From positions 1-64,000 of IMG/VR virus record IMGVR_UViG_3300042691_042003: a stretch of 64,000 nucleotides of DNA. The stretch is one strand, 5' to 3'. Shown here one piece after another: positions 1-64,000 of this stretch (positions within the stretch are counted from its first letter, which is position 1; the number at the start of each line of letters is the position of its first letter). The translations under genes and the position numbers were made by a program. Below the pieces are notes generated by a model that searched no databases, was not told where the DNA came from, and saw nothing but the letters and a program-made list of their open reading frames with translations. This stretch comes from a virus.

Positions 1-1
1 T

Positions 2-9614
<9,613 letters not shown>

Positions 9615-9632
9615 TCATTTGATTTATTTTTT

Positions 9633-9640
9633 CATATAAT
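9633..9640 (+). promoter_or_regulatory. CATATAAT motif, candidate phage promoter
   Basis: CATATAAT preceded by a T-run, 5 bases before the ATG at 9645. The same octamer lies upstream of the genes at 17654, 49846, 58360 and 63462. Its role as a -10-like or late promoter is inferred from position. Confidence 0.4.
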
Positions 9641-9644
9641 TTAT

Positions 9645-10229
9645 ATGGAATCTTTAGAAAATAAAAAATACTACGAATGGACTTCCACTTCTCGAATAGG
9701 GAAAGTGGAATCCTATTTGGCAGAAGACGATACGAATATATATTTTGAAAGTGGTAGATTAGTCCCTAAAGATCAATTTGGTTATCAACTTAATCAAATA
9801 GATGAAGAAGTTTACCTTAGAAAAAAAGAAGTAGAATCATTACCAATTAACCCTCCTTCCCAAAACGATTATTCTGTTAATTGGGATTCTTTATTAGGTA
9901 ATGATCCTCCTATACAAAACAGTCCTACACAGACACCAATAGTAGAACAGAATCCTATAAAAATTATACTTGATAAACAGAAGAAGAAAGAAAAAATTTC
10001 TATTCCTATTAATTTCGAATTTGAAATTCCTAGTAAGAAAGTTTTAGATCTTCTAGATGTAATGTTTGATCGAGATGAAGTCATCGAGGAAATTATTAAG
10101 TCTTCTATTGGAAATATTCAAACCGAATCAGTTATCGAAAAAATATCAGATGAAGTTAAGAAAAAAATTCATTCCTTTTTCGATAGCGATGAAAAAGATG
10201 ACTTAAAAAATGAAATGTCGATTGATTGA
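9645..10229 (+). CDS. Hypothetical protein, first of a five-gene overlapping block
   Basis: 194 residues, not recognised. The N-terminal 60 residues are mixed alpha/beta, followed by a Pro/Asn/Gln-rich linker (about residues 68-105) and a highly charged, Lys/Glu-rich helical C-terminus that ends acidic. No signal peptide or membrane segment. It follows the fibre gene after a 30-base gap that holds a CATATAAT motif, and its end overlaps the next gene by 20 bases, so the block 9645-11989 is probably co-transcribed. Position between fibre and baseplate genes suggests a virion, chaperone or assembly role, but nothing in the sequence proves it. Confidence 0.8.
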   Translation: MESLENKKYYEWTSTSRIGKVESYLAEDDTNIYFESGRLVPKDQFGYQLNQIDEEVYLRKKEVESLPINPPSQNDYSVNWDSLLGNDPPIQNSPTQTPIVEQNPIKIILDKQKKKEKISIPINFEFEIPSKKVLDLLDVMFDRDEVIEEIIKSSIGNIQTESVIEKISDEVKKKIHSFFDSDEKDDLKNEMSID

Positions 10230-10419
10230 CAATCCTTATGTGGATAAAAATTTTGAAATTGAATTTGAATCTATAAACGAAATTGAGGAACTCAGAAACA
10301 GTTTAACATCTATGATTAAATACTTTACTATATGTAAAGAAGATGGAGAAGAGCTTCCGCCACTAATTTATAAAATTAAAGATAAGAAAATCCCTAAAAC
10401 CAGAAAAAATGAAAAATAA
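10210..10419 (+). CDS. Small hypothetical protein
   Basis: 69 residues, not recognised. The ATG at 10210 lies inside the end of the previous gene (20-base overlap), and the stop overlaps the next start by 11 bases. The middle is an acidic amphipathic helix (rich in Glu and Ile); the C-terminus is Lys-rich. No cysteine pair, signal peptide or membrane segment. The tight overlaps on both sides and phage-typical codon use support a real gene. Confidence 0.7.
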   Translation: MKCRLIDNPYVDKNFEIEFESINEIEELRNSLTSMIKYFTICKEDGEELPPLIYKIKDKKIPKTRKNEK

Positions 10420-10744
10420 TTCATCAGCAAGAAGACAAAGAAGACTTTATGAAAAATATCTAAAGAAAACTTCTTTGCAACAATACAAAGAATGGAAGAA
10501 AGATTCCGTAAAAAGAGGAGAAGAATATCATAAGCAGCATACGGAATCTACTATGAAAGATATAGAATCACAATTTGAAAATCTTCAAACTAGAGTAATT
10601 CAATCTATGAAAACTATCGGGAAAAGCGATGAAGAGATTAATGAATACGTTGAAGATTGGTTGACTTCTACTAAGATTTGGGCAGAATCCGATTCTCCTG
10701 AAAGATTTCATAAAGTAAAAAAGAGAAGAGAATCCAATGATTAA
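10409..10744 (+). CDS. Small basic helical protein
   Basis: 111 residues, not recognised. Almost entirely charged and predicted helical: an Arg/Lys-rich N-terminus (ARRQRRLYEKYLKK), then Glu/Gln-rich heptad-like stretches, with Lys/Arg again at the end. Such composition fits a nucleic-acid-binding or scaffold/assembly protein, but this is only a composition argument. It overlaps the previous gene by 11 bases and the next by 8 bases. Confidence 0.75.
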   Translation: MKNNSSARRQRRLYEKYLKKTSLQQYKEWKKDSVKRGEEYHKQHTESTMKDIESQFENLQTRVIQSMKTIGKSDEEINEYVEDWLTSTKIWAESDSPERFHKVKKRRESND

Positions 10745-11081
10745 AATAGAACTATCTTCTGCATCAAACGGTGTAATTAAAAGAGTTCTAGATTCTAATA
10801 CAAAAGAAGATAGTTCTTCTTTTAAAGTTTACGAAATTGATTCTGATCCTAATCTAGACTCTTTTCTAGGAGTAATGGAACTTTTTACCGATATCTCTGC
10901 AGATTTAGGTTTAGATTTAGGATCCGATTTTGATCCCTATCAAATGAAATTTGATATTGATTGGGGTGAAAAATACGTTCCTTCCGAAGAGGAAATAGAA
11001 CAAAAAATTAAATCTCTTAATCTTGAATTGAAGAAGCTAAGAGAATGGAAAAAACTTTTAAATGATGGCGGTAATGTCTAA
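10737..11081 (+). CDS. Small acidic hypothetical protein
   Basis: 114 residues, not recognised. The centre is acidic with the pattern DLGLDLGSDFDPYQ, and the C-terminal 35 residues form a charged helix (EEEIEQKIKSLNLELKKLREW) likely to be a short coiled coil. The start overlaps the preceding stop by 8 bases. Possibly a partner of the basic helical protein encoded just upstream; that is inference from opposite charge and adjacency. Confidence 0.75.
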   Translation: MIKIELSSASNGVIKRVLDSNTKEDSSSFKVYEIDSDPNLDSFLGVMELFTDISADLGLDLGSDFDPYQMKFDIDWGEKYVPSEEEIEQKIKSLNLELKKLREWKKLLNDGGNV

Positions 11082-11469
11082 GAACGTCTTTATTGTTAAT
11101 TGTGATAGAAAAACTTTTGAATCCTCATTTTCAAAGAAGAAGAATTCAGATATTATAAATCAATACGAGATTTTTCAGAAATTAACAAATAACGATTCTT
11201 CTAAGATCCCTCCTTCTGAAGAAATAGTTAATTTTCAGATTATAAAAAAGCTAAATAATTTTAAAATCTGTAGAAAAACTGAATTCGTTTATTTCCTTAA
11301 AGAAAAAGTAGACAGAAAATTTATTAAAAATTTAAAAAATCTTTTTAGCAATTGTAATGTTCCTGTTTATTTTCATTTGTTAATTGATTCTGAAGATAAA
11401 AAGGGTTTTATAAAAGAATTTAATACGGTTCAAGTTTTAGAAGATGATAAAGCAACCTCTACTGGATAA
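11062..11469 (+). CDS. Hypothetical protein
   Basis: 135 residues from the ATG at 11062. An in-frame ATG at 11074 (giving MSKNVF) would shorten it by four residues and cut the overlap with the previous gene from 20 to 8 bases, and is an equally good start. The N-terminus has a buried beta strand (VFIVNCD), then Lys/Asn-rich mixed alpha/beta sequence with two cysteines in the middle. No known motif seen. The end overlaps the next gene by 26 bases. Confidence 0.75.
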   Translation: MMAVMSKNVFIVNCDRKTFESSFSKKKNSDIINQYEIFQKLTNNDSSKIPPSEEIVNFQIIKKLNNFKICRKTEFVYFLKEKVDRKFIKNLKNLFSNCNVPVYFHLLIDSEDKKGFIKEFNTVQVLEDDKATSTG

Positions 11470-11989
11470 AAGAAGTATTTGTCATGCTTTGCTTTATTCT
11501 ACTTCCGATCCAGAAACAATGATCCCAATAAAAGGGATCATTGATGATATTTATTTTGAAGAAGATATTCCTGTTTATTCTATAAGAATTATTAAATTTT
11601 ATGACGGAATTAATTTTCTAAAAACTTCTTTTATAGGAAAATCCTTCCTTACAAATTATAAAGGTAAACCTAAACCTATTGTAATACCTAAAGAAATTAG
11701 GTTAATTGGGGAGTTAGAGAATTGGCTAGGAGAAAAATCTAAATATCGATTTTGTATTGAATCTAATCTCGTTACAAGATCTAAACATGAGATGATGGAT
11801 CTTTTTTATAAGATTCAAGAATATATTATATCTCAAAAATTTAGAAGTTTAAAAAGAATTTTCTTAAGAACTCCTTATGAAGGTCCTTTTAGAATGAATT
11901 CCAATGAAGAATTTAATCGAAGAATAGAAAGAGGATTTGCAGATCTTTTTTCAGAAAATTCATTTAAATCGTTCATAGAAACCATTTGA
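11444..11989 (+). CDS. Hypothetical protein, end of the small-gene block
   Basis: 181 residues, not recognised. Beta-rich N-terminal two thirds (DIPVYSIRIIKFYDG, TNYKGKPKPIVIPKEIRLIGE), then an alpha-helical C-terminus with several Arg/Phe. The ATG at 11444 overlaps the preceding gene by 26 bases. A perfect 9-base inverted repeat (11518-11542) lies near its 5' end. It closes the run of five overlapping small genes; a promoter-like TATATAATA follows directly at its stop codon. Confidence 0.8.
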   Translation: MIKQPLLDKRSICHALLYSTSDPETMIPIKGIIDDIYFEEDIPVYSIRIIKFYDGINFLKTSFIGKSFLTNYKGKPKPIVIPKEIRLIGELENWLGEKSKYRFCIESNLVTRSKHEMMDLFYKIQEYIISQKFRSLKRIFLRTPYEGPFRMNSNEEFNRRIERGFADLFSENSFKSFIETI

Positions 11990-11998
11990 TATATAATA
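11990..11998 (+). promoter_or_regulatory. TATATAATA, candidate phage promoter
   Basis: TATATAATAAAATAAT starts right at the stop of the small-gene block and 23 bases before the ATG at 12013, where the tail/baseplate block begins. It resembles the T4 late promoter box (TATAAATA) in composition and distance; the role is inferred. Confidence 0.4.
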
Positions 11999-12012
11999 AA
12001 ATAATCTAAAAG

Positions 12013-13620
12013 ATGGCTGAAATCAATTATTATAAGTACGACGATTTAGATTTTTCAGGTCCAGCTCCAATAGAAGTTAAAGAGGAAAAAGGAAAAGAGA
12101 TATACAAAGGGATTGATAGGCAAGGAAAACCTTCAATTTTTAATAGATATTCTATTTTCTTTTATAACGGACAGCAATCGGATGCAACAATGCCAGAAGA
12201 TTTCTATGATTCTCCAGATAGAATAGGAGATGCGGCTTTGAAAAAAGTTAGAAATTATCCTTCGGCTCAAAATATTATAGAATGGAGCAAAAGCGGTAAA
12301 GCTAATGCTATAGATTATGCTTGGGAAGATTTTCTTTGGTGTAAAAATTATGGAAAAATTCCAAATAATTACATGGTTACCTTAAGAAGATTTACGGTTC
12401 CTCCTGAAGATGACCTTTCTCATACTGCAAAAAATACTAACCCTGATGTAGCTAGACTAATTACTTGGGTAGACGGAGAAACAAATAAATGGGAAAATGT
12501 TGGTCTAAAATGGTCTCATAATTTAAATTTTAAAGAACTAACTGCAGATCTACAAACTAAGGAATCTCAACCAGGATATGGTAATGAATCAGGAGCTTTT
12601 GAAGGATCTCCATTAGGAGGTATGCTTAAAACTTTCTCTTCTCTTTCGGATTTTGGTGCTTCTAAAGCTGCTGCATCAAATAATCCTCAATCTAACTCTT
12701 TTGATCCTTATCAAAATAGTAATGTAGTATTTGGTCCTATCGATAGAGTTATGAAAATGCAAGTGAGGGAAAAAGGACTAGATTTCTCTCAAGACATAAC
12801 TTTGGTTTTTGAATTCGAGCTTAGATCTATTGATGGAATTAATCCTAAAGTTGCCATGCTAGATTTACTTTCTAATGTTATGATTTGTACTATGAATAGA
12901 GGATCTTGGTGGGGAGGAGATGTTAGATATTATGGAGGAAACCCTAGACAATTAAAACCGATAGGAGATCCAAGTAAATTAGCAAGCGGGGATGTTGAAG
13001 GATATTGGAATTCTTTCGTTAAAGGATTTCAAGGTAGGTTAGATGCATTATCAGGAGGAAAGGGAATATTTAGTTGGGAAGGAGCTAAAAATGCTTTAAA
13101 GAATGTTGCCGGTAATTTTATGTCTCAACTTGCCGGAGGTGCTCTAGATAAAATGGGAAGGCCCGGAATTCAAGCGGTAAATGCTCTACTTTCAGGAGAA
13201 TCTACAGGAGAGTGGCATATAACTGTAGGAAATCCTGCTAATCCTATTATTTCTATAGGAAATTTAATTCTTTCTAAAACTGAAGTAGATTTAAACGGTC
13301 CTTTGGGATTTGATGATTTTCCAACCAAAGTGAAAGTAACTTGTACTCTTAAACCTGCTCGTCCTAGAGATCGTACAGAAATAATGGCAATGTTTTCAAG
13401 GAATGGAAGAACTTATCTCACTGCAGCTCCTCAATCTTCTAAATATGCGGGAAATCGACCAAGAGGAGGACAAAACGGAGGAAAAACACCACCAGGAAAT
13501 AATGCAGATACTTTAAAACAAGCTAATCTAGAAACTAAATTTCCTAAAGAATTACTTGCTTTAAGATTTCCAAATCATAAAGGAGATTTATTAGATAATA
13601 CAGCAAAACATATATTTTAA
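12013..13620 (+). CDS. Tail tube/baseplate hub-associated virion protein
   Basis: 535 residues. Conserved-looking features: a beta-rich central region ending VFEFELRSIDGINPK, a Gly/Ala-rich middle, and a C-terminal domain with GEWHITVGNPANPI, GNLILSKTEVDLNG, FPTKVKVTCTLKPARPRDR. That last stretch looks like the tube-like beta-barrel of tail-tube initiators (T4 gp48/gp54 class), which join hub and tube. It sits directly before the LysM-type gp53-like gene and the hub gene, the same order as tube, LysM protein and hub in contractile injection systems. The last 60 residues are Pro/Gly/Asn-rich. Structural role is fairly safe; the exact T4 counterpart is inferred. Confidence 0.6.
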   Translation: MAEINYYKYDDLDFSGPAPIEVKEEKGKEIYKGIDRQGKPSIFNRYSIFFYNGQQSDATMPEDFYDSPDRIGDAALKKVRNYPSAQNIIEWSKSGKANAIDYAWEDFLWCKNYGKIPNNYMVTLRRFTVPPEDDLSHTAKNTNPDVARLITWVDGETNKWENVGLKWSHNLNFKELTADLQTKESQPGYGNESGAFEGSPLGGMLKTFSSLSDFGASKAAASNNPQSNSFDPYQNSNVVFGPIDRVMKMQVREKGLDFSQDITLVFEFELRSIDGINPKVAMLDLLSNVMICTMNRGSWWGGDVRYYGGNPRQLKPIGDPSKLASGDVEGYWNSFVKGFQGRLDALSGGKGIFSWEGAKNALKNVAGNFMSQLAGGALDKMGRPGIQAVNALLSGESTGEWHITVGNPANPIISIGNLILSKTEVDLNGPLGFDDFPTKVKVTCTLKPARPRDRTEIMAMFSRNGRTYLTAAPQSSKYAGNRPRGGQNGGKTPPGNNADTLKQANLETKFPKELLALRFPNHKGDLLDNTAKHIF

Positions 13621-14163
13621 ATGGTTATAGAACTTTTTGATTTAAAATCCGAAATGGTTAAAGAAGGAATTCGTATGATAGATTTCCTAGAGAATAATTT
13701 TAATGTAAATTATTCATATCCTAACCTACAAATTTATAAAGTTTTTTTAATTAAAGAGGAATATTTATGTAGACCGGATTTGCTTTCATGGGAAGCTTAT
13801 AATAATGTAAATTATGTTGATATTATTTTAAAATTTAATCAAATTACAAATCCTTTTTCTATGGAGGTAGATGATATTATTTTAGTTCCTTCTATTAAAT
13901 CTGCTAGAGCTTTTTATCAAAAAGATAAATTAGTTAATTCTGCAATTGTTAATGATACTAAAGCTTTATTTTTAGATCCTTCTAAGGCTTCAAAAAAAGA
14001 TTTAGCAAGATTAAAACAATTAGAAAAGATAGCAAGTAGAAGAGCAAATGGATCTACTGAAATAAAACCTACTAATTTATTAAGGAAAGGAGAACAACCT
14101 TTCGAGGTTTCAGGAGGTTATATTAATTTTGCTCCTTCATCTTCTTCAAATACAAATAGATAA
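13621..14163 (+). CDS. gp53: Baseplate wedge protein, gp53-like (LysM-type)
   Basis: 180 residues; T4 gp53 has 196. Residues about 35-95 carry a LysM-like signature as in T4 gp53 and P2 gpX: YKVFLIKEEYLCRPDLLS, then an aromatic Asn-rich segment, ILKFNQITNPFSMEVDDIIL and a closing VPS. In T4, gp53 clamps neighbouring wedges around the hub. The C-terminal 60 residues are basic and polar (KASKKDLARLKQLEKIASRR) and probably flexible. The ATG follows the previous stop codon with no gap, so translation is likely coupled. It is followed by the hub gene, as expected for this family. Confidence 0.75.
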   Translation: MVIELFDLKSEMVKEGIRMIDFLENNFNVNYSYPNLQIYKVFLIKEEYLCRPDLLSWEAYNNVNYVDIILKFNQITNPFSMEVDDIILVPSIKSARAFYQKDKLVNSAIVNDTKALFLDPSKASKKDLARLKQLEKIASRRANGSTEIKPTNLLRKGEQPFEVSGGYINFAPSSSSNTNR

Positions 14164-14175
14164 TCAAATTCCTAA

Positions 14176-15705
14176 ATGAGTAATTTTGAAAGAAGTATAG
14201 TTTCTATTATAGATCCTACTATTAAAACTGATCCAATAGCACAGGCTGATACTGAATCAAAAGAAGCTAGATCTGAAGGTACTGAAGCTATAGGAGAAGG
14301 GTCGAATACTAAAAATTCTTCTAGATGGGGTGCTTTTTTACCTCTTATTTTTATAAATACAAATAGATTTGATCAAGATCAAATCAGTTTAATGGTTGTT
14401 GAATTTGATGATAAAATTCCTACAATATCGGTTATATTAAAAGATCCAAACGGTAAATTTACGTTAGATGCACCTTTAGATGGGGATGTTATTTCTCTTT
14501 ATATTAGACCACCTGATGCGGCAAATCAAAAACCTATTAGAATAGATTTTGACATAACCGATATTTCAGGTAATCCTCCTTCTCAAACTTTTTCGGTTAA
14601 TGGTATTATGAAAATACCCGGATTCTTTGCTGAAGTTTGTAAAGATTTCCCTAAAGGAAATTCATTCGATCATCTACAAGATGTTTGTGAAGAAGTAGGA
14701 TTAGGTTTTGCTTCAAATGAAACTGCTACCGATGATTCAATGCCTAGAATTTGTGCATTTGAACCTTATCAATCTTTTGTTGATACAACAGTAATGCATA
14801 CATATAAAGATGATGATTCATTTTTTACTTGGTATATAGATCCTTTTTATTATCTTTGTTTAGTTAATATTAATAAACAATTTGACTTAGAAGATAAATC
14901 TGAAGAAATAAACATTAATTCTATCACTCCTTTTTCTGGAGGACAAAACGATGACGAGGCTGATGATACTTCTAAAGGTAATTTAGTTCTTACTAATCAA
15001 AGCGATAGAAATGGAACGAACATTTATATAGATCATTGGGCTGTTGATAATAAATCTGCTACAGTTTGGATAAAAAATGGTTATAAAAGATATTCACAAT
15101 ATTTAGAGTTAAATGAAGAAGGAGGAACAGAATATGTTAGTACTTTTGCGGATCCTTTGACTACTAAAGGTGCCGAAAGTGATGCAATTCTTCCTAAAGG
15201 GAGAAAGGGGGATAATTTTTACGAAAAGCAAATAAAATATAAATGGTTAGGAAAACAATCTATAGGTAATGTTCATGATAATTATATTTTTTCTAATCTT
15301 CTCAATTTTCAAAATCTTCAAGAAATAGAAAAATTAAGTCTTAATATAGATTTAGCTGGAATGAATTTTTATATTTACCGATATATGAGAATTCCAGTTA
15401 GTATATATAATGATGGTAGTAGAGGAACCGATAAATTACAGAGATTAAAAGATCGAGATAAAGCTTTAGGAGAAGATAATGATGATAATAATGAAAAAAT
15501 TATTAAGAGGGCATCAGGGGAAAATGAAGTGAATATAAATGATGTAGGAACCGATCCAAGAGATCAAGTACTAAATCAACACATTTCAGGATATTACGTT
15601 GTTAATACTATAAAATACGTTTATTCTCCTCCAGGACCTATTAAAATGAAGCTAAACTTGATTAGGAGAGAATGGCCGATTCCAGCAAAAAATAACGATT
15701 ACTAA
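14176..15705 (+). CDS. Baseplate hub protein, gp27/gpD-like
   Basis: 509 residues. After a polar 50-residue head there is a beta-barrel-like region (residues about 55-130), an insertion resembling hub proteins (KIPGFFAEVCKDFPKGNSFD, then the helix LQDVCEEVGLGFASN), a FFTWYIDPFYYLCLVNI core and a C-terminal region YYVVNTIKYVYSPPG. This layout matches tail hub proteins of contractile machines (T4 gp27, P2 gpD), which form the trimer that holds the spike. The spike gene lies two genes downstream. An acidic, Asp/Asn-rich loop (about residues 430-455) is variable-looking. Last base of the stop is the first base of the next ATG. Confidence 0.65.
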   Translation: MSNFERSIVSIIDPTIKTDPIAQADTESKEARSEGTEAIGEGSNTKNSSRWGAFLPLIFINTNRFDQDQISLMVVEFDDKIPTISVILKDPNGKFTLDAPLDGDVISLYIRPPDAANQKPIRIDFDITDISGNPPSQTFSVNGIMKIPGFFAEVCKDFPKGNSFDHLQDVCEEVGLGFASNETATDDSMPRICAFEPYQSFVDTTVMHTYKDDDSFFTWYIDPFYYLCLVNINKQFDLEDKSEEININSITPFSGGQNDDEADDTSKGNLVLTNQSDRNGTNIYIDHWAVDNKSATVWIKNGYKRYSQYLELNEEGGTEYVSTFADPLTTKGAESDAILPKGRKGDNFYEKQIKYKWLGKQSIGNVHDNYIFSNLLNFQNLQEIEKLSLNIDLAGMNFYIYRYMRIPVSIYNDGSRGTDKLQRLKDRDKALGEDNDDNNEKIIKRASGENEVNINDVGTDPRDQVLNQHISGYYVVNTIKYVYSPPGPIKMKLNLIRREWPIPAKNNDY

Positions 15706-17633
15706 TGGCATCACCTTTAAATAATTATAATTATAAAGATCCAGGTGTTCTAAGATTTAAAAAAACAAATCTTTATTATACTGAAGATCCTTATCTTCTT
15801 TATCAAGATCCTACTTGGCTAGGTTTTAAGCTATTTTTTAATTTCGATCAAGCCGATAGTAAGTTATTTGGATTAACCGAAAGTTATACAAATACTGCAT
15901 ATTCTTATCTTTTAAGGATAGGAGATAAGGCTAGAGCCGGATATATGGAAAAATTTGTAAAACATATCTACGAAATTAATAATAAAACTCCTTGGTTTTT
16001 TCAAACTATAACTGGCTTAAGTGAAGCATGGAAAAGAGGATATCAAGATGAAAATTTTAAACCTCTTCTTCCAAATGATAGAAAAATTGAAATAGGTTGT
16101 TTAGAATCTATCGATTTAAGAATATCTGCTTTAATGGATCTGTACAGAAAGTCTTGTTTTGATTGGTATCATAGAAGAGAAATTGTTCCTTGGAATTTAA
16201 GAAATTTTGATGTACTTATTTATGTTTATGAAATAAGAGAAATAAATAGAACGGGTAAACCTTCCCCTTCGGGTATGTTAGATCTTACAAGATTAGCTGG
16301 AATTCCTGATATTAATCAAAAACAACAATCTGAAAATAAAAGGTTGTTAGGTGAAGATCCTTACGGATCTGATGATAGTAAATCTCCTTTAAAACAATTA
16401 ATTGATAAAGGGAAAAGTATAATTGAAGGGGTTAAAGCTGATCCAATTCAAGGGATTAAATCTGCTTTAAATCCAAATACAGCAGGTAACGAAGCATCAA
16501 ATACACCAAACACAAATATAAATAGATTTTTATTTAAATTTAAGTATTGTGAATTCTTACCTGATGAATCAGGAGCAGTTTTAGAAAAAGTTGCCTCTTT
16601 TTCTGGAGGAGAAGGAGAAGCTGCTCAGCAAAAAATAGTTTTTTCTTATAGAGATGTAGAAGAGATCAATTTATATAATATCTATTCCGAGGATCAATAC
16701 GTTCAAGATAAAATTATACAACTTTTTGATCAGGCAGCTATTGACGATCCTAATTTAGTTTTTGCTAACGAAAATGGTAGTTTTAGGACTAATAATTTAA
16801 AAGAAAGACCTTCTTACGGCTTAGAGAGTGTTTTAAATGAAGCAGGATATGGAGTTCTGACTCCTTTTGCTTCTCTTGCAGGTGATAAATTAGAAAGATT
16901 AATTAGCTCTTATGCAGGAAAACTTCTGATGGGTAATATTTATGGATTCTCTCCTCTTAATGCCGCAGGAGCAGTTTCAGGAGTTCTCAGCGGAGATCCT
17001 ACTCAAGTTTTAGCAGGAGCACAAAATTTAGTAGGACAAATAGCTGGAAGTAAATCAGAAAAAAATAGAACGAATGATGTAGAATCAATAGGACCTATAG
17101 ATAAAGGTTCTTCACAATTTAATAATACGAACGATGTAACTTCAATAGGTGGAAGAAGAGCTGTAGATGGATCTTCTCTATCTAATAATACAAAAGATGT
17201 AGGATCTTTAGGAAATACTTATACTCCTGGTCCATCCATTACAAATAAGACAATTGATGTAGATTCTTTAGGTAGTACTTATGATCCTGGATTATCCCCT
17301 AGTAATAATACGAACGATGTAGATTCTTTAGGGCCCATAGAAAGAGGTCAATCTCCTACTAATAAAACTAATGATGTAGGATCTCTCGGAACTAATGATC
17401 CAGGACAGTCACCTTCTAATGCTACAAAAGATGTTAGTTCTTTAGGTTCTATAGCTAAAGGTGATTCTCCTATTAATAAAACTAATGATGTTGGTTCTCT
17501 TGGAAATAATGATCCGGGACAATCACCTTCTAATGCTACAAAAGATGTTGGTTCTCTTGGAACTAATGATCCAGGTCAATCACCTTCTAATGCTACAAAA
17601 GATGTAGGTTCTCTTGGAAATACATTTGGATAA
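15705..17633 (+). CDS. Virion protein with ten C-terminal 19-residue repeats
   Basis: 642 residues. The first 200 residues are mixed alpha/beta with many aromatics (WLGFKLFFNFDQADSKLFG; FDWYHRREIVPWNLRNFDV); residues 270-450 contain a beta-rich section and a Gly/Ala-rich helical section. From residue 454 to the end there are ten copies of a unit reading N-x-T-x-D-V-x-S-[IL]-G followed by about nine Pro/Gly/Ser-rich residues. No family recognised. It lies between the hub gene and the spike gene, so a hub-associated or tape-linked virion role is inferred; the repeat tail could be a flexible binding array. Start overlaps the previous stop by one base. Confidence 0.8.
   Translation: MASPLNNYNYKDPGVLRFKKTNLYYTEDPYLLYQDPTWLGFKLFFNFDQADSKLFGLTESYTNTAYSYLLRIGDKARAGYMEKFVKHIYEINNKTPWFFQTITGLSEAWKRGYQDENFKPLLPNDRKIEIGCLESIDLRISALMDLYRKSCFDWYHRREIVPWNLRNFDVLIYVYEIREINRTGKPSPSGMLDLTRLAGIPDINQKQQSENKRLLGEDPYGSDDSKSPLKQLIDKGKSIIEGVKADPIQGIKSALNPNTAGNEASNTPNTNINRFLFKFKYCEFLPDESGAVLEKVASFSGGEGEAAQQKIVFSYRDVEEINLYNIYSEDQYVQDKIIQLFDQAAIDDPNLVFANENGSFRTNNLKERPSYGLESVLNEAGYGVLTPFASLAGDKLERLISSYAGKLLMGNIYGFSPLNAAGAVSGVLSGDPTQVLAGAQNLVGQIAGSKSEKNRTNDVESIGPIDKGSSQFNNTNDVTSIGGRRAVDGSSLSNNTKDVGSLGNTYTPGPSITNKTIDVDSLGSTYDPGLSPSNNTNDVDSLGPIERGQSPTNKTNDVGSLGTNDPGQSPSNATKDVSSLGSIAKGDSPINKTNDVGSLGNNDPGQSPSNATKDVGSLGTNDPGQSPSNATKDVGSLGNTFG
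17064..17633 (+). repeat. Ten tandem 57-60-base coding repeats
   Basis: Encodes ten N-x-T-x-D-V-x-S-[IL]-G units in frame, down to four residues before the stop codon. The last five units are nearly identical in DNA (gatccaggacaatcaccttc followed by taatgctacaaaagatgt), so the array is probably changing in copy number. Confidence 0.9.
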
Positions 17634-17639
17634 CAATTT

Positions 17640-17647
17640 CATATAAT
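17640..17647 (+). promoter_or_regulatory. CATATAAT motif, candidate phage promoter
   Basis: CATATAAT in the 20-base gap before the spike gene (ATG 17654), preceded by TT. It is identical to the octamer before four other genes in the window. Promoter role is inferred. Confidence 0.4.
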
Positions 17648-17653
17648 TAAAAT

Positions 17654-18448
17654 ATGCTTAATAATCAAACAGCTTATAAAGACGATCTTGTAGGAACTTC
17701 TTGGGTAGGGGAAGTAGTGGATATTGAAGACCCACAAAAAATAGGAAGAGTTCGAGTAAAAGTATACGGTAAATTTGATGATATTCCTACTGAATCTATT
17801 CCTTGGGCATATCCAGGAAATAATCAAACAGGAGGATCTGATAGTGGAGGAGGATTTTTTTCCGTACCTAAGTTAGGTTCTTTAGTTTCAATTAAATTTG
17901 ATAATGGGAATATTTATCATCCTGAATATTTTTTTAATCAAAAAATTTCAGATGAAACAAAAGAAGAAATAAGTAATTCATATCCTAATGCTCATGTTTT
18001 AATATATGATACAGTTACTGAAGAATTTGTTAAAGTCTTCTTTACTGAAGAAAAAGGTCTAATGTTTGATTATAAGAAAACTCAAATTAATATTAAGCCT
18101 GATAAATCTATAGATATTCATACAGAATCTAATAACAGTAAAATTCTAATAGAAGACGACGGAAAACTTACAGTTTATCATAAAGGAGAAATGAAAATTG
18201 ATTGTGATGCTAATGTTAATCTTACATCAAAAAAAGATGTAAAAGTTAAGTGTACTAATTTAACGATAGATCATTCGGCTTCTATAAAATTAGGTGCAGC
18301 AGCAAGTGAATTAGCAGTTTTGGGAAATCAAATGATGACACTTTTTAATACACATACACATGTAGGAAATTTAGGTGCTCCTACTTCCCCTCCTATGGCA
18401 CCTATGACACCAACTCATTTAAGTCAAAAACAAGTTAAAGTTCAATAA
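17654..18448 (+). CDS. gp5: Baseplate central spike protein, gp5/gpV-like, without lysozyme domain
   Basis: 264 residues. N-terminal OB-fold (residues about 12-95): WVGEVVDIEDPQKIGRVRVK, then a Gly-rich loop and the strand LGSLVSIKFDNGN. This is the gp5N/VgrG/gpV domain that docks on the hub trimer. Residues 100-225 are short repeating strands (KIDCDANVNLTSKKDVKVKC) typical of the triple beta-helix needle. The tip has HTHVG followed by a Pro/Thr/Met-rich stretch ending PTHLS, as in metal-binding spike tips. T4 gp5 (575 residues) carries a lysozyme domain between OB-fold and needle; here it is absent. Role: membrane-piercing spike at the centre of the baseplate. Confidence 0.85.
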   Translation: MLNNQTAYKDDLVGTSWVGEVVDIEDPQKIGRVRVKVYGKFDDIPTESIPWAYPGNNQTGGSDSGGGFFSVPKLGSLVSIKFDNGNIYHPEYFFNQKISDETKEEISNSYPNAHVLIYDTVTEEFVKVFFTEEKGLMFDYKKTQINIKPDKSIDIHTESNNSKILIEDDGKLTVYHKGEMKIDCDANVNLTSKKDVKVKCTNLTIDHSASIKLGAAASELAVLGNQMMTLFNTHTHVGNLGAPTSPPMAPMTPTHLSQKQVKVQ

Positions 18449-18450
18449 TT

Positions 18451-18816
18451 ATGCCATTAATTCCAACCGTTCTTAAATCAGGAATACAATTAGGGTTAGA
18501 ACCTCTGATATTTGCTAAAACTCAATCTTCTTTTAAAGCTGCTATGGCTAAATTTAAAGAAGTATCAGAAAAACAAACTGGTAATGAAGGAAAGGATGTA
18601 TTTAATGCTGCAAATACTGCAGCTTCTCTAGAATTTGCTAATAATATGAAGCAATTAGCAAATGATATAGCAATGGTCGTTTCTACTAACGTAGATGCAT
18701 ATATAAAGACAGCTACGATTATTATTCCTCCAGGTATAGCTGTTACTACTGCTGGTTCTCCTGCTGCACAAGCTGGAGCTTCTATAGCTCCTTCTCCTCC
18801 AGCAATTATTACATAA
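18451..18816 (+). CDS. Small virion protein after the spike gene
   Basis: 121 residues. N-terminal helical, Ala/Lys-rich half (AAMAKFKEVSEKQTGNEGKD), a central helix (FANNMKQLANDIAMVVSTNVDAY), and a C-terminal Pro/Ala/Ile-rich stretch (IIIPPGIAVTTAG, PSPPAIIT). Starts 3 bases after the spike gene, so it is almost certainly translated with it. Proteins of this size and shape often follow spike genes in T4-type phages; a spike or hub accessory role is inferred from position. No PAAR motif is visible. Confidence 0.75.
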   Translation: MPLIPTVLKSGIQLGLEPLIFAKTQSSFKAAMAKFKEVSEKQTGNEGKDVFNAANTAASLEFANNMKQLANDIAMVVSTNVDAYIKTATIIIPPGIAVTTAGSPAAQAGASIAPSPPAIIT

Positions 18817-18833
18817 ATTTTAAGTTGAATTGA

Positions 18834-18848
18834 GATATATATAATATC
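18834..18848 (+). promoter_or_regulatory. GATATATATAATATC, candidate promoter for the S1-domain gene
   Basis: Near-palindromic AT box in the 57-base gap before the S1-domain gene (ATG 18874), 26 bases upstream of it. It resembles the TATATAATA box before 12013. The presence of its own promoter in a run of otherwise abutting genes would fit separate control; inferred. Confidence 0.35.
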
Positions 18849-18873
18849 TTAATACCTTATTATTTTATTATAA

Positions 18874-20037
18874 ATGATTCAAAAAAATAATTCGCTTCAG
18901 GATTTCGATTGGGATCTTTTTGAAGCTTCTTCTCCTTCACACCTTAGGTCAAATAACCGAATTAAAAAATTAAAAGGAGATAAATCTAAAGTTTTTAGCA
19001 GAATGCCTTATGCTCAACAAATGTATGAAGCATATAGTGGTATAGAACAAAAAATTGCAGAAATTACTACTGGTTCTGTAGTACAAGGTAAAGTTGTTTC
19101 AATTAATAAAGACTTTGCTATTGTAGATGTTAATTGGAGAGAAGATGCTATGATCGATCTCCGTAAAGAAGAACCTGATTTTCTTCGTTATATTCAACCA
19201 GGTTTTCCTGTTGAAGTTATTATTGAAAGAATTGGAAACCATCAAGGATCTTCTTCAAAAAGTATTATTGCTTCTTATTCTAAAAATATTCTTGCTAAGA
19301 AAAAACAAGAGCTTTTAGAATCAATTGGAGAGCCGGTAGCTTATCTAGGAACTGTTACTGAATTAATCCATGGAGGATATTTTGTTGATGTTTCTGGAGT
19401 ACAATGCTTTATGCCTGGTTCATTAGGAGGTATGAATAAGCTAGTTAATTTTGAAGATCTTATTGGAAAATCTCTTTATGTAACGATTATTAATTATTCT
19501 AAAGAAAAAGATTATTTAGTTGTTTCTCATAGAGAATATCTTAAGACTTTAGTTCCTGAAGAGATTTCTAAACTTCAAATGGGAATAGAATATGATGGTT
19601 TTGTAACTGGAACTAGCAAACATGGAGTATTTGCTGAATTTAATGGATGTTTAACAGGTCTTATTTCTAGATCTGATATTCTCCCTCAATATTTAGATGA
19701 TTTTGATAATAGAAGAATTAAAGCTGGATCGAGTATTAAATTCTTTATTAAAGAAATTATTGATAATGATAAAATTGTTCTTTCACAAAAACCTGTAACG
19801 ATCGAACCTTCTGCATGGGATGATATTGAAGAAAGATACAAAGTTCCTTCTACCGTTACCGGAAAGATTAAGAAAATTGTTCAATATGGAGCTTTTATCG
19901 AATTAGAACCTAAAATCGTAGGTCTTCTTCATAAATCACATTTAAATGAAAGTTTTGAATTAGAAGTAGGTCAAGAAATTGAAGTTAAAATCACTAGAAT
20001 AGATAAAGAATCCAAAAAAGTTGATTTTGCCATGTAA
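18874..20037 (+). CDS. Protein with four S1 RNA-binding domains (ribosomal protein S1-like)
   Basis: 387 residues. Four S1 repeats can be seen: residues about 66-136 (GSVVQGKVVSINKDFAIVDV), 155-220 (AYLGTVTELIHGGYFVDVSG, ending LVVSHRE), 236-306 (YDGFVTGTSKHGVFAEFNG, ending IVLSQK) and 325-387 (VTGKIKKIVQYGAFIELEP). Bacterial S1 has six domains and about 560-600 residues; this one has four plus a 60-residue head containing FDWDLFE, a motif reminiscent of the start of Bacteroidota S1. S1 binds mRNA and helps load it on the 30S subunit. Inferred role: steering host ribosomes to phage mRNA, or RNA handling. It lies alone among virion genes with promoter-like boxes on both sides. RNase E/PNPase-type S1 proteins are excluded by the lack of catalytic domains. 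Confidence 0.85.
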   Translation: MIQKNNSLQDFDWDLFEASSPSHLRSNNRIKKLKGDKSKVFSRMPYAQQMYEAYSGIEQKIAEITTGSVVQGKVVSINKDFAIVDVNWREDAMIDLRKEEPDFLRYIQPGFPVEVIIERIGNHQGSSSKSIIASYSKNILAKKKQELLESIGEPVAYLGTVTELIHGGYFVDVSGVQCFMPGSLGGMNKLVNFEDLIGKSLYVTIINYSKEKDYLVVSHREYLKTLVPEEISKLQMGIEYDGFVTGTSKHGVFAEFNGCLTGLISRSDILPQYLDDFDNRRIKAGSSIKFFIKEIIDNDKIVLSQKPVTIEPSAWDDIEERYKVPSTVTGKIKKIVQYGAFIELEPKIVGLLHKSHLNESFELEVGQEIEVKITRIDKESKKVDFAM

Positions 20038-20049
20038 TCTTCTTAGATA

Positions 20050-20057
20050 TATAAATA
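20050..20057 (+). promoter_or_regulatory. TATAAATA, T4-late-type promoter box
   Basis: Exact match to the T4 late promoter core TATAAATA in the 32-base gap before the ATG at 20070. In T4 this box is read by the gp55 sigma factor; whether this phage has such a factor cannot be seen here. Confidence 0.45.
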
Positions 20058-20069
20058 AAGAAGGTACAA

Positions 20070-21431
20070 ATGGATTTTAATTCTCAAGCACTATTTCCTT
20101 TATTTGAAAAATCACTTATTAGAATAACCGCCGATTTTGAATCAGATAAAGATCCAAGATCGGTGGTTTCTGATTTGTCTAAAGAGCTAAAAATTAAAGT
20201 CTCTTCAGAAGAACCATCATCTTATAATTTCAATTTAAAAAGAGGTGATGATGGAGTTTATCATTTAATTACTCCTTTTATTTTTTATCGAGATTCTCGA
20301 TTAGTTATTATTAATCTTTTTAAATGGATTCAGAGAAGTGGTAAAACTTCTATAAACACAAATCTTTTGATAGATTTAAAGTTTATGGATCGTCAAGAAG
20401 GTCCTTTTAAAGGAACTCTTCTTTCTACGGCAACAAAAATCGATAATATTTCAAAAACTAAATTTATTCTTCAATTCGATGAAGATTTAGTTTATAAAAT
20501 ATTCCCTTCTAGGAAAAATTATTTTATATCTCAAACTATTGAAAGATTTGAACCTACAAGTAAATTTGTATCTAAAGGATATTCTTCAATAGATCCTAAA
20601 TTCTATCAAGTACCTTCAACTTCTAATTGCGGAATAAATTTTGAAACCTTATTTGAGGGTTTTCTTCGAATGCAGTATATAGGAGGGACTAGATATGAGG
20701 ATAAAGTAGATGATGTTTTAAAAATTATTAATCAATTTTGTGTAATCGCTTGGGATTCTACGATAAATAGTAATCTGACAAAAGAAAATTTGATTAAATT
20801 TGAAAAAATCGTAGATAAAAATAAAAAAATAAGAGAATCTTATTTAGATTTTGCAATTTTTAGAAAAAATTACCCTAAGATAAAATTTACGGTAGATTTA
20901 GTAGATAATCATAAATCTTTAGATATATTTTATCAATCTCTTAGAGAAAGGATTTTCGAGATTCTTTCTAATATAGATACAAAAAAGGGATTTGAGCTTA
21001 ATTATGATTCATCAGTTTCAACTTTTCAAATAAATGAAGGAGAAATTGATTGTCGAAATATTAATGGTATTGAATTTATTAATTGTACAATAAAAGGGGG
21101 AAATTTTAGTAAATGTGATTTCTTTAATTGTGAAATAAATGATGCCGTTTTAAACGAATGTAATGTTTTTTTAGAAACGAAAGCAAACAGATGTTTTTTA
21201 AACAATACTTTTACAAATAGAACTTCTACTATTTTCAATTGTGATTTTAGTGGAGTAAATGGAGTTTTAAACGGTAAAATGGAAGGAGGAGTATTCAGAA
21301 ATGGAAAGGTAGGATTATTTGCTGATATATCTCCAAATACTACAGTTATACAATATCAAAAACTTAAAAGTGGATATGTTGTTGCTGGAGATCAAATAAT
21401 AATTCCAACAAAAAAATTTAGACAGTTATAA
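20070..21431 (+). CDS. Virion protein with pentapeptide-like C-terminal repeats
   Basis: 453 residues. Residues 1-320 are mixed alpha/beta without a recognised motif. Residues about 325-425 form a run of short strands with Cys/Asn/Phe at regular spacing (IDCRNINGIEFINCTIKGGN, then FSKCDFFNCEINDAVLNECN, then VNGVLNGKMEGGVFRNGKVG), typical of a pentapeptide-like right-handed beta-helix. Such a protein next to gp25/gp6 genes is common in T4-type phages and is probably structural. It has its own TATAAATA box and ends one base into the next gene's ATG. Confidence 0.75.
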   Translation: MDFNSQALFPLFEKSLIRITADFESDKDPRSVVSDLSKELKIKVSSEEPSSYNFNLKRGDDGVYHLITPFIFYRDSRLVIINLFKWIQRSGKTSINTNLLIDLKFMDRQEGPFKGTLLSTATKIDNISKTKFILQFDEDLVYKIFPSRKNYFISQTIERFEPTSKFVSKGYSSIDPKFYQVPSTSNCGINFETLFEGFLRMQYIGGTRYEDKVDDVLKIINQFCVIAWDSTINSNLTKENLIKFEKIVDKNKKIRESYLDFAIFRKNYPKIKFTVDLVDNHKSLDIFYQSLRERIFEILSNIDTKKGFELNYDSSVSTFQINEGEIDCRNINGIEFINCTIKGGNFSKCDFFNCEINDAVLNECNVFLETKANRCFLNNTFTNRTSTIFNCDFSGVNGVLNGKMEGGVFRNGKVGLFADISPNTTVIQYQKLKSGYVVAGDQIIIPTKKFRQL

Positions 21432-22207
21432 TGGATAATTGTTCAACATCAAACGTTCCTTATACGGAAGATGAATTTATTGCTTTAGTTCAGCAAGAAT
21501 TAAGCGTTGCTTGCTCTTTACCTTTTACAGTTCCTGTTACTGAAATACAAAGAATTATTAAATTCTCAGCTGATTGGTTTTATAAAAAATATGAAGATGC
21601 AGTAGAAGAAAGATATTATTTTATCTCTACTAAATCATTTCAATCAGAGCAATTTAAAAGAGAAAGAACTGTAACTATGCCTGATTGTGTTTTTTCAGTT
21701 TGGCAATTAAAGAAGCTAAAAGAAGATTTCAGTAGAATGATGTCTTTCGATGGTACTGCTGACTTTGGTATAGAACGTCTATTTCTTTCTGATTCTGTTT
21801 CTATAGGTCAAGGAACGGAAAATCTAATGTATTATACTCTTAATCTTTATTGGTTAGATGTTGCTTCTCATATAATCAATCATACGATTAGCTATAATTA
21901 TAATAGAAATTCAAAAAGGCTTTTTTTTGCAGGACAAACTCCTGATAGGGATTGTGTTGCAATGTGTTATGTTAAAGTTCCTATGGAACATTTGATGAAA
22001 GATGAAATTTTTTATCGTTATGTCGTTGCAAAATGTAAGATACAGCTTTCTAGAATATTAGGTACTTTTAATTTTAATCTTCCTGGAAATATACAAATTA
22101 ATTATGATCTTATACGTTCAGAAGGTCAGGACGAAATAACTAAAATTGAAGAAGAAATTAAAGGAGAAGAAGGAATGGATTTCTTCTTTACTTCTGGAGG
22201 ATCTTAA
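21431..22207 (+). CDS. Conserved-looking virion protein, neck/connector-like
   Basis: 258 residues. Helical N-terminus (EIQRIIKFSADWFYKKYEDA), a beta-rich middle, a YYTLNLYWLDVASHIINHTI helix, and a C-terminus FYRYVVAKCKIQLSRILGTF followed by FNLPGNIQINYDLIRSEG and an acidic end. This pattern (helical core, one lipped beta domain) fits neck or connector proteins of tailed phages, but I cannot fix the T4 counterpart. The ATG overlaps the upstream stop by one base; gp25 follows after 15 bases. Confidence 0.6.
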   Translation: MDNCSTSNVPYTEDEFIALVQQELSVACSLPFTVPVTEIQRIIKFSADWFYKKYEDAVEERYYFISTKSFQSEQFKRERTVTMPDCVFSVWQLKKLKEDFSRMMSFDGTADFGIERLFLSDSVSIGQGTENLMYYTLNLYWLDVASHIINHTISYNYNRNSKRLFFAGQTPDRDCVAMCYVKVPMEHLMKDEIFYRYVVAKCKIQLSRILGTFNFNLPGNIQINYDLIRSEGQDEITKIEEEIKGEEGMDFFFTSGGS

Positions 22208-22222
22208 TAAAACTTCTTAATT

Positions 22223-22594
22223 ATGCCTGTAGATTTATACTTTAAACAAAGGGAATATCCTTATTTCGAACCTAACGAAATAGAAGTTTTAGATAATTTA
22301 GAAATTTTCCTTCAACAAATGGAGATGCTTATTACTACTCCAAAAGGTTCAGTCTTAGGTGAACCGGATTTTGGTATAGATTTAGAATCATATCTTTGGA
22401 ATTTTGGTATAGGTTCTTCTAGGGTAAAACAAGAAATATTGGGTCAAGTTTTTAAATATATAGATTATAGTACTATTGATAATATTCCTTTCGATATAGA
22501 TGTTTCTTTTTTAAAAGGACAAATATATGATACTATGATTGTTGATGTAGTAATTGACGGAACTAAAGTCGCAGGATATGCTGTTACTCCATAA
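22223..22594 (+). CDS. gp25: Baseplate wedge protein gp25-like
   Basis: 123 residues; T4 gp25 has 132. Signature of the GPW/gp25 family: a helix with Asn-Leu, then LITTPKGSVLGEPDFGIDLE and SYLWNFG, followed by a helix and two strands (IDVSFLKG, MIVDVVIDG). In T4 gp25 with gp6 and gp53 forms the core bundle of each wedge and seeds the sheath. The order gp25 then gp6 is conserved here, 12 bases apart. Confident assignment. Confidence 0.9.
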   Translation: MPVDLYFKQREYPYFEPNEIEVLDNLEIFLQQMEMLITTPKGSVLGEPDFGIDLESYLWNFGIGSSRVKQEILGQVFKYIDYSTIDNIPFDIDVSFLKGQIYDTMIVDVVIDGTKVAGYAVTP

Positions 22595-22606
22595 AAAATA
22601 TAAAAA

Positions 22607-24391
22607 ATGAAATTTTTACAACCTAACAGAATAAAATTCGGCCAGATTAATGAAAATATTAAAGATTGGCTTTTAGAAACCTATAATCAGACAGGTTCTG
22701 TATTGTCTAAATCTTCTCCGTTTGGACAAATTATTGCTGTTATTCAAGAATTTGCTCAGCTAATATTTTTATATATAGAAGATGCTTTAGTTGAATTAAA
22801 TATTTTTACAGCTACAAAACAAAAATCCATATACGGTTGGTCTAGAATTACTGGACATAATCCTACTAGATCACTTTCGGCTCAAGGAACTTTAAGAGTT
22901 AAAATAAAACCAGGGGCTGAAATTCCTCCTAATGCTACATATGCACTTTTATTAAATAAAACAAAAATAAAGTGTGAAAATAACAGTAAAAAATATTTTG
23001 TACAATTAGGAAATGATACTTCTAGTATAAGAATAGATCTTAAAGCACAGGAAAAGACATATGATCTTAAGGTTATACAAGGGGAAATTGAAACTCAAGT
23101 TCTTACTGGAACCGGTAAAGCTTTACAATCTTTTAACGTTAAAACTAAAGGAACCATAGAAAATGAGATGGTTTGGGTAACTGTTAACGGTGAAAACTGT
23201 GAAGTTGTTGATTCTTTATACGATATGCTTAAAGATGATAAAATGTGTTTAGTTAAAACCGCTATTTCCGACGGTATCGATATTTATTTTGGAAATGAAG
23301 ATTATGGAATTATTCCTCCTTTAGGATCTAGAATAGAGGTTATGTATGTAAAAACCGATGGATATGGAGGAAATATTTATTCAAAATCAAATAAAATCGG
23401 ATTTAAATTCGAAGATACAGGTTTTACAAATTTAGGAGATTCTATAGATTTTAATGAAATTTTATCAATTAGCATAGAAAAAACTATAGCTTTAGGAGCA
23501 GATAGTGAGCTTCCTAGTCTTACGAAATTAATTGCTCCAAAAACTAGTAGATCTTACGTTTTAGCTAATACAGATAATTACGTAAATTTTTTATCTAGAT
23601 TTAATTACTCTTATGTAGATGCATATAATACTTTTGAAGATGATTATATAGCAGACGATAATGTAGTTTATCTTTTTATTATTCCTGATCTTTCTAGAAG
23701 ATTATTAAGCAATTCAGATTATTTTACAACAAATATTGAAAATTTCTATTTAAATGAAGAAGAAAAAAATGATTTAATAGATTTTATAGATATGACGGGT
23801 AAGCAAATTATGACTACTGAATTGCAGGTAGTTGATCCGGAAATTACTAGATATATAATGAATGTATTTCTTAGAATTTATGATACAGCTGATCAAAATA
23901 ACATAAAAACTGAAATTATTAATAAAGTCTCAGAATATTTTCTTAAAGTAAAAAGAAGAGATAAAATCCCTAAATCAGATATTATAGCTATTATAGAAAA
24001 TATAAAAGGTGTTGATTCAGTTAATATCGCTTTTATTTCAGAAAAAAATGAAAGAGCTATAAATGATGGTTATTATTTTAAGAAAGTAAAAACTATTGAT
24101 ACTATAAGAAGTTTAACAGTTTTTACTGAAGAAAAAGTAATAGTAAATAAAGGAGAAGATCCTAATTTAGGAATGGATGAATTCGGAGACATAACAATAG
24201 GTTTGAATGAACTTCCCGTTATTAGAGGAGGGACATTTAATTCTATTCAATTTTTTGATAGATTTGGTAATTATTATGAAGATGGAATTTCGGACGATCA
24301 ATATTCTTCAGTTAATATAATTATTAAAGAAGTTATTAACGAAACCACTTCAGTTAGAAAAATGAATGAAAACAAAAATTCTATTAAATAA
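22607..24391 (+). CDS. gp6: Baseplate wedge protein gp6-like (baseplate J family)
   Basis: 594 residues; T4 gp6 has 660. N-terminal helical section with FGQIIAVIQEFAQLIFLYIE, then KSIYGWSRITGHNPTRSLSA and LRVKIKPGAEIPPNA, the beta-domain start typical of gp6/gpJ proteins. The C-terminal section has a VVDPEITRYIMNVFLRIYD strand-helix region followed by an IPKSDIIAIIENIKGVDSVN segment, again as in baseplate J proteins. Gp6 dimers form the ring that ties the wedges together. It follows gp25 directly, and its stop overlaps the next ATG by one base. Confidence 0.85.
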   Translation: MKFLQPNRIKFGQINENIKDWLLETYNQTGSVLSKSSPFGQIIAVIQEFAQLIFLYIEDALVELNIFTATKQKSIYGWSRITGHNPTRSLSAQGTLRVKIKPGAEIPPNATYALLLNKTKIKCENNSKKYFVQLGNDTSSIRIDLKAQEKTYDLKVIQGEIETQVLTGTGKALQSFNVKTKGTIENEMVWVTVNGENCEVVDSLYDMLKDDKMCLVKTAISDGIDIYFGNEDYGIIPPLGSRIEVMYVKTDGYGGNIYSKSNKIGFKFEDTGFTNLGDSIDFNEILSISIEKTIALGADSELPSLTKLIAPKTSRSYVLANTDNYVNFLSRFNYSYVDAYNTFEDDYIADDNVVYLFIIPDLSRRLLSNSDYFTTNIENFYLNEEEKNDLIDFIDMTGKQIMTTELQVVDPEITRYIMNVFLRIYDTADQNNIKTEIINKVSEYFLKVKRRDKIPKSDIIAIIENIKGVDSVNIAFISEKNERAINDGYYFKKVKTIDTIRSLTVFTEEKVIVNKGEDPNLGMDEFGDITIGLNELPVIRGGTFNSIQFFDRFGNYYEDGISDDQYSSVNIIIKEVINETTSVRKMNENKNSIK

Positions 24392-24639
24392 TGCATAGAG
24401 ATTCTTTATATAATAAAATTCTTACTGATTTCGAAGAAAGAAAATCGATGGGATATGATTATATGAAAAATGGTTTAATATCTAAATTTGTTTCTCCTTT
24501 GCTTTTCGGCAATCCTAGATTAGAAACATTTTTAAATAAATTAGATGGAATTTTTATAGAATTAACAGAATCAGTAAAAAGGATTCAATTCTATACAAAT
24601 TACACTATAGATAAAAACGATAAGAGATTTAATAACTAA
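24391..24639 (+). CDS. Small protein between wedge genes
   Basis: 82 residues, not recognised. Helical, with FEERKSMGYDYMKNGLISKF and RLETFLNKLDGIFIELTESV suggesting two helices. One-base overlaps with both neighbours (wedge genes gp6-like and the 1295-residue protein) make it part of the baseplate operon; a wedge accessory or assembly role is inferred from this alone. Confidence 0.75.
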   Translation: MHRDSLYNKILTDFEERKSMGYDYMKNGLISKFVSPLLFGNPRLETFLNKLDGIFIELTESVKRIQFYTNYTIDKNDKRFNN

Positions 24640-27600
24640 TGTATCAATATTATAGGTTTTTTAATAAGAAAGGTGAATATTGTAACTTTGAATATGATTC
24701 TACTAAAGATAAGTGGACTGGTAGGTTAGAATTCCAAACTGTTTCTGAAGGATTAATAGAAGATCAGCAAATTTATATTTTAGAAGAAGTTTTTAATACA
24801 AATACTAATTCTAAAGTTTATGTTTATCCTCATTCTAATTACTCTTATTCGGGAGCAACTTCTAATGATTTAATTGCATCTTTTGATACTTCTATAAATC
24901 CGGTTCCTGAAATATTTTTATATCAAATAGAAGAATCTTCTGGAGATGCTGGATTAGTAAAATCTTATTCAGTTAGTTATGATTTAGATTATGATTTAGG
25001 GCCTACTTATATGAGCTCTAACTTCGATTATCCTAATATTAAATCAACCGATGTTATAAATGAAAAGCCTTTACAAATAAATGTTGCTTTCGGACCTACC
25101 GGAGAAGATCTTTATACTTCGGTTTTAACTCTTAAAGATAGTTCTAATCATGTTATTGCGGAAATTACTCTTTATGGAGAAGGCTTAGAAGAAGATGAAA
25201 GGTTAAAATATCTTCTTATGTCTCTAGGACATGATATTCTCCCTGAAGATTATATTATATTTGATACTGCTGATATAAAAGAAGAAAAACCCGATTGGGA
25301 TCTAATAAATAGAAAAAGAAAAGAGCTTCTTTTAGAATATCATAATATTTTTCCTTATTTAGGATCATATAAAGCCATAATAAATATTCTTAAATTTTAT
25401 GGATATCAAAATGTCCATATGAGAGAATATTGGAAAAATGTCGATATCACTAGTAAAAATTACGGTAAATATCGTCAGACCGATATAATAGATCTTTTCA
25501 CTAATTCTCCGGATCCTCAAATTTCAAAATTAATTCCTAGTAAAGTTTATCGTAAAACTTCGCTTTTTGGTTTATTTTATGATATAAACGTCGAAACTGG
25601 AGAATTTGATGATGACGGAACTCCTATAACTGAAGAGGTTTTTAAATTTAGTCCAGAAGAAGTTTTAATAAAAATATTTGCACTAAAGAAGAAATTAATG
25701 GGATATTATCTCCCATTTAGTGCAAAAATAGTTGATATTATAGGCGAAGCTATTTACTTTGCCAATTATAATATTAATATTGTAACTTCTCAAAATAGAA
25801 TAGATCAAGTTTCTTTAGGAATAAAACCTAAATATGAAGTTTTTCCTGAAAGGAGCGGATATTTACAAGATTTAAGACCTTTACAATATTTAGGAGCTCC
25901 TATTGGTCCAGATTTAAACTTAGGGGGAAATTCAAATTATTATATTTATAGAATATATGTTTCTCAAGGTGTTTCTGCTTCTCCTCCTATTACTGCTAAT
26001 ATAGATATTGGATTAACTATAGGTTCTACGAATTCCGGAAAAGTAAATTTTTATGACGATAAAAGAAGAGGTAGATTTACTTATACTAGAGATGAAGTAA
26101 TGGAATCTATTGTAGAAGAATTTAATAATCCTACATACATACCTTCTTATAATACAAAAGAAGGTATAGAATGGATAAAAAGAAATTATTTTGCTTATAT
26201 AGAGCCTGATAATCCTGGATTTATTAGGATAGTTCAAAAAAATATACTTCCAGGATATACTGCTTCTCTAAATTTAGGATCTGCTAATGGAGGAATATCT
26301 ATTTTTCCAGGAGCAACTGTTTCTCCTGCCATAAATATATCCCCAGGTTATTACTATGGAGCAACTGGTGCTCCTATGTCACTCTATAAGACTGCTTATT
26401 TAGGTTATTTTGAGAATACAAAAGTACCTATTACAAATTTAAATGATGTCCCTAATGCTCCTGTAGGATATCCAGTTATACTTAGAAATAAAACTTTTGA
26501 TATAAATTGGGATAATGCAGATGTTACTTTTAATCAAGTTGATAAAGTAGGAGCAACTTATAGTACACTTCTTTCCAAATTTACTTCTTCTTTTCTAGGT
26601 TATACCGGTCCTTTAGGATGGACTTCTTTTGCAAAACCTTGGGCTTCAGGTCCTACTTCTGGTTCTACTGCTGGAGCTACTTATATTAGCGTAGGAGTTA
26701 CATCAAGTGTCTCTGAATTCCCTTATAACGGTTGGCCTTATAAAAATAATTTTTCTTGGGAAGAATTAGGATATTATGGATATTATCAAATGCAGTGGAA
26801 GGTGTATAAATTCGAAGATGAATATCCTTCATGGAGTTATGATAGTGGAATTAGATCTATTAGTGATATAAACGAAATAAGTCTTAGTCTTCCTTATATA
26901 GGTAAATATTCAGTAGAATTGAGATTATGGGATCTCTATAATAATCAATCTTTTATTATAGATGAAGATTGGATCGAAGTTAAAATTCGAGATGTTGATT
27001 TTATAGCTTGGTATTCAAAAAGAGAAGAAGATTATTTAATAGAAACTCCTAGATATAAAACTCAACAGGACGAAATAATGGATCCTCTTCCTTTAGGTTC
27101 GCCTCCAGATCTTTTAACTTGGGATGATTATTCTTCTTCTTGGGATTTACCCGTACATCCTAATGAACCTATAGACATGGGAGAAATTTCATTTAATTCA
27201 TTAGATTCGATAGAATTTTATCAAACTATGGATTTTCCTATTGACAATCCTCTTGTAGATCGTTATCCTTATACATTTAATTTATTAGGAGAACTACCTA
27301 CTTGGAAAGATACTTATCATTTATGGTGGGATAATACCGGCACAAAAGTTACAGAATGGAAAATTACAAATTGTTCTCCTGTAGGTCCTACATATGGATA
27401 TATTTTTGCTACTAGATCAAATTCAACTTTAAATTTAGGAGCCACAATGAATTATATTATAGGTCCTGCTGGTTGGACTGGTCCTACTAGTTCTTCAATT
27501 TCGGGTTCTACTGGAGATATAACTTATGTTGAAAGTGGAAAAAGAACTTATGTTCATAATGGATTATATTGGAAATATGTTTTAGATGAATTAGATGCTA

Positions 27601-28526
27601 TAAGGATTTCTGTTTCAGGTAATTCTTCTAATAAAAAAGCTGATTCTCTTTCAGTTATAAAAGCTTTAAATCTAATAGATCCTGAAGAACATCCAATTCT
27701 TTCAGATTTTATTTATTATTATGAAGAAAAATATAATTCTTCTTACGGATTAGATTCTTACGTTACCGCAGTTTCTAAAAAATTTGATAAAGGAGGAAGA
27801 CATAAATTTGCATACAAAAATCTTGTAGGAAGTACTTCATCTTTTGAAACTGTTAATTTTGGTCTTTTAGGAGATATACCTACTTATTTTGAAATTTATA
27901 AATTACCTTCATCTTCAGGAGTTTCCCCTTCAGCTTTTACAATAAATTATTTAGATAAAGAAGTTAGAGGTTATACTACATACACTCATAATACTAGCAC
28001 TATTACATTATCTGCATTATGTAATGAATTAAATGGACCTAGTGCTCAGTCAGCTCCTGTTATAGGTGACTTTATTTATAATATGGTTTATGGTGCTTCA
28101 GGCTGGACTGGATCGGGAGCTTCTTCTATTACCGAAGTAAAAATACAAGGAGTTTCTAAATTCTTTACTGAACCTCAATCAATTTCAATAGGTTATACAG
28201 GAGGAATGGAAGGAAATTCATATGGAAGATCATTAATAAGAAATTTATCATGGGATAATGTTAGAATTCATAAATATACTCAAGAGCTTCCTCTTCTAAC
28301 TACTGTTAATTTTACTTTTGACAATTGTAAAATACCAGGAAAGACTAAATTCGAATGGATTTTAGAGAGAGAAGATGATCCGACTTTCGAGAATATATAT
28401 TATAATAATCCATACTTCTCGTATATGTTTAATCAAAGAGGAAGTTATTCTGTTACTCTTACGATTACTGATACAAATGGAAATAAGAATAAGATTAAAA
28501 AAACAGAAATAATAAAAATCGTCTAA
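24639..28526 (+). CDS. Large baseplate wedge-like protein with PKD-like domains
   Basis: 1295 residues; T4 gp7 has 1032 and also follows gp6. Residues about 175-290 have a conserved-looking helical segment (MSLGHDILPEDYIIFDTAD, then LLLEYHNIFPYLGSYKAIIN and NILKFYGYQNVHMREYWKN). Two later segments look like PKD/Ig-type beta sandwiches: around nt 26770-27000 (YSVELRLWDLYNNQ) and the C-terminus around nt 28300-28520 (GSYSVTLTITDTNGNK). Gly-Ala-Thr-rich loops occur between. Position argues for a gp7-like wedge protein; the PKD-like parts suggest surface contacts. A long RNA hairpin can form inside the gene at 25677-25726. Confidence 0.65.
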   Translation: MYQYYRFFNKKGEYCNFEYDSTKDKWTGRLEFQTVSEGLIEDQQIYILEEVFNTNTNSKVYVYPHSNYSYSGATSNDLIASFDTSINPVPEIFLYQIEESSGDAGLVKSYSVSYDLDYDLGPTYMSSNFDYPNIKSTDVINEKPLQINVAFGPTGEDLYTSVLTLKDSSNHVIAEITLYGEGLEEDERLKYLLMSLGHDILPEDYIIFDTADIKEEKPDWDLINRKRKELLLEYHNIFPYLGSYKAIINILKFYGYQNVHMREYWKNVDITSKNYGKYRQTDIIDLFTNSPDPQISKLIPSKVYRKTSLFGLFYDINVETGEFDDDGTPITEEVFKFSPEEVLIKIFALKKKLMGYYLPFSAKIVDIIGEAIYFANYNINIVTSQNRIDQVSLGIKPKYEVFPERSGYLQDLRPLQYLGAPIGPDLNLGGNSNYYIYRIYVSQGVSASPPITANIDIGLTIGSTNSGKVNFYDDKRRGRFTYTRDEVMESIVEEFNNPTYIPSYNTKEGIEWIKRNYFAYIEPDNPGFIRIVQKNILPGYTASLNLGSANGGISIFPGATVSPAINISPGYYYGATGAPMSLYKTAYLGYFENTKVPITNLNDVPNAPVGYPVILRNKTFDINWDNADVTFNQVDKVGATYSTLLSKFTSSFLGYTGPLGWTSFAKPWASGPTSGSTAGATYISVGVTSSVSEFPYNGWPYKNNFSWEELGYYGYYQMQWKVYKFEDEYPSWSYDSGIRSISDINEISLSLPYIGKYSVELRLWDLYNNQSFIIDEDWIEVKIRDVDFIAWYSKREEDYLIETPRYKTQQDEIMDPLPLGSPPDLLTWDDYSSSWDLPVHPNEPIDMGEISFNSLDSIEFYQTMDFPIDNPLVDRYPYTFNLLGELPTWKDTYHLWWDNTGTKVTEWKITNCSPVGPTYGYIFATRSNSTLNLGATMNYIIGPAGWTGPTSSSISGSTGDITYVESGKRTYVHNGLYWKYVLDELDAIRISVSGNSSNKKADSLSVIKALNLIDPEEHPILSDFIYYYEEKYNSSYGLDSYVTAVSKKFDKGGRHKFAYKNLVGSTSSFETVNFGLLGDIPTYFEIYKLPSSSGVSPSAFTINYLDKEVRGYTTYTHNTSTITLSALCNELNGPSAQSAPVIGDFIYNMVYGASGWTGSGASSITEVKIQGVSKFFTEPQSISIGYTGGMEGNSYGRSLIRNLSWDNVRIHKYTQELPLLTTVNFTFDNCKIPGKTKFEWILEREDDPTFENIYYNNPYFSYMFNQRGSYSVTLTITDTNGNKNKIKKTEIIKIV
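25677..25726 (+). other. Long inverted repeat inside the wedge gene
   Basis: TTTGCACTAA (25677-25686) pairs with TTAGTGCAAA (25717-25726), and ATGGGA (25698-25703) pairs with TCCCAT (25711-25716), around a 7-base loop, with an 11-base bulge on the left side. The transcript could form a 16-bp hairpin in the middle of coding sequence. Confidence 0.6.
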
Positions 28527-28527
28527 A

Positions 28528-29070
28528 ATGGCAATCACAGTTACAACTTTAAATGGTACTGATTCTATAGCTTCTTCTAGAATTACTATCAATGATAATT
28601 TTTCAACAATATCAACTTCACTTAATTCACTTTTAACTATTTTTGATATTGCTACCGGTTATTTCGATAATACTGGCTATGGTTCAAATAGTAATATAAA
28701 AACCGAAAATATCACTATTACAGGAGCTAATGGAATCTCGGTAAGTAGTGGTAGTATTACAGTTTCTAATGGTAATGTTGTTTTAGGTGGATATGTACAG
28801 TTTGGAACCGGAACAAATGTTAGATTGAAAAGAACTACAAAAAATACAGGTTCAGGAACTGTTCCTATTTTAGATTTTGCAGGAGCTACAGGAGTTACAG
28901 GCTCTGGGGATATTGGATATTTATCTATACCGAGAAAAGCTACTTCATTTATAACGGATATTAGAAATCCCGAAATTGGTTCTTTAGTTTATGATACTAG
29001 TATAAATAAATTAAAAGTTTGTATTGCAACTGGAACCACAGGAACTTGGGAAACCGTAACATCTTCATAA
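28528..29070 (+). CDS. Small fibre-like virion protein
   Basis: 180 residues. N-terminal NGTDSIASSRITINDNFSTI is a docking-type segment also seen, diverged, at the start of the 1349-residue fibre protein. Residues 60-100 are short beta strands (ITGANGISVSSGSITVSNGN) like trimeric fibre shafts. The C-terminal part (LSIPRKATSFITDI, GSLVYDTSINKLKVCI, WETVTSS) resembles a small beta cap common in phage fibre proteins. Starts one base after the wedge gene. Likely a short fibre or baseplate attachment protein. Confidence 0.65.
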   Translation: MAITVTTLNGTDSIASSRITINDNFSTISTSLNSLLTIFDIATGYFDNTGYGSNSNIKTENITITGANGISVSSGSITVSNGNVVLGGYVQFGTGTNVRLKRTTKNTGSGTVPILDFAGATGVTGSGDIGYLSIPRKATSFITDIRNPEIGSLVYDTSINKLKVCIATGTTGTWETVTSS

Positions 29071-29091
29071 TAAAATATTTACTAAAAGGGA

Positions 29092-31176
29092 ATGCCAACT
29101 CCATTAATTAATCCACTTAGAGTACAAGGAGGAACTTTTTATTCTTTTTCATCAGCGGTAACAGATATACAAAAAACTTTTACTGACGATGATGCTAGAT
29201 TTGTTTTTTCTAAATTCGTTCTCCTTAATCTACCTAATGTACAAACTCCTAGTTCAGTAAACTATGAGAATTTTATTGTTTGGGAAGGGATTGGAGGGGT
29301 AGAAGGAGGCGGTAATTCTTCGGTACCAAATCAAACTTTAATTCCTGATGATAATATTAACGTAGCTCAATCTTTTCAAAATTATGTTTTAAATTTTGAG
29401 CAATTAATACTTCAAGGAAAAAATACTTTAGGAAGAGCTTACGATCCTTCTCAATTACATACAGTTTCTGAAAGGATTTTTTGGAAATGGTTAACTCAAA
29501 TTAATGCAATTAGATTTAGGAATTCCAATTCATTAGAAGCTAATACTACTAATAGATATTCAGAATTAGACGAAACTCAATATTATAAAAAGGTAGTAAA
29601 ATATATTGGTGATATTGATGTAGTTAATAACGTTTCAAGAGGAGGACATGCTTATTCGGAGGTTTATATAAATGTTCCTACTCAGCACGGTAGTACTCCA
29701 GCAATACTTTGGAAGACATATGATGATCTAAATTACGGTCCTGGAAGAACTTGGTCTGATGTAGATGAATATATAGAAGGTAGAAATTCTTCTTCTACAC
29801 ATCCTAGTGGATTAGAATTAAGAGCTTTTTATGATGAAGAAACTACAAATTCTTATAAAACTCGTTCATCTTTTGGATTAGTATCTAATGATGAAATTCA
29901 AGTTGTTGCTGATGGCGGAGGATCGCAAAAAGATGTTAGACTTTCTAGAATGGACGGTGCTATAATTGATTTCGATCCGGTTAATTATACTTCTATAGCA
30001 AATGATCCTTCAATTTCTAAAATCACTGAATTAAATTCTACCGATGCGGCAGGAGACTTTTCGTTTAATGCAGTTTTAGTCTATTATGATTCTTATTTAG
30101 GTTCTCAGCCTGATAAATCTGCAACAAATCTATATGGAATTCTTTTTCTAGACGATTATGCAAATTTTGCTAGTACTTCAGAGTTAAAAAGATTCGATAA
30201 ATTTAAACCTAATAAGGTTACTAAATTAAACGGAAATGGTTATAGCTTTAAACTTGATATTAAATTCGATACTTCCGTTTCTAATTCAGGTGTTGAGACT
30301 TTAATCAACGATTATAATACATTTTCTATGGATTTATTTATCGATGCTTCTACGAGAATGCAAGAAGCTGGAGATATGTTCTTAGAAACAGAATTAGATA
30401 TTATTGATATAAAGAAAAGGATTGATACTTTAGAATCATTTCTTTTCACTCAAGCTCAGTTAGATGAATTTTCTAGGAGAATTTCTTCTTTAGAAAAGAA
30501 TTTAAATAATGCTAAGTTATCGTTTTCCGATTCGACTACTCTTTTAGATCTAATTAATAAAAATGCTGATAATCTAAATCAAATCCTTTCTGGAAATCTT
30601 TCAGTAGATTTATCATATAATACAAACGTTCTTAGACAAGGAGATGGTTTATTTTTTGATAGGTCGGTTCCTAATCAATTAACAATTAATAATAAAGTAC
30701 AAGAATATAATAGCTTTTCTTTATGTAATAATAATGTTGATACAAATAACAATCCTAAAGGATCTCTTCTTTCTACTTTTGATAACGGTCTTAATATAGG
30801 TGCTACCGGAGATAATAATATCCTTTCTTTAGGACCTTATACAAATTATTATAGAAATGTCACTGATAATCATCCTAATATAGATCTTAATACAGGGATA
30901 GAAGATTTTCAAGATGATATGTACATAAATATAAATGATTTTAATTATTCTTGGAAAGTCGGACAAACCTTTAGAATAGTTTTTGATAATCCTATAAATC
31001 TAAACGGATTTTCAATATTTATTAGGACTGATTCTAAAAATAAATTTGGTAATGGTGCTTACGAAGTTTATATCGGAACAATAACTCCTTCACAAATAAT
31101 GAGTAATAAACCTATAATAGAAATAATCTGTACCGACGAAAATTTATATAAATTCAACATAGACATAATCAGATAA
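29092..31176 (+). CDS. Large virion protein with central coiled coil
   Basis: 694 residues. N-terminal 400 residues are mixed alpha/beta with no recognised motif (WEGIGGVEGGGN; FWKWLTQINAIRFRN; SEVYINVPTQHGSTPA). Residues about 411-500 form a heptad-rich coiled coil (ELDIIDIKKRIDTLESFLF, then LDEFSRRISSLEKNLNNAKL). The C-terminus is a beta domain (WKVGQTFRIVFDNPINLNGF). Lies in the row of giant baseplate genes; a T4 gp8/gp9/gp10-type wedge or fibre-attachment role is possible but not shown. A GGGA lies just before the ATG, one of few purine-rich leaders here. Confidence 0.7.
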   Translation: MPTPLINPLRVQGGTFYSFSSAVTDIQKTFTDDDARFVFSKFVLLNLPNVQTPSSVNYENFIVWEGIGGVEGGGNSSVPNQTLIPDDNINVAQSFQNYVLNFEQLILQGKNTLGRAYDPSQLHTVSERIFWKWLTQINAIRFRNSNSLEANTTNRYSELDETQYYKKVVKYIGDIDVVNNVSRGGHAYSEVYINVPTQHGSTPAILWKTYDDLNYGPGRTWSDVDEYIEGRNSSSTHPSGLELRAFYDEETTNSYKTRSSFGLVSNDEIQVVADGGGSQKDVRLSRMDGAIIDFDPVNYTSIANDPSISKITELNSTDAAGDFSFNAVLVYYDSYLGSQPDKSATNLYGILFLDDYANFASTSELKRFDKFKPNKVTKLNGNGYSFKLDIKFDTSVSNSGVETLINDYNTFSMDLFIDASTRMQEAGDMFLETELDIIDIKKRIDTLESFLFTQAQLDEFSRRISSLEKNLNNAKLSFSDSTTLLDLINKNADNLNQILSGNLSVDLSYNTNVLRQGDGLFFDRSVPNQLTINNKVQEYNSFSLCNNNVDTNNNPKGSLLSTFDNGLNIGATGDNNILSLGPYTNYYRNVTDNHPNIDLNTGIEDFQDDMYININDFNYSWKVGQTFRIVFDNPINLNGFSIFIRTDSKNKFGNGAYEVYIGTITPSQIMSNKPIIEIICTDENLYKFNIDIIR

Positions 31177-31177
31177 A

Positions 31178-34100
31178 ATGAACACGAAATACTCATTAAC
31201 TACACTTCTAAGTAATTTATTAAAACTTCAGAATAATGGATATCAGATAATAACATCATTATCTGATGTTGTTTCTTCTAGTTCAGATACTGTTGGTGTT
31301 GATGTAATGGATTCAACTGGAGTTATACAAAAAGTTTATATTCCTTCTTATGGATCTTTGAAGAATCAATTAGTAAAGCTAGAAAGTGATATAAAAAATA
31401 TTTCTGGTATAGGAGATACAACTTCTTCGGTTCAGCTTTCAGATGGAACTTTTAGAAAAATTTTAGTTTCTTCTCTTCAAAAAGAAGCAGAAGATATTAA
31501 ATCTATGTCAGTTCCTACTAATTTTAATAAAAGAGAAAATTGGTTCTTTGAATCATTTATGAATCCTCTTTTATATGTTTCTTTTGATCTTACTGGTCAA
31601 GTAAAGTACGAAACTGAAAATATAGAAGTTGCAAGATATATTCTTAATTTAGATTCAGATCAAAAAGTAAGAGTATTTAATCAGAATTTTAACGGTAAAT
31701 CCGATATTGCATTTGAAAAATTTGTAAAAACTATTTTAGATAATAATATAACTTTCTTTTTAGATAAAGAAGTTATTGATATGCCACCCAGAAAATTAAG
31801 ATTTTCTGGTAATTTTACGGTTACAAATATGACAGACGTAACTGTAGATGAAACTATTGATAGTGCTACATTCCAAAAAAGAATTTTAAGGCTACAATTA
31901 GATACACTTTTTTATAATGATAGTCAATCAAGATTTCAAAAAACACAACAGCTAAAAATAGGTGATTCTTTAGTAGTTAATAAAGGTCTAAAAAATACTA
32001 GATATAAAATTACTTCGATAGATTCTTCTACTAGATCCATAGATATTAGATTAGTAGAAGGATTTGATGTAGTAACGATTGGTACTGACGTTTTATCTTT
32101 TTACGGAGAAGAAAAATCTACTGTTACTGCAGATATTAATATAGGTTTTAACGAATATTGTGTAATTTTTGTTAAGCCTATAGATCCTGATTCTAGAATA
32201 CAATCAGTTAATTGGTCACCTGGAGTCGGAATTTATACGAATAATCTTTCAATCGTAGATCCGAAAACCGGTAATTCTACTACATTATCTACATTTTATC
32301 AAAATGAAGTTGTAGATTTTGGAGCTTATTTATATTCAACCGTAAAAGATAAAACACCTCCTTCAATATTTGGAATTTATCCAGATCCTCCTACAATACA
32401 ATCTTCAGATTTTAAAGTTTTTCAGATAAATCAACATTTAACTGAATCTGGATCTTTAACTAAATTACAGAAGCTACAATCAGAAAAGCTAAGAATACAA
32501 TCTCAAATACAATCTAACGATAAATCTATTTTAGATTTAAGAACTAAGATTCAAACTACTAAGTACACTTCTGAAAAATTAAAAGATGTTGACGAAAATC
32601 AGCTAACAAAATTAATTAATGAAAGAGATTCTCTCTCTTCTCTCTTTGCTTCTTCTATTGATGAGATTAATAAGATTTCGGTTTCCGAAGGGGCCGAAAA
32701 TTTAACTCCAAAATATCGTCTTAGAGGATTCTTTTCTTATCCTAAACCGAAAACTTCAGATAGAACTTCTCCTCAAGAAGTAGTACAATTTATCATACAA
32801 TATCGATATGTAAAAAAAGACGGATCAGCAAATCAACCTCAACAAATTACTTTTACTGACACGGACGGTCAAACTAGAAGAGGAACTTTTTCTAATTGGG
32901 TTCAATATGTTACTGATGTAAGAGAAAGGAAAGTAGATCCTAATACTGGTAAAGCTTATTGGGTTACTGAAGATTTAGAAAACGCTGATTCTGTTAATAT
33001 TAATCAAGTAGATATTCCTATACAACAAGGAGAAGGAATTGAATTAAGAATTAAATCTATTTCTGAAGCTGGTTGGCCAGTTACTCCTTTAAAATCAGAT
33101 TGGTCTACTATTGTTAAAATTGATTTTCCGGCAGAATTCGAATCTTTAGCCGATGCAAATTCTATAATAGAACAGGCTAAGAAGGATTCGGTTAAAGTTG
33201 ATCTTCAAGCAGAAATAACTAGTATGAATCTAGATAAAATTTCGGATCAATCTTTTACTCAAGGAAATAAATTTTTTGTTTCTGATTCTATGCATATAGC
33301 TTCAGGATTTCTTACTTCTGAAAATAATATAATTTCCCTTTATGATAAATTAGTTTCATTAGAAACTGAATTATCAAAAATCAGAGCTCTCGTTACTGTT
33401 GCTAAAGGAACTCTCTCGGTTAGAATTGTCGATGAATCTGGACAAGAATATAAAGTAGAAAATAATTCTACCGTTAAAATATTTGCTGGAAATTATAGAG
33501 ATGAAGTTCAATCATTACAAGTTCAAAAGGGTGTAATTCTTTCTAAAAATTATTTTGTTAAAATATCTAATTCTTCAGCTTCTACATTAGAAATGTATTC
33601 TAGGATTTACGGTTCTAGATTTGATAGAGTTAATTATTCTTTTAATAATAATGATGAAGACGCTAATTTTAATCAAAATGATACTGATTATAATAACATA
33701 AGAAGATATGATTATGTTCCTGTAGGTCTTTCCAATCCTGACCCTGATCATGTTGAACAATATGGATTTATTAGAAATTCTCCTGATCAATCTTCACAAG
33801 TTAGAGGTCAATTTATAAACTCTCGCTATAGATCGGTTGATGGAAAAAGATATTTATACAATAAACCTTTTAATCCTACTGTAGCCCCTGGATCTGGTGT
33901 AGCTCCTTTAATATTTTCTTCTGATGGGTATGTTTCCGGTTTTAATGGAACATGGGGTCAAGCTACTACAGTAGATCAAATGGAATATACAATTCATCAA
34001 CCATTTGCTTCTGGATCTTCAGCATTTAGTGGAAGTAGTTATTTTATATGGTCCGGACTTAATAATATCAGTTTTTTAATAGGTGCATCCTCTGCAACAC

Positions 34101-34789
34101 AATCACCAGATTATCTAAGTAATATATTTGTACATCAAAATCATCCTGATATACAATCTTGGATCGACGAGGCCTCTGGTCTTTCAGTTAGTGCTTATAC
34201 TATAGCTAAAAAATATATTAGAAATTCTAGATTAGGAAATATACCTAAAGGTTATATAAATTCGGATATACAAAATGCTTTTTTTTATGAAGGTATCGGA
34301 ACTACTGCTAATAATTATTGTAGAGTTTCTTTTGATGATAACGATCAATATTTATTAGGACCTAGGTCAGTAGGTGCTTATTTATTTTTAAATCCTAAAT
34401 CTCATAAAGAAATGATTGTTAATGGATCTGATTCTATTTCTATGAAAACTTTAGAATTTGGAAATGAAAATGCAATTACAATTCCAATAACATTTCAATA
34501 TAGAATGACGGATTATTATGGGGCCGGAGATGTAGGTACAGGTAATGTTGCTGGATTATTAACTTCTACTTCTAGTACAAATTTAGAATATACAAAAACC
34601 ATAGGTATCGATATTTATTCTAACCCAAAAGATAAAGATAGATTTTCTTTTGACTTAGAAGTTACTGCTAGATACTATTCTACTTCTTCAGTTACCAAAG
34701 ATATTCCTACTAGAACTTTTGAAACAGCTATAGACGATCTTGCTAAAGTCGTAAAATCTATAACTCCTACTACATCTAGAGATGTTTAA
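31178..34789 (+). CDS. Large virion protein with coiled coil and Fn3-like domain
   Basis: 1203 residues. Beta-rich N-terminal 420 residues, then a long coiled coil at about 423-505 (KLQKLQSEKLRIQSQIQSND, LTKLINERDSLSSLFASS), then a segment at about 508-650 with Fn3-like strands (FIIQYRYVKKDG ... IELRIKSISEAGWPVTP), then further beta-rich sequence. No catalytic motif seen. Starts one base after the previous stop, so it belongs to the same operon. Probably part of the baseplate periphery or a fibre network. Confidence 0.7.
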   Translation: MNTKYSLTTLLSNLLKLQNNGYQIITSLSDVVSSSSDTVGVDVMDSTGVIQKVYIPSYGSLKNQLVKLESDIKNISGIGDTTSSVQLSDGTFRKILVSSLQKEAEDIKSMSVPTNFNKRENWFFESFMNPLLYVSFDLTGQVKYETENIEVARYILNLDSDQKVRVFNQNFNGKSDIAFEKFVKTILDNNITFFLDKEVIDMPPRKLRFSGNFTVTNMTDVTVDETIDSATFQKRILRLQLDTLFYNDSQSRFQKTQQLKIGDSLVVNKGLKNTRYKITSIDSSTRSIDIRLVEGFDVVTIGTDVLSFYGEEKSTVTADINIGFNEYCVIFVKPIDPDSRIQSVNWSPGVGIYTNNLSIVDPKTGNSTTLSTFYQNEVVDFGAYLYSTVKDKTPPSIFGIYPDPPTIQSSDFKVFQINQHLTESGSLTKLQKLQSEKLRIQSQIQSNDKSILDLRTKIQTTKYTSEKLKDVDENQLTKLINERDSLSSLFASSIDEINKISVSEGAENLTPKYRLRGFFSYPKPKTSDRTSPQEVVQFIIQYRYVKKDGSANQPQQITFTDTDGQTRRGTFSNWVQYVTDVRERKVDPNTGKAYWVTEDLENADSVNINQVDIPIQQGEGIELRIKSISEAGWPVTPLKSDWSTIVKIDFPAEFESLADANSIIEQAKKDSVKVDLQAEITSMNLDKISDQSFTQGNKFFVSDSMHIASGFLTSENNIISLYDKLVSLETELSKIRALVTVAKGTLSVRIVDESGQEYKVENNSTVKIFAGNYRDEVQSLQVQKGVILSKNYFVKISNSSASTLEMYSRIYGSRFDRVNYSFNNNDEDANFNQNDTDYNNIRRYDYVPVGLSNPDPDHVEQYGFIRNSPDQSSQVRGQFINSRYRSVDGKRYLYNKPFNPTVAPGSGVAPLIFSSDGYVSGFNGTWGQATTVDQMEYTIHQPFASGSSAFSGSSYFIWSGLNNISFLIGASSATQSPDYLSNIFVHQNHPDIQSWIDEASGLSVSAYTIAKKYIRNSRLGNIPKGYINSDIQNAFFYEGIGTTANNYCRVSFDDNDQYLLGPRSVGAYLFLNPKSHKEMIVNGSDSISMKTLEFGNENAITIPITFQYRMTDYYGAGDVGTGNVAGLLTSTSSTNLEYTKTIGIDIYSNPKDKDRFSFDLEVTARYYSTSSVTKDIPTRTFETAIDDLAKVVKSITPTTSRDV

Positions 34790-34809
34790 GATAGAATAAA
34801 TATTATGAA

Positions 34810-37800
34810 ATGGCTGTTATACTTAAAAGAACCTCATTTGGATTAATAAGGACTAATCCAAAATTAACAACTAACATAAAAATAGTTGCAGATTCTAAAA
34901 ATCAAGTTTTTTTAGAATCTATAGATGCTGATCCTTTACTTACTAAATCTATATACAAAGGATTTGAAGTTACTGGAGGATCATATCAAAACGATTTAAG
35001 AAGATTTTATTCTCAAGGTACTCTTCCTCTTCCGAAAAGTATAGCTTATAAGGTTTATGAAAAGGATAAATCTTTAGAAGTTAAAAATCGATATAAAGAT
35101 CAATACGATTTTACATATGCAATGGGGATGCAACCAAAAAATTCTAGAATTTATTCTGAAGAATTTTCTTTATTTTCCCCTTTATGGGTTGAAAAAGATT
35201 CAATTCCTGATTATTTTGTAATTTTTAAATTAGATGGTCCAGTAACTCTAGATTATAATTCTTATCCATCTTCTTTTAATTTAGATTCATCAAAAGAATT
35301 AAATAATTTAATAGTAAATCCTACTTATTTTTTTAATAATTTTTTAAAAGATTCTAAAATTATAAAAACTTTTAGTTTAAAGGATGATTCTTTCATAGGA
35401 AAGTATATCAGAGATTATGTTAATGATGAACTCTTCCCTGAAGCATCTCTTTATGCTTCTTTAGATAAACAAAATTTATCTTATTGGAATGGTATTTCTT
35501 ATGATCAAGGAGGATTTTGTAAAAAAGGAGAAAATATTTATAAAGAATACACCATTGTAGATAAAACGATAACTGAATCCGACGATTTCATAACTATGGG
35601 ATTTTATAGAAATTCCGTAGTTCATCCTAATATTCTTAATATTGAGTTTTTATTTGATGATGAAGATCAAGAAAAATATAAATTTAGTAGATATTTTGGA
35701 TTATATGTTTCTGAAGCCGAATTAGGAAAATTTGAAATAGATGGTAATCGTTTATTTTTAGATAAGGATAATGAAGAATCTCAACTTCCTAAACCTATAA
35801 AAAATAATGTAGGTTATCTAGATGAAACTAGAAATCAATTACAGGCAAACAAAAGAGGAATTAAAGTATATCCTAAATTAAGTATAGGAGGTACCTCTAT
35901 TTACCAAGGAAGACTAATAGAATGGTCTGAGGTTCAATCCCCTAGATTTCCTTATATAAAAGACGTTAATGGAAATTTTTATTCAATAAATCAAACCAAT
36001 GATTGGAACTCTTATACTTCATTAACAGGAGGAACAGGGATTATTGATAATCGATACTTAAGAATAAAAAATCAAAAGATTAATTGGAAGAATTTTAGCG
36101 GAATGACTCAACCTATTGGATATGTTGATTATTTGAAAACCGATAAAAGAGGAAGGCCTAGTTTTTCATTTAAGGTTGAATCTAAAATTACAGATGGAGA
36201 TCAAATTAGAATACAATTAACCGATTGGACAGATCCTAATCAGATTGATGAAATAAATTATCATACAATCGTTGCAGATTCTTCTTTATCAGCTGGAACT
36301 TCAAACGGATTAGTATTTAGTACAAAAGGAACTCTTCAACAAGTTGCATTTTCAATATCAAAATGTATTAATAATATTCAAGAAATTACGAGAGAAAATA
36401 AAATATTTTCCTCAATTTCTATAGGAAATCGAGTTATCGTTTTTTGCAGGGTAGATTCGGAAAATTGGAATAAAATTAAATACTCTCTATTTTCAACTTC
36501 TTTTACTTTTCCTTGGAGTTTACCTAATAAAAATATTTCAATAGAACAAAAAACTTATTTACCTTCTCCTATAGAAACTTCAGTTTTAATTTCAGGAAAG
36601 TATTATGAATCTAATTTTACAGGAGGAAATGATAAACCTAATACTAGATTTGTCATTAATTCTGAAGATTTAGATGATTTTTATGATTTTATAGATCCTA
36701 TATATGTTAAAACTAATTTAGGATTTGATACAATCGGAGATTATTCAATGTATTTAGATGAACCGATTTATAACGAAAGAGGAATAATAATAGGTTTTAA
36801 TAATTTAGAAAAATATTTGGTTTTAGAAACTAAAAATAAAGAGGATATTGTATTTTATTCTTCTAAAAAAATATCACTCTTTCAATCTTTAAAAAATTCT
36901 TTAGGATTCTTAACAATTTTTCCTATTAGAGATTTTGATTTTGATTTTAGAGATACAACATATGTTAAAGATTCAGATTCTTCTTTAACCGATTTTAATA
37001 ATTGGTATAAAGGATCTACATCATATGGTCCTACTGCTACTTTTTCTTATGCTACAATAGGAGTTACTGCTCAAAGATTTATAAAGCAAATTTCTGCCGA
37101 TGATTCTGATTTTGTTGTTTCTGGGAAATTTTCTTCTATTAAAGGAATCCAAGCTACTGAAGTTAGTGATAAGAAAATAACTTTAGTGAATGAATATGAT
37201 AGATTAAAGGAGAATGATATTAGCGAAATAGCTCTTTCTTCTAGAGTTGTTCCTTTTATTAATAAATGGGTTTATGATAATGAATCTGTTGATATTAGAG
37301 AAAATCCTTATCGATTAAATGTTGATCAAGCTTTCGGATATTCTAATTTTTCTCCTTCTTTTGAAGAAGTAAAAAGAAATCCTAAATTTTTTACACATGA
37401 ATGGTATTATTTACAGAAATACCCACCTTACATGTCATTTGAACAAAAGCTAAATTCTTATTCATATTTCGATGAAGATTTAAATTTTCCTAATATACCT
37501 TTTCCAGGAACTTTAGGATCCACTTCTACTTATAATACTCTGACCGGTTCTACCGGAAATTTACTTTCTATAAAAGAAGATTATTTTCTATCTTATTTTA
37601 CAAGAGAAACTATAGGAGGATCTGCTATTCCTAGAGATTTTAAATATTCTATTTTTGAATATGGAGATGATATTAATTTTTCAGAAACTCTATTTAGAGG
37701 AGTAAAAGTTATTCTTAAAGATAGAACTGAATTTAGTGATATCAATTTCAATATTCCTTCACTTAATTTTGTTTCTAATCCCATTTATAATGGATATAAG

Positions 37801-39651
37801 TTTTCATGCGTCCTTACATATTCTAATGCAGGAACTCAAATGACTTTTTTAAAAAATGATAAATGGAAAAATTTAACCTTAGTTATTCAATCAGAATTAA
37901 GAGATCCTATACTTCTTTCATATAATGCTGGAGGTACTTCTCATAATTTTATAGATAGATCATCTTTATATACGTTAAATCATAAAATAGGATCTACTGC
38001 TTCTACTTTAGATTATATTGATACTAATTTATCTGGTACTATTTATAAATGGGAATGGCAACCTTCTCCTCAAAGATGGAAAATTTACGGGAAAGCCGAT
38101 TTAAATGGAAATCTTCCTAATTTTAAAAAAGAATTAGTTCTTAACGAAAACGGTACATATAATGATGTAAGGCTAAAAAATCCTCAAGGAAGAATTATAG
38201 ATATAACTCAAATTTCAGAAGTTACTGAATCGACTTTCTTATGTTCTCTTAATTTTTTAGGAATCCCTGATTTAAATGACAATTCTCCAGATAATCTAGA
38301 AATAGAAGATGGTCAATTTAAACAAATTCCTTCTACTTGGCAACAGAGTAGTTCTGTTACTTCAGGTATAGGAGGTGAAATAGTTGCTCTTATATCATCT
38401 ACTCCAATACACTTAGGAGGTGGATATAATGCTTATCTACCTATAACCGAAGAAATTTCTTTTGCTACTTTAGCTGATAAAATAAATAGAGGAGATCCAG
38501 AAATAAAGTATGTGAATGTTGATGAAAATGGATCTATCACTTTTAATGATTATGTAGTAGAATTAAGTAAACCTGATTTCTTAATGAAAGGAACCTATTT
38601 AAATGTTATTCCTTATAGAGAAAAACCTTCGAAATTAAGAACCGTTTCTAAAACTATTGGATATGAAATCTCTGCTCTTCCGAGGATGAGTGTTAATGAA
38701 ATTTCTAGATATCGTGGATATTATAATCCTAAATGGAGAGATTTAATTAAGTTTATAGATACAGAAGAAATAAAAAATATGAAGGATATTAACGGCAATC
38801 ATCTTACGTATAATAATATCCAAATATTAACGGATGAAGGTTATGTAAAAGATTCGAATATTTTAACTCTTAAGAATTATTATTTTAATAAGGTTAATGT
38901 AGAATCACCTACAATTCTTCTTCGAAGTGATACAAAAATAGGAACCGTTTTCCCTATTTTAGGTGAAATAGCAATAGATTATAAAGATATTTTCCTTTTT
39001 AAATCTAATTGGGACACTTCTTATTATACAAAAAATACTTCTTCTACTACACAGGTTTCCGTTATAGGGGCTAGGGATCCTAAAGAAAATAAATCTTTTT
39101 TTGGATCTAAAATTATTTCTATGCCTTCTCAAATAAACTTGGAAAAATTTCCAGAAGGAGTTATAAGTGAGGTAGATCTACAATCCCCGGAAAAGATTAA
39201 AAAAATTCCTCAAAATATTACGTTTTCTATTAAAAGTAAAAAAGAATCAAAAACTTTAACTATTAATGTTTTTTCTTCTCTTGCTTTAGAAAATTTTTTA
39301 ATATCTGATGGATTTGGTACTGAATTTTATAAGTATATTGATCCAAATTATTCATTCGGAAGTAGAAATCAAGAAGACGACATTAAAAGTTACATATCGG
39401 AAAATATAACAGAAAGATATGTGGTAAAAGATATTATATTTTGGGAAAAATATCCAAAAAGAGGAGAGAATTTACCTAAAATAGAATATAATCTATCAGA
39501 TGAACAAAAGGTTAAAGCAGGATATGTTAAAACTAAAAATTTCCAAACTATTTTTAGAAATCCTGATGACCTAGATTTTAAATTGATATATAATATACCA
39601 CAAGATAGAATATATTCAGTGGCATTTACCGTCATTTTAGAGAAAAAATAA
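34810..39651 (+). CDS. Very large virion protein (1613 residues)
   Basis: 1613 residues, no family recognised. Rich in Asp, Asn, Ser, Tyr and beta-type sequence; several aromatic-rich segments (SPLWVEKDSIPDYFVIFKLD near residue 135; YKWEWQPSPQRWKIYGKAD near 1080). No signal peptide, membrane segment or coiled coil. Lies between two other giant baseplate or fibre genes. Start chosen at 34810 (MAVILKRTSFG); an out-of-frame ATG at 34805 is just upstream. Likely a peripheral baseplate or fibre-base protein. Confidence 0.75.
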   Translation: MAVILKRTSFGLIRTNPKLTTNIKIVADSKNQVFLESIDADPLLTKSIYKGFEVTGGSYQNDLRRFYSQGTLPLPKSIAYKVYEKDKSLEVKNRYKDQYDFTYAMGMQPKNSRIYSEEFSLFSPLWVEKDSIPDYFVIFKLDGPVTLDYNSYPSSFNLDSSKELNNLIVNPTYFFNNFLKDSKIIKTFSLKDDSFIGKYIRDYVNDELFPEASLYASLDKQNLSYWNGISYDQGGFCKKGENIYKEYTIVDKTITESDDFITMGFYRNSVVHPNILNIEFLFDDEDQEKYKFSRYFGLYVSEAELGKFEIDGNRLFLDKDNEESQLPKPIKNNVGYLDETRNQLQANKRGIKVYPKLSIGGTSIYQGRLIEWSEVQSPRFPYIKDVNGNFYSINQTNDWNSYTSLTGGTGIIDNRYLRIKNQKINWKNFSGMTQPIGYVDYLKTDKRGRPSFSFKVESKITDGDQIRIQLTDWTDPNQIDEINYHTIVADSSLSAGTSNGLVFSTKGTLQQVAFSISKCINNIQEITRENKIFSSISIGNRVIVFCRVDSENWNKIKYSLFSTSFTFPWSLPNKNISIEQKTYLPSPIETSVLISGKYYESNFTGGNDKPNTRFVINSEDLDDFYDFIDPIYVKTNLGFDTIGDYSMYLDEPIYNERGIIIGFNNLEKYLVLETKNKEDIVFYSSKKISLFQSLKNSLGFLTIFPIRDFDFDFRDTTYVKDSDSSLTDFNNWYKGSTSYGPTATFSYATIGVTAQRFIKQISADDSDFVVSGKFSSIKGIQATEVSDKKITLVNEYDRLKENDISEIALSSRVVPFINKWVYDNESVDIRENPYRLNVDQAFGYSNFSPSFEEVKRNPKFFTHEWYYLQKYPPYMSFEQKLNSYSYFDEDLNFPNIPFPGTLGSTSTYNTLTGSTGNLLSIKEDYFLSYFTRETIGGSAIPRDFKYSIFEYGDDINFSETLFRGVKVILKDRTEFSDINFNIPSLNFVSNPIYNGYKFSCVLTYSNAGTQMTFLKNDKWKNLTLVIQSELRDPILLSYNAGGTSHNFIDRSSLYTLNHKIGSTASTLDYIDTNLSGTIYKWEWQPSPQRWKIYGKADLNGNLPNFKKELVLNENGTYNDVRLKNPQGRIIDITQISEVTESTFLCSLNFLGIPDLNDNSPDNLEIEDGQFKQIPSTWQQSSSVTSGIGGEIVALISSTPIHLGGGYNAYLPITEEISFATLADKINRGDPEIKYVNVDENGSITFNDYVVELSKPDFLMKGTYLNVIPYREKPSKLRTVSKTIGYEISALPRMSVNEISRYRGYYNPKWRDLIKFIDTEEIKNMKDINGNHLTYNNIQILTDEGYVKDSNILTLKNYYFNKVNVESPTILLRSDTKIGTVFPILGEIAIDYKDIFLFKSNWDTSYYTKNTSSTTQVSVIGARDPKENKSFFGSKIISMPSQINLEKFPEGVISEVDLQSPEKIKKIPQNITFSIKSKKESKTLTINVFSSLALENFLISDGFGTEFYKYIDPNYSFGSRNQEDDIKSYISENITERYVVKDIIFWEKYPKRGENLPKIEYNLSDEQKVKAGYVKTKNFQTIFRNPDDLDFKLIYNIPQDRIYSVAFTVILEKK

Positions 39652-39663
39652 AAATATTTTTCA

Positions 39664-42600
39664 ATGCCAATAGCTATTAAAGAGTTTTTACTTTCCGATT
39701 CCATATCGGAATTATCAGAAAAACTAAATTTTAATTTTGATCAAATTGTATTAGCAGGAGGAGGACCTCCTGGACCTATAGGACCTCAAGGAGTAGCTGG
39801 TGTAGCTGGTCCTCAAGGAAAAAGAGGAGATCATTGGTTTGTTGGTGCAACAACTATTGGATTAACGGCAGATCATGATGGATCTAGCGATTTAAAAGTT
39901 CAAGATTTATTTTTAGATTCAGACGGAAATGTTTTAAAATATTTTGAAATTAGTGGTTCTACTGGATGGACTTCTACAGGTATTAATTTAAAAGGTCCTC
40001 AAGGAGTTGAAGGTGTTACCGGCGGTTCTTTCGAATGGAAAATTTATTTAGCCTCTACTGCAGGTAATGTTGTTAGTACTAATGGATTTTATGGTCCAGA
40101 TTTTAATCCTGGAACAGATAATAACGATATTAATTTTGCAATACCTACTTCTACATATAAGAATTCTATATTTTTAGGAGATCCAAATTGGTCTTATTCT
40201 TACTTAGAAGAATTCGGAACTAATCCTTATCAATCTAATGCTGCTGGATCTTCTGCTTATGTTCCGAAATTAACAATAGTACAAAAAGAGGTTAATAGTG
40301 TAGGAGTAAATGGTTTATCCTTTGGTGCTTATGGATTAACTTCAGGGATAGGTTTACAAGAAGTATATGGGGATACGACTTCACTTACCGATTCTTATTC
40401 ATTTGTTAATGCTGGTTTTATGACCGAACCTTTAGGAGCTGGATCTCATAAAACGAAATGGAGACTTTTTTCTCCTAGAGTTCCTCTAGAAATAAGAGCC
40501 GGTGATGAAATTTCATCAGGAAGTAATGTCCTTCCTTCTTCTATGAGATTAATATCGGATGAAATTGTTATTAGAAATTATAACTTAAAAAATAGTATAA
40601 AAATAAAACCTCCTTTATCTGTTAATGATCCGGACAGGATAGTAGGAACTGTAAGAGAACTATCTATTAATTCATGGGCAGAATTATTATCTTTTAGTGA
40701 CAGTGCAAATAATAACATATATTCATATATAGCCTTACAGAATGAACCAGGCGGAATTGCTCAAATGGTTCAACATTCTCATGGAAATGTAGTTATAGGT
40801 CCTACAGTAGGACCGGTTTTAAATGGAGATAGGCCTTATTCAGGATCACCTGGTTCGGTTTTAGGTGTAGGATCTCCTCAGGCTTTAGCTATAGTTAGAG
40901 ATATAACACAACCTGATACTATAGATGCTGCAGTTAGATTCATATATCCTTCGGAATTTAGAAGTTTTGCTGGGATTTCAGGAAGAAGAATCGATAAGAT
41001 AAAATCTACATGGATTGGATCTATAGTACCAGTAAGAACAAAAACAACATCTGCATGGCCAGATTTAGATTATATGGTTATCTCTTCCGGATTAGGTTCT
41101 GGGTTTATTTCAGGAGTTACAGCTGGAGGTAGAATAGGAATTACTAATACTGTTTTACATGGAGATGGTAATAAAGGATATGTTCCTCAGCATGCTTTTC
41201 ATGTATCAATAATTAAAGATAAATGGACAACTTCTGCTGGCTGGTTAGGTGATACGTCTATGAAAACTGGACCTACAGGAGAACTAGATTTTTTCTTTGC
41301 CGGTTTTGATGTTGCTAATATTCAATCATTATCCGAAGCTAGCGATTCTACAAAGAGAAGAGGAGTAGGAATAGGATTTGCTGCTAAAGAATTTGTTGAT
41401 GTTGTAGGTTCAACTTCTCTATTAGCTGTAATACAAACCTATTATAAAGGAGATTCTCCTCACGGTTCTGCTGATACTGATAATTCTGCTTTTACAGCAC
41501 CTTTTGCTCAAGGATATGGAACTCCAAATCTTTATTTACAACCATATAATACTCCTAATAATTGGGGAGATGAAAGCGGTAATGTTGCTATAGGTTTCGT
41601 TCCTAATAGCGTTTATGATCCTGGATATCCTTCGGCTCCTGGTTCAACATTTGCTTATTATAGAGGACATTATCCATTTTCGAAACTTTCTATTAATGGA
41701 TCTATTACTATAGCCGGGAAAACTAGCGGGTTTCATACTCAATTTGTAACTAGACCTAAAAATGGTATATTAGTAGAAGGACCAATTATTGGAGGTAGGG
41801 GATCTACTTACTCAGCAAAACAATACGGTAATTCTTGGTTTGGAGGTGCAGAATTTTTAAATGCAAATCCTGCTCTTCCTTACGGATTAGGTGTTCAAAA
41901 TATTAATGCTTCTTTTGATAAGCTAGTTATGGCAGGGAATTATACTACAAAGTATAGCGGATATCCTTCACCTTTCCCTGAATATTCTTTTTCGGACATG
42001 AGAACCGGTATACGAATGAAATATACAGGGACTTATAATTCAATGGAATATAATAGTCCTGATTTTGGATTTAGTACTAATAGAAATACTTTACTTACTC
42101 CTTATTCAGGGAGAGGAGGTGTAGGTCAACTTGTTGCTGGTCCTCATCATCAGCTTAATGATTTTACTCAAATCCCTTATATGATTGGTGGTCCTGGATT
42201 TACTGCTTCTAAAGTAGTTGCTGAATGGGCTTCTAGTGGAGATCTAATGCGAGGATATAGAACAAGACAGGGTGGAGCAGGCGATTCGACTTTGAACGCA
42301 GGACCTGATCCGGTTTTAGGTTGGGTATTTCCTGCAATTGGATATGAAAATAATACCGAATATTCTTCTTTAAAAATAACAGATACAATAAGTAAAGAAA
42401 TACTATATAAAGATGTTAGTGATTTAGAAAAAAGATATGTATTTTTTAATGTTGATACAGCAGGTGGTTGGGATCATGTTCCTGCAGGATCGTCTATTGG
42501 AGAAAGAGGAGGATTAAGATTTAGAGGTATTTATTATAAAATCCCTACTAATAAATCAATATGCTATCTAAGATCACCGGGAACTTATTATGGACAATAT

Positions 42601-43713
42601 TATGATCTCGTAAATACTAATGGTAGATTAATAAGAATAAGCAATGCTCAATCTTTATTCTATTTAAATGGATTTACATGGGAAGGGAAAGAAATCCCTG
42701 CTCAAATAGCTCATAGAGAAAGAGCAAAAAGATTTGATTTAACTTCATCAGAACCTACTTCTGCTACTACTACTATAATTCCTATGAAATGGGATTGGAA
42801 TAATATGAATCCAGATGGTAATGGAGCTAGAAGTAGAGAAGCTATGAAAAGATTTAATTATTATTGGCCTAGTAATTTTGCTTATTTTGATGATGGTCAT
42901 TATTACGGCCAAGAATTTACTCTTATAACTGGTGATATGAGTTCAAATAATTCTCTTTATTTAGATGGAACTCCTCCTAGTGAAGGATTTATGAAAAAAT
43001 GGGAATATTTTACTATTAATAATAACTATACTATTAGTGCTGCAGCTCCTGAAGGGAATAGAACTTTACAGGTTGAAGAAGTTTCCGAAGGAAATTTAGA
43101 TCCTTCGACTCCTGAACCATATAAATCTTATTCTCAAGGAGGTGCTGTTGGATGGAATAATAACGATAGAATATTAAAAGTAAAATCTAAAATAGTTTTA
43201 CCTTTAGCTGCGGATTCCGAGAGATTAGCTCCTGGAACTCCTTGGGGACCTTATGATTTTAATGAAAAAAGATCTATTATTTCTCCTGCAAACAATATTC
43301 CTACAGGAATTAATGAATTAGGAAGTTCGATAGAAAGATCTTCGATTGCAGGTAATAAATTAGGAACTACTATAAAATCTAATACGGTTTATAAATTTGT
43401 ATGGCTTCCTGGGGATTGGCAAATGGAAGATTTTATTTCATATAGAAATTCGGTTCCTACTAATCCAGGAGGTTTAGATGGGAGATATAGATATTTCACA
43501 AAGGATAGTAATGCTGGTACTAATAATAGAACTGTTCCAGATTATTTAATAACTGGTATCGACGGTCCAAAAAACGATGCTATAGGAGATCCTGCGTTAT
43601 ATGATCATTCAGGTGCCTGGGTTTGTATAGGAATGGAAAGATTAGTTAGAAGAAATTTCTTCGATTATGGAGCAGTAAATCCTATAGTTAAATTTGCTGA
43701 TTGGGATTTTTAA
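39664..43713 (+). CDS. Tail fibre protein with short collagen-like segment
   Basis: 1349 residues. Residues 1-30 include LSDSISELSEKLNFNFDQI, similar to the start of the protein at 28528. Residues 33-56 are collagen-like (GGGPPGPIGPQGVAGVAGPQ), with a second GPQGVEGVTGG near 112-122. The rest is a long beta-rich, Gly/Tyr/Asn-rich sequence typical of receptor-binding fibres. Unlike the first fibre in the window, these Gly-X-Y triplets use Pro/Gln/Val instead of Thr. No intramolecular chaperone recognised. The stop is two bases before the next gene's ATG. Confidence 0.75.
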   Translation: MPIAIKEFLLSDSISELSEKLNFNFDQIVLAGGGPPGPIGPQGVAGVAGPQGKRGDHWFVGATTIGLTADHDGSSDLKVQDLFLDSDGNVLKYFEISGSTGWTSTGINLKGPQGVEGVTGGSFEWKIYLASTAGNVVSTNGFYGPDFNPGTDNNDINFAIPTSTYKNSIFLGDPNWSYSYLEEFGTNPYQSNAAGSSAYVPKLTIVQKEVNSVGVNGLSFGAYGLTSGIGLQEVYGDTTSLTDSYSFVNAGFMTEPLGAGSHKTKWRLFSPRVPLEIRAGDEISSGSNVLPSSMRLISDEIVIRNYNLKNSIKIKPPLSVNDPDRIVGTVRELSINSWAELLSFSDSANNNIYSYIALQNEPGGIAQMVQHSHGNVVIGPTVGPVLNGDRPYSGSPGSVLGVGSPQALAIVRDITQPDTIDAAVRFIYPSEFRSFAGISGRRIDKIKSTWIGSIVPVRTKTTSAWPDLDYMVISSGLGSGFISGVTAGGRIGITNTVLHGDGNKGYVPQHAFHVSIIKDKWTTSAGWLGDTSMKTGPTGELDFFFAGFDVANIQSLSEASDSTKRRGVGIGFAAKEFVDVVGSTSLLAVIQTYYKGDSPHGSADTDNSAFTAPFAQGYGTPNLYLQPYNTPNNWGDESGNVAIGFVPNSVYDPGYPSAPGSTFAYYRGHYPFSKLSINGSITIAGKTSGFHTQFVTRPKNGILVEGPIIGGRGSTYSAKQYGNSWFGGAEFLNANPALPYGLGVQNINASFDKLVMAGNYTTKYSGYPSPFPEYSFSDMRTGIRMKYTGTYNSMEYNSPDFGFSTNRNTLLTPYSGRGGVGQLVAGPHHQLNDFTQIPYMIGGPGFTASKVVAEWASSGDLMRGYRTRQGGAGDSTLNAGPDPVLGWVFPAIGYENNTEYSSLKITDTISKEILYKDVSDLEKRYVFFNVDTAGGWDHVPAGSSIGERGGLRFRGIYYKIPTNKSICYLRSPGTYYGQYYDLVNTNGRLIRISNAQSLFYLNGFTWEGKEIPAQIAHRERAKRFDLTSSEPTSATTTIIPMKWDWNNMNPDGNGARSREAMKRFNYYWPSNFAYFDDGHYYGQEFTLITGDMSSNNSLYLDGTPPSEGFMKKWEYFTINNNYTISAAAPEGNRTLQVEEVSEGNLDPSTPEPYKSYSQGGAVGWNNNDRILKVKSKIVLPLAADSERLAPGTPWGPYDFNEKRSIISPANNIPTGINELGSSIERSSIAGNKLGTTIKSNTVYKFVWLPGDWQMEDFISYRNSVPTNPGGLDGRYRYFTKDSNAGTNNRTVPDYLITGIDGPKNDAIGDPALYDHSGAWVCIGMERLVRRNFFDYGAVNPIVKFADWDF

Positions 43714-43714
43714 T

Positions 43715-44500
43715 ATGAAAAATTTTAAAGATTATATTTCTTGGGTTTTATCTCTTATTTTAATTATACTTCTTCTTCATCAATGTGATAGAATAGGAGA
43801 TTTAAAAGAAGAGACTAAAATACAAAAACAGAATCAAAAAGCTATTCTTGATTCTGTTAGAATTGTTAAGAATCGATTTGGAGAAGATATTTCTGTAAAG
43901 AATGTTCTCATTGCAGATAATAAAGAGCTAAAGACAATAAATAAATCTCTCTCTGAAGATCTAAAAAAGCTAGAAGGTAAAGTAAAGTACATATCATCAA
44001 TCGTAACAGAAATAAAAAATAGCGAACCTATTGTAATAAGCAACACAATTAGAGAACTTCCTGATGGAACAAGAGAACTTGCTTGGAATTATGAAAAGAG
44101 CTTCGATTCAACTAATTCAAGAATTCTAGAAGGAAATTCTAAATTTAGAATTGATACAATAGGAGGAAAAGTAGAAATTATAGATAAAGGAACTACAATT
44201 TCTCGAGATGAAATAAAAATAAAGCTAACAACAGGATTAACAGAGCTAGATAAATCTTATCAAATATATGTTAAAACCGATTATCCGGGAGTTACTTTTC
44301 CGAAAATAGATGGATCAGTTTTAGATAAATCTATGTTTGTAAAAGAAAAACAACCTACTTTTGTTATAGGTCCTTCTATTAGTGCAGGAATGACTCTTAA
44401 CCCTCTTACTTTACAACCTCAACCTTATGTTGGAGGAGGTCTTAGTTGCACTTTTAACGTTAATAAATATATTAGAAAGATAAAGAATTTCTTTAAATAA
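43715..44500 (+). CDS. Inner-membrane-anchored coiled-coil protein, spanin-like candidate
   Basis: 261 residues from the ATG at 43715; a longer frame from 43694 lies inside the upstream gene and has no ATG. Residues 8-24 are one hydrophobic helix (ISWVLSLILIILLL), N-terminus inside; residues 27-105 are charged coiled coil (LKEETKIQKQNQKAILDSVR, LKTINKSLSEDLKKLEGKV). The C-terminus (FVIGPSISAGMTLNPLTLQP, PYVGGGLSCTFN) is beta-rich, like ends of outer-membrane-facing proteins in Bacteroidota phages. One membrane helix plus periplasmic coiled coil fits an inner-membrane spanin that helps lysis, but a virion-anchoring role is possible. No lysin or holin gene was recognised beside it. Confidence 0.55.
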   Translation: MKNFKDYISWVLSLILIILLLHQCDRIGDLKEETKIQKQNQKAILDSVRIVKNRFGEDISVKNVLIADNKELKTINKSLSEDLKKLEGKVKYISSIVTEIKNSEPIVISNTIRELPDGTRELAWNYEKSFDSTNSRILEGNSKFRIDTIGGKVEIIDKGTTISRDEIKIKLTTGLTELDKSYQIYVKTDYPGVTFPKIDGSVLDKSMFVKEKQPTFVIGPSISAGMTLNPLTLQPQPYVGGGLSCTFNVNKYIRKIKNFFK

Positions 44501-46689
44501 TGGCTACTACTTCTAAATTTGTACAACTTAGTTCTTCAGTTTTATTAGAATATATTTATGCAGATCAAAATGCAATAAATACTGCAGGAAATCCTTATAG
44601 ATTAAATACTGATGATAATCCTATTTGGAGAACAAAAAACGATCATAATAAAGAAGATATTATTTTTAATGGAGATTCTGCAAAAAGAATAGAATTAGGT
44701 TTACCTATAGGAACTGGTAATGTTAGAGATAGATCTTATGCGTATATAGATCCTTATCGATTAGCACTTCTTGATATCGATAAAGTTACATTTTACAACG
44801 ATTTCGATTCTTCTCTTGATAATACTTCTTCTCTTCCTATTACATTTAACAATATTCAGGCTCCTGTTTATGATACAATTAAGCTTCATTTAGTTCAAGG
44901 TTTTAATTTTGAACAATATACAGGATTAGTTTTTAATATTAAAGTTAAAGATAAAAAAGGAAAAAATATTAATCTCCTTAATTTAGCTTATAATAAATCG
45001 GATTCTTTTGAGGTAAATAATCCTGCATCTTTCTTTTTTGCCGGAAAAGTTTATGATACGTATCTTGAAGTAAGAGTTCTTTCTCTCTATAATTTAATTT
45101 ATGATTATTGGGTTGGAGGGATTGATCCGGATTCTGTAGTTTATAAAATAACTAGAGGAGAAGGAATACAAAAAGAACAATTAATACAAATTAATTTTTC
45201 TTGGATTAGAGATAGAAAGGTAGTAGACGATCAGGAATATGTTTATCCTTATGATATCGTATCAGTAGATATTCCTCCTCAAGATCAATTTGAATCTATA
45301 GCTGCTAAAATTCAAGAATCTGAAGAATTTGATTATATTGAATTTTATGCAACTTACAAAGGAAATATTATAGATAATTTTATTACAGGATTAAATCAAA
45401 ATGGATATGATTATATTATTCTTCATGATTTAATTCTTTCCGAATATATTTACGATCCTACGGGAGCAACTTATTATTGGCAAAAAACCGACGAATTACA
45501 GCTATCTCAAACTTCAGAATATGATTTACCTAATAGATTTAGACCTGTAATAAAAAATGGATCCGCTATAGCTTTTAAAATAGATTATACGGTTAGGCTT
45601 TATAATAGGGAAGATAATTCTCAAATTTGGAAAACATCTTCTATGATTTCTTATTCTGCTGCTAAGTACGGTAAGAAACTTTTACAGATAAATTTAGGAG
45701 ATAATCCTGTACAATCTATAATTTATAATAAAAGTTTTATAAAAGAAGTTAAAATTAATAGAATAACCGAACCGGTTTTAGATAATTTCAGATATATCAC
45801 TTCTTTTATTAATAATACTCAAGTTTCTGTTTCGGTAGATAATACTACTGATAGCGAAAATTTTGTAACTTCTAATAATCCTAATATCTATCCGAATGGT
45901 CTTGCTAGAGTTTTAATTTCCGATTCGATAACTTATCTTAAGTTCTCTATATACACTAAGGATAAATCAGAGACTAATGTCCCTCTTAATCTTTCAGGAT
46001 TAGGAAAACTTCTTATTTCTTTCACTTCGGATACAGGAGAAAGTTTAGATATATATGAAACTCCTAGTCAAACTACATCTAAAACTTCAGGAGAGGTAGT
46101 TTTCAGATTAACTAAATCCGAATCTACTACTGTAAGTAATTATAAAGAAAAACAATTTAAGATTTATCTTATAAACGATAAAAATGAAAAAACATTTTTA
46201 TACGGTGGAAGATTTTATAATCAAAAGGAATGGGTAAAATTAGCAGAATCGGATAGAATTACACTTTTAGAAAAAAATGTTACCGATTTAACAACAGACA
46301 ATTCTAATTTAAATAGTACGATAGTTACTCAATCAGAAAGGATTAATAGTCTTACTCAACAGATGAATCAGCTTCTCACGGAAGATGCAAAAGAGACAGT
46401 AGTTCTCAATATACAAAAAGATACAATTAATGATTTAACTAAACAAGTTAATGAATTAACTGCTAAACTTGATGTTGCTAATTCTAGATTAAATTCTTCT
46501 CAGGGATTAGTTAATAATTTAAGAATAAAGCTAAACAATCAACAAACTTTAAATGCCTCTTTATCTCAACAGTTAAATACATTTAAAACAACTTCTGAAA
46601 CTTTACAAGATCTATTAGAAGCTAATATGGGTAGTGTAAATAATACTAATGCTTCAACCTATAGTACAGGAAGTACTTCTTCTAATTAA
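44500..46689 (+). CDS. Virion protein with C-terminal coiled coil
   Basis: 729 residues. Beta-rich N-terminal 560 residues without recognised motif, then about residues 580-713 of continuous heptads (LTTDNSNLNSTIVTQSERIN, LTKQVNELTAKLDVANSRLN) and a Ser/Thr/Asn-rich tail. The coiled coil is Asn/Thr/Gln-rich like trimeric phage fibre stems. One-base overlap with the upstream gene, two bases to the next. Probably a fibre or collar-type structural protein. Confidence 0.65.
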   Translation: MATTSKFVQLSSSVLLEYIYADQNAINTAGNPYRLNTDDNPIWRTKNDHNKEDIIFNGDSAKRIELGLPIGTGNVRDRSYAYIDPYRLALLDIDKVTFYNDFDSSLDNTSSLPITFNNIQAPVYDTIKLHLVQGFNFEQYTGLVFNIKVKDKKGKNINLLNLAYNKSDSFEVNNPASFFFAGKVYDTYLEVRVLSLYNLIYDYWVGGIDPDSVVYKITRGEGIQKEQLIQINFSWIRDRKVVDDQEYVYPYDIVSVDIPPQDQFESIAAKIQESEEFDYIEFYATYKGNIIDNFITGLNQNGYDYIILHDLILSEYIYDPTGATYYWQKTDELQLSQTSEYDLPNRFRPVIKNGSAIAFKIDYTVRLYNREDNSQIWKTSSMISYSAAKYGKKLLQINLGDNPVQSIIYNKSFIKEVKINRITEPVLDNFRYITSFINNTQVSVSVDNTTDSENFVTSNNPNIYPNGLARVLISDSITYLKFSIYTKDKSETNVPLNLSGLGKLLISFTSDTGESLDIYETPSQTTSKTSGEVVFRLTKSESTTVSNYKEKQFKIYLINDKNEKTFLYGGRFYNQKEWVKLAESDRITLLEKNVTDLTTDNSNLNSTIVTQSERINSLTQQMNQLLTEDAKETVVLNIQKDTINDLTKQVNELTAKLDVANSRLNSSQGLVNNLRIKLNNQQTLNASLSQQLNTFKTTSETLQDLLEANMGSVNNTNASTYSTGSTSSN

Positions 46690-46691
46690 TT

Positions 46692-47258
46692 ATGATTTTA
46701 CAAAACAGAAACGATTTATTTAAGGTTGAATTACCTAAGATATTCATACCTAAAGATATTAAGGCTAGATATGAGCCTTATCTTTTTCGTATGCCTACTC
46801 CTATTACTGATGTTTCGGATTTAGTTAATTATTCTATACAATCTATTACAATTCCTAATTTTAATTTTCAACCAGTTGAACAGGTTAAACCTGGTTATTA
46901 CGATCAAGCAAAAGGAACTGTAAGAAAATGGAGACAATCACTTTCTCCTGAAATGTTGATAGATAGAACCTTTACTCTAACTTTCCAACTTCTTGATGGT
47001 AATGTTAATTATTGGATAATGTTAGAAACTTTCTTTCACTATTATTCTTATCAGACTACGGAACCTTATACTTGTGATATTCCTTTACGTATTTTTGACG
47101 CAGAAGGTTTCTGTATGTATTCTACAACTTTTAAGGATTGTCTTTTTACTGGCCTTAATCAATTTACTCTTTCTTATTCGGAAATAACTCCTGAATTTAG
47201 AACATTTGAGGCTAATTTCGCATTTAATGAAATCAAGATAGATTTCCAAACTCAATGA
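46692..47258 (+). CDS. Tail tube-like virion protein
   Basis: 188 residues. The sequence has the strand-loop pattern of tail-tube fold proteins: an N-terminal region with YSIQSITIPNFNFQPVEQVK, a central RTFTLTFQLLDGNVNYWIML, and a closing FRTFEANFAFNEIKIDFQTQ. T4 gp19 (tube) has 163 residues and gp54 320. I infer a tube-like or tube-initiator protein; the single-copy position far from a sheath gene makes it less likely to be the major tube. Stop and next ATG overlap as ATGA. Confidence 0.5.
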   Translation: MILQNRNDLFKVELPKIFIPKDIKARYEPYLFRMPTPITDVSDLVNYSIQSITIPNFNFQPVEQVKPGYYDQAKGTVRKWRQSLSPEMLIDRTFTLTFQLLDGNVNYWIMLETFFHYYSYQTTEPYTCDIPLRIFDAEGFCMYSTTFKDCLFTGLNQFTLSYSEITPEFRTFEANFAFNEIKIDFQTQ

Positions 47259-47854
47259 TTATAGGTATAGATTTTAGTATTAATTCTACCGCTGTCTGTA
47301 TTCGCGGTGAAGAAACTCATCTTTTTTCGTTTGTTCCTAATTACAGAAAGGAGCTTTCTGGATTTAAGGTCCATAATCAATTTTCAGATTTAATTCGAGT
47401 TGTTTCTTATATAAAAGAATCCCCTTCTAAAGATTCTATCGAAGATCAATCAATTAAGTTAGCTAACGCTGATTCTCTTTCTTATACGATAATGAATTCA
47501 ATTACTCCTTTCGTAGAAGGGATTCCCGAAATAAGAATTGAGGGATTTTCTTTTGGATCTAAAGGAAATTCTTTTATAGACCTTATTACATACAATACTT
47601 TTTTAAAAGTAAAAATGATTCAACAATGGGGACATTGTATTTCTGTTATTTCTCCTAAGACAAATAAGAAACTTTTTACAGGAAACGGCAATGCCTCAAA
47701 ATGTGATATGCTAAGAAAATTTATAGAAAAGAATCAAGGACCTATTAGAGATCGTTTAATTGAAATGGGACTAAATAAAGAAGGAGAATTTACAATCCCT
47801 AAGCCTATCGATGACATCGTGGACTCATGGGCCTTAACGGAATCCTTAATTTAA
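47255..47854 (+). CDS. RuvC-like Holliday junction resolvase (RNase H fold)
   Basis: 199 residues. RNase H-fold nuclease pattern: first strand with catalytic Asp6 (IIGIDFSINSTAVCI), Glu96 (IRIEGFSFGSKGNS), the segment VISPKTNKKLFTGNGNASKC (RuvC-type P..K..TGnG.A.K) and a C-terminal Asp cluster 186-190 (IDDIVDSWAL). These are the four acidic positions of RuvC nucleases. Expected reaction: symmetric cleavage of four-way junctions and branched DNA before packaging, the job of gp49 (endonuclease VII) in T4; no gp49 is seen here. Overlaps the upstream gene by 4 bases. Confidence 0.8.
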   Translation: MIIGIDFSINSTAVCIRGEETHLFSFVPNYRKELSGFKVHNQFSDLIRVVSYIKESPSKDSIEDQSIKLANADSLSYTIMNSITPFVEGIPEIRIEGFSFGSKGNSFIDLITYNTFLKVKMIQQWGHCISVISPKTNKKLFTGNGNASKCDMLRKFIEKNQGPIRDRLIEMGLNKEGEFTIPKPIDDIVDSWALTESLI

Positions 47855-47980
47855 TATACTTCAACTGGAAGAACTTGAGTAACTGTATTCTTCTTTACCT
47901 GAAATCCTTGTAATGGTTATATGACTTCTTGGATGAGTGAGTTTCATTTTTTTAAAATATTTTTCAAGGATAAATATTAT
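47855..47980 (+). other. 126-base intergenic gap between virion and cargo genes
   Basis: The longest non-coding stretch in the window once the downstream start is set at 47981. No tRNA fold and no strong hairpin with T-run is seen. It ends with GATAAATATTATATG (47969-47983), which contains a late-promoter-like ATAAATAT. An in-frame ATG at 47921 exists but would add 20 residues that do not look like the family's N-terminus. Confidence 0.6.
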
Positions 47981-48331
47981 ATGAAAACATTTTACTCATA
48001 TTCAGATCTGCTGAACGAAGCTTCGGGACCTGAAAGTCGAATTGAAGATTTAGCGAAAGATCCTAAAACACATAAGGCTTTAGGAACTTCTGATGAAGGG
48101 AAGCTTAAACATGCATTTATGGTTCTTTTTAAAAGAGGATACGGAGCTGCACAAACTAATTGGGCAGCCGTTAATCCAAATATTAAGAAGTTAGGAAAAC
48201 CTGCAGCATATAATGCATGGGGTTATGCAAGGCTAAATGCATTCATTAAGAAAACAAAAGGATATGAAACAACTGATTCTGATGTAGCTGATTGGCTAAA
48301 CGGAAAAGGTGAGAAACCAGAACCAAATTAA
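47981..48331 (+). CDS. Small protein with capsid-targeting N-terminus (cargo 1)
   Basis: 116 residues. I chose the ATG at 47981 rather than 47921 because the product then starts MKTFYSYSDLLNE-A, which fits the N-terminal signature of seven other small genes here and of T4 internal proteins (MKTYQEFIAE). In T4 that peptide targets proteins into the prohead core and is cut by protease gp21 after [LI]-x-E; here the site would be after Glu13. The mature part has FMVLFKRGYGAAQTNW and AYNAWGYARLNAFIKKTKG, basic and helical, followed by TTDSDVADWL. No known domain named. Inferred: packed in the capsid and injected. Confidence 0.75.
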   Translation: MKTFYSYSDLLNEASGPESRIEDLAKDPKTHKALGTSDEGKLKHAFMVLFKRGYGAAQTNWAAVNPNIKKLGKPAAYNAWGYARLNAFIKKTKGYETTDSDVADWLNGKGEKPEPN

Positions 48332-48336
48332 TACAT

Positions 48337-48963
48337 ATGAAAAATATACCTTCATTTGAAGAATTCATTACCGAAAGCTTTCTTTTCGAAGAAGACAAAC
48401 CTAGAGTAGGTCATACCGTTAAGAGAAAAAAATATGCTGATGATCCACCAGATATCGGTCTCTATTCTAAAGGAGGCAGAGATGCTATTAAAGGTACTGG
48501 ATATGCTAATAAAGAAAAAGCCGAATTTACTATTAAGAAGCTTGATGAGTTGATGAAGAAAGGAGAGAGAGTTTGGGCTATGTCTATTGCGACTACAATG
48601 GAATCTAGAGCTAAAAAGCATAAGCATCAAACTCCTGAAATGAGAGAAGCTATGAAGATTTTTAGAGAGTGGATCGATAAGAATAAACTTAAAGAATCCG
48701 AAGATCATAAAGTAGAAGAAGGCGATGGTCTTTTTAGTCCTGGAGATAAAAATGCAGTTAAAGGAACTGGATATGGATCTAAAGAAAAAGCTGAAAAGAC
48801 TATTCAAATTATTGATAAGTTGAAGAAATCTGATCATAGACATGCTATGTCTATTGCTACAACTATGATGAATAGAGCAGAACACTCAGCTAATCAAACC
48901 GAGGGAATGAAAGCAGCTATTCCTATTTTTAAAAAATGGATCGAAGATAATAAAAAAACGTAA
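48337..48963 (+). CDS. Capsid-targeted protein with internal duplication (cargo 2)
   Basis: 208 residues. N-terminus MKNIPSFEEFITE-S matches the capsid-targeting signature, with a predicted cut after Glu13. The rest contains two copies of a roughly 75-residue domain: residues 42-116 and 132-206, each with KGTGY, KEKAE, AMSIATTM, a helix with Arg-Ala, QT, and a closing IF..WI..NK. Both copies are basic (Lys/Arg/His-rich). Family not recognised. Basic charge is typical for DNA-packed internal proteins. The start is 5 bases after the upstream stop and lies in the same block as three similar genes. Confidence 0.8.
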   Translation: MKNIPSFEEFITESFLFEEDKPRVGHTVKRKKYADDPPDIGLYSKGGRDAIKGTGYANKEKAEFTIKKLDELMKKGERVWAMSIATTMESRAKKHKHQTPEMREAMKIFREWIDKNKLKESEDHKVEEGDGLFSPGDKNAVKGTGYGSKEKAEKTIQIIDKLKKSDHRHAMSIATTMMNRAEHSANQTEGMKAAIPIFKKWIEDNKKT

Positions 48964-48967
48964 AAAA

Positions 48968-49339
48968 ATGAAAAACCTACTTACATTCAAAGAATTCTTA
49001 AATGAAAACATAAACGAAATGGTCAGATCTTTCTCTCTTTCAAAAGACGAAAAAGAATTTAAAGGAGATTTTAAAAACATAAAGAATTCTGCTTCTGATT
49101 TTCTGGATTTCCTTAAAAAAGAAAGATACACATGGTCGGATACGTCTTTTATGTACTTTCCTAATTTTGTTTGGGCCGGTGGTAAGCAGGTTTTTGGTCC
49201 TAGTATAGGAATCTTAATAGGTAGTGATACTATTGCAATTCGACCAATTGGCACCGATAAAGTTATTAAAGTTGGAGATGGAATTCTTCAGCGATTGATA
49301 CAAAATGGTCAGATAGAATCTTATGCAATGAAATTCTAA
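48968..49339 (+). CDS. Capsid-targeted small protein (cargo 3)
   Basis: 123 residues. Begins MKNLLTFKEFLNE-N, a near-perfect capsid-targeting signature with cut expected after Glu13. The mature part has a charged helical stretch (SKDEKEFKGDFKNIKNSASD), FMYFPNFVWAGGKQ, and a small beta-rich C-terminal half (SIGILIGSDTIAIRPIG). No recognised family. The ATG is preceded by an A-run rather than a Shine-Dalgarno sequence. Confidence 0.75.
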   Translation: MKNLLTFKEFLNENINEMVRSFSLSKDEKEFKGDFKNIKNSASDFLDFLKKERYTWSDTSFMYFPNFVWAGGKQVFGPSIGILIGSDTIAIRPIGTDKVIKVGDGILQRLIQNGQIESYAMKF

Positions 49340-49351
49340 TGTAAAATCTTA

Positions 49352-49684
49352 ATGAGCACATTTCTAAAATATGATGAATTTCTTTTTGAGAAGGCTTATT
49401 CGAAAGAAGTAAAGTCTTCTCATTTAAAAGAAATGAATTATGATAGTGATACAAAAATTTTAGAAATAGAATTTCTAAATGGATCTAGATATCAATATAA
49501 AAATGTTCCTGAAAAAGTTTATAAAGAACTTGCTGAAGAACAAAATATACTGCGTAAATTAGGAAGAGGGATTATGAGAGGAGCAAAAAAGCTATTTGGA
49601 AGTGAAATAGGTGAAGATACATTTGGAGGGAGATTCTGGGAATTAATAAGAAAAGGAGATTACGAATATAAAAAAATAAATTAA
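49352..49684 (+). CDS. Capsid-targeted KTSC-domain protein (cargo 4)
   Basis: 110 residues. N-terminus MSTFLKYDEFLFE-K follows the signature with Ser for Lys at position 2. Residues 20-109 form a KTSC domain: the N-terminal strand pair (MNYDSDTKILEIEFLNGSRY, then YKNVPEKVYKEL) and the end (FWELIRKGDYEYKKI). KTSC domains occur beside toxin and nucleic-acid-binding proteins, but their activity is not settled. An insertion of about 24 residues (65-88, basic GRGIMRGAKK) sits where the family usually has a short turn. Inferred: a cargo protein acting on nucleic acid in the new host. Confidence 0.7.
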   Translation: MSTFLKYDEFLFEKAYSKEVKSSHLKEMNYDSDTKILEIEFLNGSRYQYKNVPEKVYKELAEEQNILRKLGRGIMRGAKKLFGSEIGEDTFGGRFWELIRKGDYEYKKIN

Positions 49685-49686
49685 GC

Positions 49687-49779
49687 ATGAAATTTTTAAG
49701 AGCTATATTGAAAGTTTTTAAAAAGAGAGCGATAGAAGTTAAGAAAAATTTTGATAACGACATTCATCTTTTTATATAA
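49687..49779 (+). CDS. Possible 30-residue basic peptide
   Basis: An ATG two bases after the previous stop opens a 30-codon frame (MKFLRAILKVFKKRAIEVKK and ten more residues). It is amphipathic and very basic, like a membrane-active or nucleic-acid-binding peptide, and its codon use matches the genome. It lacks the capsid-targeting signature. Too short to be sure; could be chance. Confidence 0.35.
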   Translation: MKFLRAILKVFKKRAIEVKKNFDNDIHLFI

Positions 49780-49797
49780 ACTTTTTGTAATCAAGTA

Positions 49798-49812
49798 CAT
49801 ATAATAATTAAA
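49798..49812 (+). promoter_or_regulatory. CATATAATAATTAAA, candidate promoter of the SSB gene
   Basis: A 15-base sequence that recurs exactly at 58336-58350 before the dUTPase gene. It lies 33 bases before the SSB start codon. Promoter role is inferred from the exact repeat and the position. Confidence 0.5.
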
Positions 49813-49816
49813 TCAA

Positions 49817-49845
49817 GTAAATAAACGTAAATAAAGTAAAGTAGT
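49817..49845 (+). promoter_or_regulatory. Repeated A-rich SSB leader, possible autoregulatory site
   Basis: GTAAATAAA occurs at 49817 and again 10 bases later at 49827, followed by GTAAAGTAGT up to the ATG. T4 gp32 represses its own mRNA by cooperative binding to an unstructured A/U-rich leader; this leader has the same properties. No pseudoknot could be verified by eye. Confidence 0.35.
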
Positions 49846-50793
49846 ATGGAAAATTTCGACATTTTTAATCTAAGTATTGACAATTTTAAGTCAGAAGAAA
49901 AACAAGTTCAAAAAAGCAACGAATACAAAACAGATCCTAAATCTTCAAAAGATTCGATCTATCGTTCAATCGTTCGTTTCATCCCAAACATTAAAGATCC
50001 TAAAAAATCTATCATTAAGAAATTTTCTTATTGGTTAGAAGGAAACGATGGTGAAGGATTCTATGTAGATTGTCCTTCTTCAATCAACGAAAAAAGTATT
50101 ATCCAAGATACATTTTGGAAACTTTTTAAATCTGAATCAGCATTTGATAAAAAACAATCAGAACGAATCAAACGTAAAGAATATTATTATTCTTATGTTG
50201 AAATCGTTAAAGATCCACAAAATCCTGAACTCGAAGGAACTATTCAAATCTTTCGATATCCTAAAGCAGTTAAAAAACTTATCGATTCTCAACTACAACC
50301 TGAAGCAACTGAAATTGAAATGGGTGCAGAACCCGTAAATGTTTTCGATTTCTTTGAAGGGAAAGATTTTTCAATTAAAGTAACTTTGAAAGGCGGATAT
50401 TGGAATTATGACGAATGTAAATTCGCTTCTTCTAAATCTCCAATTACTGTTAAAGGTTCTAAGATGGAAAACAATGCAGAATGCCGTAAACAAATTCTTG
50501 CAATGTACGAAGGTCTTCAACCGCTTGAAGGTTATGAATTTAAACCTTGGAACGATGATCAACGTGAACGAGTTTTCAAATTTATTTCTGATCTAACAGG
50601 AAGTAATCCAGGAAATGCTTATGCAAATACAACTAATTATTCTAAGCCTTCTCCTCCTCCGGTAGAATCACCTAAAGCAGAAAAAACTGAAACCGATAAA
50701 AGAATCGATGCATTTGAAAATGCAAGTAAAGATTCTGCAAAAGCAGCCGATAACGACATCGAAGATTGGTTGAAAGAATTTGATATTAAGTAA
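49846..50793 (+). CDS. gp32: Single-stranded DNA-binding protein, gp32-like
   Basis: 315 residues; T4 gp32 has 301. Central OB-fold region with Lys/aromatic-rich strands and the conserved-looking segment YSYVEIVKDPQNPELEGTIQ followed by IFRYPKAVKKLID. The C-terminus is the usual low-complexity linker (Pro/Ser/Lys) and an acidic tip (NDIEDWLKEFDIK) that in T4 binds other replication proteins. The Cys/His zinc site of T4 gp32 is not obvious: only three cysteines are present. Function: coats ssDNA in replication, recombination and repair. It has its own promoter-like box and a terminator right after it. Confidence 0.85.
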   Translation: MENFDIFNLSIDNFKSEEKQVQKSNEYKTDPKSSKDSIYRSIVRFIPNIKDPKKSIIKKFSYWLEGNDGEGFYVDCPSSINEKSIIQDTFWKLFKSESAFDKKQSERIKRKEYYYSYVEIVKDPQNPELEGTIQIFRYPKAVKKLIDSQLQPEATEIEMGAEPVNVFDFFEGKDFSIKVTLKGGYWNYDECKFASSKSPITVKGSKMENNAECRKQILAMYEGLQPLEGYEFKPWNDDQRERVFKFISDLTGSNPGNAYANTTNYSKPSPPPVESPKAEKTETDKRIDAFENASKDSAKAADNDIEDWLKEFDIK

Positions 50794-50808
50794 TAAATCT
50801 TTTTTGTA

Positions 50809-50840
50809 AAGGGCATCCATTGAATAAGTGGGTGCCTTTT
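50809..50840 (+). terminator. Rho-independent terminator after the SSB gene
   Basis: AAGGGCATCCA, 9-base loop, TGGGTGCCTTT with two G-U pairs, followed by T-rich sequence. It lies between SSB and primase, so SSB can be expressed as its own transcript. Confidence 0.75.
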
Positions 50841-50851
50841 ATTTCATTACT

Positions 50852-51916
50852 ATGGAATTAAATACAACAAAAAAGGAAGAAATTATTTCTAGGGTTCAAC
50901 GAGTCCTCTTAGAAAGATTTGAAGGACCTAAGAAAGAAATCAGAATTTATCTAGATCGTCTGAATTTTGCTTGTCCTTATTGTGGTGATTCTAATGATCC
51001 TTATAAGAAACGAGCAAATCTGTATTGGAAAAATCTAATTTTTCATTGTTACAATGGTGGATGTACAAAAAGACATACAACCCTTGTAGATTTTCTAAAG
51101 GATAATAATCAATCGATAAGTTCAAAAGAAGATTTAGTTTTCTATCTTGATTATATTCGACAAAATCAAGTAGTAGTTCCGACAAAAGACTACATGGAAT
51201 TAGGTGTATTTGAAATAATGAACAAATATGCCATTCCTCTCGAAGATATTAAGAAAAAATTCAATCTTCTTCATCCTTCTGAAAATTTAAGGATCGAAAG
51301 ATACTTAAAAGGAAGATTTTTACATACTAGATTAGATTTTTTTCTTTATGATCCTAAAGAAGAACAACTTTATATTTTTAATCTAAGTCCTGATTTGAAA
51401 AGAACTTATGGATGGCAAATTCGAAATTTTAAACCGAATCGAACAAAATACATAAGTTATAATATTGAAAAAGCAAATCATTTGATTTACGATAAAAGGA
51501 TTGAAGCTTCCGATGATGAATTAATTAAAATGAATACATTAAGTATCTATTTTAATATTGCTTTAGTAGATTTTACAAAAACAGTAACAATATTCGAAGG
51601 ACCTATAGATTCTTTTCTTCATAAGAATTCAATTGCTCTATCAGGTGTTGACAAGCCAATTGAAATGTTCGATGAAATTACTACAGTCAGGTACTTCTTG
51701 GATAATGATCCTCCAGGAAGAAAAAAGATGGAATTCCTTCTAAAAAAGCGTAAATCGGTTTTTATGTGGAATAAAATTCTTAGAGACTTTAAAATTAGAG
51801 AAAACGTAAAAGATTATAACGATTTAATTAAGTACTGTTGGACTTACAAAAATAATGCAATACGAGAATTGGAAAAATATTTCACGGCAAATCCATTGGA
51901 TATCCGTTCTGTCTGA
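50852..51916 (+). CDS. gp61: DNA primase, gp61-like
   Basis: 354 residues from the ATG at 50852 (a GTG at 50828 lies inside the terminator hairpin and is rejected); T4 gp61 has 342. N-terminal zinc finger: Cys41-x2-Cys44 and Cys66-x4-Cys71 (FACPYCG, FHCYNGGC). C-terminal Toprim: FEGPIDSF with Glu249/Asp253, then FLDNDPPGR with Asp284/Asp286. Makes RNA primers for lagging-strand synthesis with the replicative helicase (gp41 in T4), which is not in this window. First gene after the SSB terminator. Confidence 0.85.
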   Translation: MELNTTKKEEIISRVQRVLLERFEGPKKEIRIYLDRLNFACPYCGDSNDPYKKRANLYWKNLIFHCYNGGCTKRHTTLVDFLKDNNQSISSKEDLVFYLDYIRQNQVVVPTKDYMELGVFEIMNKYAIPLEDIKKKFNLLHPSENLRIERYLKGRFLHTRLDFFLYDPKEEQLYIFNLSPDLKRTYGWQIRNFKPNRTKYISYNIEKANHLIYDKRIEASDDELIKMNTLSIYFNIALVDFTKTVTIFEGPIDSFLHKNSIALSGVDKPIEMFDEITTVRYFLDNDPPGRKKMEFLLKKRKSVFMWNKILRDFKIRENVKDYNDLIKYCWTYKNNAIRELEKYFTANPLDIRSV

Positions 51917-51917
51917 T

Positions 51918-52115
51918 ATGAATGAACAAGAAGAAAAATTTGAAGAAAGATTTCTAAAAGAAAATGATTATAGGTTAATCGTTGATTTTAACGAAGTGAA
52001 TCTAGAATTTTCAGGAAAACAAATGGAAATAGGAGACATAAAATATAAAAAGAAAAAAGTTTTAAAACAATCTACGATTGATTTAAAAAAGAAAAAAGAT
52101 TCAGATTTATTCTAA
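51918..52115 (+). CDS. Small charged protein between primase and UvsY
   Basis: 65 residues from the ATG at 51918, two bases after the primase stop; an earlier in-frame ATG at 51855 would overlap the primase by 62 bases and adds an atypical N-terminus. Acidic first half (NEQEEKFEERFLKENDYRL), basic second half (KYKKKKVLKQSTIDLKKKKD). Not recognised. Its stop overlaps the next ATG by one base. Confidence 0.65.
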   Translation: MNEQEEKFEERFLKENDYRLIVDFNEVNLEFSGKQMEIGDIKYKKKKVLKQSTIDLKKKKDSDLF

Positions 52116-52561
52116 TGAGTGAAGAAGAGAAAAAAGTATCAGAATTAGAAGAAGCTCTAGAAAAAGAGAGAATAGATTATTCTGCTAAGATAGGTGATCT
52201 TTTTCCAATGATTAATAAGATCGATAGAATATCCGAAGCACAAGTTTTAATGCTTTCTTATCGACATATGTTAGTAGAAAAACTTGCTAAATATCGAGCT
52301 GCTAATTACAAAAAGAAATCTAACGATCAGAATTATCGTAAGATGAGATATGAATATTATAAAACTCAACATGATGTTCGTTTAGATTATCGTGAAATAA
52401 ACGAATTTATTAGTTCTGATATGTCTCTTCGAATTAGACAAACTGATCTTCTTGAAAGTCAAATGACATTCTATAGTCAATGTATTGATACTCTCGATAG
52501 AATGGGATTTGCAATCAAAAACCGTCTTCAAATTGAAGAAATAAATAAACATTTAATGTAA
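52115..52561 (+). CDS. uvsY: Recombination mediator UvsY-like
   Basis: 148 residues; T4 UvsY has 137. Helical throughout with a central basic section (KLAKYRAANYKKKSND) and the C-terminal segment YSQCIDTLDRMGFAIKNRLQ, which resembles the T4 UvsY end (LDAIKSRGFAIKHIQDM). It lies directly before uvsW as in T4 (one-base overlap). UvsY loads the UvsX recombinase on SSB-coated DNA. The match is by eye and moderate, but order and size support it. UvsX itself is not in the window. Confidence 0.7.
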   Translation: MSEEEKKVSELEEALEKERIDYSAKIGDLFPMINKIDRISEAQVLMLSYRHMLVEKLAKYRAANYKKKSNDQNYRKMRYEYYKTQHDVRLDYREINEFISSDMSLRIRQTDLLESQMTFYSQCIDTLDRMGFAIKNRLQIEEINKHLM

Positions 52562-54078
52562 TGCAATGGGAACTCACACATAATGATAAGATTCTTACTC
52601 TGAATTCTGCTTCAGAAATGGAGTTAGAGCAGCTAAAAATAACATTTACTAAAGAAGCTGCTAATGCTCGTTGGGATCCTAGAGTAAAGAAAGGTTGGTG
52701 GGATGGAAAAATATCTTATCTAAAAGCAAATCGTTATTTACCTGCAGGTTTATGGCATGAGCTAGTTGATACTGCAAAACAATATAATTTTGAAATTTCT
52801 ATTGATGGAATTGAAAGAAAATTTGATAGAGAAATAGATAAAGATGAATTTGTTTCTTGGGTAGAAGAAAAATGGGCTAATTCTTCTAGAAAACCTAGAG
52901 ATTATCAAATAGAAACAGCTTTTCAAATTATTAAGTATAAAAGTTGTTTAGCAGAACTTGCTACTTCTGCAGGTAAAACTCTTATTATATTTATGGTTTT
53001 TTCTTATCTTTTAGAAAGATTAAAAGCTAAGAAAATTCTTATGATTGTTCCAACCGTAGATCTTGTCGTGCAATCAACCGAAGATTTCTATGAATATAAT
53101 ACTGAATCGGTAAATTTAAAGCTACAGATTCAACAGATATTCTCAGGATCAGTAATTAGAGATGGAGCTAATATAGTAATCGGAACTTATCAATCCCTTG
53201 TTAAGAAAGGAAAAGAATATTTTGATTCTTTTGATACTGTTGTAGTTGATGAAACTCATAAAGCAAAATCGACTTCTATTAAATCTATTCTTGAAAAATG
53301 TGAAGAAGCTGATAGAAAATTCGGTCTTTCAGGTACAATTCCAAAACCTGGAACATTAGATAGGCTAACTCTTATGGCTTACACAGGACCTATTATTACT
53401 TCTATTCGAGCAGATTTTCTTATTGAAAAAGGACATATCACACCTTGTGAAGTTCTTGCAATAGAAATGAATTATGCTCCTCAAGATGTTAGAGAAGGAT
53501 TTAGAACTCTTCATCAAAGATCCGAAGAAGACAGAAAGAAGCTACTTAATCTAGAACAAAATTATGCAATTCAATCGGAAGAAAGGCTAGAATTTATTAC
53601 AGATATGATTTTAAAAAATCATAAAAATTCACTCGTTCTTTTTTATCGAATTGATTATGGCAATAAGTTGTATAATAAACTTCGCCAAAAGACAAATCGA
53701 AGGATATTTTATATAGACGGAAGTACCGATAAAGATCTTAGAGAACATCAAAAAGAAAATCTCGAAGAAGGAGAACAAAAGATAATGATTGCTTCTTATG
53801 GTACATTTTCAACTGGAATTAACGTAACTAATATTCATACAATTTATCTTACAGAATCTTTCAAATCTGAAGTTATTATCCGTCAATCTATTGGTAGAGG
53901 TTTAAGAAAACATTCGGATAAAAAGAAACTTGTGATCGTAGATTTTATCGATGATTATCGAATAGGTCGTTACAATAATTATCTTTTTAAGCACGGACTT
54001 AGTCGACAAGAAATTTATACAGAACAGAATTTCCCCTTTCAGATTAAGTCTATAGACCTAGGAAGGATATATAACTAA
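52561..54078 (+). CDS. uvsW: Superfamily 2 helicase UvsW-like
   Basis: 505 residues; T4 UvsW has 503. N-terminal DNA-binding region with RWDPRVKKGWWDGKISYL, then helicase motifs: Walker A ATSAGKT (134-140), DETH (230-233), SGT (257-259), and motif VI QSIGRGLRK (442-450), all intact. UvsW unwinds R-loops and branched DNA and moves forks, controlling the switch from origin- to recombination-dependent replication. Follows uvsY with a one-base overlap. Confident. Confidence 0.95.
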   Translation: MQWELTHNDKILTLNSASEMELEQLKITFTKEAANARWDPRVKKGWWDGKISYLKANRYLPAGLWHELVDTAKQYNFEISIDGIERKFDREIDKDEFVSWVEEKWANSSRKPRDYQIETAFQIIKYKSCLAELATSAGKTLIIFMVFSYLLERLKAKKILMIVPTVDLVVQSTEDFYEYNTESVNLKLQIQQIFSGSVIRDGANIVIGTYQSLVKKGKEYFDSFDTVVVDETHKAKSTSIKSILEKCEEADRKFGLSGTIPKPGTLDRLTLMAYTGPIITSIRADFLIEKGHITPCEVLAIEMNYAPQDVREGFRTLHQRSEEDRKKLLNLEQNYAIQSEERLEFITDMILKNHKNSLVLFYRIDYGNKLYNKLRQKTNRRIFYIDGSTDKDLREHQKENLEEGEQKIMIASYGTFSTGINVTNIHTIYLTESFKSEVIIRQSIGRGLRKHSDKKKLVIVDFIDDYRIGRYNNYLFKHGLSRQEIYTEQNFPFQIKSIDLGRIYN

Positions 54079-54093
54079 AAATATTCTTTTAGA

Positions 54094-54321
54094 ATGGCCT
54101 TAATGAAGTTTAGAGCTTTTAATAAAATGATAAAAGAGATTAAAGCTCGAAAAGAATATGAGTCAAAAGCATCTACTTACAAAAAAATCTATTTAGAGAA
54201 GTTAAGCTCTTACGGAGTTAAGGATGCTTCTGAGCTATCGGATGAACAATTATCAGAATTCCTCGAAGGAATGAAATCTTATAGAAATGGCGGAAATATT
54301 AACCCTCAGAGAAGTCTTTAG
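54094..54321 (+). CDS. Small protein after UvsW
   Basis: 75 residues. Helical, basic N-terminus (FRAFNKMIKEIKARKEYESK) and an acidic helical end (GVKDASELSDEQLSEFLEGM). T4 also has a small gene, uvsW.1, after uvsW; similarity beyond position cannot be judged by eye. Starts 15 bases after the uvsW stop and overlaps the next gene by 35 bases. Confidence 0.7.
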   Translation: MALMKFRAFNKMIKEIKARKEYESKASTYKKIYLEKLSSYGVKDASELSDEQLSEFLEGMKSYRNGGNINPQRSL

Positions 54322-55510
54322 GAAAGAAGGAATCGAATTTGTAGAAAAGCTATTTAGTAGCTATGTGATAATTAGCGAAAAGCTAAATGCAACTAGATTC
54401 GCATTCGAAAAAACCGAAGACGGAATTACTTTTTATAAAAAAGATGGAAAAATAAATTCGATTGAGAGAACTCTTAATCAAATTTTTGAATCACCAATAG
54501 CTTATATAGAAAATCTACCTAAATCCGTTATGGATAAAATCCCTAATGGATACAGATATGGTTTTAGATATTTTCATTCTTCTTCCCCTATAAATATCGA
54601 ATATGATAGGATTCCTCTTAATGGTTTAATCCTTACGGATATGATGAAAATATCTGATAGTCGTATTGTTGATGATCCTTCTATTGTTAATTCTATTGCT
54701 AAACTTTTAAAAGTAGAAAAACCTCCAATTATTTGGTATGGTAAGCTAGATGATCAGCAAAAAGAAAAGCTAAAAGATTATTTAAGAACTTCTGAAGATT
54801 CTCTTAAGAATAAATTTAAAACTGATTCTTTTACCAAATATATTATTTCTATTCTAAATCCTGGAATGAAAAAGACAGCTTTAAATAATGATGTAGAAAA
54901 GCCGATAGATTCAGTTGTTTTTAAGTTTATAGGAGAAAATGGAAAAGAAACTTTTTATGCTAAGACAGTAGATCCTATTATTCAACAGTTAAGTAAAACT
55001 AACGAAAAGGAAAGAGAGCCACAAGATATGTATGGTATAATTCTTTCTGACGTTATGGAATTTATGAAAATAAATGGATTAAGAAAATATTCAATTCCTT
55101 CAGGGGATTATGAAGAAAAATATCTTCACTTAATTTGTAAAATTTTCAACGATTATATTAAGAAAAGAGGGACTAAATATGAAGGTGTAGAAATTGATAA
55201 GAATTCTTTTAGATCTATTCCTCAATTCGATCTTAATTCAGGGTTTATTCCCGATTTACAAACAAGAGATCTTCTTTTTCAATCTAGAATAAATAAAAAC
55301 ATCTTTAAGATTATTCTTTCTTCTTTTTATCGACCGAAAAGAAAACCTACAGGATTTATTACACAAATGATGATTTCTGATCTTTCTGAATTAGTAGATA
55401 AAATAAAAGAAAAGATCGAAAATGTTGATCTTAAGACAGAAAGCAATGTGATGACTTTCGAACAATATTTATCAAATAAAAGAGAAAAATCTTTTAAGAT
55501 TAAAGATTGA
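54287..55510 (+). CDS. Nucleotidyltransferase (ligase-like) protein with altered catalytic residues
   Basis: 407 residues. The N-terminal third has the layout of ATP-dependent ligases: motif I position IISEKLNATRFAF (Lys32-Leu-Asn-Ala where the family has K-x-D-G), a motif III-like RYGFRYF (91-97), a motif IV-like KPIDSVVFKF (E-G replaced by D-S, residues 209-210) and a motif V-like FYAKTVDP (Lys227). Known ligases need the D-G and E-G positions, so adenylation activity is doubtful; Lys32 and Lys227 are still there. A C-terminal helical domain of 180 residues follows. Could be a dead ligase acting as an RNA/DNA end-binding or regulatory protein. It ends NVMTFEQYLSN, similar to the cargo signature but at the C-terminus. 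Confidence 0.6.
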   Translation: MAEILTLREVFRKEGIEFVEKLFSSYVIISEKLNATRFAFEKTEDGITFYKKDGKINSIERTLNQIFESPIAYIENLPKSVMDKIPNGYRYGFRYFHSSSPINIEYDRIPLNGLILTDMMKISDSRIVDDPSIVNSIAKLLKVEKPPIIWYGKLDDQQKEKLKDYLRTSEDSLKNKFKTDSFTKYIISILNPGMKKTALNNDVEKPIDSVVFKFIGENGKETFYAKTVDPIIQQLSKTNEKEREPQDMYGIILSDVMEFMKINGLRKYSIPSGDYEEKYLHLICKIFNDYIKKRGTKYEGVEIDKNSFRSIPQFDLNSGFIPDLQTRDLLFQSRINKNIFKIILSSFYRPKRKPTGFITQMMISDLSELVDKIKEKIENVDLKTESNVMTFEQYLSNKREKSFKIKD

Positions 55511-55533
55511 TAAATATAAAAAAATAAAACGAA

Positions 55534-56028
55534 ATGTTTACTAAAGAATTTTTAGATTCTGTTTTAGAAAGTAGAGAATCTATTTCTATTTTAATTGAGG
55601 GAGAAATCCATACAATTTCTTCTACCGAATTTTTATCCGAATCGGATATTGAAAATATTGAAGAAATTTACGAAAGTGAAGAAGAAATTCTTGAAAGAGT
55701 TCAAATTAAAAGAAAATATGGAGAATATTCTTCTTATCAGGTAAATCGAGGTGCTCCTATTCGTAATAGAATTATTGAATTTGTAGGAAAAAGATTTGTT
55801 ACTGAAGACGAATTAAAGAATTTTCTAATTCGTTTAGAAGAGGAAAAAGGTTCTGCTATCGATCAAAGAAAATGGTTTTCTAGAAATCAAAAATACTTTG
55901 AATCTTTTCAAAATAGAGGTCAAAAAGTTTGGACACTTTCTAAATTTGGAAAAAGAGTTTTAGAATTTGTAGTTAAATCTGCACAACAAAAACAAATAAA
56001 TGAATCTGTAGGTTTATTTAAGTTTTAA
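55534..56028 (+). CDS. Hypothetical winged-helix-like protein
   Basis: 164 residues. Acidic N-terminal third (DIENIEEIYESEEEILE), then a basic section RGAPIRNRIIEFVGKRFVTE, a helix LRNFL-type region, and WFSRNQKYFESFQNRGQKVW followed by TLSKFGKRVLEFV. The second half looks like a winged helix-turn-helix, with basic and aromatic residues on the recognition side. It does not start with the cargo signature, but contains STEFLSE-S at residues 29-35. Role unknown; inferred DNA binding. Stops one base before the next cargo gene. Confidence 0.7.
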   Translation: MFTKEFLDSVLESRESISILIEGEIHTISSTEFLSESDIENIEEIYESEEEILERVQIKRKYGEYSSYQVNRGAPIRNRIIEFVGKRFVTEDELKNFLIRLEEEKGSAIDQRKWFSRNQKYFESFQNRGQKVWTLSKFGKRVLEFVVKSAQQKQINESVGLFKF

Positions 56029-56029
56029 T

Positions 56030-56575
56030 ATGAAGAATATACCTGAATTTGAAGATTTTATTCGTGAAAATGCTTCTGAAGCATTTAAATATCATATGGA
56101 AAGAGGTTTAGGTATTACTGAATCAATTTTCCGTATTGGATCTGAAGCATATAATAAGCTTTTTGAAGAAACTAAAGAATGGTGGGATAAAGGAAATGTT
56201 ATTCTTAATGATAAAGAGGCTTGGATGGCAAAAAATCTTCAAATAGGTAAAAAAGCTAAATTTAAGACTGCTGATGGAAAAATGATAGATGTTGAATTAG
56301 ACACACCAACTAGAGGAGGTGAACGTAAATTTAAAGTTTATCATGATAGTGGCAAAAAAGATGAAGATGGAAATATCCTTGCTATGGAAATAGGTTGGGG
56401 ACAACCAGGAGTTTCTATTAAAAATGAAGATCCAGGAGCTGCAGCAAGTTATTGGAGTAGACAACAATGCGATTTGAAGAAAAGTATGGATCCTAAAACT
56501 GCTAAATTCTGGGCATGTTATGCTCCTTCTCTTTTCACTAAGCAAATCGGTTTAACTTCGGATAATCCTTGGTAA
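56030..56575 (+). CDS. Capsid-targeted protein (cargo 5)
   Basis: 181 residues. Starts MKNIPEFEDFIRE-N; predicted cut after Glu13. The mature part has AFKYHMERGLGITESIFRIG, a helix KLFEETKEWWDKGN, then LNDKEAWMAKNLQIGKKAKF, a beta-rich section, and a C-terminal ASYWSRQQCDLKKSMD. Similar phage proteins without known role come to mind, but I cannot name a family. Two cysteines near the end (CDLKK and WACYAP). Next in the second cargo block, one base after the upstream stop. Confidence 0.75.
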   Translation: MKNIPEFEDFIRENASEAFKYHMERGLGITESIFRIGSEAYNKLFEETKEWWDKGNVILNDKEAWMAKNLQIGKKAKFKTADGKMIDVELDTPTRGGERKFKVYHDSGKKDEDGNILAMEIGWGQPGVSIKNEDPGAAASYWSRQQCDLKKSMDPKTAKFWACYAPSLFTKQIGLTSDNPW

Positions 56576-56591
56576 TAAATTAAACTATAAA

Positions 56592-56855
56592 ATGAAAAAT
56601 CATATTCTTTCTTTTGAGGAATTCTTAAACGAATCCAATAAAATTTCACATTTCGGAATCGAATCTGCCGCAGTTCAATTAGCTCATTCTATGCCTAATC
56701 ATACAAAACCTGATGATAAAGGTAATTTTAGTGATGAACAAATAGAAAATGCAATCAAGAAATATAGTCCTATTCTTAAGCAACATTTAAGTTCTAGAAC
56801 AGGAATGAAAGAAGAAATTATTTCTAGAATTAAAAGCATTGTTAATGAATCTTGA
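56592..56855 (+). CDS. Capsid-targeted small protein (cargo 6)
   Basis: 87 residues. Starts MKNHILSFEEFLNE-S; cut expected after Glu14. The remaining 73 residues are helical (ESAAVQLAHSMPNH; NAIKKYSPILKQHLSSRTGM) with basic charge. Not recognised. Stop and next ATG share one base (TGATG), indicating translational coupling with the cupin-like gene. Confidence 0.75.
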   Translation: MKNHILSFEEFLNESNKISHFGIESAAVQLAHSMPNHTKPDDKGNFSDEQIENAIKKYSPILKQHLSSRTGMKEEIISRIKSIVNES

Positions 56856-57118
56856 TGTATCCCTTCGAAGAAAGTAAACAATCAGAAAATACTTATATCA
56901 GAATCTTCTCTAAAGATACTGATGAGTATGATTTAAAATGGCATTGGGACGAAGAAGATAGAATAGTTCAATCTCTAGAAAAAACAGATTGGGAATTTCA
57001 ATTTGATAACGAATTACCGATCAGCTTCGATAAAGAAATTTTTATTCCTAAAGGAGTTATACATCGAATAATAAAAGGAACTGGAGATCTTAAATTAAAA
57101 GTAATTAAATATGATTAA
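56855..57118 (+). CDS. Small cupin-like protein
   Basis: 87 residues. The ATG at 56855 is used; a TTG three bases upstream adds only one residue. The C-terminal half reads FQFDNELPISFDKEIFIPKG, then VIHRIIKGTGDLKLKVIKYD, resembling the second half of a cupin barrel with a P-x-G-x-x-H-x-x motif; the first half shows a WHWDEEDR motif. Only part of a usual metal site is visible. It has no capsid-targeting start although both neighbours do. Confidence 0.7.
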   Translation: MYPFEESKQSENTYIRIFSKDTDEYDLKWHWDEEDRIVQSLEKTDWEFQFDNELPISFDKEIFIPKGVIHRIIKGTGDLKLKVIKYD

Positions 57119-57458
57119 ACGAATCCCTACATTTTCTGAATTTTTAAATGAAGCAGAAATTCCTTTTTCAATTGAAGGTCTTAGATTAGATAAGCTAAAA
57201 TGGGATGAAGATAATGATTTATCTAAAACTCTTAGAGATAAATTAGGTATAGATAATTCTAGAGTTTTTGTTGCAAGAGATGATTCTAGAGATAGAGAGT
57301 ATAAATTTGAATCTTGGGAAAATTCTTTTGGATATATAATCAGACTTAAAGAAGATAAAAAAATTATTTACGATAAAGTCTATCCTTCAGATTCTAAAAT
57401 TTACTACGATCAAGATTGCGAACTTATTTTAGGATCAAAAATAAAATTAAAGAAATGA
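57111..57458 (+). CDS. Capsid-targeted small protein (cargo 7)
   Basis: 115 residues. Starts MIKRIPTFSEFLNE-A; cut expected after Glu14. The mature part is beta-rich and charged (LDKLKWDEDNDLSKTLRDKL; DREYKFESWENSFGYIIRL). Not recognised. Overlaps the upstream stop by 8 bases and the next start as ATGA, so the second cargo block is one tight operon. Confidence 0.75.
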   Translation: MIKRIPTFSEFLNEAEIPFSIEGLRLDKLKWDEDNDLSKTLRDKLGIDNSRVFVARDDSRDREYKFESWENSFGYIIRLKEDKKIIYDKVYPSDSKIYYDQDCELILGSKIKLKK

Positions 57459-57688
57459 AAAATTTTGAATCTTTTGATGAGTTCTTAAATGAAGCTACAA
57501 AAAGAACTCCTGATCAAGTAAATAAAGATTCCGAAAAAAGGATAAAAGAACAAATAACTCGTTATTCAGAATTGATGAAATCTAATCCAGAAAGAGCAAA
57601 TTTTTATAAAGCTCAATTAGATTTAGCTCATGCAAGAATGACAGTCCTTGCTTTGAAAAGAAAGGTTGATGCATTAAGATCAAAATAA
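57455..57688 (+). CDS. Capsid-targeted small helical protein (cargo 8)
   Basis: 77 residues from the ATG at 57455, chosen because the product then starts MKNFESFDEFLNE-A (cut after Glu13) and the start overlaps the upstream stop as ATGA; a frame opening at 57416 would bury the signature at residue 14. The mature part is helical and basic (SEKRIKEQITRYSELMKS; LAHARMTVLALKRKVDALRS). Not recognised. Confidence 0.75.
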   Translation: MKNFESFDEFLNEATKRTPDQVNKDSEKRIKEQITRYSELMKSNPERANFYKAQLDLAHARMTVLALKRKVDALRSK

Positions 57689-57696
57689 TTTTAAAA

Positions 57697-58053
57697 ATGC
57701 CAGCAGTTTCTCAAGCACAACAACGTTTAATGGGTCAAGCTTATGCTTTGAAAAAAGGTGATCTTAAATCAGATAACCTTAATCCTAAATATGCAGATCA
57801 AATAAAAGATCTTGCAAGTAGTATGACTCTTAAACAGCTTAAAGATTATGCTGAAACTTCTAATGAAGATCTTCCAAAAAAGATTATAAAAGAAAATTCT
57901 CCACTTGCAACAGCTAGTTCTGTTAATGGTATGGGCCCTATTAGTTTACCCGTAGGAGATAAACCTGGCAGTGGAGATATTCCATTTCTTCTTCCTGCTA
58001 AAAAGAAGAAAAACTTTAAAAAGTTCTCTGAACTTATTAAAGCTAAACAATAA
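57697..58053 (+). CDS. DUF3008-like small protein
   Basis: 118 residues. The N-terminus MPAVSQAQQRLMGQAYALKK followed by GDL, then a helical section LASSMTLKQLKDYAETS, matches the DUF3008 type (MPA-S-x-x-QQRL-G). Such proteins occur in many T4-type phages; function is unknown and some are found near structural genes. The second half is Gly/Pro-rich and ends in a basic stretch (AKKKKNFKKFSELIKAKQ). It follows cargo 8 after 8 bases. Confidence 0.7.
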   Translation: MPAVSQAQQRLMGQAYALKKGDLKSDNLNPKYADQIKDLASSMTLKQLKDYAETSNEDLPKKIIKENSPLATASSVNGMGPISLPVGDKPGSGDIPFLLPAKKKKNFKKFSELIKAKQ

Positions 58054-58102
58054 GAGTTGCCTTAAAGGTTAGCGATTCTAATAAAAATTAAAAATATGGA
58101 CG

Positions 58103-58318
58103 GTGATCAACGAAAAGAAAGAAATACCTTTAAGGAAGAAGATGGCAACAGCCTCTTTGATTCTAGCTACGTTTTTCAACCCTCTTGGATTCGATGCCCT
58201 ATTTGCTTTAGTGATGAAGTGGACAAGCTCGTATTGGATTACGGATATTATCTTCTACACCCTTTCGCTCTCATTCTTTGGTCTATATTATTTGCTCTCA
58301 ATTTCATCTAAAAAATAA
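58103..58318 (+). CDS. Small membrane protein (two helices)
   Basis: Two frames are open here. I prefer 58103 (GTG start; an ATG at 58142 would give a shorter form) because it gives a 71-residue protein with a charged head, then two hydrophobic stretches (SLILATFFNPLGFDALFALV and IIFYTLSLSFFGLYYLL) with the turn KWTSSYW, ending in lysines. This fits a phage inner-membrane protein. The other frame (ATG 58096 to 58311) contains a CPIC sequence and a single hydrophobic end and looks less natural, but cannot be excluded. Function unknown. Confidence 0.5.
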   Translation: MINEKKEIPLRKKMATASLILATFFNPLGFDALFALVMKWTSSYWITDIIFYTLSLSFFGLYYLLSISSKK

Positions 58319-58335
58319 TCTCTTATAGGAATTTT

Positions 58336-58350
58336 CATATAATAATTAAA
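58336..58350 (+). promoter_or_regulatory. CATATAATAATTAAA, candidate promoter of the dUTPase gene
   Basis: Exact 15-base copy of the sequence upstream of the SSB gene (49798-49812), 9 bases before the ATG at 58360. Preceded by TTTT. Inferred start of the nucleotide-metabolism block. Confidence 0.5.
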
Positions 58351-58359
58351 AATTGAAAT

Positions 58360-58803
58360 ATGAAATTCTTAAAAATAAGAGATGTAAAAACTCCAACTAG
58401 AGGAACTCCTCAATCAGCAGGAATCGATCTTTATATTCCTAACGATTTTCCTGAAACTACAATTCTACCTGGTCTTTCTACTTTAATTCCTTCTGGATTA
58501 AAAGTAAATGTTCCGGAAGGACACGCCTTTATTGCATTTAATAAATCTGGTGTAGCTACTAAGAAAGGACTTCAAGTTGGTGCTTGTGTAATAGATGAAG
58601 ATTATCAAGGAGAAATTCATATTCATCTTACGAATGTAGGAGATGAATCACAAATCATTAATCCAGGTGATAAAATTATTCAATGCGTTCTCCTGCCTGT
58701 TAATTATGAAACAGTTGAATTAGTAGAATCAGAAGAAGAACTTTGGAATGGTGAAATTACTCAAAGAGGAGAAGGAGGATTTGGTTCAACCGATCATAAA
58801 TAA
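58360..58803 (+). CDS. dut: dUTPase (deoxyuridine triphosphatase)
   Basis: 147 residues, usual trimeric dUTPase size. All five motifs are present: I SAGIDLY (19-25), II AFNKSGVA (59-66, with Asn-Lys where most have Arg-Ser), III GACVIDEDYQGEI (74-86), IV PGDKIIQ (102-108), V RGEGGFGST (136-144). Hydrolyses dUTP to dUMP and pyrophosphate, keeping uracil out of DNA and feeding dTMP synthesis. It has its own promoter-like box and stands before the polymerase and ribonucleotide reductase genes. Confidence 0.95.
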   Translation: MKFLKIRDVKTPTRGTPQSAGIDLYIPNDFPETTILPGLSTLIPSGLKVNVPEGHAFIAFNKSGVATKKGLQVGACVIDEDYQGEIHIHLTNVGDESQIINPGDKIIQCVLLPVNYETVELVESEEELWNGEITQRGEGGFGSTDHK

Positions 58804-58805
58804 TT

Positions 58806-59024
58806 ATGGAAAATATGAAATTAAATGTGGATTTGGCAAAAAATTCCACAGCAGTTAAATGTCAAAACGAAGAATGTGAAAGTGATCTTTTTAGAGAAGT
58901 AGCTTATCTTCGTAAAATTTCAAAATTATTTACAGGAGCACCTAACGATACTTATGTTCCTATTCCTGTGTTCCAATGTTCGGTTTGCGGGCATATAAAT
59001 AAAGAATTTATCCCAAAAATTTAA
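58806..59024 (+). CDS. Small zinc-ribbon protein
   Basis: 72 residues with two cysteine pairs: CQNEEC (19-24) and CSVC (58-61), the spacing of a small zinc ribbon (C-x4-C ... C-x2-C). Between them are an alpha-helical and a beta section with GAPNDTYVPIPVFQ. T4-type phages often encode small zinc-ribbon proteins near replication genes; role unknown. One-base overlap with the DNA polymerase gene, so the two are translated together. Confidence 0.75.
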   Translation: MENMKLNVDLAKNSTAVKCQNEECESDLFREVAYLRKISKLFTGAPNDTYVPIPVFQCSVCGHINKEFIPKI

Positions 59025-60409
59025 TGATACTTGACGTAGAAGTTAACGATAACGATTTAGTTATTTCCTACTTCGATAAAGAAGGGAAGTCTAAAATCAA
59101 AAGATTTGACATACCCAGTCCTACTAATTGGACTATCTGTTCAGAACATGATCCTAAAAAAGATCCTAATTTTAAGAATTGGGATGGTAAAAGTGTAAAG
59201 AAAATTCAAGAAAAAAGATTTAATAAATGGTCGATTTATGAATTTATTCATACTTTACCAAAAGAAGATCGAGATGAATTATCTGCACTTAATTTTCCCA
59301 AAGTTCAATCGATAGATATCGAAACTGAAATTATCGATTCATTTCCAGTTCCTGAAGTTGCTCGTGAAAGAATTACAACTATTGCAATTGCAACAGAATC
59401 TAATTCTACTATCGTTTTAGGATGGAAACCAATCGATAAAAAACAAGAAAAAGAAATTTTTGATAAACATCAAGAATATCTAAAAGGATTTGGTGATTGG
59501 TCATTCAAATATATTTGTTTTGAAGACGAATATAATATGATGTATACATTCATCAATAAATTCCTACCTAATTTTTCTCTTGTCATCGGTTGGAATTTCA
59601 TGGGTTTTGACTGGAAATACATCTTTAATCGTTGTAAAAGATTAGGAATTGATGTTAGAATGGCATCTCCTTCTCATAAACTTCAAGGAAACGATAATAT
59701 TCCTGTTCATGTAGGAATGGTCGATTATCTAGATATTTATCGTCGATGGGATAGAACTGTTGCAATTAAAGAAAGTAATTCTCTAGATTTCGTTTCTAAT
59801 GCAGTCTTAGGTGTAACAAAATTAAAATATAATGGAACACTTAAAGAATTGTATGACCAAGACTATGATAAATATATTTTATATAACGCAATCGATGCTT
59901 CGCTTGTATGTTTAATACATAAGAAATTAAAAACTTTAAATTCAGTCTTATCTGTGTCTTCTTTATGTAATCTTTCAATCTACAAAGCTTCATCAGCGGT
60001 TAATCTGACTGAAGCTCTTCTCTGGAAAGGTTATTACGAAAGAAATCTTGTTATTGCAGACAGAAAGGTAGAAACTCCTCGAGGTGCATATGAAGGTGCC
60101 TATGTTAAAGAACCTGAGCCAGGTATGTTCCGAGCTGTAACTTGCTTCGATTATGCCTCTCTATATCCTTCAATTATGCGACAGTTTAATGTTTCTCCTG
60201 AATCTTTTATTGTAAAAACTCAAGATTCTAAAAAACTAGATAAACATAAAGAAGATCCAAATTATATAGTTTCGGTTAATGGTGCTATTTATGATAATAA
60301 AGAAGTATCCGTCTTAAAGGAAATTCTTACGAATTTATATTCAGAACGTAAAAGAAATAAGAACAGACACCTAGAGATCGAAAGAAAACTAGCAAAAATA
60401 AAAAAATAA
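59024..60409 (+). CDS. gp43: DNA polymerase family B, N-terminal half (split gp43)
   Basis: 461 residues; T4 gp43 has 898. Exonuclease motifs: Exo I SIDIETE (Asp98, Glu100), Exo II NFMGFDWKYIFNR (Asp196), Exo III YNAIDASLV (Asp291). Polymerase motif A is present, FDYASLYPSI (Asp376). The protein stops at SERKRNKNRHLEIERKLAKI plus two lysines, the start of the fingers helices. Motif B (K-x3-N-S-x-Y-G) and motif C (Y-G-D-T-D-S) are missing, and the next gene (nrdB) starts 4 bases later, so the second half must be encoded elsewhere. Aeromonas phages with a fingers-split gp43A/gp43B are a known precedent. The half present would give proofreading and half of the palm. Confidence 0.9.
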   Translation: MILDVEVNDNDLVISYFDKEGKSKIKRFDIPSPTNWTICSEHDPKKDPNFKNWDGKSVKKIQEKRFNKWSIYEFIHTLPKEDRDELSALNFPKVQSIDIETEIIDSFPVPEVARERITTIAIATESNSTIVLGWKPIDKKQEKEIFDKHQEYLKGFGDWSFKYICFEDEYNMMYTFINKFLPNFSLVIGWNFMGFDWKYIFNRCKRLGIDVRMASPSHKLQGNDNIPVHVGMVDYLDIYRRWDRTVAIKESNSLDFVSNAVLGVTKLKYNGTLKELYDQDYDKYILYNAIDASLVCLIHKKLKTLNSVLSVSSLCNLSIYKASSAVNLTEALLWKGYYERNLVIADRKVETPRGAYEGAYVKEPEPGMFRAVTCFDYASLYPSIMRQFNVSPESFIVKTQDSKKLDKHKEDPNYIVSVNGAIYDNKEVSVLKEILTNLYSERKRNKNRHLEIERKLAKIKK

Positions 60410-60412
60410 TTT

Positions 60413-61414
60413 ATGGCTAAAATTTTCGAAGAGAGGATAGAGTATAAACCATTTGAATATCCTGTTTATTATACTGAAGGATGGTTGAAACAAATGCAAG
60501 CTTTTTGGTTACATACTGAAATTCCAATGCAAGGAGATGTTAAGGATTGGAAAGAACATCTTAATGCTTCCGAAAAAAATCTTGTAGGTAATATCCTTCT
60601 TGGATTTGCACAAACCGAATGTGCAGTATCTGATTATTGGACAGGAATGGTTACAAAATGGTTTCCGAAACACGAAATTAAGCAAATGGCCATGGCTTTT
60701 GGTTCTCAGGAAACTATTCATGCTACAGCATATTCTTATCTAAACGAAACACTTGGATTAGAAGATTTCAAAGCTTTTATGCATGAGCCTTCTATTGCCG
60801 AAAAATTCGAATATCTGATTTCTACTGAAGCAGATTATACAGCTGAAGATCTAATTAATTCTGCTAGAGCTAGAAAAGATGTTGCAAAATCTATTGCTAT
60901 ATTTTCTGCTTTCGCTGAAGGAGTTTCTCTTTATTCTTCTTTTGCTGTTCTTTATTCTTTTCAAATGAGGAATCTTCTTAAAGGAATAGGTCAACAAATG
61001 AAATGGTCTGTAAGAGACGAATCTCTCCATTCAAAAATGGGTTGTCAACTTTTTCGTCACATGTGTGAAGAATATCCTAATTTGAAAGATGAAGTTCAAT
61101 CTGAAGTTGAATATGCGGCCGAACTTATGGTTGATATGGAAGAGAAATTTATTGATAAAATGTTCGAAATGGGAGATTTAGAAAATCTAAAAGCTAAAGA
61201 TCTTAAGAATTTTATCCGTAGAAGAGCTAATGAAAAGCTAGTAGAATTAGGTTATCAATCTAAATTTAATTTTGATTATAAATCAGCTGAAGAACTTTCA
61301 TGGTTCGATCATTTAACTGGTGGAGTAACTCATACAGATTTTTTTGCTATGAGAAGTACGGATTATTCAAAAGCCGGTGAAAATGAAAGCTGGGACGAGG
61401 ATGATATCTTCTAA
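60413..61414 (+). CDS. nrdB: Ribonucleotide reductase class I, small subunit
   Basis: 333 residues, normal for the family. Ferritin-like di-iron site: Glu69, Glu100 and His103 (QETIHATAY), Glu169 (AFAEGVSLY), Glu203 and His206 (RDESLHSKMG). The radical tyrosine is Tyr107, at the right spacing after Glu100-x2-His103. The C-terminus is acidic (SWDEDDIF), as needed to bind the large subunit. With NrdA it makes dNTPs from NDPs. Precedes nrdA by about 150 bases, with a hairpin and a tiny gene between. Confidence 0.95.
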   Translation: MAKIFEERIEYKPFEYPVYYTEGWLKQMQAFWLHTEIPMQGDVKDWKEHLNASEKNLVGNILLGFAQTECAVSDYWTGMVTKWFPKHEIKQMAMAFGSQETIHATAYSYLNETLGLEDFKAFMHEPSIAEKFEYLISTEADYTAEDLINSARARKDVAKSIAIFSAFAEGVSLYSSFAVLYSFQMRNLLKGIGQQMKWSVRDESLHSKMGCQLFRHMCEEYPNLKDEVQSEVEYAAELMVDMEEKFIDKMFEMGDLENLKAKDLKNFIRRRANEKLVELGYQSKFNFDYKSAEELSWFDHLTGGVTHTDFFAMRSTDYSKAGENESWDEDDIF

Positions 61415-61421
61415 GACAATC

Positions 61422-61442
61422 TCAAGGACAAAATGTCCTTGA
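61422..61442 (+). other. Hairpin between nrdB and the lipoprotein gene
   Basis: Perfect 9-bp stem TCAAGGACA / TGTCCTTGA with a 3-base loop, 7 bases after the nrdB stop. No T-run follows, so it is more likely an mRNA stability or processing element, or a weak terminator. Confidence 0.55.
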
Positions 61443-61460
61443 TAAAATAATTAAAATTTT

Positions 61461-61577
61461 ATGAAAGGAATTTTAAGAGTTATAGGTATTTTAGTTTTGG
61501 CTTTTACATTTAGTGCTTGTACTTGTACACCTAAATCATGCCCTACTTACGAAAAAATAAAAATAAATGGAAAATAA
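61461..61577 (+). CDS. Tiny lipoprotein between nrdB and nrdA
   Basis: 38 residues. MKGILRVIGILVLAFTFSAC is a classical lipoprotein signal: basic start, hydrophobic helix, lipobox FSAC with Cys20 as the lipid site; then a short Cys-containing mature part of 18 residues (TCTPKSCPTYEK). Its last 11 bases overlap the nrdA start in another frame. Lipoproteins this small in phages are often outer spanins, superinfection-exclusion or lysis factors; here it sits inside the nucleotide operon. An o-spanin partner for the membrane protein at 43715 is an inference. Confidence 0.6.
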   Translation: MKGILRVIGILVLAFTFSACTCTPKSCPTYEKIKINGK

Positions 61578-63351
61578 AAAACATTACGGAGAACAATTTG
61601 GTTGGGAATTAGGAGTAGATTATCCGATCTGGGGTAACACTGAAATTTATGTTAAAACTATTAGCAAAGGTTATCTTCTTCCAGGAGAAACACCAAAAGA
61701 TGCTTATTGGAGAGTTTCTTCTACTGTTGCAAAGCGTTTAAGTAAACCTGAATTAGCTTCTAAATTTTTCGATTATATTTGGAAAGGATGGCTTAATTTA
61801 GCTACTCCAGTTCTTTCAAATACAGGAACCGAAAGAGGTCTCCCTATTTCATGTTTTGGTATTGATGTTGCTGATTCTATTAATGATATCGGTAAGAAAA
61901 ATTTAGAAATGATGCTTCTTGCTAAGCATGGTGGAGGTGTAGGAATTGGAATAAATCAGATCAGATCTGCAGGATCTCCTATTAAAGGAAATGGTACATC
62001 AGATGGAGTAGTTCCTTTTTGTAAAATTTACGATTCAACAATTCTTGCAACTAGTCAAGGTTCAGTAAGAAGAGGTGCCGCTTCTGTTAATATTGATATC
62101 GAACATGGAGATTTTTGGGAATGGTTAGAAATTCGTGAACCAAAAGGTGATGTTAATAGACAATCTTTAAATCTTCATCAATGTGTTGTAGTTTCTGATT
62201 CATTTATGCAAAAAGTTGAAGCAGGTGATAAAGAAGCTAGAGCAAGATGGACAGCCGTTCTTCGTAAACGTAGAACAACTGGAGAACCTTATATTATGTT
62301 TAAAGGAAATGTAAATAGAAATAATCCAGAACCTTATAAGAATTCAGGATTAAAAGTTTACATGACTAATATTTGTTCAGAAATTACTCTACATACTGAC
62401 GAATCTCATTCTTTTGTTTGTTGTCTTTCTTCTATTAATCTAGCTAAGTATGATGAATGGAAAGACACAGATCTTATCTATACTTCTACTTGGTTTTTAG
62501 ATGGTGTAATGGAAGAATTTATTCAGAAAGCAAAATATATGAGTGGTTTTGGTAATTCTGTTAGATCTGCTGAAAAAGGAAGAGCTTTAGGTTTAGGAGT
62601 TCTAGGTTGGCATACTTATCTTCAAGAAAATGGAATTCCTTTTGAAGGACTTCTTGCTCAATATGAAACTCGTAAAATCTTTTCACAAATTAAGCTAGAA
62701 TGTGAAAGGGCAAGTAGAGATATGGCAAGAGAATATGGTGAACCTCTTTGGTGTGTAGGAACCGGAATGAGAAATACACATACTCGAGCAATTGCACCTA
62801 CAGTCTCTAATTCAAAGCTTTCAGGTAATATTTCACCTGGAATCGAACCTTGGGCAGCTAATGTATTTACTGAACAAACTGCAAAAGGAACTTTTATCCG
62901 TAAAAATCCTACTTTGAAGAAATATCTTAAGAAAATGAAAATGGATAATGAAACTGTTTGGAATCAAATTCTTTCCGATGGAGGTTCTGTTCAAGGATTA
63001 GATTTTCTAGATAAATGGTTCTTTGTAGACGGTAAGCTAATTGAAATTATTGATGATTCTGTTAATTTCGATGATAAAATTCCTTTTAAAGAAGTTTTCA
63101 AAACATTCAAAGAAATTAATCAATTAGACCTTGTAAAACAAGCAGGATTAAGGCAACAATATGTAGATCAATCAGTTTCACTTAATTTAGCCTTTCCTAC
63201 AGAAGCTTCTCCTAAATTTATAAACCAAGTTCATATGGAAGCATATAAACAAGGAATTAAAACACTTTATTACATGAGAACTGAATCTGTTCTTCGAGGC
63301 GATATTGCTCAAAAAGCTCTCGATCCGGATTGTCTTTCATGTGATGGCTAA
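61567..63351 (+). CDS. nrdA: Ribonucleotide reductase class I, large subunit
   Basis: 594 residues, shorter than E. coli NrdA (761) because the N-terminal ATP-cone is missing, so dATP inhibition is probably absent. Active-site residues: Cys96 (PISCFG), Asn268-x-Cys270-x-Glu272 (NICSEIT), Cys285/286 (FVCCLSS), the Tyr568-Tyr569 radical pair (LYYMRTE) and the C-terminal redox pair Cys589-x2-Cys592. Reduces NDPs to dNDPs with NrdB. Loss of the cone is common in phage and small class I enzymes. Confidence 0.95.
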   Translation: MENKKHYGEQFGWELGVDYPIWGNTEIYVKTISKGYLLPGETPKDAYWRVSSTVAKRLSKPELASKFFDYIWKGWLNLATPVLSNTGTERGLPISCFGIDVADSINDIGKKNLEMMLLAKHGGGVGIGINQIRSAGSPIKGNGTSDGVVPFCKIYDSTILATSQGSVRRGAASVNIDIEHGDFWEWLEIREPKGDVNRQSLNLHQCVVVSDSFMQKVEAGDKEARARWTAVLRKRRTTGEPYIMFKGNVNRNNPEPYKNSGLKVYMTNICSEITLHTDESHSFVCCLSSINLAKYDEWKDTDLIYTSTWFLDGVMEEFIQKAKYMSGFGNSVRSAEKGRALGLGVLGWHTYLQENGIPFEGLLAQYETRKIFSQIKLECERASRDMAREYGEPLWCVGTGMRNTHTRAIAPTVSNSKLSGNISPGIEPWAANVFTEQTAKGTFIRKNPTLKKYLKKMKMDNETVWNQILSDGGSVQGLDFLDKWFFVDGKLIEIIDDSVNFDDKIPFKEVFKTFKEINQLDLVKQAGLRQQYVDQSVSLNLAFPTEASPKFINQVHMEAYKQGIKTLYYMRTESVLRGDIAQKALDPDCLSCDG

Positions 63352-63401
63352 GATATCCTTTCGCCGTATACGAAGGTATAAAAAATGTTAATAATTTTTT
63401 A

Positions 63402-63430
63402 CCCGAGATTTTTTTATCTCGGGTTTTTTT
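63402..63430 (+). terminator. Strong rho-independent terminator after nrdA
   Basis: CCCGAGAT, loop of about six T, ATCTCGGG, followed by seven T. Perfect 8-bp stem. It ends the dUTPase-polymerase-reductase transcript. Confidence 0.9.
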
Positions 63431-63449
63431 ATTATATTAGCTTATCAAA

Positions 63450-63457
63450 CATATAAT
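63450..63457 (+). promoter_or_regulatory. CATATAAT motif, candidate promoter after the terminator
   Basis: CATATAATATATATG: the octamer starts 20 bases after the terminator and 12 bases before the ATG at 63462. A terminator followed by this octamer is the clearest case for a promoter role. Confidence 0.5.
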
Positions 63458-63461
63458 ATAT

Positions 63462-63866
63462 ATGACTACAAACGAAAAATATGCAATGAATCGTACCATT
63501 GGTATATTCATGGGAGGTGAAATTATCGGTACAGAATCTTATGATAGAGGAGGATCCGAACTTGTTATTGAAAGATGGAAAGTTCCTCAAGGAATTGCTG
63601 CTTATGATGATAGTGCAAAAATAGGATATTTTCATTATGATCTTCATTGGGATCGTTTAATGTCGGTTATAGAAAAAATTGAAGAAATGGGACATTCAGT
63701 TATAATTTCTAGAACCACATGTAAAATTGTAGAAGATTTTAAAATCTATCCTATAATTGATAAGACTTCCGATGAGAAAATAGATGCTGTTTATTTAGCA
63801 ATCTGTGAATTTGTTAAGAAACATAACCATGAGCAATTTTTAGAAGATTTAAAAAATGAAAAATAG
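63462..63866 (+). CDS. Small hypothetical protein, phage ABA-sandwich-like
   Basis: 134 residues. The second half has FHYDLHWDRLMSVIEKIEEM followed by GHSVII, then KIDAVYLAICEFVKKHN: a strand, two helices and an alternating sequence that resemble the small 'phage ABA sandwich' proteins found in many Bacteroidota phages. Function unknown. First gene after the strong terminator. It overlaps the next start by 11 bases. Confidence 0.65.
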   Translation: MTTNEKYAMNRTIGIFMGGEIIGTESYDRGGSELVIERWKVPQGIAAYDDSAKIGYFHYDLHWDRLMSVIEKIEEMGHSVIISRTTCKIVEDFKIYPIIDKTSDEKIDAVYLAICEFVKKHNHEQFLEDLKNEK

Positions 63867-64000
63867 AATAACTCTTTCTGATATAATTCTAATGGATCGA
63901 AAAATCCGTAGAGATATTGAAATAGAAGCAGGAATGAATCGATCTTCCCTTCGAATTCATCGTTCTAAGAAAACTTATACAAGGAAAAACAAACATAAAT
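63856..64000 (+). CDS. Small basic protein, 3' end outside window
   Basis: The ATG at 63856 lies inside the end of the previous gene and opens a frame that runs to the window edge (48 codons). The visible part is MKNRITLSDIILMDRKIRRD followed by an Arg/Lys/His-rich end with RSKKTYTRKNKHK. Strongly basic; RNA/DNA binding is possible. The stop codon is outside, so length and family are unknown. Confidence 0.5.
   Translation, partial: MKNRITLSDIILMDRKIRRDIEIEAGMNRSSLRIHRSKKTYTRKNKHK

Follow-up and report, generated by a model that had tools for sequence, protein, structure and literature searches.

In this work, we found that the open reading frame at 18874-20037 of the window (the whole stretch of viral DNA analyzed, 64,000 nucleotides) encodes a real bS1-type phage protein and that its gene is a core, syntenic gene of a large aquatic phage lineage. 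The window is part of a 246-kb virus record, in which the S1 gene occurs in one copy. The explanation that we favor, with fair confidence, is that this four-domain phage bS1 would dock at uS2, be made with the virion proteins, join or displace host bS1, and sustain initiation on virion mRNAs. The features on which the following analysis is based are listed in Table 1.

Table 1. Features of the S1 gene and its surroundings, with positions in the window.
Feature	Position	Strand	Basis
gp5-like baseplate spike, upstream syntenic marker	17654..18448	+	
GATATATATAATATCT, TATA box of late-promoter type, 40 nt before the S1 start	18834..18849	+	sequence
bS1-like protein, 387 aa, four S1 domains	18874..20037	+	ORF call, Pfam, NCBIfam, phmmer, domain HMMs, structure model
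Head FDWDLFE (residues 11-17), Bacteroidia bS1-type motif	18904..18924	+	comparison with fetched bS1
Helix 47-55 (within PYAQQMYEAYS), superposes on the uS2-binding bS1 N-terminal helix	19012..19038	+	model
S1 domain 1 (residues 66-134), bS1 D1 equivalent; Arg89 at the E. coli Lys43 position	19069..19275	+	domain HMMs, alignment
S1 domain 2 (residues 152-220), bS1 D2 equivalent; lineage signature FMPGSLGGMNK, residues 179-189	19327..19533	+	
S1 domain 3 (residues 235-306), RNA-binding type, nearest bS1 D5/D6	19576..19791	+	domain HMMs
S1 domain 4 (residues 322-387), canonical RNA-binding type, nearest bS1 D4	19837..20034	+	Pfam, alignment, HMMs
GATATATAAATA box preceding the next gene (20070)	20046..20057	+	
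Conserved 453-aa virion-cluster protein, downstream syntenic marker	20070..21431	+	
Neck/head-tail adaptor-like protein, synteny anchor	21431..22207	+	

An earlier note on this DNA had described four S1 domains and no catalytic domain, and both points were confirmed for this reading frame. Pfam found four PF00575 stretches (whole-protein E 6.4e-29), and neither Pfam nor NCBIfam found a catalytic domain in the 387-aa protein. In the NCBIfam ranking, bS1 equivalogs came first (E 6e-53, residues 48-386). Because the score is far under the curated cut-offs (180 bits vs. 524 for the rpsA equivalog), we call the protein bS1-like and do not name it rpsA. The phmmer alignment with D1-D4 of E. coli bS1 is colinear. 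HMMs made separately from each bS1 domain were then scored on the phage domains: phage D1 corresponds to bS1 D1 (41.4 bits; next-best bS1 domain 8.8) and phage D2 to bS1 D2 (44.0 bits; next-best 13.6), so that D1 and D2 of bS1 type stand in order at the N-terminus, while phage D3 and D4 are nearest to bS1 D5/D6 and D4, respectively. From the D1 and D2 scores, the part with which bS1 docks on the ribosome is therefore bS1-specific, and the remainder consists of RNA-binding S1 domains of the general type. An exonuclease-linked S1 protein (PNPase, RNase R/II) was considered and rejected, as Pfam and NCBIfam found no nuclease domain attached. The D1/D2 matches of 41 and 44 bits vs. at most 14 elsewhere, together with a structure model that also reproduces the bS1 N-terminal helix, identify the protein as a shortened relative of bS1, the bacterial ribosomal protein that brings mRNA to the ribosome.

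The AlphaFold2 model was built on 39 relatives and has a pLDDT of 81.5 and a pTM of 0.50, such that the domains are reliable and their mutual placement is uncertain. Its best Foldseek matches are bS1 chains from 30S mRNA delivery complexes, with 9gut_B at the top (E 8.8e-26). Comparison with bS1 chains by VIA-align 2 gave Z values of 13.9-13.3, with D1-D3 superposed over 246 residues at 5.3 Å and the bS1 N-terminal helix included. In E. coli bS1, this helix stacks on Phe32 of uS2, Lys43 goes into the uS2 zinc pocket, and Phe130 and Phe120 have roles in the mRNA pocket of D2 (PMC10123108). At the Lys43 column, 18/19 family members and 3/4 of the other huge-phage/Lak sequences have Arg or Lys. 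Among the phage members, the pocket residue Phe130 is invariant and the Phe120 column is Tyr or Phe; the Lys117 column is His in the phage family, and Phe79 is not kept. These sequence and model features support a predicted association of the phage S1 with the 30S subunit through uS2.

The genomic context is that of virion genes, in agreement with the earlier note: a gp5-like spike gene (17654) precedes S1, and neck, gp25, and gp6 genes follow. A first IMG/VR scan gave 48 S1 loci, and in 48/48, within contig reach, the order is spike, (121-aa protein), S1, 453-aa protein, neck, gp25, and gp6. A profile scan of IMG/VR raised the count to at least 587 confirmed stretches. The neck gene provides a starting point that is not preselected for S1. 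With neck identity as low as 40%, every neck-anchored locus with enough upstream DNA has S1 upstream of neck. S1 was not found at loci that end early upstream and at L209, which is distant (22% neck match). The gene is thus present in related phages, where the earlier note had proposed to look for it. The local gene order in LR756500 is the same as in the IMG/VR relatives. In more distant carriers, S1 and neck lie at 315.7 and 459.5 kb (LR745206) and at 684 and 455 kb (LR756501). Within the tail gene cluster of the window, a 642-aa protein (15705-17633) has a C-terminal part that consists of a run of near repeats (SPSNATKDVGSLG...).

The AT-rich box upstream of S1 is real and conserved. The pattern [AGT]ATATATA is found within 100 nt upstream of 84/96 family S1 genes, at a median distance of 38 and against a background of 3.3%. 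The coding-rich plus strand of the 246-kb genome has 22 copies of GATATATA, and the minus strand has one. Many copies are located 20-80 nt upstream of gene starts, several of them before virion genes, including those of the head maturation protease and the tail sheath. The plus-strand count of 22 is modestly above the first-order Markov expectation of 14.6, and the argument for the box is therefore carried by placement rather than by number. The single copy on the minus strand is below the approximately 15 expected per strand; this near-absence may reflect avoidance of misplaced promoters. The box resembles T4 late promoters (TATAAATA). The virion-gene context and the promoter class fit the late expression proposed by the earlier note and, with the timing read from sequence, suggest that S1 is expressed late.

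The near-absence of Shine-Dalgarno (SD) sequences was also borne out (1/45 window genes). Genome-wide, SD-like 4-mers precede 2.7% of approximately 291 called genes, vs. 1.0% in a shuffled control, and the leaders are rich in A at positions -3 and -10 to -13. The same leader pattern is found in F. johnsoniae, where a reading of the -12/-13 adenines by bS1 has been suggested and is unproven (PMC6847099); its bS1 raises initiation on an SD-less mRNA in vitro (PMC9976891). The earlier note had proposed that the phage protein steers ribosomes to A-rich phage leaders, and this part did not hold. Profile searches of whole records found no S1 in PTm1 and pT24 (Tenacibaculum), MaF61 (Flavobacterium), and PAU. 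In 25-30 kb stretches of these phages, SD sequences precede 0/30, 1/32, 0/17, and 0/23 genes, respectively, and the A content at -13 to -10 is 0.56-0.66. Because the S1-negative cultured relatives are equally SD-less and A-rich, the lack of SD is a host-group trait and not a sign of phage S1, and we rejected it as evidence for S1 function. Late leaders richer in A than others were likewise rejected as a candidate signal, with an A content of 0.51 in virion-gene leaders vs. 0.52 in the remainder. Leader composition therefore gives no ground for steering to phage mRNA, and a selectivity of S1 for phage mRNA is unsupported. The same comparison shows that SD absence is not specific to S1-bearing phages. 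The correlation of S1 with SD absence published earlier (Al-Shayeb et al., 2020; PMC7162821) is accordingly confounded by host phylum, which indicates a host-phylum effect.

A PMSF mixture tree unites the phage family with LR756500, the phages of 634-735 kb, and Lak phages in one clade (support 100/100), which has a very long branch and is nested in no sampled bacterial phylum. By this tree, the phage S1s are a single clade that is old and long-branched and also takes in Lak and the phages of 462-735 kb. Members are carried by the huge-phage records LR756500-LR756504 and LR745206, which we take to be genomes of the 2020 study by Al-Shayeb and colleagues; the nearest named relative is LR756500 (45%). 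In the comparison with Bacteroidota S1 that the earlier note had proposed, the clade is not nested in Bacteroidota bS1, although a constrained placement with Bacteroidota is not rejected (p 0.18), and one with Bacteroidia is borderline (p 0.052). A derivation from Bacteroidia bS1 would accordingly have its basis in the head motif and not in the tree. Scanning bacterial genomes with the phage S1 as query confirmed nothing, because the conserved peptides of the phage protein are lineage-specific. Bacterial bS1 sequences were fetched with a Bacteroides-like query, which served as bait only. For the timing of S1 gain relative to the S1-negative cultured phages, the sheath tree needs two changes.

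By their neck and sheath proteins, the closest cultured relatives are the Tenacibaculum phages PTm1/PTm5/pT24, Chryseobacterium and Flavobacterium phages, and Sphingomonas phage PAU. Given these relatives and the leaders of Bacteroidota type in the phage genome, the host is very likely a member of Bacteroidota. Judged by their gene content, the rpsA-bearing "phage" records of Acinetobacter MD-2021a are contigs of bacterial chromosomes and were left out as phage evidence; in one of these (CAKLQH020000011, filed as Acinetobacter phage MD-2021a), cmk-rpsA-himD stand in bacterial order. A Bacteroidales-type rpsA is present in MT835643 ("Bacteriophage sp.").

The N-terminal head FDWDLFE is Bacteroidota-like, as the earlier note had recognized. 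The pattern F[DN]WxxF/Y occurs in 79/80 fetched Bacteroidia bS1, a figure biased upward by one of six scan patterns that contained the FDW-head peptide, and in 0/13 bS1 from other phyla. It is found in 3/30 phylum-wide best matches, which are mostly from non-Bacteroidia classes by tree position. Among 96 unique phage-family members, 47 have an FDW-type head, and most of the remaining ones have an unrelated DDPFD-type head. In a second phage subclade (L025-L049 and L240-L288), the strongly conserved S1 N-terminus EQEITIQLSDDPFDTKxVKVxVPKGTK replaces FDWxxFE and is possibly another docking element. The head of the Lak phage S1 is FNWTPYE, which suggests that the FDW-type head is old within the phage S1 clade.

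Some S1 phages also encode bS21, which was above the Pfam cut-off in 15/36 S1-phage records tested, mostly fragments (L050, L051, L052, and L378-L389). These phages therefore encode two neighboring proteins of the 30S mRNA exit site. The three cases that were read have 66-67 aa, a normal length for bS21. No bS21 was detectable in the 246-kb genome or in two relatives of 254 and 294 kb. That Bacteroidota phages encode bS21 and express it late has been published (PMC9723584); a search of open-licence papers turned up no description of bS1 together with bS21 in the phage S1 lineage. A tentative and rather doubtful extension is that this aquatic Bacteroidota phage lineage builds phage-specific initiation ribosomes, with bS1 in all and bS21 in many members; these exit-site neighbors would take the place of their host counterparts while virions are made and would alter mRNA choice in non-SD hosts.

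For the function of the phage bS1, the sequence evidence makes joining or competing on Bacteroidota 30S subunits the most likely reading. As in host bS1, D1-D2 and the N-terminal helices would dock on uS2, on the side of the host 30S subunit where the mRNA exits, and D3-D4 would hold the mRNA. Produced alongside virion proteins from a late-type promoter, the protein would join or displace host bS1 on some of the ribosomes (bS1 binding is reversible), and initiation on virion mRNAs would stay high late in infection. We infer 30S binding, displacement of host bS1, and late timing from the features described above; the S1 gene is probably a standing part of late-infection host-ribosome handling in this aquatic lineage. 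Points against this explanation are that two of the host's six domains are missing, that about half of the family has another head with no FDW, that His stands at E. coli Lys117 and Phe79 is not conserved, that cultured Bacteroidota relatives manage without S1, and that the promoter class was read from the DNA letters alone.

The conserved docking domains combined with the missing two domains could also describe a translation shut-off factor, which would occupy the bS1 site on 30S, catch mRNA poorly without D5-D6, and act as a dominant negative that damps host or early mRNAs; bS1 is reported to help certain mRNAs more than others (PMC9976891). However, domains 3-4 retain canonical RNA-binding positions and a virion-gene-type promoter would be active at the wrong time for damping, and we regard this reading as unlikely. 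A four-domain bS1 is also the normal form in many Bacillota, a further point against a shut-off factor. An RNA binder acting off the ribosome is rather unlikely as well. Such a protein may coat late phage mRNA, protect against RNases, or be the cofactor of a phage RNA enzyme (cf. host S1 and T4 RegB), and it would agree with S1 domains being generic RNA binders, with the match of domains 3-4 to several S1 classes, and with the extra-ribosomal roles known for host S1 (PMC13157829), but it would need neither the conserved N-terminal helix nor a homology specific to bS1 D1-D2.

Recruitment of the bS1 fold as a baseplate part or an injected protein would account for the fixed place of S1 in the spike-neck-baseplate cluster, as its position between spike and neck is fixed in the IMG/VR relatives and LR756500. 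Nevertheless, S1 is far from the neck gene in LR745206 and LR756501, which speaks against a structural baseplate role, and the RNA-contact positions are retained; a virion component thus appears improbable. Phage ribosomal proteins are usually taken for occasional acquisitions. In this large lineage, a bS1 relative instead has the status of a fixed core gene, lies behind virion-type promoter boxes, and often occurs together with bS21, so that start-site choice by Bacteroidota ribosomes without SD pairing becomes testable with a natural S1 variant.

Among known systems, phage S1-domain proteins and the idea of ribosome hijacking were published in 2020, with the caution that true rpS1 identity is hard to confirm (Al-Shayeb et al., 2020; PMC7162821); in the study by Mizuno et al. 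(2019), S1 was treated as ambiguous and left aside. The present protein is like those huge-phage S1 proteins in having multiple S1 domains without an enzyme domain, in coming from a large phage genome, and in belonging to the same clade. Compared with Bacteroidia bS1 (rpsA), it shares the D1-D2 docking domains, the FxW head, the N-terminal helix, and the RNA-binding S1 domains, but differs in having four domains vs. approximately six, 26-31% identity, a long separate branch, His in place of Lys117, and the phage-own signature FMPGSLGGMNKL. The phage bS21 (Chen et al., 2022; PMC9723584) is likewise an initiation-site 30S protein encoded beside virion genes for which late ribosome substitution was proposed; it is a different protein and is found in only part of the lineage to which S1 is core, and the text of that work on freshwater Bacteroidota phages does not mention ribosomal protein S1. 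The cyanophages PhiMa05/MaAM05 also have a phage bS1 (PMC13157829), which adjoins other ribosomal protein genes and is placed among bacterial bS1 in the tree, apart from the phage S1 clade. Thus, the concept has been known since 2020. Beyond that work, our analysis adds the D1-D2 specificity, the core status and synteny, the promoter class with its common box, the co-occurrence of bS21, and a control on the SD argument that reveals its confounding.

Follow-up and report, generated by a model that had tools for sequence, protein, structure and literature searches.

A T4-type phage DNA polymerase split at the fingers tip into gp43A and gp43B, with a ribonucleotide reductase operon between the halves

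The replicative polymerase of this phage is very probably a two-subunit T4-type family B DNA polymerase (PolB), a working heterodimer of the products of two genes, gp43A and gp43B. The window (the whole stretch of 64,000 nucleotides analysed) contains only the first of these, as had originally been predicted: the ORF at 59024-60409 stops in the fingers-tip loop. The second is located further along the source record, a 246,081-base linear contig that may be incomplete. As the enzyme is encoded by two separate genes, it must be assembled from two parts in the cell. The genes of the region are as follows.

58360..58803, + strand: dUTPase, the conserved upstream neighbour of gp43A
58806..59024, + strand: 72-aa Zn-ribbon-like ORF, its stop overlapping the gp43A start (TAATG)
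59024..60409, + strand: gp43A, 461 aa with a TAA stop; N-terminal domain, 3'-5' exonuclease, palm motif A and first fingers helix
60323..60406, + strand: C-terminal fingers helix of gp43A, residues ~434-461 (from the alignment and an AF2 helix at 430-460)
60413..61414, + strand: nrdB, class I ribonucleotide reductase (RNR) small subunit, first gene of an apparently exchangeable RNR cassette
61567..63351, + strand: nrdA, class I RNR large subunit (NCBIfam NF006577, 650.6 bits, cut-off 620)
63462..63866, + strand: 134-aa ORF between the halves, no family match
Genome 63856-64496 (63856..64000 in the window), + strand: small ORFs of 53, 82 and 85 aa, continuing past the window
Genome 64493-65239 (10494-11240 of locus L003), outside the window: conserved 248-aa ORF directly upstream of gp43B, with a start overlap (ATGA)
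Genome 65236-66432, + strand, outside the window: gp43B, 398 aa; DNA_pol_B profile positions 153-367, phrog_1918

On sequence grounds, the 461-aa ORF encodes the N-terminal half of a T4-type PolB. It matches DNA_pol_B_exo1 (PF03104) with 49.8 bits and DNA_pol_B (PF00136) with 67.5 bits, the Pfam cut-off being 23 bits for both, and the PF00136 match covers profile positions 16-137 of 453 only. Among its PHROG matches is phrog_2062, a family of N-terminal halves. The catalytic residues present are D98/E100 (exoI), D196 (exoII), D291 (exoIII) and D376 (motif A). RB69 gp43 residues 186-495 align with gp43A, which ends near RB69 residue 501.

A PF00136 search of the complete record returned two places only, at 60011-60367 and 65347-66069. 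The second falls outside the window, in gp43B. Hence the original observation that motifs B and C do not occur in the window holds, and is explained by gp43B starting 1,236 bases beyond where the window ends; the gene is on the same strand, 4,826 bases downstream of the gp43A stop. The second half had been expected to lie elsewhere, as a family B fragment to be sought in the rest of the genome, and gp43B corresponds to this description: it matches PF00136 with 49.5 bits (profile 153-367), aligns to RB69 528-808, and contains motif B (KLAINSIYGAFAN), motif C (KYTDTDS), the KKKY region and a thumb with a hydrophobic 'LF' tail. Together the two proteins amount to 859 aa (461+398), close to the 898 of T4, and include all of the ExoI-III, motif A, B and C, and KKxY catalytic residues. 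The PHROGs hold one family for each half, phrog_2062 (A) and phrog_1918 (B).

The position of the break was determined from phmmer alignments, in which gp43A residue 455 corresponds to RB69 gp43 495 and gp43B residue 10 to RB69 528. The break is therefore in the fingers-tip loop, placed between RB69 ~501 and ~519. A fingers-tip alignment shows the same loop to be broken in the window phage, Aeromonas phage 25 and Acinetobacter PhT2, and intact in T4. RB69 R482 and K486, which we take from the established RB69 structures to be triphosphate-binding residues, align with R442 and K446 in the C-terminal fingers helix of gp43A, while RB69 K560 and N564 align with gp43B K43 and N47; the dNTP site would thus be common to the two chains. 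Whereas sequence, split position, conservation, co-evolution and gene order are observed, physical association, activity and a shared active site in solution are inferred. Twelve of the 15 catalytic positions inspected show no variation among the 31 aligned polymerases, whether split or fused (exoI-III, the motif A Asp, the fingers Arg, the motif B Lys/Asn, the motif C Asp pair and KK), with L224, a full-length polymerase, left out of the fingers alignment and later counts and retained in one tree. Variation is confined to motif-A Y381 and motif-B Y50, with a single Y to F change each, and to K446 (4/31).

The terminal helix of gp43A stops at the fingers-tip break, and its last 25 residues have a net charge of +7. 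The original prediction had described the split end as very basic, in line with a fingers-tip position. The end is indeed basic, but this is not specific to the split, given that the fused T4 gp43 has the same charge pattern. We considered, and did not adopt, a split-specific electrostatic clasp between the A tail (+7) and the B head (-5). A-tail and B-head charges correlate with r=-0.73 (n=45), and with r=-0.33 once LR756501/502/504 and LR745206 are removed. In these huge phages (loci L040/L113, L045/L114, L046/L115 and L047/L116) the charges are reversed, with a negative A tail and a positive B head, representing a single change in one lineage. Because the correlation leans on that change, and the signs are those of fused T4, the clasp is suggestive only.

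In the proposed arrangement, gp43A would account for everything up to the first fingers helix, including the N-terminal domain, an entire 3'-5' exonuclease and the palm half that contains motif A. The remainder would come from gp43B: motif B on the second fingers helix, the palm half containing motif C, the KKxY region, and a thumb with the 'LF' tail. By homology, the chains are expected to join without splicing, with both chains contributing to the palm sheet at their interface and the pair of fingers helices packed side by side without the tip loop that links them in T4. The shared dNTP site would consist of the motif-A Asp, R442 and K446 from gp43A, and K43, N47 and both motif-C Asp residues from gp43B. 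Neither half alone would be expected to support polymerisation, although gp43A might retain its function as an exonuclease.

Purifying selection acts on both halves, which also evolve in step. For moderately close relatives (L024 vs L026), dN/dS is 0.04-0.07 in both halves, and for L008 vs L009 it is about 0.02; the synonymous sites of the window phage's own pairs are near saturation. The A and B distance matrices correlate with r=0.96 over 45 taxa, a value not reached in any of 2000 permutations, and mean divergence is 0.524 for A vs 0.528 for B. AF2 models were obtained for gp43A alone (pLDDT 85) and for a gp43B homologue from L016 alone (86% identical; pLDDT 72), and RB69 gp43 is the best PDB match of both. 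The outer domains of each half are confidently predicted, in gp43A the N-terminal/exonuclease part, together with a single C-terminal fingers helix at 430-460. Palm segments that would depend on the other half have pLDDT <50, namely motif A and its flanks in gp43A (348-363, 368-381) and residues 39-71 and 176-219 of the gp43B homologue; these are one-chain predictions from shallow 25-row alignments, and the low palm confidence could partly reflect alignment depth. The parts missing from each half seem to be those provided by its partner, which fits an obligate heterodimer.

Three other explanations for the split were weighed against this two-subunit enzyme. A split intein could join the halves after translation, as with DnaE or 'fractured' phage genes. 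Relatives do use split inteins in this gene: gp43B of LR756500 and of Lak phages is cut at motif C with intein blocks (TIGR01445, TIGR01443), and a split-intein PolB has been reported for phage MIJ3 (PMC6892783). However, no intein model matches gp43A or gp43B of the window phage at E<0.001, while the LR756500 gp43B pieces do match. The gp43A protein ends ~6 residues past the last RB69-alignable position, too close for an ordinary IntN to fit, and an HN-S/C/T junction is absent before the polymerase sequence of gp43B. Close relatives retain equally short ends. The test for split-intein sequences at both ends, suggested originally, is hence negative for the window phage, some relatives having one inside gp43B at motif C, and we regard intein joining as extremely improbable here.

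The confident AF2 fold of gp43A alone as N-terminal domain plus exonuclease would also suit a relic or stand-alone exonuclease, with replication left to a host or other polymerase. Against this, purifying selection conserves motif A, R442 and gp43B, all of which co-evolve, and the phage also retains uvsX, a gp41-like helicase, and gp47- and gp46-like ORFs. The possibility of a complete polymerase elsewhere, raised at the outset, finds no support in the record, as no PolA, PolIII or complete PolB was found in this 246-kb linear contig, which may be incomplete. The relic explanation is thus very unlikely. An assembly or contig-joining artefact, likewise anticipated, might be considered since the IMG/VR record containing the window is possibly a fragment. 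The gene order from dut to gp41 nevertheless repeats in many independent contigs of 67-86% identity, dozens of independent assemblies have the gp43A stop, RNR genes and gp43B in this arrangement, and the cultured phages PAU and MA9V-1 have the same split, reducing the probability of an artefact to almost nil. The two-subunit polymerase remains the reading we favour. A bolder version of it, in which PolB is a dissociable enzyme (gp43A alone acting as exonuclease, and polymerising once gp43B is added), the split is long-lived and selected, and the slot between the genes is dedicated to swaps of dNTP-supply cassettes (several class I RNR types, class II RNR) with both polymerase halves left in place, is speculative and in our view rather unlikely.

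Alignment-based scans of IMG/VR yielded 66 usable loci, corresponding to 43 distinct A+B pairs. All IMG/VR pairs are on the same strand with A first, separated by gaps of 995-6,942 bp. The close relatives (67-86% identity) have the order dUTPase, 72-aa ORF, gp43A, RNR and small ORFs, followed by the 248-aa ORF, gp43B, uvsX, a 108-aa ORF and gp41. By PF00136 search, cultured PAU (gap 2.4 kb) and MA9V-1 (gap 2.2 kb) have the split PolB only. The halves are on opposite strands and about 102 kb apart in LR745206, 133 kb in LR756502, 281 kb in LR756504, 222 kb in Lak-A2 and 228 kb in Lak-C1, and are near opposite ends of the 735-kb linear record of LR756501; those of Lak-B3 are still about 8 kb apart on one strand.

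PolB is found in three genes in LR756500 and Lak phages, with gp43B itself in two pieces and a split intein at motif C; the junction in the gp43B pieces is YIDTD|S..., with IntC ending VHN/AHN|S. The coordinates of the pieces are given below.

L037 (LR756500), 11417-12184 and 8787-9725: gp43B pieces
L043 (Lak-A2), 5476-6285 and 6644-7615: gp43B pieces
L048 (Lak-B3), 14918-15727 and 11954-12925: gp43B pieces

A fused PolB ORF of 1255 aa at L035 (7307-11071) contains an intein-like insert of ~400 aa in motif B (N|SLYG). L228, L230, L240 and L261 contain further distant PolB genes that also look divided close to the fingers, the gaps being 0.2-1.2 kb; these may be additional independent breaks.

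The interval between the halves of the window phage is occupied by nrdB, nrdA, four small ORFs and the 248-aa ORF, with just 3 bases separating the gp43A stop from the nrdB ATG (60413). The four small ORFs have no Pfam or PHROG match. A homing element had been suggested as one possible cause of the separation. No homing endonuclease or group I intron was recognised between the halves, the intervening ORFs being RNR genes or without family match, and 19 kb of sequence giving no Rfam match. The 248-aa ORF was considered as a sliding clamp, given its fitting position and size. It gave no convincing Pfam, PHROG or PDB profile match, and an hhalign comparison to T4 gp45 returned a probability of 0.3 percent; the clamp reading was dropped and the ORF left unnamed. 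The gp45 Pfam models had no match anywhere in the genome. In one sub-group, an FkbM-type methyltransferase gene (PF05050, 53 bits) is located between the 248-aa ORF and gp43B (L008 15518-16216, L009 15356-16054).

A comparison of loci points to repeated replacement of the RNR cassette between the halves. L008 and L009 share 94.4% DNA identity as far as the stop codon of gp43A and 92.7% again beginning near the 82-aa ORF, and have different nrdB-nrdA pairs, of two class I types, in the slot (L008 11388-14014, L009 11391-14220). The slot of L030 (6752-8833) contains a class II B12-dependent triphosphate reductase-like gene, with an RTPR match of 261.5 bits that is under the NCBIfam cut-off, and that of L194 is without RNR, an RNR gene being located upstream of gp43A (137-1648). 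A 36-taxon tree requires a minimum of 9 switches of RNR type, with types assigned crudely, from identity to the NrdA of the window. The open PMC papers searched gave no account of an exchange slot of this kind.

The split of the window lineage arose, as judged from polymerase trees, independently of that in Aeromonas and Acinetobacter phages, at the same loop. In a 29-polymerase tree, the window group forms one 100/100 branch that includes three fused members (MaF61, L214 and L235), while phage 25, PhT2 and T4 form a separate 100/100 branch. An AU test rejected a single clade of all splits (p=1.2e-69). The comparison to Aeromonas gp43A/gp43B made in the original prediction is thus apt for the kind of split, at the fingers tip, but the two are parallel events rather than the same one. 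A single split for the whole window group is moderately disfavoured (AU p=0.006), because the fused L214, L235 and MaF61 nest inside it; the branches are long, and the group was defined once the tree had been inspected. Repeated splitting or re-fusion inside the window group is possible.

The A halves within the group differ at about half their positions, suggesting a long life as two separately encoded subunits. With tens of sequence pairs available, this would be a naturally heterodimeric PolB in which the active site and fingers closing do without the tip loop, and the fingers tip appears to have broken in parallel in separate phage lineages. Half-length 'DNA polymerase' matches in jumbo phages should be read as gp43A/gp43B pairs rather than truncations, and marker-gene trees built from one PolB ORF use half of the enzyme only. 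PMC papers yielded no match for gp43A together with gp43B, and none describing the split of the window clade was found. The depth of the clade, the 100-280 kb opposite-strand separation in huge phages and the replaced RNR cassette are apparently undescribed so far.

The split into gp43A and gp43B is itself of a known kind, found in Aeromonas and Acinetobacter T4-like phages. The 43A and 43B proteins of phage 25, the one case in which assembly of such halves into an active enzyme has been demonstrated, co-purify with polymerase activity (PMC2988022, citing Petrov et al. 2010), and gene 43 has been reported as split in Acinetobacter phage ZZ1 (PMC4177764). In Aeromonas phage 25/44RR, Acinetobacter ZZ1 and PhT2 the same loop is broken, giving two intact halves, one with the exonuclease and motif A and the other with motifs B and C. 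Phage 25 has a homing endonuclease between the halves and an intron in 43B, and PhT2 has small ORFs over 2.1 kb, whereas in the window phage the interval is taken up by an entire RNR operon plus further genes, none of them a recognised endonuclease. Sphingomonas phage PAU (gp105/gp110) and Chryseobacterium phage MA9V-1 (ORF135/ORF138) belong to the same broader clade and have the same break, with other genes between the halves, including a dUTPase in PAU; the MA9V-1 paper lists both polymerase ORFs as individual entries and never uses the term 'split' (PMC10537231). Rhodothermus phage RM378 is T4-related and also has its PolB activities in separate genes, but there the break separates the exonuclease domain from the polymerase domain (ORFs at ~22 kb and ~80 kb) and is not in the fingers. 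Jumbo phage MIJ3 has PolB in two genes with a putative split intein and an HNH endonuclease (PMC6892783), in contrast to the intein-free halves of the window phage. The Lak megaphages, LR756500-LR756504 and LR745206 have the same N-half and C-half families and the same break. In Lak and LR756500 a split intein additionally divides gp43B, and several of these huge phages have the halves on opposite strands at distances of 100-280 kb.
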